Notes under the pieces: model-generated
Told to the model about the DNA's origin: nothing
Databases searched by the model: none
The model's input: only the letters and a program-made list of their open reading frames with translations
Assembly (NCBI GenBank): GCA_021797735.1
Contig: JAJZZE010000035.1
Coordinates: 1-36,225, forward strand
Origin: Thermoplasmata archaeon
GTDB lineage: Archaea > Thermoplasmatota > Thermoplasmata > Thermoplasmatales > Thermoplasmataceae
Direction: 5' to 3'
DNA length: 36,225 nucleotides
In this document: piece after piece, positions 1-36,225 of the stretch
Layout: every line of letters starts with the position of its first letter
How positions within the stretch are numbered: the stretch's first letter is position 1
Translations under genes and position numbers: made by a program

Positions 1-1
1 G

Positions 2-67
2 ATAACAGATCTATTTGGTGATTTCATCAAGAGATATGAGGATAAAACATTGAATTTGAGGTGGTAA
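2..67 (+). CDS. C-terminal end of an unidentified gene (partial)
   Basis: An open frame enters from the left edge and ends at a TAA, giving the last 21 residues (ITDLFGDFIKRYEDKTLNLRW). The tail is charged and ends in an aromatic residue. It is too short to assign to a family, and whether it is really coded cannot be shown from this window alone. Confidence 0.35.
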   Translation: MTDLFGDFIKRYEDKTLNLRW

Positions 68-108
68 TAATGTAAAAAAGTAAATTGGCAAATCGCACTA
101 TGGCACAT

Positions 109-1371
109 TCATTTGGCGAAGTCAAGTGAATAACGTCTTCCACCCCGCTGTGGCAGCCACCTTGCCGTTCCCGGGGGTGGTATAATACGGTCGGGTTCCT
201 GGCTGTGAAGGGGGAAAAGAATGTCCGGCTGCACCCACTCCACCAGCTGGTTCAGATCATCAGGGCTTGCGTGTCCCCTGTTGCCAATGGACCATGATGG
301 CACATGAAGAAATTTTAACCACTCCTGTAGAACATCCCACCTGTGGTTGCGGGCTCCCGGTGGACCGTTGGCATGGAGAAAGCAGGATCCGGGGCCTACT
401 GGCAGATCCAGTAACCATGGCAAGAATTCCGGTGTTACCTGGAGTATAAAATTTGATGGATTGCCACGTATTGTCGCCACATCAACATCACTGCCAAATT
501 CCAGTATATCGTGAAAACCCCATGTTTTAAAGAGAGTAGCCATATTCTCAGGCCATATAATTTTCCTTCCAGCTTTCTTTGCTATATTCAGAAATGATTC
601 AACACGTTCCAGGTCTCTGTGGTATAACGACATAAGAACCAGCCCCGGTGTATCCCTTAATGCATCAGCAAACAGTTTATCAACCGTACTCTCAAAACGT
701 GGTGCCTCGCGGAAACCGGCTGATAGAGTAGTTCCCTCAATCACAAGTGCACGTGCCCCGTGAACCGCACGGGCAAAACTCTCACTTAATTCCGGATGCC
801 TTCCATGAAGGCGGATATCACCGGTAAAGGCCACCACACCATCCTCCGTCTCAACGGCATACCCTGAAGCACCAATGACATTGTGGTCAACAGGGTAACG
901 TGTAATCCTGAATGGCCCAAAGGTGACAGGATGCTGTTCCTCCACTGGAATTGGTGTTCGTGAATATCCCTCCAGGGTCTCACCTGCATGGGCCAGTGCA
1001 TCCATCAAACGGGCTGTTTCCGGTGAGCTGTATATGGGAATAGCCGGATCTATCCAGCCTATTAATCCAATATGGTCAATGTGGGCATGTGAAATAAATA
1101 CCGCTGTGTGCTGATCCGATCCTGCAGGAAGTGGAAATCCGTGCATTGCATCCTCCCTGTAAATATGTGGCAGTGGTGGGGCCTGCCCGGTACGTAGCCT
1201 GTCATATAGAGCATATTCGGGGCGCAATGCCACTCCATGCTGAAATAATTCTGCATTCGGTGGTGTAAGGTCAATTCCAAAATCCAGAAGAACACGCCAG
1301 CCATCCTGCTCAATTAGAATTCTACTGGCACCTATAACCCCAACCCCACCCCAGAAACTAATATCTGCCAT
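109..1371 (-). CDS. MBL-fold metallo-hydrolase, RNase J/beta-CASP-like
   Basis: Probably a metal-dependent hydrolase of the metallo-beta-lactamase fold, about 420 residues. The motif HAHIDH (the HxHxDH zinc signature) lies near residue 95. It is followed by a downstream DH (PVDHN), the metal-bridging aspartate in FTGDIRLHG, an EGTTL segment and a C-terminal LHSQE, an arrangement like the RNase J/beta-CASP nucleases. A nuclease role is inferred; esterase or lactonase activity is not excluded. I chose the ATG at 1371 (MADISFW) because a G-rich ribosome site lies just upstream; an in-frame ATG at 1398 would add nine residues that look unlike the family. The gene is clearly richer in G+C than its neighbours and stands alone, which suggests acquisition by transfer. 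Confidence 0.8.
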   Translation of the reverse strand: MADISFWGGVGVIGASRILIEQDGWRVLLDFGIDLTPPNAELFQHGVALRPEYALYDRLRTGQAPPLPHIYREDAMHGFPLPAGSDQHTAVFISHAHIDHIGLIGWIDPAIPIYSSPETARLMDALAHAGETLEGYSRTPIPVEEQHPVTFGPFRITRYPVDHNVIGASGYAVETEDGVVAFTGDIRLHGRHPELSESFARAVHGARALVIEGTTLSAGFREAPRFESTVDKLFADALRDTPGLVLMSLYHRDLERVESFLNIAKKAGRKIIWPENMATLFKTWGFHDILEFGSDVDVATIRGNPSNFILQVTPEFLPWLLDLPVGPGSCFLHANGPPGARNHRWDVLQEWLKFLHVPSWSIGNRGHASPDDLNQLVEWVQPDILFPLHSQEPDRIIPPPGTARWLPQRGGRRYSLDFAK

Positions 1372-1685
1372 ACCCAATCCCCCCATTCTGTGCCACAATA
1401 TTCACGGTTATAACTGGCCAGGACATTATTTCTGATTGATGTAATGTTTTACTTATTCTACTAAGAACCATCTCTATCCCGTTATTATTTATATATTGTT
1501 TATATATCTTATGCAAATAATATATATTCTACACTATATACTATATAGACATACACAAAATTATACACATAGCTTTGTTGAAGATATTGCGGCAGACTAT
1601 ATTGCCCTCAAAAACATGGAGGCTTTCAGTAATTTATTTCTGTACACCATAGTAAAAATAATATGCTTTAATCCATTTATTTCAT

Positions 1686-2372
1686 ATGGCAAATAGGGTT
1701 TTAATTGTTGCACACCGTGGCGGGAGCTCATCAACAGAGAATTCAATAGAATCGTTCAGGCATGCCCAGGAGATCGGGTGTGATTCTGTGGAATGTGATG
1801 TCCATGCAACTGCTGATGGGAAACTTGTAGTAATGCATGACAGCAATTTACTCAGGACAACCGGGAAATCAGTAGAGATAAGTAGAATGAATGCCGTAGA
1901 ATTAAACAGCATCAGACTCAGAAATGGTGAGAAAATACCACTGCTCCAGGATGTTTTCGGGGCCATAGATATTCCGGTAGTTATTGAAATAAAATCCGTA
2001 AATGTAATGAAAGGCCTCATACAGTTCTTTACCGAAAAACAGGAATACAGGAAACGGTCAGTGGCTGTATCATTCTTCCATGAGGCCATCCTGAACGTTA
2101 AGAATAAAATACCAGACATTAAAACAGGTGCAATACTTGCAGGTTTTCCAGTGAACCCGGAATGCATTGTCAGAGATTCCCGGGCTGATTCCATGCTCCT
2201 GAACTATGAGGGATTGACTGAGAGTTATGTTGCGAAATGCCATGAAAGGAATATAAATGTAGGTGTGTGGGCACCTGATAGCATGGAATCGATAAAGGAT
2301 ATGATAGATGCAGGTGTTGATGCTATCGGAACGGATAAACCGGAAATCGCCCTTCAACTTCTCCGGAAGTGA
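1686..2372 (+). CDS. Glycerophosphodiester phosphodiesterase (GDPD family)
   Basis: Predicted to hydrolyse glycerophosphodiesters to glycerol-3-phosphate and an alcohol, in lipid turnover or phosphate scavenging. The 228-residue protein has the family signature in order: AHRGG at residues 9-13, the EN pair at 18-19, the metal-binding VECDVH near 36-41 and the catalytic MHD near 50-52. A VVIEIKS strand and a C-terminal GVDAIGTDKP complete the TIM barrel. The length is normal for the short cytosolic GDPD proteins and no signal peptide is seen. It stands alone with an AT-rich upstream region. The family call is firm; the natural substrate is not known. Confidence 0.9.
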   Translation: MANRVLIVAHRGGSSSTENSIESFRHAQEIGCDSVECDVHATADGKLVVMHDSNLLRTTGKSVEISRMNAVELNSIRLRNGEKIPLLQDVFGAIDIPVVIEIKSVNVMKGLIQFFTEKQEYRKRSVAVSFFHEAILNVKNKIPDIKTGAILAGFPVNPECIVRDSRADSMLLNYEGLTESYVAKCHERNINVGVWAPDSMESIKDMIDAGVDAIGTDKPEIALQLLRK

Positions 2373-2458
2373 GTTTTTGGCAGTTATAATATTTTGAATG
2401 GTAAGTACACTTCCGAAGTAATACATATAAAATTAATATGTATAGAACTTAATGGCGG

Positions 2459-3361
2459 TCAGTTAGGTGCTTCAATGATCTTTTCAGTGATTTCTTTATC
2501 TCCTGAAACTTCGTCATTATTTCTGGATAATATCTTTACCTGCGATAATGTTTCTACATAAAGATCAAATTTATATGGATCTGTTTTTTTATTGTATATC
2601 ATATTATAGAATGTGTTTAAATCTCTTATGTCTACTTTTACATTGTTTTTAAGTCTTAAAATATTATAATATAATGAATTTGCCACTTTTATGTATGGGT
2701 TTAGGCTCCTTATTCCCATGGTCTGTGATAAATAATCATACCCTCTATCTAACACATAATCAAAAACATCAGAAGCGACATTGCTAGAGCTTCTTTCTAT
2801 CAATTTATATTCATTGCCAATTGATATATAATATGAATTATCGTGACTGTTTATATTAACAATACCCAGACTTTCAAGAAATTTTGCATATTTAACAATT
2901 TTTGTCCCAGATTTTTCGTTACTAATTTTTAAAGTACTATGCCTGTTCAATTCAAGTATTATTTCCTTGATTGGTTTAAAGAATACATTTGCTTCCGGAA
3001 TTTTTGAAAATTTTGCTTTCGAAATTTGAAATAAAATTTTTTCTGATTTTATTAAGTTTTCATCCTGCCGTTTTCTGACAGTGTTTCTAATATTTTCCCT
3101 GCTAAGGCCATTAAAGACTATTTTACTCTCCTTTTTCTCAATTTGGATTTCAGCCAAATTATTAAAATTATCAAATCTTAGCTTCTTATCACTGCCGTCA
3201 ATTAGTTCATAGGGGATGCTAGCATTTAAGATGAAGCCAGAATTATCTATCTTTGATGTATACAAAAACTGGCCGTAATAGCTATGTATAAATTTGTTTG
3301 CCAACGGCAATACATTATCCTCCATTTTATACGATTTTTTAATATACATTGATCTTTCCAT
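2459..3361 (-). CDS. Unrecognised 300-residue protein, possible winged-helix segment
   Basis: No family was recognised. The ATG at 3361 is preferred because GGTGAT lies about 5 nt upstream; a GTG at 3370 would add three residues. The protein is lysine- and asparagine-rich with no membrane segment. Residues about 130-190 (ILELNRHSTLKISNEKSG, then KFLESLGIVNI and a YYISIG strand) resemble a winged helix followed by a beta wing, so DNA binding is possible, but that is weak inference. The gene begins about 12 nt after the stop of the frame at 3374-3733 and is probably co-transcribed with it. It may be an accessory or plasmid-derived gene. Confidence 0.55.
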   Translation of the reverse strand: MERSMYIKKSYKMEDNVLPLANKFIHSYYGQFLYTSKIDNSGFILNASIPYELIDGSDKKLRFDNFNNLAEIQIEKKESKIVFNGLSRENIRNTVRKRQDENLIKSEKILFQISKAKFSKIPEANVFFKPIKEIILELNRHSTLKISNEKSGTKIVKYAKFLESLGIVNINSHDNSYYISIGNEYKLIERSSSNVASDVFDYVLDRGYDYLSQTMGIRSLNPYIKVANSLYYNILRLKNNVKVDIRDLNTFYNMIYNKKTDPYKFDLYVETLSQVKILSRNNDEVSGDKEITEKIIEAPN

Positions 3362-3373
3362 TTTAATCACCGT

Positions 3374-3733
3374 TTAAAATTTGTCCAAATTCGAATTTTT
3401 ATCCACTTCTAAAGTAGCCTCAACAATGATTTTATCATCATCGTATGAATCATATCTCATATTTATTAATATATCTATATCGCCTTTATTAATTTTTATA
3501 ATATTGTTATCACCTTTATTAAATAAATCTTTGATATTTATATTATTTTTCCCTTCACGTAATGGCATATTTGGATCTATAATAAGATCATCGCTATCCC
3601 CTGTAATAAATGTAAAACAATGGTCAATTGAATTTATTCCTGGCTCTTCAGCATTATAATAATAATTATTTTGAATACTACTGCGTTTTATGAATTTAAT
3701 ATAATTGTAGTAAGAAAGGCATATACTATATAT
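3374..3733 (-). pseudogene. Open frame without a start codon, continuing the upstream 110-residue gene
   Basis: This frame stays open for 119 codons but has no ATG, GTG or TTG before an internal ATG at 3568. It is in exactly the same frame as the gene at 3734-4066 and separated from it only by that gene's TAG stop. Readable residues include GINSIDHCFTFITGDSDDL and a C-terminal ATLEVDKNSNLDKF. Either the two parts are one gene of about 230 codons broken by a nonsense mutation, or translation begins at the internal ATG and yields a 64-residue protein. Family unknown. Confidence 0.45.
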
Positions 3734-4066
3734 CTAATTTTTTGGATGCTTTTTTATTAATTTCTGGAATTCTGTATATCGTATTGCAGTCAGTTTAATT
3801 TTTAGAGTTTGCCTTTTTCCTTGATTGATTATTTTGTTTATTCTGTTTGATAGTTTTGATAAATGGCCATCATCTATTTGTGACCCCATATGTGTGGTGT
3901 ATCCGATAAATCTGGCAATATAGTCAAGAGATATGACCTCATTCTTTGTATAGTTATACATAATAGAGTTTATTTGAATGTATAAAGAGTTTGGAGCACA
4001 AAAGGCAGCATCATTTTTATGATTATAAAATATACTGGATATTTCATGCGATTCAACCTCAGGCAT
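3734..4066 (-). CDS. Unrecognised 110-residue protein
   Basis: No family was recognised. It begins MPEVESHEISSIF, contains SLDYIARFIGYTTHMGS and a basic segment, NRINKIINQGKRQTLKIKL, near residues 80-98, and ends KKHPKN. An AT-rich box A-like stretch about 25-35 nt upstream of the ATG suggests a leaderless transcript that would also cover the downstream frames at 3374-3733 and 2459-3361. The TAG stop is followed by more than a hundred open codons in frame, so this may be only the N-terminal half of a longer ancestral protein. Confidence 0.5.
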   Translation of the reverse strand: MPEVESHEISSIFYNHKNDAAFCAPNSLYIQINSIMYNYTKNEVISLDYIARFIGYTTHMGSQIDDGHLSKLSNRINKIINQGKRQTLKIKLTAIRYTEFQKLIKKHPKN

Positions 4067-4326
4067 CTTATGAAAATAATAATATATTATATATTATTTT
4101 CCTAATGTTCGTAATTTATTTCAGTCAGCATAGTGATTTATAATTCCCCCTGGCTTCTTCATTGATATTATCCCAACTATAAACATAAATGTATACTAAA
4201 TTTAATATGTATACGGTCAAAAAATAATACATAGTTTATCATGATCTTTACGAACTTTCTTGTATGCCCGCATTCATTCAGGAAGTAAACGTCCTCAGTT
4301 GGTATGCCATTACATTTGCAAGAATA
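4067..4326. other. Intergenic region with repeated ATGTATAC octamers
   Basis: About 260 bp with no convincing gene. ATGTATAC occurs at 4189-4196 and 4207-4214, one start 18 bp from the next, which could be a small operator pair. A short minus-strand frame with a CKCNG and ECGH pattern is readable at about 4235-4320 but has no clear start; I do not call it. Confidence 0.3.
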
Positions 4327-4695
4327 TTAGATTATAATTATATTTTTATTTTCAATATTCTCGAAATTATGATCCATTGTAATGAATTTGTTATTGCCAG
4401 TTAATGCTATTCCGGCGATTAAAATATCATTTTCGTTTATCAGTTTTCCCCTGGATCTTAAATTTATAAATATTCCGGAAGATCGGGCTATGGAGTCCTT
4501 ATCGGGATATATGATATCTACATTGTTAATAAAATCATAAATTACATCATTATTTATTTTGTATTTCAATAATTCATAGGCATTTATGTATGTTATAGAT
4601 GCATTTTTCCTATCAAGATATTCATTAACAGTACCAGTAACATGGTGATTGCCCCTTAAATATTCAATAACAATATTTGTATCTAAAACGATCAC
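4327..4695 (-). CDS. vapC: VapC-type PIN-domain ribonuclease toxin
   Basis: Toxin of a type II toxin-antitoxin pair; PIN-domain proteins are Mg-dependent RNases. The 122-residue protein starts with MIVLDTNIVIEYLRGN, holding the first acidic residue of the PIN site (D5). A conserved glutamate follows in YELLKYKI, then the acidic NENDILIAGIAL segment and a C-terminal ITMDHNFENI, the usual PIN order. Its start overlaps the end of the antitoxin gene by 4 nt, typical translational coupling. The target RNA cannot be read from the sequence. Confidence 0.85.
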   Translation of the reverse strand: MIVLDTNIVIEYLRGNHHVTGTVNEYLDRKNASITYINAYELLKYKINNDVIYDFINNVDIIYPDKDSIARSSGIFINLRSRGKLINENDILIAGIALTGNNKFITMDHNFENIENKNIIII

Positions 4696-4904
4696 TGGTA
4701 TCTACCCACATTATTTGTTCTATCATTATCTATTTGCTTCTCAATTGCTGTTAGTTTAGAATTATTTTTTAAAATACCCTCAAATTTTTTTATATCTTTT
4801 TTCTGTATAAGCCTCAAAACAGTATCGGAAAATGATTCATCATCATTTTTAAGTTTTTTTAATTCCTCATAAGCTTTATTTGAGAGTGAAACCATTTTAA
4901 CCAT
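4692..4904 (-). CDS. vapB: VapB-type antitoxin
   Basis: Cognate antitoxin of the PIN toxin downstream. The 70-residue protein has an N-terminal strand and helix (VSLSNKAYEELKKLKND, then SFSDTVLRLIQKK) like the ribbon-helix-helix or DUF217-type archaeal VapB antitoxins. A charged C-terminal tail would bind the toxin. The ATG at 4904 lies about 28 nt downstream of a box A, consistent with a leaderless message; a second ATG three codons later is possible. A palindrome in the promoter suggests autoregulation, as known for the family. Confidence 0.8.
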   Translation of the reverse strand: MVKMVSLSNKAYEELKKLKNDDESFSDTVLRLIQKKDIKKFEGILKNNSKLTAIEKQIDNDRTNNVGRYQ

Positions 4905-4911
4905 ATATATA

Positions 4912-4936
4912 ACGTATACGTATAGTGTATATAAAT
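4912..4936 (-). promoter_or_regulatory. vapBC promoter with palindromic operator
   Basis: On the minus strand ATTTATATA (4928-4936) forms a box A centred about 28 nt before the vapB ATG. The perfect palindrome ACGTATACGT lies at 4912-4921, between box A and the start, where a bound antitoxin complex would block transcription. The box is clear in sequence; the operator role is inferred. Confidence 0.55.
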
Positions 4937-5060
4937 ATTTAGTGGTGATAAGAATTAATCTATATAATTTATTTTATACAATCGTTTTGTTGTGATATCC
5001 TGAATTAAGTTCCGTATAAACCCATTGTAATTAATAAATAAAATTTAATTTAATAGATCC

Positions 5061-5076
5061 TGGTAATACATTACCA
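5061..5076. repeat. TGGTAA-TACA-TTACCA palindrome
   Basis: Perfect 6-bp inverted repeat with a 4-nt centre, preceded by TCC and followed by AAG. It closely resembles the sequences at 6796-6814 and 6855-6880 in front of the ATPase gene, so it may be a site for the same DNA-binding protein. It lies in the 376-bp gap between vapB and the MFS gene. Confidence 0.45.
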
Positions 5077-5114
5077 AGTTTGTAGGTTTTAATTCAAAGC
5101 ATGCATTCAGGAAT

Positions 5115-5219
5115 ATGAACGATTACTTTAAACGCGGGGACGTGAATAATGGGCTCTATTACTTAGAGGTACCATTTATAAACGCACAAAATAATGTACA
5201 CGGCCATAAAATAAAATAA
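5115..5219 (+). CDS. Possible small protein or gene remnant, 34 residues
   Basis: A short frame beginning MNDYFKRGDVNNGLYYLEV that ends ...HGHKIK. The same frame is open for 17 further codons upstream without a start, back to a stop inside the palindrome near 5063. This makes a decayed gene end as likely as a true small protein. No family was recognised. Confidence 0.2.
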   Translation: MNDYFKRGDVNNGLYYLEVPFINAQNNVHGHKIK

Positions 5220-5280
5220 TTCTGACATTACGACTATATAACTATAGATAAATATATATTATATTTTTGAATAAGAGATA

Positions 5281-6612
5281 ATGGAAGCAGATTCCAAGTC
5301 AGAAAAAAAAGGAGAAGCTGGCTATATTGTTGATTCCGGTAAAACTGGAGAAAAAAATAAAGTTCCCTATGCGGTACTAGTTGCACTTGCTATGGGCATG
5401 CTTGTCTATGGTGTTGCAGAGAGTTATGGTCCCGTTTCTGTTGTTGGGGGTATCCTCCCATCAAAATATTTATTTTTGGGTTTGAGTTTGCCTTATATTG
5501 CTGGAGGGGTTGGAGCATTACTCGCCGGTACTTTGGCTGACCATATTGGAAGGAAAGGGTCATTCATGGTTACATCCGCCATGATTGTAACTGGAATAGC
5601 AATTTTTGTGTTTTTTTCCAGTGATTTAATTGCATTAATAATATCATTTATTTTAGTCGGAATGGCGGCAATTGGTTTAGAAACCCCAATACTATCAATG
5701 ATTGTTGAATCGGTCCCTGCCAAAATAAGGGGTAAATCCCTTGTAATAGTTCAAAATTTTGGAAATATTGGTGTTGCTGTTACCTTTATACCTGTATTAT
5801 TACATTTTTCATCATTTGTAAGCAAAACTGCAATATCACTCCTATTTGTTGCTCCTATTGCGGCGATGGGAATTTCATGGCTTTATATGAAGGAAACCTC
5901 ACCATGGCGTGCAGTTCACGGTGTTACAGATATAGAAAATGCATGGCAGGATCAGGATGGAACCGCTGAACCAGTAAAAGCCGGAATCAGCCTTCCAATG
6001 CGTTTCTTAATTTTAATTGTGATTGGCATTGCCCAGGATGTTGCTTTTCTTTACTTTGCCTACGGTGTCGGTTACAGTTACTTCACATATACTATAGCAT
6101 CAGAAATACCGGTTCTTGGCGGTTTAACAATGGTTGTTGCTGGAATAGTATTTGGCATTTTCTTTGTTGATAAGATCAGCAGAAAATCATTCACAATATT
6201 TTCATATGGAATATTAGTAGGTCTGTGGGCATTATTATGGGGATTTGAGGCGATTACACACAGTTCAACTGGATTATTATTGATTGTCTTAATGGCATTA
6301 TTATTTATTCCGGGTGAACTAACATGGGCAGCAAGAGGAATGCTGGAACCAGAACTGTTTCCCACACGCCATAGAGGAACATATGTTTCACTGGTAAGAT
6401 TTTCTGTATGGGTTGGTGCTGGTCTGGTCATGGTATTATTAACATATACCACACTACCATTTATCATACCGGCTACTACTGTGATGGCTATATTTGTATT
6501 ATCACTGGGCATGACTGTTTTATGGCAGGTGAAAGGATTCGAAACACAGTCAAAAAGCCTGTCAGGTCTGGATTCCAGTATGGCAAATAAGCATATTACA
6601 GGAAAAAAATAA
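5281..6612 (+). CDS. MFS transporter (sugar porter-like)
   Basis: A 443-residue inner-membrane carrier of the major facilitator superfamily with about twelve hydrophobic segments. The cytoplasmic loop after the second helix contains GTLADHIGRKGSF, the MFS motif A (GxLaDrxGRkxxl). A second family mark, PELFPTRHRGTYVS, follows near residue 355. The hydrophilic N-terminal tail of about 35 residues is lysine-rich. It stands alone behind an AT-rich box A (about 5245-5260). The substrate cannot be read off; organic acids, sugars and aromatic acids are all carried by close relatives. Confidence 0.85.
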   Translation: MEADSKSEKKGEAGYIVDSGKTGEKNKVPYAVLVALAMGMLVYGVAESYGPVSVVGGILPSKYLFLGLSLPYIAGGVGALLAGTLADHIGRKGSFMVTSAMIVTGIAIFVFFSSDLIALIISFILVGMAAIGLETPILSMIVESVPAKIRGKSLVIVQNFGNIGVAVTFIPVLLHFSSFVSKTAISLLFVAPIAAMGISWLYMKETSPWRAVHGVTDIENAWQDQDGTAEPVKAGISLPMRFLILIVIGIAQDVAFLYFAYGVGYSYFTYTIASEIPVLGGLTMVVAGIVFGIFFVDKISRKSFTIFSYGILVGLWALLWGFEAITHSSTGLLLIVLMALLFIPGELTWAARGMLEPELFPTRHRGTYVSLVRFSVWVGAGLVMVLLTYTTLPFIIPATTVMAIFVLSLGMTVLWQVKGFETQSKSLSGLDSSMANKHITGKK

Positions 6613-6854
6613 TTTATAATATTTAATTATAATTTTACATAATTATTTGTGGCACCCATTCTTATTATTTGAAAAGTATCCCCGATCTTTAATATTTCCT
6701 CTGCCTATCACATTCTTGATGGAAAGCTTTAAAATTCATGAAATGATATATACCCCTAAGAAAATGTGATTAAGCCATTAAGTTTAATTCATATCCTGGT
6801 TATTCATTACCAAATATTCCTATAAACCTGGTACCTACTACCAAAAACTTAATA

Positions 6855-6880
6855 ATATTTGGTAGTATATTACCAAATAT
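6855..6880. promoter_or_regulatory. ATATTTGGTA/TACCAAATAT palindrome overlapping the ATPase start codon
   Basis: A perfect 10-bp inverted repeat (6855-6864 and 6871-6880) with a 6-nt centre, ending within the ATG at 6879. A related sequence, TGGTTATTCATTACCAA, lies at about 6796-6812. The position suggests an operator that shuts off transcription or a hairpin that masks the start. What binds it is unknown. Confidence 0.5.
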
Positions 6881-8195
6881 GGACTTAACCACGGTAACCA
6901 TGCAGAATCCATGGTGGAAAAACAAATCGGAGATTTTAAAAGACGATAAGGTTAAAAAAGCCTTAGAAACAAAACCCGAGCATGTTTATACTTTTAAAAA
7001 TGAAAATATAATTTTATTGGGACCAAGGCAGGTTGGCAAAACAACATACATTAAATTAGTAATAATGGATTTATTAATAAATAAGAATATTAATCCAAGA
7101 AACATTTTATATTTAACCTGTGATTTTATTGACAGTAAAGAAGATATTAAAAACGCATTAACATTTTTTGATGAACAGTCTGATAAAAAAAATACAAGAT
7201 ACATCTTTCTTGATGAAATTAGTTTTGTTAAAGACTGGAATACCTTAATACTTGGTTTGTTTAATTCTGGTTACTTAAAAGACAAAAGAATTTATTTAAC
7301 CGGTTCCTCCTCAATTTCGTTGTTAAAGGAAACGTTTCCTGGCAGGGATATATTAAAAATTGTATTTTTGCCAATGCAGTTTAGGGAATATTTTGATTTA
7401 TTTTATGATAAAATTGATTGCAACACTGAAATAAATCTGGAGGACATGGAAAATTTTTATAAATCCGCTCAAAATTTAATACCATATATAGATAATCTAA
7501 ATATTGCGTTAAACAATTATTTATTAAGTGGTGGATTCTTATGGCCATCGTATTTACTTGAAAATAGTGATCCTTTAAGCCAGTTATTTGAAATATATAA
7601 AGATGCATTATTAAGTGATATTTCTAAACTTGAAAAAAACCAGAAATATTTTAAGGCCATAATGGACCAGATAATAACAGGTTATTCATCCAGACTGTCA
7701 GCAAACTCTATTGCAAAAACCGCATCAATTGGTTCACACAAAACAGTAGAAAACTATCTTGAAATAATGGAAGGATTATTTATTATTAAAATATTTTACA
7801 AGAAATTAAACGGAAAAATAATGTATAGAAGCAATAAAAAAATATATTTTACAGATCCATTTATTTACAGGGTTATGAAGTTTTATGTTTCTGGTGAGTC
7901 GCAATTTCGCGAAAATGAGGAGTCTAAAATTCTTGAAGGTATAGTTGGAATACATTTATCGAATTCATTTAATGACATTTATTATTTAGAAACAAAGAAT
8001 GGAAAGGAGGTTGATTTTGTTTACAAAAATATTGGTATAGAGGTCAAATCAGGAAATAAAAAAATAAATAAATTACACTATGATAAAGGTTACTTACTTT
8101 CAAGAAACGACATGCCTGCTATGAGTAATGATAAGGTTTCAATTCCCATATCAGTATTTTTATACCTGATAAGTTCTAAAAATAAATTGAACTGA
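6879..8195 (+). CDS. AAA-type ATPase with C-terminal DUF4143/nuclease-like domain
   Basis: A member of the archaeal/bacterial ATPase family with a C-terminal DUF4143 region. Walker A, GPRQVGKTT, is at residues 48-56; Walker B, YIFLDE, at about 108-113; and a sensor-like YLTGSSS at 139-145. A winged-helix-like segment (SANSIAKTASIGSHKTVENYL) lies near 275. The C-terminus has GKEVDFVYKNIGIEVKSG, resembling a PD-(D/E)xK nuclease core. Length 438 is usual. Physiological roles of the family are poorly defined; many are linked to mobile or defence regions. The ATG at 6879 overlaps a palindrome; a second ATG at 6900 (MQNPWWK) matches the usual N-terminus and is an alternative start. Confidence 0.8.
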   Translation: MDLTTVTMQNPWWKNKSEILKDDKVKKALETKPEHVYTFKNENIILLGPRQVGKTTYIKLVIMDLLINKNINPRNILYLTCDFIDSKEDIKNALTFFDEQSDKKNTRYIFLDEISFVKDWNTLILGLFNSGYLKDKRIYLTGSSSISLLKETFPGRDILKIVFLPMQFREYFDLFYDKIDCNTEINLEDMENFYKSAQNLIPYIDNLNIALNNYLLSGGFLWPSYLLENSDPLSQLFEIYKDALLSDISKLEKNQKYFKAIMDQIITGYSSRLSANSIAKTASIGSHKTVENYLEIMEGLFIIKIFYKKLNGKIMYRSNKKIYFTDPFIYRVMKFYVSGESQFRENEESKILEGIVGIHLSNSFNDIYYLETKNGKEVDFVYKNIGIEVKSGNKKINKLHYDKGYLLSRNDMPAMSNDKVSIPISVFLYLISSKNKLN

Positions 8196-8297
8196 AATGT
8201 TTTATTTTAAATTTTATGAACTCTGAATTTTCTGTAGGGTATTACGGATTTAATTAGAATTAGGAACCCGGCTGGAACATAAGAGTGGATAAATGAT

Positions 8298-8337
8298 CTG
8301 TGGAAAGTACCGGAGAACAAATATAAAAAAGATACTG
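8298..8337 (+). repeat. 40-bp fragment also present at 24465-24505
   Basis: CTGTGGAAAG...GATACTG occurs here and at 24465-24505 with six substitutions and one indel. Both copies can be read in one frame as LWK.P.NK.KK, so they look like relics of one coding family, perhaps a transposase, that I cannot identify. The surrounding gap (8196-8526) otherwise holds the fragment at 8365-8481 and no gene. Confidence 0.4.
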
Positions 8338-8364
8338 ACATGGGCATGCTTGAATTTGTTCATA

Positions 8365-8481
8365 CAGTACTGTCTAATTTTTTTTACTGCGAATTGAATC
8401 ATATAGACCCTTTAAGTATCCTATTGAATATATCCTTCCTGAATATGAATATCCGGGTATTATTTCATTGTCGCCCTCAAG
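8365..8481 (-). pseudogene. Duplicated 3' end of the mannonate dehydratase gene
   Basis: These 117 bp match 17514-17630 at 112 positions; all five differences are transitions. The segment covers the last about 36 codons of the mannonate dehydratase, its stop and nine bases after it. No other part of that gene is present here, so it is an inert fragment. It lies in the same orientation as the intact gene. Confidence 0.8.
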
Positions 8482-8526
8482 ATATTTTTATTGGTACAAA
8501 TAATTAAAGAAGAAAAAAATATAACA

Positions 8527-9735
8527 TTATATGTTTTCTACAGTTTTCCTGAGAACGGCAAGTCCGTTTAGAACATCCTGATCTGATGAATATTCTTCTT
8601 TTGTGTGGCTCCTACCCAGATGGGATGGTATGAATATCATTGCTGTTGGAACTATTCTGTTCATATACTGGGCATCATGTCCAGGCCAGCTATAAAGGTA
8701 CTTATATTTGAGGTTGAGTGCCTTGCATGACTTTTCTATTTGCTTTTTAAGATCCTCATCAAACATTGTGGTTTCTGTTGTCCATTCGTTTTGAAATTTT
8801 ACTGAAACACCCTCCTCGCCAGCTATTTTATCCGCAGCCTCTTTTGCAGTTCTGGAATATTCCTCTGCAGTTTCCATATCAGGGCTCCTGGTATCGAGAT
8901 TAAGTTCAACCTTTCCTGGAATGACATTATAAGCATTGGGATAGTTATTAAACTTACCAACAGTCGTGACAAGTTCTTTGTTGGACAATTTTGCTACATC
9001 TCTAACCTCGACTGCGAATCTGGCAGCTGCAACAAGTGCATCCTTTCTTGTATTCATGGGTGTTGGGCCTGCTTGGTTTGATTCCCCTAAAAACTCAACA
9101 TGGTCAACTACCATGGTTACAATTCCACGTGGGATGCCAATCTGGTAGCCTTCAAGCTCAAGCACGGGCCCCTGTTCTATGTGAAGCTCAAGATACCTTG
9201 AAAATTGTTGTTTAACTACCCTGTTGTCTTCAATACCCATATATCCTGAATTTTGGAGTGCTTCCCCGAAGGTAATGTTATTTTTGTCCTGCCTGGAATA
9301 TGTAAATTCCTTTGTAAATTTGCCCGTGGACATGCCAGACCCAAGTAGTGACGGCTGGAATCTGGCACCCTCTTCATCTGTAAAATCAATAGCCGTTATT
9401 TTTCTGTGGTTCAGTCTCTCCTTGAATTCCATCAATATCTCTAGAGCCGACATTACGCCATAGAAACCGTCAAATCGTCCACCATTTGGTACAGAATCCA
9501 TATGTGAACCAATTGCAGTAATGTCGTTTCCAGTTCCTTCCGAACCCATTATAAGGCCTGCGTCGTCGATTTCAATTTCTACATCGATTTTGTTTAGTTC
9601 CTCAACCAGGTTGTTTCTTGCCTTTATATCATACTCGTTAAGAGCCAGCCTGTTCACACCAGATTCAGGAGTGTAGCCCACAGATGTTAACCTGTGGAAC
9701 ATTTTAAGAAATGATTCACTACCTATCCAGATCAC
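8527..9735 (-). CDS. M20-family Zn amidohydrolase (N-carbamoyl-L-amino acid hydrolase / ureido-acid hydrolase type)
   Basis: Predicted to hydrolyse the carbamoyl or ureido group of an N-carbamoyl amino acid, or a related allantoate/ureidoglycolate substrate. Metal ligands are visible in family order: GSHMDSVPNGGRFDG (H78, D89), TDEEGARF (E121/E122), LELHIEQGP (a histidine near 193) and IPSHLGRSHTKEE near the C-terminus. The dimer-domain GHDAQYM motif is also present. At 402 residues it is full length. The GTG at 9735 is preferred because it keeps the N-terminal FLKMFHRLTSVG helix typical of the family; it overlaps the upstream MFS gene by 17 nt. It is the last gene of an aminotransferase-MFS-amidohydrolase operon, suggesting uptake and breakdown of a carbamoylated amino acid. 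Confidence 0.85.
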   Translation of the reverse strand: MIWIGSESFLKMFHRLTSVGYTPESGVNRLALNEYDIKARNNLVEELNKIDVEIEIDDAGLIMGSEGTGNDITAIGSHMDSVPNGGRFDGFYGVMSALEILMEFKERLNHRKITAIDFTDEEGARFQPSLLGSGMSTGKFTKEFTYSRQDKNNITFGEALQNSGYMGIEDNRVVKQQFSRYLELHIEQGPVLELEGYQIGIPRGIVTMVVDHVEFLGESNQAGPTPMNTRKDALVAAARFAVEVRDVAKLSNKELVTTVGKFNNYPNAYNVIPGKVELNLDTRSPDMETAEEYSRTAKEAADKIAGEEGVSVKFQNEWTTETTMFDEDLKKQIEKSCKALNLKYKYLYSWPGHDAQYMNRIVPTAMIFIPSHLGRSHTKEEYSSDQDVLNGLAVLRKTVENI

Positions 9736-11143
9736 CCTTTAATATCTTTTCGTCATTTATCTGTTCCAGCCTTAACTTTTTAGTTTTTGGCCCAAGTATT
9801 CCAACGATAAGACCTGCAATTAGCGCAGTCAACCCCATGGCTATGAAAGCCCATGTATATCCACTTATACCAGCTATTCCTGCAGACAGGGCTATTGGAA
9901 GTATTATGTATGGCGCAATGGCACCACCTATATGTCCCAATCCATCTGTCATGCCCATAGCTGTAGAACGATCCTCTGTTGGGAATAGCTCCGCGGTATA
10001 GGTAAACATAACTGGCAGCCAGAGCCCCTGTGTAAAGAATACAAGGAATCCAGCAAGAATAAGCAGCACTGGTGATGTAATAACGCCCCATAGTATGAAG
10101 AAAATCATGCTAAGCACCATTATTCCTAAACTTAGATACTTACGCTGAACTTTGTCAGATATTGACATGCCCGTAAACGAGCCGACAAAATCTCCGGAAC
10201 TTGAAAGGAAAAAGTACAGTATACTGGTTGAAACAGTCAATCCATGGGATATGAATAGTGTTGGAACTACTGATACAAGTGCATAATCACCGGTATAAAA
10301 AAAGAACCACACCGTAAAAAGCAGTACTACTCTCTTGCTTATACTTTTTTTAGTAAAAAGGGATCTTATTCCCATGTTTGTTTCTTCCAGTTTTTCAGAT
10401 ATTTTCTCAGCTGGAACCCTGTCAATTTTTCCATGTACCTTTGTTATGTATTCTTCCATTTTTGATATAACCTCTTCTGCCTCTTTCTTTCTACCAACTT
10501 TTAGTAGCCATCTGGGTGATTCAGGAAGATATGTAAGTCGCATAATTATTATAGGTATTGCAACAATAGCCCCAATGCCAAACATAAGCCTCCAACCCCA
10601 CGATATTGTTGGTACAACGAAATATGCTAATGCACCGACAGGAAGTATTTCTATCATCCCAACAGCCGTGGTCATGCCGACATATGTTCCCCTGATAGAG
10701 CTGGGTGTTATCTCAGCCATATAGGTGGATGTTAGACCTATGTCCCCTCCGATAGCAATTCCTATGATAAACCTAAAAATTGTAATTTCAACAAAGTTCG
10801 TTGAAAGGGCAGCCAGTAATGAACCTACAGTAGCCACTATAAGAGTAGCTAAAAGTGAATTCTTTCTTCCTATACGCTGGGCATAGTAACCAAGACCAAG
10901 TTCACCGGCCACATATCCGATAAGGCCAGTAGTAATTGGAAGTGCATAAATGAAACTAGAAACAGGAACATTAAGCTGCTTGGCGGCAACAGGAAGGATG
11001 AATCCGATATTATACACATCCCAGAAAACCAGGAAAAAACTTATTGCTACCAATGCAACGACCATTCCATTATATGGCCTGTATTTAAGGCTGTCCAGCC
11101 TGTAAAGAATATCACTGTCCTGTGGATCTATATTGTTAGCCAT
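9719..11143 (-). CDS. MFS transporter (metabolite/sugar porter family)
   Basis: A 474-residue membrane carrier with about twelve hydrophobic helices. It has GYYAQRIGRKNS (motif A region), PESPRWLLKVGRKKEAEEVI after helix six (the sugar-porter PESPRWL signature) and AELFPTEDRSTAMG near residue 390. The ATG at 11143 (MANNIDPQDSD) overlaps the aminotransferase stop by one base (TAATG), which fixes the start; reading frame farther upstream lies inside that gene. Its place between an aminotransferase and a carbamoyl-type amidohydrolase suggests it imports their substrate, probably an amino acid derivative rather than a sugar. That is inference from context. Confidence 0.85.
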   Translation of the reverse strand: MANNIDPQDSDILYRLDSLKYRPYNGMVVALVAISFFLVFWDVYNIGFILPVAAKQLNVPVSSFIYALPITTGLIGYVAGELGLGYYAQRIGRKNSLLATLIVATVGSLLAALSTNFVEITIFRFIIGIAIGGDIGLTSTYMAEITPSSIRGTYVGMTTAVGMIEILPVGALAYFVVPTISWGWRLMFGIGAIVAIPIIIMRLTYLPESPRWLLKVGRKKEAEEVISKMEEYITKVHGKIDRVPAEKISEKLEETNMGIRSLFTKKSISKRVVLLFTVWFFFYTGDYALVSVVPTLFISHGLTVSTSILYFFLSSSGDFVGSFTGMSISDKVQRKYLSLGIMVLSMIFFILWGVITSPVLLILAGFLVFFTQGLWLPVMFTYTAELFPTEDRSTAMGMTDGLGHIGGAIAPYIILPIALSAGIAGISGYTWAFIAMGLTALIAGLIVGILGPKTKKLRLEQINDEKILKGDLDR

Positions 11144-12462
11144 TATTTGACACCTTCCATTATTGTTGTTGTAAATATCTCCAGTCCTTTCTGGTTGAGT
11201 TCGTCGGGTATATTTAGCGCACCAATGTATCTGAATACATTGCCCCAGTGGCCACACGTATGCATAATCAAACCTTTTGAAAGCAAACTGTGTTTCAATT
11301 CAACCATTTTGTTAGCCGACACTGGTTTGTTGTCTTCAGTTAGCTCTATACCAATCATAAAACCTAAACCCCTGACATCAGCAATTAGATCAGAATTTAT
11401 AGATTTAAAATTGCGTTTTAGTTCCTCACCGTCTCTTCTAACCCTTTCCAGATAATTTGGTAGCGTTTTTAATATCTCCACGCCAGCAGCCAGGGCAAGT
11501 GGGTTTGCCCTGTAAGTGCCTATGTGGAACGACTTCGGAAGTTGTAAGTCATAGTCATCCCTATAGTAAACAAGTGACACTGGAATGCCTCCGCCTATGG
11601 ACTTGCTAACGCAGACGATATCAGGAATGATATTTTCATGTTCAAATGCCCACATTTTTCCTGTTCTTCCAAGGCCAGTCTGAACCTCATCAACTATCAT
11701 TGTCAGGTTAAACTCATTGCATATTTCCCTTATAGCCTTCAAAAAACCCTGAGGCGGAACAATGTATCCACCCTCACCTTGGATGGGTTCAACTATTATG
11801 GAATCGGGTTTATTGTAGCCTGCTTCAGGATCTGTCATCACCTTCCTTATCATATCAATTATATCATTAACGGAGTATGGGTACCACATGCTATATGGGT
11901 ATGGAACTCTTAAAATATTAAACCCTTTGCTGTATGATGATCTTTTGTATTTCTCCCCGGCCGTCGCTGAAATAATTCCGCCAGCAATTCCATGATATGC
12001 CCCCTCAAAAGCAATAGTACTCCCATTTCCACTATGTACTGCATGGGCAATGTTAATTGCTGCTTCACATGCATCTGCTCCGCTTATTCCAAAAAGTGTT
12101 TTATAGTTTCTCATAGCTGCTGGAAAACTATCGTTTAACTCCTCCAGAAAGTTAATTCTGGTCTCAGTTGGTATCTCAAGTGCATGCCATATATTTTCAA
12201 TTTGCTTTGTCACGGCATCGCGTACTATATTTCCATATCCAAGGTTCAGGACACTTATTCCTGCAACCCAGTCTATAAATCTGTTTCCATCCACATCTTC
12301 TATTACCGAACCATCTGCACTTTTAATGGCTATAGGGAATGCATCCGGGTATACCACGCTCTGGGTTTCATATCTTTTCTGTTTCTGTAGTAATAATTTA
12401 CTTTTTGGTCCTGGTATTCCTGTAATAATTTTTGGTAAATTTTTATATTCATTTAATTCCAT
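11143..12462 (-). CDS. Class III PLP-dependent aminotransferase (omega-amino acid/GABA type)
   Basis: Transfers an amino group, often from an omega-amino acid such as beta-alanine or 4-aminobutyrate, to a 2-oxo acid. The 439-residue protein has GISGADACEAAI (phosphate binding, about 125-136), the cofactor aspartate in IVDEVQTGLGRTGK (D258) and the Schiff-base lysine in DIVCVSKSIGGG (K287). It is first in a three-gene operon, overlapping the next gene by one base. Its promoter faces that of an Lrp/AsnC regulator and two 18-bp repeats lie between them. With a carbamoyl-type hydrolase in the operon, a path from N-carbamoyl amino acid to amino acid to oxo acid is plausible. The exact substrate is undetermined. 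Confidence 0.88.
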   Translation of the reverse strand: MELNEYKNLPKIITGIPGPKSKLLLQKQKRYETQSVVYPDAFPIAIKSADGSVIEDVDGNRFIDWVAGISVLNLGYGNIVRDAVTKQIENIWHALEIPTETRINFLEELNDSFPAAMRNYKTLFGISGADACEAAINIAHAVHSGNGSTIAFEGAYHGIAGGIISATAGEKYKRSSYSKGFNILRVPYPYSMWYPYSVNDIIDMIRKVMTDPEAGYNKPDSIIVEPIQGEGGYIVPPQGFLKAIREICNEFNLTMIVDEVQTGLGRTGKMWAFEHENIIPDIVCVSKSIGGGIPVSLVYYRDDYDLQLPKSFHIGTYRANPLALAAGVEILKTLPNYLERVRRDGEELKRNFKSINSDLIADVRGLGFMIGIELTEDNKPVSANKMVELKHSLLSKGLIMHTCGHWGNVFRYIGALNIPDELNQKGLEIFTTTIMEGVK

Positions 12463-12517
12463 AACAAATGTAAGATTTTAAGTGATATAATCATTTCTAT
12501 AATTCTTCTATACTGCA

Positions 12518-12597
12518 AATTTAAAGAAAAATATTCTTGTAATTTTATATTTAGCAATATTTATAGCTATAAAATAGACAATTTAAAGAAAAATATT
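12518..12597. promoter_or_regulatory. Divergent promoter region with two 18-bp direct repeats
   Basis: AATTTAAAGAAAAATATT occurs exactly at 12518-12535 and 12580-12597, starts 62 bp apart (about six helical turns), between the divergent aminotransferase and Lrp genes. Box A of the Lrp gene (TTTATATAAAAT) follows directly at about 12597-12608. Lrp/AsnC proteins commonly bind spaced sites near their own and a neighbour's promoter, so these are candidate operators. Confidence 0.5.
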
Positions 12598-12621
12598 TAT
12601 ATAAAATTTATATATTTGTTC

Positions 12622-13088
12622 ATGGACAACTTTGATATAAGAATTTTAAAAGAATTTTAAAAGAAATTTCAAAAAATTCAAGAAAGCCATTAAGGGATAT
12701 AGGAAAATCTATAGGAATATTCTCTCCCTCGGCAGTTAGCCGGAGAATACGGGAAATGCAGGAAAACAGTATAATAAAAGGTTTTAAGGCAGAGATAGAT
12801 TTCAAGAAACTGGGTTACAATTTTATTACAGTAACCTTTGTAAGGATCCGTTATTCGCCAGAATCTAAAGAAAAAGTTGCTGAAAAAATTATGAAAATTA
12901 AAGGAATACTTTCTGTTTACTATCTTCTTGGTGACATAGATTTTGTTCTTATTACAGCAAGCAGTGATAAAACAAAATATGAAAATATATGGGATAGCCT
13001 CAGTTCTATAGTTGAGATAGAGAGGACTGATTCCCATACTGTTCTCAGAACATACAGAATGCAGGATCTTTCTATGCTGAAATGGTAA
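12622..13088 (+). pseudogene. Lrp/AsnC-family regulator, frameshifted by an 11-bp duplication
   Basis: The ATG at 12622 begins MDNFDIRILKEF and meets TAA at 12658. The rest of the protein is in another frame and runs without a stop to 13088. Removing one copy of the 11-bp tandem duplication at 12639-12660 restores a continuous product beginning MDNFDIRILKEISKNSRK. Features then read PLRDIGKSIGIFSPSAVSRR (helix-turn-helix) and a complete C-terminal RAM ligand domain (FITVTFVRIRYSP through IERTDSHTVLRTY). An ATG at 12756 could still give a 110-residue RAM-only product lacking the DNA-binding domain. As read, the gene is off. It probably controlled the divergent aminotransferase operon. Confidence 0.85.
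12639..12660 (+). repeat. Tandem 11-bp duplication in the Lrp gene
   Basis: AAGAATTTTAA occurs twice in a row (12639-12649, 12650-12660), followed by AAGAA, which begins a third partial copy. Eleven is not a multiple of three, so the duplication shifts the frame. Such repeats arise and revert by replication slippage. Confidence 0.9.
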
Positions 13089-13400
13089 GATATATTGAAT
13101 GATAGTGCTGTATTAAAGGAACTACAGATAAGGATTATCCATTTGCAATAAGTGATTTAATAGATATCCATAGCATTAAAAAGGCTATTAATTGGGCTCA
13201 AGGTTATACAGGAAGATCTATGAATACAACAATTCATCATACTATGGAAAATATCATTCCAGGATACCTGTTAAGAAAGATGATAGCAGCATGATAGTTG
13301 AGTACCTGAAAGAGAATAAGGCAAGGTTTATTCAACACAGCAGTAGTTGTACAAACGTTTAAATATAAAAATTTTATAGTAATTTTAAAGGTGTACATAA
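13089..13400. other. 312-bp gap with decayed coding traces
   Basis: No intact gene. One frame reads KDYPFAISDLIDIHSIKKA then INWAQGYTGR to a TGA near 13294. Another reads YHSRIPVKKDDSSMIVEYL toward 13340. Both lack starts and look like remnants of coding DNA whose family I do not recognise. The last about 45 bp hold the next gene's promoter: an AAATATAAAA box near 13360 and a GGTG ribosome site at about 13391. Confidence 0.4.
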
Positions 13401-14999
13401 ATGGATTATAACATTATTGTAAACAATTTTTTTGATGGAGATAAAAAATACAGTGAAGAAAGGGTAATAAAAACAGAAAATGGATTAATAAAAGATATAG
13501 TAAAAATGGATAAAAACAATATAAAGGATTTAATAAATAAAAAAAATACATATGACCTAAGAGATAAATTTGTAACACCTGGATTAATGGATTCGCATAA
13601 CCATTTTGCATTAACTGCACTAAAATTAATGTATCAGATTAATCTTGTGAATACACATTCCTTTGATGACATTATTAATATGATAAATAATAAAAATAAA
13701 ATAATCCATGGATGGATACAGTGCTTCGGGATAAACGAATATGAATTAAAGGAAAAAAAACTGCCTGACAGGTATATATTAGATAAGGTAATAAGCGATA
13801 TTCCCGTTTTTATAACACACATGTCAGAACATTATGCAGTTTGCAACAGCAAGGCACTGGAAATTGCAGGCATAAATAAAGAAACAAGAGATCCAAGCAA
13901 TGGTAAAATAGGCAGGAATAAAAGTGGAATCTCGGATGGAACGTTGTATGAGGCACAGGCAATGGACCTGGTTAAAAAGCATATACCGGAATATACATTA
14001 AATGATTACGAAAATGCAATAATAAACGGAAGCGCAGAGTATTTAAACACGGGATTAACTGCAATAAAGGATACAGGAGGTACCGGAAAGGACATTAATG
14101 AAAATACAAGAGTTGATGCATTTAATAATGTTACGTTAAATAATAAGATAAAATTAAGCCTGGTAATAGCACTGCCTGTATATTCTTTGGAAGATGTAGA
14201 TGAAAAAATAGGCTTATCAAACAAAATAAAGGAAAACAGTAAGCTAAAAAATGGCGGATTTAAAATATTTTTAGATGGGTCTATAATGTCAAGGAAAGCA
14301 TGGATGAAAAATCCATATAGAATACAAAAATTTGATACTGAAGAGGTCAGAGGAATTCCATTGTGGGATATAGGAAAATTTAAAGAAGCGGTGAATAAAC
14401 TGGCAGCCACTGGAAAGCATATCAGTATACACGCTATAGGAGATAAAGCTATTTCAGTTGCAATAGATATTATAAAAGAAATTAATAAAAATGGAACAAA
14501 GTCTACATTTTCACTTGTACATGCATATAAACTTAATAATGAAGATATTATGAATTTAAAAAATGAAAAAATCAATCTTGAAACACAGGCAGCGTTTATT
14601 TATTTTATTGGTGATGTCATTCAGAATAATCTAAAGGATTCTGAAAGTTTTGGTTTGTTTCCTATTAAAACATTGATTAGCCAGGGAGTAAATATATCAA
14701 ATGGCTCTGATACTCCAGTCACTTCATTTGACCCACTTTATGGTATATATTCAAGCATTTACAGGAAAATAAAAAATAGCAATGAAAAAAATATATTTGA
14801 CGATGAAGAAAAAATAGGCATACATGATGCATTAAAAACGTATACATCATTAAGTTCATATGATCTGGAATTGAATAATACCGGGTTTATAAAAAATGGC
14901 TATTGTTCTAGTTTTACAGTCTGGGACAGTTACCCTGAAAAATTAAATGATGATATAAATCAGTGGACTAAAATAAAGCATAATGCTTTAGTATTATAA
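13401..14999 (+). CDS. YtcJ-like amidohydrolase (amidohydrolase 3 family)
   Basis: A metal-dependent hydrolase of the amidohydrolase superfamily, 532 residues, the usual size. The HxH metal motif is in GLMDSHNHFA (H66, H68). FKIFLDGSIMSRKAW follows, then HAIGDKAIS with a metal-site histidine, LVHAYKLN, and the final aspartate in ISNGSDTPVTS. YtcJ-like proteins act on amides, lactams or lactones, but few have known substrates. A GGTG ribosome site 7 nt before the ATG supports the start. It heads a run of sugar-acid genes, so a lactone or amide of a sugar acid is an attractive but unproven substrate. Cytosolic; no signal peptide. Confidence 0.85.
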   Translation: MDYNIIVNNFFDGDKKYSEERVIKTENGLIKDIVKMDKNNIKDLINKKNTYDLRDKFVTPGLMDSHNHFALTALKLMYQINLVNTHSFDDIINMINNKNKIIHGWIQCFGINEYELKEKKLPDRYILDKVISDIPVFITHMSEHYAVCNSKALEIAGINKETRDPSNGKIGRNKSGISDGTLYEAQAMDLVKKHIPEYTLNDYENAIINGSAEYLNTGLTAIKDTGGTGKDINENTRVDAFNNVTLNNKIKLSLVIALPVYSLEDVDEKIGLSNKIKENSKLKNGGFKIFLDGSIMSRKAWMKNPYRIQKFDTEEVRGIPLWDIGKFKEAVNKLAATGKHISIHAIGDKAISVAIDIIKEINKNGTKSTFSLVHAYKLNNEDIMNLKNEKINLETQAAFIYFIGDVIQNNLKDSESFGLFPIKTLISQGVNISNGSDTPVTSFDPLYGIYSSIYRKIKNSNEKNIFDDEEKIGIHDALKTYTSLSSYDLELNNTGFIKNGYCSSFTVWDSYPEKLNDDINQWTKIKHNALVL

Positions 15000-15092
15000 C
15001 TTATCAAGTTTATAAAATGTAATAAAATGAAAACACGGCCGCAATGAAGTAATTGGAGTTATATAGGTGTAGATGGTGTAGTTAAGTAGCTG

Positions 15093-15257
15093 TTAATTAA
15101 TAACATCCCTATTTGTTTTATTTCTAGATCCGATTATATAATTCCAATCACCATGGAATTCATCTCTTATCAGGTTCGCCTCTTTCAGTTGCTCATCCGT
15201 TACAACCCTACCATTTTCGTATATTCCTGTATCAATATCAGAGGATAGCTTCAAACG
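15093..15257 (-). pseudogene. C-terminal relic of an ISAzo13-like transposase
   Basis: The minus strand reads LKLSSDIDTGIYENGRVVT, then DEQLKEANLIRDEFHGDWNY and a stop at 15093. The order of a VTDEQL segment, an IxRDEFHGxWNY segment and a short tail matches the C-terminal end of ISAzo13-family transposases as I recall them. About 55 codons survive, with no N-terminal part. It sits between the amidohydrolase and the hydroxyacid dehydrogenase. Confidence 0.6.
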
Positions 15258-15307
15258 TTTATTTTCTATATAAGTAAAGTATTAATAAAATTTTAACATA
15301 GTATATA

Positions 15308-16210
15308 ATGAAAGTGTCAGTACAGCTTAACAGTTTAAGGTATTATCGTGAAGACTGGTATGACGACGTATCGAAAGAGTGCAATAAAATAACTGGTTTA
15401 GAAACCATAAAAGGCTTTTCGGATGATGCAGATATTGTACTATTTTCAGGCACTCCAGAACCCGGAAAGAACACAAAGTTTATGCAGAGCATATCAGCAG
15501 GCGTAAACCATTTAAATTTTTCAAAAATATCAGAGAATATATTAATTTCAAGCAATGCAGATGGCTATTCTATCCCTGTTGCTGAAACTGTAATTGCCCT
15601 ATTATTATCATACGCAAAGAAAATATGTTTCTCAAATAATGAGATACATAACGGCATATACCAACAACTGGAAGACAAAGATTATTTAACATTGTATAAT
15701 AAAAAACTTGGAATATTGGGCTATGGTGGCATTGGGAAGGAATCAGCAAAACTTGCAAGTGCATTTGGCATGAAAATATATGTATATTCAAGGTCATATG
15801 AAAAGGATGTTTATTCTGAATATATGGATATTAAAAATATTATGGAAAACTGTGATTTTGTTTTAATTTCTTTCCCATTAAATCAGTACACTATGGGTAT
15901 TATAAACAAAAATATGCTTAATTTATTTAAAGGATTTGCCATTATTAATGCTGGCCGCGGTGAAATAGTCGACCATGATGACATATTGAATCATCTTAAA
16001 AACCATAAAAATTTTTATTATTTAACCGATGTATGGTATAACGAAATAAACATGACTGAAAAAATACCCGATAATGTGCTAATCACACCGCACATGGCAG
16101 GAATGTCGGATAATGTAATGCTTCCTGTACAAAAAGCCTGCAATAACATAAAAAATTACATCAATGGAAATCCCGGAAATGTTGTAAACAGGAATGATTA
16201 TATTAAATAA
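15308..16210 (+). CDS. D-isomer-specific 2-hydroxyacid dehydrogenase family protein
   Basis: An NAD(P)-dependent oxidoreductase interconverting a 2-hydroxyacid and a 2-oxoacid. The 300-residue protein has the Rossmann motif LGILGYGGIGKESAK at about 135-148. The catalytic arginine is in INAGRGEIVDH (R217), an acidic residue lies in DVWYNEIN (about 246) and the histidine is in ITPHMAG (H262). Residues SAGVNHLN and GYSIPVAE mark the substrate domain. It lies in the sugar-acid island and could act on 2-oxo sugar acids such as 2-ketogluconate or hydroxypyruvate; substrate not shown. An AT-rich box A about 25 nt upstream suggests its own leaderless promoter. Confidence 0.85.
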   Translation: MKVSVQLNSLRYYREDWYDDVSKECNKITGLETIKGFSDDADIVLFSGTPEPGKNTKFMQSISAGVNHLNFSKISENILISSNADGYSIPVAETVIALLLSYAKKICFSNNEIHNGIYQQLEDKDYLTLYNKKLGILGYGGIGKESAKLASAFGMKIYVYSRSYEKDVYSEYMDIKNIMENCDFVLISFPLNQYTMGIINKNMLNLFKGFAIINAGRGEIVDHDDILNHLKNHKNFYYLTDVWYNEINMTEKIPDNVLITPHMAGMSDNVMLPVQKACNNIKNYINGNPGNVVNRNDYIK

Positions 16211-16262
16211 TAATTTATAAAATACCCATATTTTTTAATATTACACATCCCGATATTCTTAT

Positions 16263-17514
16263 GACGTTTCCTATTAACTAATTTATTCAGTATGTTTGTT
16301 CTCTTCTCTCAAGCTAGAATCGGATTTTATGCCGTGTATTGTTTTTTTCCTGATATATTCCTGCCTTTTTCTCTTTTTTCCCTTATACTTATCTATTTTT
16401 CCATAGCTACCGCTATCTTACCCCTATTTTTCATGGATAGAAGTGTGAATAGATTGTAGCCTAAACACATGAACATTGCCTTTACCCTTACCCTTCTTAT
16501 CATTGTAACAAATACATGGCCACCATTGAATATATTCTTGATTACTGAATAGGGCCTCTCACCCGGTGATCTCTTTTTTGTTGTTCTTCCATTTCTCCTT
16601 ATTTTATCAATAGTTAATGGATGGTTCCTTGATGCTTTGTCCATGGTTCCATCCATTCCCCTGGTATCTTTTCCAGAATAACCCTTATCACGGTAATTTG
16701 TTATGCCCGGTATTCCAAGGTCTATCCTGTAATCATGCAGTGATGCTGTTGTAACAACAAATTCCTTTATCAGTGGAATATCTGTTCCCTGGTCAGTATG
16801 CAGCTTGTAGCCAAAATGTGATCTATTTCCCTTCTTTGCCCATGTGTCATCCTTTGATCTGCGTGTTTTAGAGGATATGTGCTCTTCTCTCTATCTTCTT
16901 TTCCTTTGCCCTTTTTTTAGCCTCTTTCCATGCTTACCGGGATCGGATTCGATGTAGGTTGCATCCTGTACAGTGCCCTTCTTTATTGTTATACCCTTTT
17001 TATCAAACTGTTCCCATATACTCTTCCAGATCATTTTATCCTTACCGGTGGATGATAATCTCTCCCTGAAGAACCATACTGTCCTGGAATCCGGTATTAT
17101 GTCGGGAAAGCCAAGAAAATGCATAAATGATATCCTGTCATGGAGCTGTTTTTCCATTTCTTCATCCACAAGGTCGTATATGGACTGCAGGAACAGTATC
17201 TTAACCATGGTTACAGGATCTATATTTGGCCTTCCACCATTGTCTGTATTATTCTTATAGAGATCACTGAGAATAGGCCTGAATGATTCCCAATCTATAA
17301 GTTTTCCCATCTCATAGAGTTTATCCCCATACTTCGATAGTTCATCATATTTTCCTGTGAGGCTGTAATTAACAAGGTTCATAACATTTGATCGGTAACG
17401 TATATATAAATGTTTCTGTTACAAACAGAGGAAATTACAGGTTCTGCAACAATAAATGCATGCTAAAATTGATAGACAGAACCTTAAAACCTGATTAGGT
17501 TTTTAGGAAAAGTC
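16263..17514 (-). mobile_element. IS5-family insertion sequence, about 1.25 kb
   Basis: Imperfect inverted ends flank a broken transposase. Left is GACGTTTCCTATTAACTAAT at 16263-16282. Right, read on the minus strand from 17514, is GACTTTTCCTAAAAAC then CTAAT. The right boundary is independently supported: the second copy of the mannonate dehydratase 3' end (8365-8481) stops matching at exactly 17514. No clear target duplication was seen. Confidence 0.65.
16393..17382 (-). pseudogene. IS5-family transposase with an in-frame TAG
   Basis: DDE transposase of about 329 codons. The N-terminal half (MNLVNYSLTGKYDELSKYG through KKGQRKRR) ends at TAG, 16891-16893. The same frame then continues uninterrupted through HFGYKLHTDQGTDIPLIKE and YRDKGYSGK to the C-terminal CLGYNLFTLLSMKNRG. 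DDE residues are visible in VQDATYIESDP, YRDKGYSG and the glutamate of SPGERPYSV. One nonsense codon is thus the only lesion, and the copy looks recently inactivated. It lies directly downstream of the mannonate dehydratase gene. Confidence 0.85.
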
Positions 17515-17522
17515 AGTACTGT

Positions 17523-18512
17523 TTAATTTTTTTTACTGCGAATTGAGTCATATAGGCCCTTTAAGTATCCTATTGAATATATCCTTCCTGAATATGAATA
17601 TCCAGGTATTATTTCATTGTCACCCTCAAGTGTGGGTGTGTGGTCAACCCTCATTATGCCACTGTAATCAATATCATTATAGGCATCCATGCATTTTTTT
17701 AAATCTGTTTTGCCATTGCCCACCAGGGATTCCTGGAAATTATGCTTATCCCCATCTACATCCCTGAAATGCACAAAAAATATCTTCTGACCAAAATGCC
17801 TTATCACTGAAGGCAAATCATCGGTCATCAGTGTGAAATTTCCCTGGCAAAGTGTTATTCCATTATATTCACTTTTTTTTAAATTAAGCAATTTATCATA
17901 GGATTCTATTGAATTCATTATCCGGTCTATACCCCTAAAATTTTTTAATGGAGGGTCATCCGGGTGCATTGCCAGTTTTACATCATTATTCTCTGCAACA
18001 GGTATTATATTTTCCAGAAAATATCCAAGATTTTTCCACAACTGGTCAGATGTTATTTTTCCCATTAACGGCGGATCTGCATTCCTGATATCTTTTTCAT
18101 TAAAACCAGATACATATTCTCCATTTTTGCCCATAATATCCGGTCTTGACCTGCACCATCCGCTTCCAGCCATCCAGTTATAGCACCATATTTTTATATT
18201 TAATTTTCCCATGTTTTCTATTAATTTATAAATATATTCCATCTCTTTATCACGTTGATTGGTGCCGTACATGATATTTTCCATTGGTGGGTTATCTTCT
18301 ATTGCTATAAGTTTTAAGCCGCTCTCTTCAAGCATGTTTTTATATTTTAATAATGGAATATAATCCCACGGGTAATCTTCTAGGGAGTTTCTCCAGTCAG
18401 CATATGCCCTGGGCAAAACACCAACAGCATTATCTACTTCAATCTGCTTTAATATTTTCCAGAATTTATCCGGTTTCGATTCCAGAATTATTTCTGCCAA
18501 GTTCAGGTTCAT
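17523..18512 (-). CDS. uxuA: Mannonate dehydratase (UxuA family)
   Basis: Predicted to dehydrate D-mannonate to 2-keto-3-deoxygluconate, feeding an Entner-Doudoroff-type route. The 329-residue protein has the family's metal-site residues in AMHPDDPP (H183), TLCQGNFT (C222), VHFRDVDG (H248) and MRVDHTPT (D290, H291), plus the [11 protein letters not shown] segment near 107-117. It is single and faces the IS5 copy, which ends 9 nt beyond its stop. A 117-bp duplicate of its 3' end lies at 8365-8481. Neighbouring sugar-acid genes support a catabolic role. Some members of the family act on other sugar acids, so the substrate is likely rather than certain. Confidence 0.88.
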
Positions 18513-18851
18513 AAATATATAATTAATTTCAATTTAATAAAGTATAATATTAACTTCTTAACATTATAATCCATTTCCAGCATGCTTCTATAAAAATATA
18601 TTTACCGGCACATGCAACAACATTACAAATCAGGGAAAAATGTATTTAGACCCATAAGTATCCTCTTTACCATCTCTCCACCCAAACTATGGTCTATCCC
18701 TAATTTATATAAGTTAAATCTTATATAGCAATAAAAAAATAGGATTTATAAAGGAAAGAATAGAAAGACCTATTACTTAAAAAAATTCGGAGTCATAATT
18801 TGATTAATAATTTAACTGCATCATTTAAATATTTTTTATTGTTATTATATT
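18513..18851. other. 339-bp divergent intergenic region
   Basis: Carries the promoter of uxuA (minus) and that of the SDR gene (plus; ATTTAAATATTTTTT at about 18824-18838, close to the ATG at 18852). The middle holds the IS110-end relic at 18648-18733. No gene is seen. Confidence 0.5.
18648..18733 (-). repeat. Relic of an IS110-type element end
   Basis: This stretch aligns with 26075-26164, the outer part of the non-coding end of the IS110 element. Shared blocks include TATCCCTAATT, GTTAAATCT and TATAGCAAT, in the same order with small gaps. No transposase remains beside it, so it is a solo decayed end. Confidence 0.65.
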
Positions 18852-19628
18852 ATGTATGAAGATTTAAGTGGCAAAGTGGCAATTGTGACAGGGGGATCAA
18901 AAGGAATAGGAAAGGCAATAGTAAAAAGGTTTGTAAATGAAAACTCAATAGTTATATCATTATCAAGGCATATCCCAGAAGATCGGATTGATGGTGCATT
19001 TTATATGAAAACTGATGTTTCAAAACTCAGCGATGTTAAATCTGCTATAAATGAGGTAATTGGCAGGTATAAAACAGTGGATATTTTAATAAACAATGCA
19101 GGCATTGAAGAATATTCGAATTTAAGCTCCACCGATGAAAATATGTGGGATAATATAATGAATATCAACGTTAAGGGGATATATAACACATCAAGGGAAT
19201 GCATCCCCCTTATGATGAATAATCACAGGGGAAATATAGTAAACATGTCATCCGTACAGGCACAGATAATTACAAAAAATGCCGCAGCTTACGTAACTTC
19301 AAAGCATGCAGTAATAGGATTAACAAAGAGCATAGCACTGGATTATGCTCCATATATAAGATGCAATGCCGTTCTTCCAGCAACTATAGACACTCCGCTT
19401 GTGGACAAGGCTGCAATGCTTGAGGTCGGAAATAACACCGAATTGATAAATAAAAAGAAATTGGAATGGGGAAAAGAACACCCTCTTGGAAGAATAGGAA
19501 GGGTGGATGAGGTTGCAAATGCTGTGGCATTTTTAGCATCTGATGAATCCTCATTTATAACCGGGGCATCGCTATTTGTTGACGGGGGTCTGAGCATAAA
19601 AGCACCCATAAGTACGCCCGAGGAGTGA
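18852..19628 (+). CDS. Short-chain dehydrogenase/reductase (sugar or sugar-acid oxidoreductase)
   Basis: An NAD(P)-dependent classical SDR of 258 residues. The cofactor motif TGGSKGIG is at 13-20, NNAG at 81-84, the catalytic serine in VNMSSVQ (about 133) and YxxxK in AAYVTSKHA (Y147, K151). The C-terminal FLASDESSFITGASLFVDGG is typical. Its stop overlaps the start of the mutarotase-like gene by 4 nt (GTGA), so the two are translationally coupled. In this context it could be a sugar dehydrogenase making the lactone, or a mannonate/fructuronate-type oxidoreductase; sequence alone does not decide. Confidence 0.88.
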   Translation: MYEDLSGKVAIVTGGSKGIGKAIVKRFVNENSIVISLSRHIPEDRIDGAFYMKTDVSKLSDVKSAINEVIGRYKTVDILINNAGIEEYSNLSSTDENMWDNIMNINVKGIYNTSRECIPLMMNNHRGNIVNMSSVQAQIITKNAAAYVTSKHAVIGLTKSIALDYAPYIRCNAVLPATIDTPLVDKAAMLEVGNNTELINKKKLEWGKEHPLGRIGRVDEVANAVAFLASDESSFITGASLFVDGGLSIKAPISTPEE

Positions 19629-20578
19629 TAAAATTGGTGGACAGGTTCATATTGAAAAATGATATTATTTCTTTAACCATTGTTCCGGAAATCGGGGATA
19701 TTATAAAAAGCATAAAGTATTTGCCTGAAAATTTCGAATATTTATATAATCATTACAGGCCACTGAAAAAATATTATGAAATTGCAGGTGGATCTTATAA
19801 TGAGGATCTTCTGAATTCAATGTTTTCTGGTGGTTACTTCGATGCTGTGCCCAATGCCGGCTATAAATGCTCTGTAAATAATACTACCTTTGGGCTGCAT
19901 GATGAAACACCTTACATTCCATGGGATGTAAAAGAACATCATGAAGAATATATATCGACATTTACATATTTATACAAATATCCCTTAAAAATAGAAAAAG
20001 ATATAGAATTGAAGCATAATAAAATACTGATAAAGGAATCAATAGAAAACATTTCCGGCGAAAAACTGCCATATTCCTGGTTACACCACCCAACATTTGG
20101 CTCCAACCTGCTGTCTGGAGAGACCATTATAAATATATCAGATAGCAATATAATTTCAGACAGTTCTTTAGGTAATTTAAATGCCAGGTTTAAAAGAGGC
20201 TATGAGGGAAAATGGCCATTTGTATTAGATAATAATGGTAGTAAGGTAGATATATCAAAATTTCCGGATAAGGGTAAATATAATACAAATGATTTATTAT
20301 ATCTCACAGAGGTCAAAAAACCTGAATTTTCTATTGAAAATAATAAGAGAAAAATAATATTCAGGTACGATAATAATCTTTTTAAATGTTTATGGCTATG
20401 GCTGCCTACAGGTGGGGGTCCCGGATATCCATGGTTTGGAACAATTTATGCAATGGCAATAGAGATGAGTACCAGTTTTCCAGCATCAGGGCTTTACGGG
20501 CAGATAAACAATAAAACTGCTAACTACATAGAACCATATGATAAAATAAGCACTTTAATTGAGATAGAAATACTGTAA
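19625..20578 (+). CDS. Galactose mutarotase-like protein (aldose 1-epimerase fold)
   Basis: The 317-residue protein has the features of the aldose 1-epimerase/DUF4432-like beta-sandwich. These are the N-terminal TIVPEIGDIIKSIKYL strand pair, a GGYFDAVPNAG segment, FGLHDETPYIPW near 95-106, SWLHHPTFGSNLL near 150 with two adjacent histidines, and GGPGYPWFGTIYAMAIEMS near 265. The GTG start at 19625 overlaps the SDR stop by 4 nt, implying coupled expression. A sugar-anomer interconversion or carbohydrate-binding role supporting the SDR is inferred. It is cytosolic, with no signal peptide. Confidence 0.75.
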   Translation: MIKLVDRFILKNDIISLTIVPEIGDIIKSIKYLPENFEYLYNHYRPLKKYYEIAGGSYNEDLLNSMFSGGYFDAVPNAGYKCSVNNTTFGLHDETPYIPWDVKEHHEEYISTFTYLYKYPLKIEKDIELKHNKILIKESIENISGEKLPYSWLHHPTFGSNLLSGETIINISDSNIISDSSLGNLNARFKRGYEGKWPFVLDNNGSKVDISKFPDKGKYNTNDLLYLTEVKKPEFSIENNKRKIIFRYDNNLFKCLWLWLPTGGGPGYPWFGTIYAMAIEMSTSFPASGLYGQINNKTANYIEPYDKISTLIEIEIL

Positions 20579-20632
20579 ATTGATTAAGTATTTAACAAGT
20601 ATTTTTATATAGTTTTTAAACAATTAATGTTT

Positions 20633-21826
20633 ATGTCTAAAATAAAGGATATAGATATTTTTGAAATAGGCGAAATAGGAGGAAATTCAGGAAGTCCATG
20701 GAGTTCCTTATTATTAATTTTAAGGCTGACAACGGACGATGGATATACTGGTTATGGTGAAGCACCAACAGAATTGATGGCAATGCCTGTGTATGAAGAG
20801 TTAAAGGAAATATCAAAAATTTTTCAGGGCAAAGAGGTAACAGAGATACAGAGGAATCTATCCGAGGCATATAAACACGAATACTGGCTTCCCATATCCA
20901 TGGAGGCAACTGCAGCGTTGAGCGCCTTTGAAATGGCATCATGGGACATCACTGGAAAAATATACGGGATTCCATTATACAATGTTTTTGGTGGAGTATA
21001 CAATAAGGAGGTGAGGGCATATGCAAATGGATGGTACCCCGATTCCATTGAACCCGGAGATTTTGTGAAAAATGCTGAAAAAACAATAAAAATGGGTTTT
21101 AGTGCGCTGAAATTTGACCCCTTTGGAGATGCCTTTGATTATTTAGGCAGTGAGCATGTCAGGCATGCAGTTGATATAGTTTCAGCTATAAAAAAGAATT
21201 TTAGCAACATTGATATAATGATAGAATGCCATGGCAGGTTCAATGCAAATTCTGCGATAAGGGCTGGAAAAGCCATGGAGGCATTTAACCCATTATTTAT
21301 AGAAGAACCGGTGCATCCAGATCAAATGGAAGGATTATACAGATTCAAAAACGAGGTAAAAATACCTGTTGCCCTGGGTGAAAGGGTATTAAATAGAAAT
21401 ATTTTTCTGGAATACATGAAAAATCATCTGGTTGATGTTATACAGCCTGATATAGCAAACTTTACAGGATTAATGGAGGCAAAAAGTGCAGCACAGATGG
21501 CACAGTCCTTTGGCATGGAGGTTGCATTCCACAATGCCTATGGCCCAATACAGAATGCTGCAACACTGAATATTGATTTTACCCTAACAAATTTTTTAAT
21601 ACAGGAAAGTTTTGAAAGGTTCTGGCCAGACTGGAAACTTAACCTGATCAAAAAATCAAACTTCAGGCTTGAAAATGGCTATTTTAAAATAGTGGATAAA
21701 ATTCCCGGCCTTGGAATAGTAATCAATGAAAAAATACTTGAGGAATATACAATAAAAACAATGAGCCCGTTTAATTCCGATGAACCGGGGTGGGTTATAA
21801 AGGGAACATTTAAATTTAAAAGATAA
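20633..21826 (+). CDS. Enolase-superfamily acid-sugar dehydratase (mandelate racemase subgroup; gluconate/galactonate dehydratase-like)
   Basis: Predicted to remove water from an aldonic acid to give a 2-keto-3-deoxy acid. Positions are counted from the first in-frame ATG at 20627. LKFDPFGD (K162, D164), MIECHGRF (E200, H202), LFIEEPVHP (E226), VALGERV (E252), IQPDIANF (D275) and AFHNAYGP (H302) match the metal and base residues of the mandelate racemase subgroup. The ATG at 20633 is chosen because box A (TTTTTATATAG, about 20600-20610) is then about 27 nt upstream. A gluconate dehydratase would open the non-phosphorylated Entner-Doudoroff pathway known in Thermoplasmatales. Substrate specificity is not readable. 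It is convergent with the regulator; the two stop codons are adjacent. Confidence 0.85.
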   Translation: MSKIKDIDIFEIGEIGGNSGSPWSSLLLILRLTTDDGYTGYGEAPTELMAMPVYEELKEISKIFQGKEVTEIQRNLSEAYKHEYWLPISMEATAALSAFEMASWDITGKIYGIPLYNVFGGVYNKEVRAYANGWYPDSIEPGDFVKNAEKTIKMGFSALKFDPFGDAFDYLGSEHVRHAVDIVSAIKKNFSNIDIMIECHGRFNANSAIRAGKAMEAFNPLFIEEPVHPDQMEGLYRFKNEVKIPVALGERVLNRNIFLEYMKNHLVDVIQPDIANFTGLMEAKSAAQMAQSFGMEVAFHNAYGPIQNAATLNIDFTLTNFLIQESFERFWPDWKLNLIKKSNFRLENGYFKIVDKIPGLGIVINEKILEEYTIKTMSPFNSDEPGWVIKGTFKFKR

Positions 21827-22465
21827 TTAAAAAACAGAGTACATTAATTTATTAAGGGATGACCTTAAAATTTTACTTGCATATGCCCCTGATATCCCAA
21901 AATTTTCGGATATTTCATGCAGCCTTATTTTTTTAGGGTTTTCGAAAAATCCATGGTATATAGCATAATTTAAAATATTTGCCTCACTTTTTGAGTATAG
22001 AAAATCCATGGGTATAAACATACTATTTGGCACAACATTTTCCATTTTAACTATTTCTCCTGAGCTGTTAATATCCTGTCTTAATTCTTTCACAATGTTA
22101 TCTATGTTTTCATATGTAATGATCCAGTCTTCGATCCCGTAGTATACATAACATGTACAGTATAATGGCCTGAATGAGGTTATATAACTGTAAATGCTAT
22201 CGTTTATAGGTGTTATAAATTCTAGATAATCCTGATAAAACTTTATATTATTAAGTTTTAATTCACCAGATGATGATTTTAATATTTTGATAAATTTTTT
22301 CTTTTCATTTTCCCGGCCTTTAATATAGAGAAGTGTATTTGAATAAATATTTCCATGTAAATTCATCAATTTAAAATTTATGTGTTTTAATTTAATATTC
22401 ACAAAATCTGTTTTCGCTGTCCAGTCATTATGTTTCACAACGACCCTTATGGAATTAATTGACAT
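21827..22465 (-). CDS. HTH_10 (Bat-type) transcriptional regulator
   Basis: A 212-residue archaeal regulator. The C-terminal HTH_10 domain reads NILNYAIYHGFFENPKKIR, then LHEISENFGISGAYASKILR and SSLNKLMYS. The N-terminal 150 residues are a mixed sensor-like region with no recognised ligand motif. The ATG at 22465 (MSINSIRV) is chosen because CCTTATATAG lies 26 nt upstream. An in-frame ATG at 22528 would place the promoter inside the gene. It lies between the acid-sugar dehydratase and the sugar MFS carrier and is a reasonable local regulator of the sugar-acid genes. Its operator was not identified. Confidence 0.8.
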   Translation of the reverse strand: MSINSIRVVVKHNDWTAKTDFVNIKLKHINFKLMNLHGNIYSNTLLYIKGRENEKKKFIKILKSSSGELKLNNIKFYQDYLEFITPINDSIYSYITSFRPLYCTCYVYYGIEDWIITYENIDNIVKELRQDINSSGEIVKMENVVPNSMFIPMDFLYSKSEANILNYAIYHGFFENPKKIRLHEISENFGISGAYASKILRSSLNKLMYSVF

Positions 22466-22485
22466 ATATAAATCAATATAGAGTT

Positions 22486-22495
22486 CTATATAAGG
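22486..22495 (-). promoter_or_regulatory. Box A promoter of the HTH_10 regulator
   Basis: CCTTATATAG on the minus strand, centred 26 nt before the ATG at 22465. This is the spacing expected for a leaderless archaeal transcript and fixes the start. Confidence 0.5.
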
Positions 22496-22702
22496 TTTAT
22501 TTATATATAGATGATGGCATAATAACATTTTTAATAAATCTATAAATTATCTGGCTTATAGGAATTATTTGACATTATAATCTCTTTCTTCAACATATAA
22601 CACCAGGTATACGGTGTTTTTGGATCAAAAAAATATGAATTTAATGTCTGTGAAGTTAAAAAAATTTTGATGGAATATTAACAAAAAAATAATATAAATA
22701 AT

Positions 22703-24214
22703 TTATTTCGACTCTTTTGCCTCAGGAACCTTTTCGGAAGTCTTTTCAGCGGTTCCTCTAATAATACTCATACGCTGTGAAAATTTGCTTCTACCAATAG
22801 AATCCATCATGGTATTTATCTCTTCCAAGGATTTTTGTTTTACCTCTGGAAGCATGAAATAGAATATTATTAGTGCCATCACAGAGAGTATTGAAAAAAT
22901 AAGCATGGATCCTGATAATTTTACTGCCGTCAACATATATGGGAATATCTCTATAATAACAAAGTTAGCTATCCAGTCCACTGCGGCGATTCCAGCTGCA
23001 AGCGTGCCACGGTGTTCTGTTGGAAACATTTCTCCCTGTAACAGCCAGCCTGCACCTCCAACGCCTATTGAGAACATTATTAGATAAAATCCAAGCGAAA
23101 ATAAAATTCCAATATCAGCATGCTCTATAAGTAATATATACGTAACAAACATGCCTATTGCCATACCAATGTATCCTATAAGTCCAAGTTTTCTCCTGCC
23201 TGTTTTATCCTCCCGCTCCATCATTATATATGTCGAAGGGATAAATACCCACGCCATGGCAAACGTTGATAGTATTGAATATATTGCTATTGTTACCGGA
23301 TTTACAACGGTTGGAAAAATATGTAGCTTTGATATTATATAGGGCCCATAGTATAATGGTATATTTATGCCTGTTATCTGCTGGAATGTCATCCATAATG
23401 CCATTAATATGAAAGCATATTTTACACCCGGGGTCCAGAATTTTTTTCGTTGCAGCTTTTTTTGTTCTATTTTCTCCCTTTTGCCGGATTCCATAAGTTC
23501 ATTAAGTGATACGGTAATTCCCATCATTTTAAGCGATTTCTGTGCCTTTTCAAATTTTCCATGAAGTACCAGCCATCTTGGGGATTCTGGTATTTTAGTC
23601 CTGAATGCCGCAGCAAGTATTGCGGGAATTACAGCAACGCCTAACAGTATTCTCCAGCCATATGTAACTTCAAAGGATACAACAGGTTTTATTGCAAATA
23701 CTCCAACAGCAATTAAAAACGCAGCAAGTATTCCGAGAATAATCATCATTTGCTGCATGACAGCAAGCTTTCCACGCTTATCCTTAGGTGCCATTTCCAC
23801 TATATATGCTGTTGCTATTGCCGAATCTGCACCAACACCTATTCCTATAACGGTACGGGCAATAAGCAATAATACCGTATTTATTGCAACTGCTGAAAAT
23901 ATGGCACCAACACCATATATTATTGCATCTGCAATAAGCATGTATTTTCTTCCAGACCTGTCTGTTAGGGGTCCTGCTATTAGGGCACCAATTGCAGCAC
24001 CCAGGGATGCCCCCGCCACTAAATAACCCAGTTCAAATACTGTAAGCTTATACGGTATAAATAGCAGTGCACTGCCGATATTCGCTGTGTCAAGGCCAAA
24101 CAGAAATCCCCCAGTGGTTGCTATGGCGACAAGTATCCAGTAAAACCTTGTAGTCTGCTTTGTATCAAGTTTAGAGGCTATTTTAGAATATTCCATATTG
24201 TAGTTTTCTTCCAT
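22703..24214 (-). CDS. MFS sugar porter-family transporter
   Basis: A 503-residue membrane carrier with about twelve hydrophobic helices. Sugar-porter marks in order: GGFLFGLDTANIGSALL in helix one, GPLTDRSGRKYMLI (motif A) near 80-93, VEMAPKDKRGKLA near 144, IPESPRWLVLHGKFEKAQK after helix six, QQITGINIPLYYGPYI in helix seven and EMFPTEHRGTLAAG near 397. The C-terminal PEVKQKSLEEINTMMD is also typical. The soluble C-terminal tail is charged. It lies beside the regulator and acid-sugar dehydratase, so uptake of a sugar or sugar acid, probably with protons in an acid-loving cell, is the likely job. Confidence 0.9.
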   Translation of the reverse strand: MEENYNMEYSKIASKLDTKQTTRFYWILVAIATTGGFLFGLDTANIGSALLFIPYKLTVFELGYLVAGASLGAAIGALIAGPLTDRSGRKYMLIADAIIYGVGAIFSAVAINTVLLLIARTVIGIGVGADSAIATAYIVEMAPKDKRGKLAVMQQMMIILGILAAFLIAVGVFAIKPVVSFEVTYGWRILLGVAVIPAILAAAFRTKIPESPRWLVLHGKFEKAQKSLKMMGITVSLNELMESGKREKIEQKKLQRKKFWTPGVKYAFILMALWMTFQQITGINIPLYYGPYIISKLHIFPTVVNPVTIAIYSILSTFAMAWVFIPSTYIMMEREDKTGRRKLGLIGYIGMAIGMFVTYILLIEHADIGILFSLGFYLIMFSIGVGGAGWLLQGEMFPTEHRGTLAAGIAAVDWIANFVIIEIFPYMLTAVKLSGSMLIFSILSVMALIIFYFMLPEVKQKSLEEINTMMDSIGRSKFSQRMSIIRGTAEKTSEKVPEAKESK

Positions 24215-24714
24215 AGTTATATTTTATATATCAGTAATATTTAACAATGGTGGTTAACAATTTAACATTATACTATTCTGATTATTAATAAAAAAAATAA
24301 ATTTTATATTATAATTAATGTTGTATCAGCAATATTTATTATTGAGATATAATAATCGCATTTACATTTAAAATATATAGAAGATATAGAAAACCTTTTA
24401 CAGCCATTCTGATATAAGTTATCATGGCAAAAACTATTCTGAAACAAAAGAGCAGATAAAAGGGCTGTGGAAAGCGCCAAAGAATAAATCTAAAAAAAGA
24501 TACTGGTAATTTTTTGTGAAAGCCTTCCTGATAGATCCAAATATTATAGTTTAATGGATGTTATCAAGTTTTATTATCTATAACGATTTTACCCTATTCC
24601 GAATTAAGTTTTTATATAAACACAATGATATAGATAAACACCTATATTAGATTAACTATTTGATGTTAATTTGTGATGTTAAAGATGTGAATTCTAATAA
24701 GAGTATGAATTGAC
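24215..24714. other. 500-bp gap between the MFS and IS110 genes
   Basis: No intact gene. At 24414-24509 a frame reads ISYHGKNYSETKEQIKGLWK, APKNKSKKRYW and a stop. Part of it, at 24465-24505, is related to 8298-8337, so it is a relic of a repeated coding family. The rest is AT-rich DNA. The IS110 3' terminus should lie just below 24715 but was not located. Confidence 0.45.
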
Positions 24715-25941
24715 TTAACTGGATGTTACAGTAGAACCTTTTGCACCTCCTGTATTGGGCAATCTTACCCTGTAGGGTTTTCTATTCTTCATAATAGAAT
24801 ATATGTGGTAAATCAGCCTCCTGGAAACAATAATATATGCCTGTTTCCTATTCTTCCCCTTATCTATTTCCCTATTATATATCATTAGGAATTCCTCATT
24901 CTTATGATTTACCAGGGATCTTGCACTTTCATAAACAGTATTGGAAAGATATGAGTTTCTTATCATGGAGAGCCCTGTTGCATAATCCTTTCCACCTGAG
25001 CCACTCATCTTCGGTGCCTTTCCACCGTAGGATTGAAGCTTTGTAGCAGAATCAAACTGTTCTATGCCACCGATCTCAGATACAATGGCAGCAGCATTTA
25101 CAGGACCAATACCATTTAGAGCATCTATTCTCTTCACATTCTCATTATCCTCAGTCAGCTTAATGATCCTCTCATCAATCTCCTTTAGCTGTTTATTCTC
25201 TGAAACAAGCCTTGCAATGTTCTTCCTTATTCTGAATGTATATATGTTATCAGTATCAGGTATGCCAACAGAGTCCCCTGCAAGTTCCATAAGCCTCTCT
25301 GCATCCTCTTTCTTATAATGGTTCCTGCTTGCTCTCTGCATTACCTTAAGTACGGTGTCCATACCTGCACTTACAATGCCGGATGGTACTGTAAATCTTT
25401 CAAGTATCGCTATGGATGTTTTAGATCCTACATCAGGGAACAGAACCGTGAATTCTGGAAATACACAGGCAAGATCACTGTTTATTATATTGGTTATTCT
25501 TGTTATATTCTTAGTTACAGAATCATGAAGCCTTGTAAGGCCTGAGGCAGTCCCTCTCCTGTGTACTGGCTTATCAAAGGCATTATGAGCCATCCATGGT
25601 GTGGATGCAAGCATTGCAGCATCCACCCTGTCAGATTTCTCCTTTCCAAGGTTTGACATCTTTCTTGCATAATCTGTTACCCTTGGATCAACATATACTA
25701 CATTATAGCCACTGTTCTCTAAAAAATAATGTACAGGTATATGGTAATTGCCTGTAGGATTCATAAATATACCCCCTATACTATCATTGTTGCTTCTCTC
25801 TATAGTCCTTAATTTCTCAAGTATTGTATTAAATCCCTTTCTGTCATTTGTTATCTGCCCTCTCCACATTACCTTTCTATCATTGTTCTGTACCTCCACC
25901 TGATGCATCCTCTGATGCGTGTCTATTCCAACTGATAACAT
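24715..25941 (-). CDS. IS110-family DEDD transposase
   Basis: Recombinase of 408 residues. The N-terminal RuvC-like DEDD domain shows VGIDTHQRMHQVEV (D), PTGNYHIPVHYFLE, VDPRVTDYARKM and EKSDRVDAAMLAS (final acidic pair). The C-terminal Transposase_20 domain reads RIDALNGIGPVNAAAIVSEI (helix-hairpin-helix), then SYGGKAPKMSGSGGK, carrying the conserved serine. The gene is complete and apparently functional. In this family the enzyme is guided by a bridge RNA made from the non-coding end of the element. Here the structured end lies upstream of the gene, as in the IS110 group rather than the IS1111 group. Confidence 0.93.
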   Translation of the reverse strand: MLSVGIDTHQRMHQVEVQNNDRKVMWRGQITNDRKGFNTILEKLRTIERSNNDSIGGIFMNPTGNYHIPVHYFLENSGYNVVYVDPRVTDYARKMSNLGKEKSDRVDAAMLASTPWMAHNAFDKPVHRRGTASGLTRLHDSVTKNITRITNIINSDLACVFPEFTVLFPDVGSKTSIAILERFTVPSGIVSAGMDTVLKVMQRASRNHYKKEDAERLMELAGDSVGIPDTDNIYTFRIRKNIARLVSENKQLKEIDERIIKLTEDNENVKRIDALNGIGPVNAAAIVSEIGGIEQFDSATKLQSYGGKAPKMSGSGGKDYATGLSMIRNSYLSNTVYESARSLVNHKNEEFLMIYNREIDKGKNRKQAYIIVSRRLIYHIYSIMKNRKPYRVRLPNTGGAKGSTVTSS

Positions 25942-26165
25942 TTATATCACTTCTTAGCCTGCACTCTTGCAGGGAGTCAAGATCACTGAGCATACACCTA
26001 TGTGCTCCCCCTACTGGGAAGAAATTGCTGATTAGCCATTGTGATCAAGGGTGAATCATATAAAGTGGGTCCAAACCCACAAGGTCTTATTTCACCCTCT
26101 CCCTACCTGAACTAGGGCTTATCCCTAATTCATTTCATGTAGGTTAAATCTCCTATAGCAATCAT
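25942..26165 (-). ncRNA. Candidate IS110 bridge RNA region
   Basis: Upstream non-coding end of the IS110 element. Plus-strand coordinates show several nested pairings. CCTGCA/TGCAGG (25958-25973) closes a 4-nt loop. GATCAC (25981-25986) pairs with GTGATC (26041-26046). GAGCATA pairs imperfectly with TATGTGCTC (25988-26007). GGGTGAA (26049-26055) pairs with TTCACCC (26091-26097) around internal loops of 9 and 10 nt and an inner GTGGGT/ACCCAC hairpin (26065-26080). TAGGG/CCCTA closes at 26113-26127. A stem, large internal loop and closing hairpin is the general form of a bridge RNA guide loop. Transcription from the minus strand is assumed. Exact RNA ends are unknown. Confidence 0.6.
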
Positions 26166-26249
26166 GTTACCAAAGGTGCATCTAAATAATAAAAAAATAA
26201 AATATATAATTAAGCAGAAAAAGAATTTTCGAGGTATATAGTAGGAATG

Positions 26250-26580
26250 GGAAATATATGAGGAAGAAAAATAATAGATGATGCAGTAAATACATTAGAA
26301 ATGGCTATAGAAAAATATGGTAAACTGGAAGAAATATTAATAGATCGTTGAGCACAGTTTTTTCAAATGATAAAAATGGTTTAAGAAATAAGAATAAATT
26401 CCAACAGTACTTAGATAATAATGGAATTAAACACATATTAAGAATGATAGATCATTCAATAGTAAATTAGAAAAGTTAAACTATATAATTAAAAGATTGG
26501 GATCTTATTTTATAACATGGGATGAGGTAATATATTACTATAATTATAGGAGAAGGTATATGAGGAAAAGTGGGAACTAA
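26250..26580 (+). pseudogene. Decayed integrase-fold (IS481/IS3-like) transposase
   Basis: Frames together read IIDDAVNTLEMAIEKYGKLE then EILIDR, a stop, AQFFSNDKNGLRNKNKFQQY, LDNNGIKHILRMIDHS and NSKLEKLNYIIKRLGSYF, ending with TWDEVIYYYNYRRR. This is the order of the rve catalytic core (D in the tDrGtqF motif, NGKxE near the end) but with at least two frameshifts and stops, so it is inactive. Start and N-terminal part are missing. Confidence 0.75.
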
Positions 26581-26610
26581 TTTCAGGATATCACGCACAA
26601 TCTTTATGAT

Positions 26611-26803
26611 ACTATGGCGATCATTAAGCGTTATTTCTTTTGCAAGAAAATTGATAGGGGGTTCATAATTTTCCTGATTCTTTTGGAAGAAGTAGTGTAA
26701 TGAGGCTTACATAACACGTAAATTTGAATTATAAACCTCGTGAATTTGCTGGTCCGCAGTGCATATAGGAGTCAAAATTCCAACGCCAAATGATCGCCAT
26801 AGT
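26611..26803. mobile_element. 193-bp MITE-like element with 15-bp terminal inverted repeats
   Basis: ACTATGGCGATCATT at 26611-26625 is exactly complementary to AATGATCGCCATAGT at 26789-26803, with weaker similarity continuing inward (GCGTT). The element is flanked by a perfect 6-bp direct repeat, TATGAT, at 26605-26610 and 26804-26809, which is the expected target duplication. It encodes nothing of its own. It ends only about 13 bp before the cas operon box A. Confidence 0.8.
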
Positions 26804-26816
26804 TATGATAGAAAAA

Positions 26817-26829
26817 TTAATATATAAAA
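26817..26829 (+). promoter_or_regulatory. cas operon promoter (box A)
   Basis: TTAATATATAAAA is centred 26 nt before the cas6 ATG, the spacing for a leaderless transcript. All eight cas genes follow on the same strand with overlaps or gaps under 15 nt, so one promoter can serve them. Confidence 0.6.
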
Positions 26830-26848
26830 TTCAGTTATCTAATTATTT

Positions 26849-27598
26849 ATGAGAGTTAAAATTGTATTACATTTTAAAGGAGACTTAAAATTACCAATTT
26901 CATATAATAATTTAATACAGGGATTAATTTATTCACATGTATCCGATACAAATAAACGAGATATTTTGCATAATTATGGATATATGGTGGGGTCTAAAAA
27001 AATTAAATTAATGACATTTTCTAGACTTTTGGGTGAATATGAAATTAATTCAAAGGAAATTACATTTCGCTCACAAATTACTCTTATATTTTCTTCATTT
27101 GATGATGAACTTGTATCAGATATATCTTACAATTTAATGAAAGATAAAAATATGTATTTAAATGGCTGTAAATTAGATGTGTTTAGCGTCCAACCATATT
27201 TTTTTGACATTGAAAAATATGTAAACAGAAAAAGTTATGTTATTGAAATGTTAAGCCCGCTATCAGTATCTTCCACAAATCAAGATGGGAAAAGAGTTTA
27301 TTTTAAACCAGATACTATAGAATTTGTAGATGCGTTGAGAAAAAACATAAAAACAAAACTTAAAGCAATTAAACAGGAAAACAAAGAATTCTCTTTTAAT
27401 ATTATGTATAACAATATACCTAATCACAGAGATGAAAAAGTTATATATTTTAAGAATACTTTCATTAAAGGTTATAATGGAATATTTACAGTAAATACTG
27501 ATCCGTTTATAATGAAATTGTTATACTATTCTGGTATAGGATCCAAGAATTCTGAAGGATTTGGCTGTTTTAATATACTGGGGATTAAAAATGATTAA
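26849..27598 (+). CDS. cas6: Cas6 CRISPR RNA endoribonuclease
   Basis: Cleaves the CRISPR precursor transcript within each repeat to make guide RNAs. The 249-residue protein has the tandem ferredoxin-like layout. The C-terminal glycine-rich loop, GIGSKNSEGFGCFNI (about 230-244), is the family mark, preceded by the FIMKLLYYSG strand. PISYNNLIQGLIYSHVSD lies near 17-34, where the catalytic histidine of many Cas6 proteins falls. It is the first gene of the operon and overlaps cas8b by 8 nt. Confidence 0.9.
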   Translation: MRVKIVLHFKGDLKLPISYNNLIQGLIYSHVSDTNKRDILHNYGYMVGSKKIKLMTFSRLLGEYEINSKEITFRSQITLIFSSFDDELVSDISYNLMKDKNMYLNGCKLDVFSVQPYFFDIEKYVNRKSYVIEMLSPLSVSSTNQDGKRVYFKPDTIEFVDALRKNIKTKLKAIKQENKEFSFNIMYNNIPNHRDEKVIYFKNTFIKGYNGIFTVNTDPFIMKLLYYSGIGSKNSEGFGCFNILGIKND

Positions 27599-29441
27599 TG
27601 CAATTAGAGAATTAGGTTTTGATATTTCTTCTGATTCAACGGGATTAGAGAGTAAAATAAAACCGATAAATTTTGGAAAGAAAAAAGAACCCGTATTTTG
27701 CATTATTAATTTTGATAGTAAATACAAAAAAATATCGATGGAAATGCACTCGTTAAATTCAAATATTAGTAAAAATGTAGCAAAAAAATATTTATGGGTT
27801 GGAAATTTGAAGGGAGCCTCTCCTCAATGGAGGTCCACTTCCGATACTTTTATGAATATCTTATTTTCTCTACCGATTTTATATAAACGGGTTAAAGATG
27901 AAATATTTAAAAATAAAATTGAAAAAATTATTAGTATTTATTACCCAGATGAAAAAATTATAGATTTGAATAATTGCGAAATTGATATTATGTCGCAACA
28001 CTATACAACTAACTCAGATCAATTTAAAATGGATTTAAAAGAAAAAATAAAGGGAAAGAAGCTCTTTATAGACAAAATTGTTAAATTTACTAATAATTTA
28101 AATAAATATAATAAGGATATCGCATTGTTTACAATTTCATTAGATAATGAATTAATTATTTGCAACAGTGATTATAAGAACATACTTCAATCATCTATTG
28201 GATTGGATGAAGTAATGAATGATAACCCAAATAAGGGATACTGTTCTATCTGTAATAAGTTTACCGATGTTACAGACGACACAAAAAAATTTGAATTTAA
28301 ATATTATAACCGTGACAAAATTTCTTTTGCCTCTAATTTAAGAAAATTCCAAAGCAATTTTAATATTTGCGAAAGCTGTTATGAATATATTTTAAGTGGA
28401 GAGAACTTTATTTTTGAAAATTTGAAGACTTATCTTGGTAATAATGTTTTAATCATCCCAGAAAAAATAATAAAAATAGAAAACATTGATGAAAAATTAA
28501 AAATAGAAAAAATATTCAAAATTACAAATTCAATAATTAATGATAATATGAATAGCATAAGAGAAATTGAAAATGTGTCTAAGGAGGAATATATCATAAA
28601 TTTGATGTTTTATGAAAAGATCAACAATTCTTTTAAAATTTATGATATAATAACTGGAATACCAGAATCACGGATATTATTAATTGCAAAAAAACTAACT
28701 AAGACATATAATGATTTCAGTTTAATTTATGATGAGACTAATATAGATCAAAAAACAATTAATTTAAAGTCATTTATAGGCATTTTAAAGAATGGCATGG
28801 ATTCGGCAAACACTTCCAAGATTTTTTTAATAATTAAAAAAATTTTCATGCTCCAGCATATAGAATTCAAAGAGGTTATAGCAATGTTCCTTGGAGGGAT
28901 ACGACGTGATTATTTTAAAAATAATAGGGTCTATCCGAACAATATACTTAACATGAATTCTTATCTAAAATTTTTAGCAAATCTGGAAGTTATTGAACAT
29001 TTTAATGAAAAACATGATATAAAAGGTGATATAAATATGGAAAATAATAGTTTATTTGATGAAATGGGGTACAGTAAAGAAGAGGCGGGTTTATTTAGTA
29101 TAGGATACGTACTGCGAAAAATTGAAAAAATACAATATGTATATAATATTACAGGTCATCCATTACTTGAAAAGTTAAATTTTAATGGAATGAATTTTAA
29201 ATCCTTAGAAAGATTTATGCTTCATTTAGATGAGAAAATAAGGCAGTATAATATAAATAGTTCTGATATATTAAATGAATTATATAATTCACATTCAATA
29301 CTTTCTAAATACTCTAGTAGAAAAGAAGATTGGCCTATAGATGACATCACAAATGTTTTTATCATTATGACTGGTTACTCATCTGTGAAGCCAACAGGCA
29401 ATAAAAATGAAGTACGTATTGAAGATGAAGAGGAGGATTAA
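27591..29441 (+). CDS. cas8b: Cas8b (Csh1-type) large subunit of the type I-B Cascade
   Basis: Large subunit of the I-B effector, expected to recognise the PAM and help load Cas3. The 616-residue protein carries a zinc-binding pair of knuckles, CSIC (C218, C221) and CESC (C260, C263), typical of the Csh1/TM1802 group. The start at 27591 (MINAIRELGFDIS) overlaps cas6 by 8 nt. A frame extension upstream lies inside cas6. The gene is strongly lysine-, asparagine- and isoleucine-rich, like its neighbours. Assignment rests on size, the knuckles and position between cas6 and cas7; large subunits vary greatly in sequence. Confidence 0.82.
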   Translation: MINAIRELGFDISSDSTGLESKIKPINFGKKKEPVFCIINFDSKYKKISMEMHSLNSNISKNVAKKYLWVGNLKGASPQWRSTSDTFMNILFSLPILYKRVKDEIFKNKIEKIISIYYPDEKIIDLNNCEIDIMSQHYTTNSDQFKMDLKEKIKGKKLFIDKIVKFTNNLNKYNKDIALFTISLDNELIICNSDYKNILQSSIGLDEVMNDNPNKGYCSICNKFTDVTDDTKKFEFKYYNRDKISFASNLRKFQSNFNICESCYEYILSGENFIFENLKTYLGNNVLIIPEKIIKIENIDEKLKIEKIFKITNSIINDNMNSIREIENVSKEEYIINLMFYEKINNSFKIYDIITGIPESRILLIAKKLTKTYNDFSLIYDETNIDQKTINLKSFIGILKNGMDSANTSKIFLIIKKIFMLQHIEFKEVIAMFLGGIRRDYFKNNRVYPNNILNMNSYLKFLANLEVIEHFNEKHDIKGDINMENNSLFDEMGYSKEEAGLFSIGYVLRKIEKIQYVYNITGHPLLEKLNFNGMNFKSLERFMLHLDEKIRQYNINSSDILNELYNSHSILSKYSSRKEDWPIDDITNVFIIMTGYSSVKPTGNKNEVRIEDEEED

Positions 29442-29442
29442 A

Positions 29443-30369
29443 ATGGAAAACAGTATAAAAAATGGTGAAATATTATTTATTTATGAGGCAAAGTTAACAA
29501 ATCCAAACGGTGATATAGATGATGAAAACAGACCAAGGATGGATTATGATTCATCAACAAATCTTGTTTCAGATGTGCGTCTAAAAAGGTATATACGTGA
29601 CTATTTAAAAGATTCTGGAAAAAATATTTTCATAGATCATGGTAATTTTGGAACGGCCACAGAGAAATTAAATACAGAGCTAGAGAAAAATAATTATAAG
29701 CTAAAAGAAATTATGAAGGATGGTAAAAAAAGCATAGATTTTGTGACAAAAAATTATGAGGATATCAGATTATTTGGTTCTATGATTCCAATAAAAAGTG
29801 AAAAAAATGAAAAGAAAGGTACTAAACAAGGTGATATTACGAATGATTCAGAAAAAGATGAAAACAATGGAGACTCAATTAGAATAGTAGGTCCAGTTCA
29901 GTTTTCATGGGGGTATTCACTAAATAAAGTGCAGCTTTTGAATTCATATTCAATTACTGGTGGATTTACCAGCAGTTCAGGAAAGAAAAATAACTCCATT
30001 GGAAAGGATTACAGGTTATATTATTCCCTTATTGCTTTTTATGGAATAATAAATAAACATCGTGCTAAACTGTCCGGTTTAACAGAAAATGATATAAATG
30101 ATTTGGACGATGCAATGTTAAATTCCATTCAAGAACAGGCATCAAGAAGCAAAATAAACCAGATGCCAGTTTTTTATTTGAGGACATCTTCAGATAATAG
30201 ACTTCTTGGCGACTTAAGAGATTATTTAAAATTTCAAGTAAACAACGATCCGGTCAGGAATATAAAAGATTACAGTCTGGATGTAAAAGAACTTGAATCT
30301 GCCCTGAAAAATAACGGTATTGAAAAAGCAAAAATGTGGAAACATGAAAACTTGGATTTAATAGAGTAA
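29443..30369 (+). CDS. cas7: Cas7 (Csh2-type) backbone subunit
   Basis: Forms the helical backbone of Cascade along the guide RNA. The 308-residue protein begins MENSIKNGEILFIYEAKLTN, followed by PNGDIDDENRPRMD, the NPNGD..D..RP motif typical of Csh2. SDVRLKRYIRDYL and DIRLFGSMIP follow, then a lysine-rich low-complexity loop near 110-140 and IVGPVQFSWGYSLNKV. The ATG at 29443 is chosen because GGAGGAT lies 5-10 nt upstream, at the end of cas8b; it starts one base after that gene's stop. Confidence 0.92.
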   Translation: MENSIKNGEILFIYEAKLTNPNGDIDDENRPRMDYDSSTNLVSDVRLKRYIRDYLKDSGKNIFIDHGNFGTATEKLNTELEKNNYKLKEIMKDGKKSIDFVTKNYEDIRLFGSMIPIKSEKNEKKGTKQGDITNDSEKDENNGDSIRIVGPVQFSWGYSLNKVQLLNSYSITGGFTSSSGKKNNSIGKDYRLYYSLIAFYGIINKHRAKLSGLTENDINDLDDAMLNSIQEQASRSKINQMPVFYLRTSSDNRLLGDLRDYLKFQVNNDPVRNIKDYSLDVKELESALKNNGIEKAKMWKHENLDLIE

Positions 30370-30377
30370 GGGTAATT

Positions 30378-31136
30378 ATGAAAATACTTGTCTTTGATCT
30401 GTTTGGCAAGTTTGCATGCTTCCGTAAAATATATACCAACACATCAACAAGGTCTTATCTTTATCCGCCAAGAACTACAATTTCTGGAATAATAGCAGCC
30501 ATTCTTGGAATGGATTTTGATTCGTATTATACAAAATTTAATCTTGAAAACTCAATTATTGGTATATCAATTATTTCTAAAAATAGAACAATAGTACAAA
30601 ATATTAACTACATTAAAATTAAAACAGAAAGTGACATTTTAAATTTGGATACTAAAGGATATAAATATACACAGATTCCAACAGAAATTATAATACCAGA
30701 AAATTTTTCAAAAAATATACATTTTAGGATTTTCTTTCATTCAAACGATGGTAATGTAATGGAGGAACTTAAACGTAAATTAATTGATAATAACCCATAT
30801 TATCCAATATCCTTGGGATTTGCAAACATGCTTGGTTATTCTAAGTTTATAGATGAAGGTGAATATTGTAAAACTGAAAGCCATGACTTTATACCAATTT
30901 CTTCACCAGTGTCACTTGACTCTATAGAAAACATCCACTTAAATGGCGAAATTATGAAGGATATCCTGCCGTTATTTTTTGATGAGAAAAGGATCCCTCA
31001 TACAAAAGAGTATATATTTGAACGAAACGGTCATACCATGGAGGTAAAAACAAACAAAAAAATAATTAAAGTAAGTTATAAAATAGATGGACATGAATAT
31101 GTAGATAACCTTATTCTACCAGAGGTGAGCGAGTAA
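30378..31136 (+). CDS. cas5: Cas5 (Cas5h/I-B) subunit
   Basis: Caps the 5' handle end of the guide RNA in Cascade. The 252-residue protein begins MKILVFDLFGKFACFRKIYT then SYLYPPRTTISGIIAAILG, the usual Cas5 N-terminal ferredoxin fold that recognises the repeat-derived tag. It starts 8 nt after cas7 behind a GGGTAA ribosome site. Its TAA stop shares its last base with an ACG that is in frame with cas3, where ATG would be expected. Confidence 0.9.
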   Translation: MKILVFDLFGKFACFRKIYTNTSTRSYLYPPRTTISGIIAAILGMDFDSYYTKFNLENSIIGISIISKNRTIVQNINYIKIKTESDILNLDTKGYKYTQIPTEIIIPENFSKNIHFRIFFHSNDGNVMEELKRKLIDNNPYYPISLGFANMLGYSKFIDEGEYCKTESHDFIPISSPVSLDSIENIHLNGEIMKDILPLFFDEKRIPHTKEYIFERNGHTMEVKTNKKIIKVSYKIDGHEYVDNLILPEVSE

Positions 31137-33559
31137 CGGAATATCTTTCACATAGATGGATAGATAATGATAGTTATCACTCTAGGAAGCTTTCAAGGCA
31201 TTTGCTGGAAGTTGGCAAGTCTACTGTAGATTATACCAAAATAGCAAGCACAGAAGAAAATGATTACTTTATAAAATCAGCTTTTTTGATTGGAGCCTTA
31301 CACGATTTTGGCAAATATACGACATATTTTCAAAAATACCTGATAGGAAAAATGGATAAGGGGTATAAACAAAAATTTAAACGGCATGCATACATATCTG
31401 CATTATTTGCATCTTACTGTGGCAAGGAAAATAATTTGCCTGAAAATTATCAACTATATATCTATTTTTCAATAAAACATCATCATGGCAATCTCTGTAA
31501 TTTCGATGAGGATATTGGTCGAGAATATTATAATGAGGTTCTGGATCCAAACATGAATGAAAATATAAAAATTTTAGAGGCACAGTTATGTGATATTTCG
31601 AAGCAAAAAACAGATATTTTATCAGATATGAATTTAATAGTAGAGGCTGGACAAGAATATGGTTTAAAAATTAACGTCCTTGATAAATTTATAAATTCTT
31701 ATAAAGATTATTTTGATTATCTTGTGAGTATAAATGAAAAACTCATTAAATATGATATGTTTGATAAATTAAATTTGGATGCTAATGAACTTATGCTTCT
31801 TTATTCGTCCTTAATAGATAGTGACAAAAGAAGCGCGGCGAGTATAGAATCATATCACAGACAGGACATAAAATCAGAGTATATAGAAAAATATAAAGAA
31901 ATTAATTTTACCGCTAATACTTTACCAATTCATAGATTAAGGAACTCATTATATATAGATGTCAAGAAAAACATTGAGAGCGTAGATCTAAAATTGCATT
32001 TCTTTACAATTACGGCGCCTACTGGAGCAGGTAAAACTATTGCTGGTATGCTTGCAGCCTCTTTTTTGGCAGAAAAATTGCAAACAATTTATAAAAAGCA
32101 ATTTAGAATTATATATACCATGCCATTTACAACATTAATTGATCAGAACTATCTAGTAATAGATAAAATCCTGAAAGAAAATATAGATAATTATGAAAAT
32201 GACAGAGAGAGATATCTCATTAAACATCACCATCTTAGCATTTCTAATCAAATTGTTAATTCGAATGAACTTCCGTTGGATCAAAGCCTCATGCTGGTAG
32301 AATCCTGGGATTCAGAAATAATAGTTAGCACATTTGTACAGCTATTTAGTGCCATCGCTGGATTTAAAAATAAGAATCTGAAGAAGTATCATAATATATA
32401 TAATTCCGTAATAATTTTAGATGAAATTCAGAGTATTGAGGTTGAGAAATGGGAAGAAATTAAGTTTTTACTTAAAATGGCTGCAAGTAAAATGAATGTA
32501 TATATTATATTGATGACTGCTACACAACCAGAAATAATCCCAGAAGCTATAGAGCTTGGTGGTAATGTCAAGAAAAGGTTTCAATCTCTTAATCGTGTAG
32601 ACATGCACCCAAATTTAACACAACTGACACCAGAAGATATAATAGAAGAATATATAAACAAGATCAGTGATAGTTCCATTTTATTTATGTTTAATACGAT
32701 AAAGTCCTCTATCCGTGCCTATGATTATTTAAAAAAAATTAAAGAGAGACAATGGAAAATATATTATTTATCAACAAACATTATACCAAATCAAAGAACT
32801 AAGCGTATAGAGGAAATTATACGTTCCTTAAAAGATAATAAGAAAACTATTGTAGTATCAACACAAATTTTTGAGGCTGGCATTGATATAAGCTTTCATG
32901 CAGTTGTAAGAGATATTGCACCGATAGATTCAATTATACAATCGAGCGGTAGGGTAAATAGAAATATGACAATGCAAAAGGGTAATATTTACATTGTTAA
33001 CTGTTCTCCTGAAAATGGCCATGATGGATACTACTCAAGAAAAGTATATGGAAAAATACATACTGATACAACCCTTGAAATATTAAAACAGAAAAATGCA
33101 GTAATTCAAGAATCGGAATACCTAGACTTGATCAAGGAATATTATAATAAAGTAAAAATAAATATAAATTCGACAACAAATTTAGATGATGCCTTTAAAA
33201 ATTTAAGATTTAGCGAGGACAAAAAAAACTTCTGCATATCAGATTTTTCAATTATCTCTGATAGTGACAAATATATAAGTTTATACATAGCTATAGACAG
33301 AAGTTCTGAAGAGCTTTTAGAAAATTACATAAATAGGAATAAAACCAGTGAGAATTATAACAGTGAAGAAGCAATAAAACTTAAAAAGGATATATATAAA
33401 TATATTATTTCAGTAAGACCTAATCAACTAAGTAATATAAACTATGAAAAATTAAACAAATTTGCTAATTTTTATGTTATTAGAAATAGTTATGTTTCAC
33501 AATATTATGATAATGAAACAGGGCTTAAAGAAAATGGAGAGGGGATTATTGAAATATGA
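31136..33559 (+). CDS. cas3: Cas3 HD nuclease-helicase (start codon apparently ACG)
   Basis: Degrades target DNA recruited by Cascade. Counted from ACG at 31136 (807 residues), the HD domain has H22 (SRHLLEVGK), LHDFGK (H56, D57), KRHAYIS (H84) and IKHHHGN (115-117). The helicase has APTGAGKT (294-301), LDEIQ (429-432), LMTATQP and SSGRVNRN. No ATG, GTG or TTG precedes TTG at 31202 in this frame, yet starting there removes H22, a metal ligand. The layout TAACG after a GAGGTGA ribosome site looks like a normal TAATG junction with the start codon mutated. It may still be read inefficiently from ACG. It overlaps cas4 by 4 nt. Confidence 0.85.
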   Translation, partial: TEYLSHRWIDNDSYHSRKLSRHLLEVGKSTVDYTKIASTEENDYFIKSAFLIGALHDFGKYTTYFQKYLIGKMDKGYKQKFKRHAYISALFASYCGKENNLPENYQLYIYFSIKHHHGNLCNFDEDIGREYYNEVLDPNMNENIKILEAQLCDISKQKTDILSDMNLIVEAGQEYGLKINVLDKFINSYKDYFDYLVSINEKLIKYDMFDKLNLDANELMLLYSSLIDSDKRSAASIESYHRQDIKSEYIEKYKEINFTANTLPIHRLRNSLYIDVKKNIESVDLKLHFFTITAPTGAGKTIAGMLAASFLAEKLQTIYKKQFRIIYTMPFTTLIDQNYLVIDKILKENIDNYENDRERYLIKHHHLSISNQIVNSNELPLDQSLMLVESWDSEIIVSTFVQLFSAIAGFKNKNLKKYHNIYNSVIILDEIQSIEVEKWEEIKFLLKMAASKMNVYIILMTATQPEIIPEAIELGGNVKKRFQSLNRVDMHPNLTQLTPEDIIEEYINKISDSSILFMFNTIKSSIRAYDYLKKIKERQWKIYYLSTNIIPNQRTKRIEEIIRSLKDNKKTIVVSTQIFEAGIDISFHAVVRDIAPIDSIIQSSGRVNRNMTMQKGNIYIVNCSPENGHDGYYSRKVYGKIHTDTTLEILKQKNAVIQESEYLDLIKEYYNKVKININSTTNLDDAFKNLRFSEDKKNFCISDFSIISDSDKYISLYIAIDRSSEELLENYINRNKTSENYNSEEAIKLKKDIYKYIISVRPNQLSNINYEKLNKFANFYVIRNSYVSQYYDNETGLKENGEGIIEI

Positions 33560-34062
33560 CCTATGATTTAAATATAAATGGGACTATGATATGGTATTAT
33601 TATATCTGTAAACGCGAAGTATGGCTTATATCCCACTCAATAGAATCAGACCAGGACGATGAAAATATTCGTATAGGTAAGGAGTTGCATGAAAATGCAT
33701 ACAATAAAGAAAGTAAGGAAATTAAGGAAAACCATTCTATAATGGATATGATAAAGGATGTTAATGGCCATCTTCTTATTGTAGAAGTAAAAAAATCAAG
33801 CAAAACTGCTGAAGCTGCAAAAATGCAATTATTGTATTACATGTTAGAATTAGAATTGGACGGGAACGGGATAAAGCCTTATGGTGAACTTAGATTTCCA
33901 CTTGAAAAGAAAAAATTAAAGGTTGAGCTGACTGATGAAAATAGAAAAGAATTAGAAAAAACTATTAACAACATTAACGAAATCATAGGTGGTGATATCC
34001 CAAAATTAATTAAAAATCCACACTGTAAAAATTGTTCATATTCAGAATATTGCTGGGCGTGA
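33556..34062 (+). CDS. cas4: Cas4 RecB-like nuclease
   Basis: Trims prespacers and helps choose those with a correct PAM before integration by Cas1-Cas2. The 168-residue protein has the four cysteines for an iron-sulphur cluster: C18 (YICKREVW) and C157, C160, C166 (HCKNCSYSEYC). The RecB nuclease core shows IVEVKKS near 75-81 and KMQLLYYML near 91-99. Its ATG overlaps the cas3 stop (ATGA), showing coupled translation. It lies directly before cas1, the usual order in adaptation modules. Confidence 0.92.
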   Translation: MTYDLNINGTMIWYYYICKREVWLISHSIESDQDDENIRIGKELHENAYNKESKEIKENHSIMDMIKDVNGHLLIVEVKKSSKTAEAAKMQLLYYMLELELDGNGIKPYGELRFPLEKKKLKVELTDENRKELEKTINNINEIIGGDIPKLIKNPHCKNCSYSEYCWA

Positions 34063-34068
34063 AAATAT

Positions 34069-35061
34069 ATGAAAAAATCTATTTATATATTTAGTAATGG
34101 TACTATTAATCGTGAAGCAAATACAATATCAATTGAAGTTAATAATAGCAAGAAGTATATACCTATAGAAAATACATCTGAAATTTATATGTTCGGAGAA
34201 ATTAATTTTAATACAAAATTCCTTGATTTTATGTCTCAAAAAGGAATAATAATTCATTATTTTAATTATTATGGTTATTATTCTGGGACTATTTATCCAA
34301 GGGAACATTTGTTATCTGGTATGGTCATTATAAATCAAGTTTCATATTATTTGGATATTAAAAAAAGACTGGAAATAGCAAAGTTAATAGAAAAAGGTGC
34401 AACGGAAAATATACTTTCCAATTTAAAATACTATAACAGTCGAGGGAAGTCCCTCGAGGATAAAATAAATACCATTACTGAATTTAAAGAGAAATTCGAT
34501 GAACAGAGTGATATAAATTCTCTAATGCTTGTAGAGGCGAAAATTAGAGAAATATATTATAGTGCCTATGACATAATATTAAATGACCCAGATTTTAAAT
34601 TTGAGCAGCGAACTAGGCGTCCTCCTAAAAACAGTTTAAACTCAGTTATAAGCTTTATAAATTCCCTAATTTATACTAATACATTAAGCGAGATATATAA
34701 AACACATATGGACCCAAGGATAGGATATTTACATGAAACTAATTTTAGAAGATTTACCTTAAATTTAGATATATCAGAAATTTTTAAGCCCATTATTGGT
34801 GATAGGATAATATTCAAGCTAATTAACGAGAAAATGCTTACTTCTAAAGATTTTAATGATGTTGAAAATTTTGTATATATAAATGACAGAGGGAAAAAAT
34901 TGATATTAAGTGAATTAGAAAATAAACTGTCTACTACAATTTCTCATCCTGGGATTTCCCATAAGGTTTCATATAAAAGACTGATACGACTAGAGGTATA
35001 TAAACTTGAAAAACACATTTTAGGTGATCAAAAATATGAGCCATACAAAACAAGGTGGTAA
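34069..35061 (+). CDS. cas1: Cas1 CRISPR integrase
   Basis: Catalytic subunit of the adaptation complex that inserts new spacers at the leader end. The 330-residue protein has an N-terminal beta domain and a C-terminal helical domain. Metal-site residues are E156 (LMLVEAKIRE), H222 (IGYLHETNFRR) and the acidic pair in LNLDISEIFKPIIGD (D234, E237). It starts 6 nt after cas4 and runs 7 nt past the first possible start of cas2. Everything needed for activity appears present. Confidence 0.95.
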   Translation: MKKSIYIFSNGTINREANTISIEVNNSKKYIPIENTSEIYMFGEINFNTKFLDFMSQKGIIIHYFNYYGYYSGTIYPREHLLSGMVIINQVSYYLDIKKRLEIAKLIEKGATENILSNLKYYNSRGKSLEDKINTITEFKEKFDEQSDINSLMLVEAKIREIYYSAYDIILNDPDFKFEQRTRRPPKNSLNSVISFINSLIYTNTLSEIYKTHMDPRIGYLHETNFRRFTLNLDISEIFKPIIGDRIIFKLINEKMLTSKDFNDVENFVYINDRGKKLILSELENKLSTTISHPGISHKVSYKRLIRLEVYKLEKHILGDQKYEPYKTRW

Positions 35062-35063
35062 AA

Positions 35064-35327
35064 ATGTACATAATAATGGTTTATGATGTATCAGAAAAAC
35101 GGGTTAATAAAATATTAAAGATTGGAAGAAAGTATATAACATGGGTTCAAAATTCTGTGCTAGAGGGTGAAATTTTACCCTCCTCATTTATGAAAATGAA
35201 AAATGAGATAACAAAAGTTATAAATACAAATGAAGATTCAGTCTTATTTTATATTATTAGAGATTTAAAATATACCAGTAGAGAAACATTAGGTATCATT
35301 AAGAATTCAGATGAACAATTTTTCTAA
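35064..35327 (+). CDS. cas2: Cas2 adaptation protein
   Basis: Small dimeric partner of Cas1 that sets spacer length. The 87-residue protein begins MYIIMVYDVSEKRVNKIL; the aspartate in VYDVS (D8) is the conserved family residue. The ferredoxin-like core continues through WVQNSVLEGEI and SVLFYIIRDLKY. The ATG at 35064 is chosen because AAGGTGGT lies just upstream; a GTG at 35055 would add three residues. It begins three bases after the cas1 stop and is the last cas gene before the leader. Confidence 0.93.
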   Translation: MYIIMVYDVSEKRVNKILKIGRKYITWVQNSVLEGEILPSSFMKMKNEITKVINTNEDSVLFYIIRDLKYTSRETLGIIKNSDEQFF

Positions 35328-35564
35328 ATTCTGTCGACCCTTAATAGCACCAAAAACATTAACCCTCGACAAAAAATGCATATTTCAATATCTTATTGAA
35401 AATTATGGTTCCTAGAACAATTTAGTATAATGTATAAAAATAATTTTGATTTTTTATAAATATAATTGTAATAAAAATCTGCATAAAAAAATTTTATTCA
35501 AAACCTTAATATCGTTAACTTTGACGAAAATGTTAAATTACCAATAGTAATATAGTTATGAGGG
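35328..35564 (+). promoter_or_regulatory. CRISPR leader
   Basis: A 237-bp AT-rich stretch with no gene lies between cas2 and the first repeat. It should hold the array promoter and the docking site for spacer insertion. Candidate box A sequences include TTTTTTATAAATATAA at about 35451-35466. The array is therefore read on the plus strand, away from cas2. Confidence 0.7.
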
Positions 35565-36225
35565 GTTACTAGTCTTTCTATAAGGGTTTGAAATTGTATC
35601 AACTGAACCACTGGCACTTGGGACAAATTCAGTTACTAGTCTTTCTATAAGGGTTTGAAATTTTTAATGGCTGTGCATTTGATCTGGGGAGATGTGCAGG
35701 TTACTAGTCTTTCTATAAGGGTTTGAAATTCAGAACAATCCCGAGGGATTTCCCGTATTTCTTTTTGGTTACTAGTCTTTCTATAAGGGTTTGAAATTCC
35801 CACCCACTCATTATTTTACCTCCATTTTGTGTATTGGTTACTAGTCTTTCTATAAGGGTTTGAAATTTGTCCAGGGCAATATAGTATCAAAAGATAAAAC
35901 TGAAGTTACTAGTCTTTCTATAAGGGTTTGAAATTACCACAGCACCGACATGGTCTTGGGTACCAGAGTGAGTTACTAGTCTTTCTATAAGGGTTTGAAA
36001 TTTCAAAATTGCTGCGTATTGGTCAATCGTTTTTTGGGTTACTAGTCTTTCTATAAGGGTTTGAAATATATATATCCATCATGGTCAACTATAACGTTGC
36101 CAGGTTACTAGTCTTTCTATAAGGGTTTGAAATCCAGGTAATGTGCCGATGAGACATAAGCCAAGAGAGAGGGTTACTAGTCTTTCTATAAGGGTTTGAA
36201 ATCTTCTGCTCCTATGCTTAGTGTC
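35565..36225 (+). CRISPR. CRISPR array, ten 30-bp repeats, continues past the window
   Basis: Identical 30-bp repeats begin GTTACTAGTC and end GGGTTTGAAAT. They lie at 35565-35594, 35632-35661, 35700-35729, 35768-35797, 35837-35866, 35905-35934, 35972-36001, 36038-36067, 36104-36133 and 36173-36202. Nine complete spacers are 36-39 bp, all different, and a tenth is cut at the window edge. No repeat shows a mutation, so this is the leader-proximal, young end. The TTTGAAAT end would give the usual 8-nt 5' handle after Cas6 cleavage. I found no match of a spacer to the rest of this window by eye. Confidence 0.98.

What the first reader, a model, noticed from the sequence alone, without database searches (positions are those of the whole stretch)
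31109..31204. cas3 appears to start at ACG; the next start would delete a catalytic histidine
The cas5-cas3 junction reads TAACG behind a GAGGTGA ribosome site, exactly like a TAATG stop-start overlap with T changed to C. The frame has no other start until TTG at 31202, which falls immediately after H22, the first metal ligand of the HD nuclease. Either ACG is used as a weak start, throttling interference while adaptation genes stay expressed, or this locus has lost effective Cas3. The coding sequence itself is intact, so the change would be recent or selected.
Basis: partly seen in the sequence, partly recalled or inferred. Interest (0 to 1): 0.7.

Follow-up and report, generated by a model that had tools for sequence, protein, structure and literature searches.

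The report
Ferroplasma cas3 with an ACG start
In one draft Ferroplasma genome the gene for the DNA-shredding enzyme of its CRISPR system has ACG where every relative examined has a normal start codon, behind an unusually strong ribosome-binding site, so the enzyme is either made in small amounts from a very rare start codon, has just been lost, or one base of the draft is wrong.

Summary
The type I-B cas3 frame (open 31109-33556) has no ATG/GTG/TTG before TTG 31202, just after His22, an invariant HD-nuclease residue. ACG (31136-31138) lies exactly where the nearest orthologues (49-52% identical) have ATG; all 60 Cas3 relatives examined have a conventional start upstream of that histidine.

The ancestral junction was probably not TAATG. 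Relatives have a 20-nt cas5/cas3 overlap. Here one extra base just after GAGGT shifts cas5 into an early TAA that overlaps ACG, and extends the Shine-Dalgarno sequence to GAGGTGA (-11.7 kcal/mol against -7.0 to -8.9 in orthologues; matched by 1 of 192 host genes). The old cas5 tail is still readable in another frame. The C of ACG is the wobble base of an old cas5 Asn codon.

Best reading: ACG is a weak start, partly rescued by the strong SD and termination-reinitiation, giving little full-length Cas3. Nearly as likely: a recent knock-out of interference, or a wrong base in a draft genome. No reads or close relatives were available. "Adaptation genes stay expressed" is doubtful, because cas4 overlaps the cas3 stop. 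Unusual starts are not a habit of this genome.

The parts
26849..27598 (+). cas6
   Evidence: TIGR01877, 106 bits
27591..29441 (+). cas8b (Csh1/TM1802 family); start ATG 27591 is my choice over the listed TTG 27561
   Evidence: PF09484, 237 bits
29407..30369 (+). cas7 (Csh2); the ATG at 29443 may be the true start
   Evidence: TIGR02590, 193 bits
30378..31136 (+). cas5b, C-terminus shortened: ends PEVSE where relatives end PEVASNEFLFP
   Evidence: TIGR02592; tail comparison
31122..31128 (+). extended Shine-Dalgarno GAGGTGA, which contains the site of the extra base relative to orthologues
   Evidence: -11.7 kcal/mol against the anti-SD read from the host's own 16S 3' end; 1 of 192 host genes as strong
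31136..31138 (+). ACG at the ancestral start position of cas3
   Evidence: aligned with ATG of three orthologues
31136..33559 (+). cas3 (HD nuclease plus helicase), 807 codons counted from ACG
   Evidence: TIGR01587 152 bits, TIGR01596 71 bits; no internal stop
31129..31155 (+). relict of the old cas5 C-terminal tail (ASNGISFT-stop) in another frame; its TAG 31153-31155 is at the same offset as the cas5 stop of the relatives
31199..31201 (+). His22, first conserved HD-domain histidine
   Evidence: invariant in 14 relatives
31202..31204 (+). TTG, first conventional start; would remove His22; weak SD (-2.6 kcal/mol)
33556..34062 (+). cas4, ATG overlapping the cas3 stop (ATGA)
   Evidence: TIGR00372, 102 bits
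34069..35061 (+). cas1b
   Evidence: TIGR03641, 433 bits
35055..35327 (+). cas2
   Evidence: TIGR01573, 37 bits
35565..36225 (+). CRISPR array, 10 identical 30-nt repeats GTTACTAGTCTTTCTATAAGGGTTTGAAAT with distinct 36-39 nt spacers, cut by the contig end

Best explanation
The C at 31137 is real and ACG is a weak but used start for full-length Cas3. Shown: ACG occupies the ancestral ATG position; an unusually strong Shine-Dalgarno sequence lies 7 nt upstream; the cas5 stop overlaps ACG by one base; the rest of the frame is intact. Inferred: ribosomes finishing cas5 at TAA are held by the 7-base SD pairing and shift to ACG; the initiator Met-tRNA pairs with two of its three bases, so initiation succeeds rarely and still inserts methionine; the product is an 807-residue Cas3 with all HD ligands, at low level. 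Also inferred: the one-base insertion that created GAGGTGA and moved the stop onto the start accompanied, and partly offset, the loss of ATG.
For: Position aligned residue for residue with ATG in orthologues and modal start position in 60 relatives. SD -11.7 kcal/mol against -7.0, -7.0 and -8.9 in the three orthologues, and only 1 of 192 host genes with a conserved ATG is as strong. Other in-frame near-cognate codons before His22 (ATA 31160, AGG 31184, AAG 31187) have SD energies of -2.1 or weaker, TTG -2.6. Conserved H6, W8, R17, L19 and H22 are retained between ACG and TTG and the 816-codon open frame has no stop. It is the only Cas3 and only Cas3-type HD domain found in the genome, beside an intact adaptation module and array. 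Literature: suboptimal starts tend to go with stronger SD (PMC5622118); overlapping stop/start pairs reinitiate in archaea and bacteria (PMC10666635); non-AUG reinitiation is reported in viral stop/start overlaps in eukaryotic systems (PMC2793014); regulated non-canonical starts exist in bacteria (sigR, infC; PMC5472188).
Against: ACG gave only about 0.1-1.5% of ATG in an E. coli reporter series in which several other codons scored unexpectedly high (PMC6925171), and archaeal aIF1 disfavours non-canonical starts (PMC6237735). No archaeal ACG start was found in my literature searches. The strong SD would equally suit an ordinary TAATG junction if the base were T. No second copy of the locus is available, and no expression data.
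Confidence: 0.4

Rival explanations
1. Sequence or assembly error: the true base at 31137 is T (and perhaps the extra base near 31127 is also wrong). Cas3 starts at an ordinary ATG.
For: Draft genome in 57 contigs; the window is a whole contig ending inside the CRISPR array. One base makes the difference, and two departures from the relatives lie about 10 nt apart. With T the junction would be an ordinary, efficient TAATG behind a strong SD.
Against: The sampled host genome shows no sign of poor base quality: a handful of frameshift-like or stop-containing conserved genes out of about 250, several of them mobile or repetitive, only moderately above the complete Fer1 control, and only one other doubtful lost start in 257 ortholog pairs. 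The extra base is not in a homopolymer and builds a coherent SD and stop overlap.
Confidence: 0.31
2. Recent loss of function: ATG became ACG, Cas3 is essentially no longer made, and the system keeps (or is losing) its other parts. Coding sequence still looks intact because the loss is recent.
For: ACG is a very poor start in E. coli. The next conventional start removes invariant His22. Loss of type I interference by mutation is common (general knowledge). T to C was probably synonymous in the old overlapping cas5 frame.
Against: The SD was strengthened, not decayed. All cas genes are intact and repeats identical. No convincing self-targeting spacer was found that would mark a dead interference step (array incomplete).
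Confidence: 0.26
3. Cas3 is made from TTG 31202 (or ATA 31160) as a shortened protein; with TTG it would be a helicase lacking the first metal ligand, unable to shred DNA normally.
For: TTG is a legitimate start codon.
Against: Very weak SD for both (-2.6 and -2.1 kcal/mol); TTG deletes invariant H6 and H22, ATA deletes H6 and W8. No relative among 60 starts after the first histidine.
Confidence: 0.03

Closest known systems
Type I-B cas5-cas3 junctions of Ferroplasma acidarmanus Fer1 and two other Thermoplasmatales (L010/L043, L009, L011/L044)
   Same: Adjacent cas5-cas3, same Cas3 N-terminus (MNFYSHKW), GAGGT ribosome-binding site inside the cas5 PEV codons
   Different: They start at ATG with a 20-nt cas5/cas3 overlap; here ACG, one extra base, a 1-nt TAA/ACG overlap and a longer SD
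Genes with regulated non-canonical starts: E. coli infC (ATT), Streptomyces sigR (GTC)
   Same: A codon outside ATG/GTG/TTG at a conserved start position, expected to give low, factor-sensitive translation (PMC5472188)
   Different: Those are experimentally proven; here a single draft genome, ACG, archaeal, no expression data
Termination-reinitiation gene pairs of archaea and bacteria
   Same: Stop and start overlap by one base; reinitiation strongly favours overlaps (PMC10666635)
   Different: The start of the second gene is not a conventional start codon
Viral stop/start overlaps that tolerate non-AUG restart (murine norovirus VP2)
   Same: Reinitiation at non-AUG codons next to a stop is reported (PMC2793014)
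   Different: Eukaryotic ribosomes tethered by an RNA element; here SD pairing on an archaeal ribosome; an analogy only

Membership tests
Type I-B CRISPR-Cas system | cas6-cas8b-cas7-cas5-cas3-cas4-cas1-cas2 gene set with I-B type families | tested here: met
   Csh2 and Cas1b families above curated cut-off, Cas5h marginally above; Cas8b/Csh1 slightly below its NCBIfam cut-off but far above Pfam's for TM1802
Type I-B CRISPR-Cas system | adjacent CRISPR array | tested here: met
   10 identical 30-nt repeats with distinct spacers
Cas3 HD nuclease-helicase | HD-domain residues (first His, HD, further His positions) and helicase motifs in one reading frame | tested here: met
   H22, H56, D57, H84, H116, H117 invariant in 14 relatives; cas3_HD and cas3_core over cut-off
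Cas3 HD nuclease-helicase | conventional start codon upstream of the first His (usual, but not defining for the protein family) | tested here: not met
   none in the window; present in all 60 relatives examined. Family membership of the encoded protein stands
Cas3 HD nuclease-helicase | DNA-degrading activity in vivo | not testable with these tools
   needs expression and interference assays
Genes with functional non-canonical starts (infC/sigR-like) | non-canonical codon at the conserved start position with SD at normal spacing | tested here: met
Genes with functional non-canonical starts (infC/sigR-like) | the unusual codon is conserved among relatives | tested here: not met
   orthologues have ATG; no closer relative carrying the locus was found
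Genes with functional non-canonical starts (infC/sigR-like) | protein shown to start there | not testable with these tools
   needs N-terminal proteomics or a reporter
Termination-reinitiation pair | stop and start overlapping or within a few nt | tested here: met
   TAA 31134-31136 / ACG 31136-31138
Termination-reinitiation pair | translation of the second gene depends on translation of the first | not testable with these tools
   needs a reporter with premature stops in cas5

The most novel reading that the evidence does not exclude
An archaeal CRISPR effector nuclease is held at low level by an ACG start codon that works only through termination-reinitiation behind an extra-strong Shine-Dalgarno sequence: translational rationing of Cas3 by start-codon choice, sensitive to the start-fidelity factor aIF1, and a first clear archaeal ACG start.
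Probability: 0.15. Interest if true: 0.75.

Novelty: new variant of a known kind. Interest (0 to 1): 0.42.

Why it matters
If ACG is used, it would be a natural archaeal example of a start codon outside ATG/GTG/TTG and a simple way to ration the most dangerous enzyme of a type I CRISPR system; gene callers would place the start at TTG and wrongly report a Cas3 lacking its first metal ligand. If the base is real but Cas3 is not made, it is a clean snapshot of interference just lost while the rest of the operon is intact. If it is an error, it is a reminder that single-base start anomalies in drafts need reads first.

Tried and rejected
Scans of genome contigs and viral contigs with the window's Cas3 alone found no relative; a profile scan found 63 loci, the best being the same distant orthologues. 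A junction pattern allowing either pyrimidine at 31137 found nothing in viral contigs. Other Ferroplasma genomes searched have no closer copy of the locus, so C versus T could not be checked in a close relative. RNA structure at the junction is not significant (z = -0.81). Fusion of Cas5 and Cas3 by frameshifting: rejected, no slippery sequence seen in the overlap by eye. A second Cas3 or separate Cas3 HD protein in the genome: none found. Genome-wide use of odd starts: not seen (my first comparison was too noisy to use and was replaced by the filtered one). The first junction table read minus-strand loci in the wrong orientation and was replaced. Self-targeting spacers: none convincing; partial matches in the own genome are mostly repeat remnants. 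Structure prediction was not run, since it would not give metal distances or settle the start codon. The primary paper on all 64 start codons in E. coli is not held, so values are quoted from papers that cite or resemble it.

Full report
What is there. The window is a whole contig (C47) of a 1.97-Mb, 57-contig genome. The right end carries a complete type I-B operon, cas6-cas8b-cas7-cas5-cas3-cas4-cas1-cas2, followed by a CRISPR array of 10 identical repeats cut by the contig end. One cas3, one Cas3-type HD domain and one cas1 were found in the genome.

The anomaly. cas5 ends in TAA (31134-31136) and the cas3 frame continues through ACG (31136-31138). Between the in-frame stop 31106-31108 and TTG 31202 there is no ATG, GTG or TTG. 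TTG follows His22 directly. His22 is invariant among 14 relatives, as are H56, D57, H84, H116 and H117, which matches the metal-binding pattern known for Cas3 HD nucleases (family knowledge; the PDB searches support the family but I did not map His22 onto a solved metal site). A protein started at TTG would lack it.

ACG is at the ancestral start. The three closest orthologues (49-52% identical) read MNFYSHKW (MNFFAHKW in one); the window reads TEYLSHRW with T = ACG, without a gap. In 60 wider relatives a conventional start lies upstream of the first histidine; 56 have one within 10 codons of the SH motif (43 ATG, 7 TTG, 6 GTG), 35 of them at exactly the ACG position, 4 codons before SH. The automatic scan flagged three loci as lacking a start; reading their sequences showed that each has an ATG.

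How the junction changed. In the three orthologues cas5 runs on past the cas3 ATG and ends PEV-ASNEFLFP, PEV-AENEFLFS or PEV-DSNEFFCS, overlapping cas3 by 20 nt. In the window an extra base follows GAGGT (GAGGT-T-GCG against GAGGTGAGCG). As a result cas5 ends early (PEVSE-stop) and its TAA falls on the first base of ACG. The old tail is still readable in another frame as ASNGISFT-stop, with its TAG at the same offset as the cas5 stop of the relatives. In that old frame the C of ACG is the third base of the Asn codon (AAT to AAC), so the change that destroyed the cas3 ATG was probably synonymous in cas5. The order of the two changes is unknown, and the alignment rests on only three diverged orthologues.

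The ribosome-binding site. The same insertion extends the SD to GAGGTGA. Pairing with the anti-SD read from the host's own 16S 3' end gives -11.7 kcal/mol, against -7.0, -7.0 and -8.9 in the orthologues. Of 192 sampled host genes with conserved ATG starts only one is as strong; the median is -2.0. Spacing to ACG is 7 nt. TTG 31202 and the other near-cognate codons have -2.6 or weaker. This is what one expects if a weak start is compensated (trend reported in PMC5622118), but a strong SD would also suit a normal TAATG junction, so it argues for function at this site more than for C over T.

Is it a habit of the genome or of the assembly? In 257 filtered ortholog pairs, a conservative filter (12 or more aligned residues before the first conventional start, 35% identical) flags two genes in this genome: one doubtful case (L142:11470) and one start-choice artefact; neither has a clear ACG start, and cas3 itself falls just below that filter because its N-terminus is diverged. 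Frameshift-like breaks and internal stops in conserved genes are few: excluding one mobile element counted repeatedly, four frameshift-like genes among 269, against one in 249 in the reverse comparison, and 11 against 5 genes with internal stops, several multiply broken. So the assembly is not visibly poor, but an error at a single base cannot be excluded.

Interpretation. I rank use of ACG as a weak, reinitiation-dependent start at 0.40, a sequence error at 0.31, recent loss at 0.26 and a shortened protein at 0.03. These are judgements, not computed probabilities. Reported ACG activity in an E. coli series is 0.1-1.5% of ATG (PMC6925171); aIF1 works against non-canonical starts in archaea (PMC6237735); overlap of stop and start favours reinitiation (PMC10666635); non-AUG reinitiation at stop/start overlaps is documented in eukaryotic viral systems (PMC2793014).

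Spacers give no help: no convincing full-length match to the host's own genome was found, and matches in relatives are mostly repeat-derived or short. The array is truncated, so this is weak evidence.

Verdict. The case stands or falls on the reads at 31137.

Noticed in passing
window 1-1400: A metallo-beta-lactamase-fold gene on the minus strand (109-1398) in sequence of about 49% G+C, much richer than the rest of the contig and with bacterial-looking protein sequence; horizontal transfer or a chimeric contig end.
   Followed up: partly
window 26611-26632 and 26782-26803; L238: A 22-nt inverted-repeat pair just upstream of cas6; a similar sequence sits beside a lone CRISPR repeat on another contig (C43, L238), suggesting a small mobile element associated with CRISPR loci.
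   Followed up: partly
L124:19726-19827 (contig C9), L238 and L239 (contig C43): A two-repeat mini-array and single repeats with a variant of the window's repeat (around TTTAGTCTATCTATAAGGGTTTGAAAT) elsewhere in the genome, with no second cas1 or cas3 found.
   Followed up: partly
window 33556-33559: cas4 starts in an ATGA overlap with the cas3 stop, so adaptation genes may be translationally coupled to cas3.
   Followed up: no
L142:11470-12670 (contig C27, + strand): Another gene whose first conventional start (codon 36) lies inside the region conserved with Fer1; possible lost or unusual start, or a diverged paralogue (44% identity).
   Followed up: partly
window 24715-25941 and 26200-26600: A transposase-like gene (resembling IS110 by eye) and broken transposase-like pieces directly upstream of the cas operon.
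   Followed up: no
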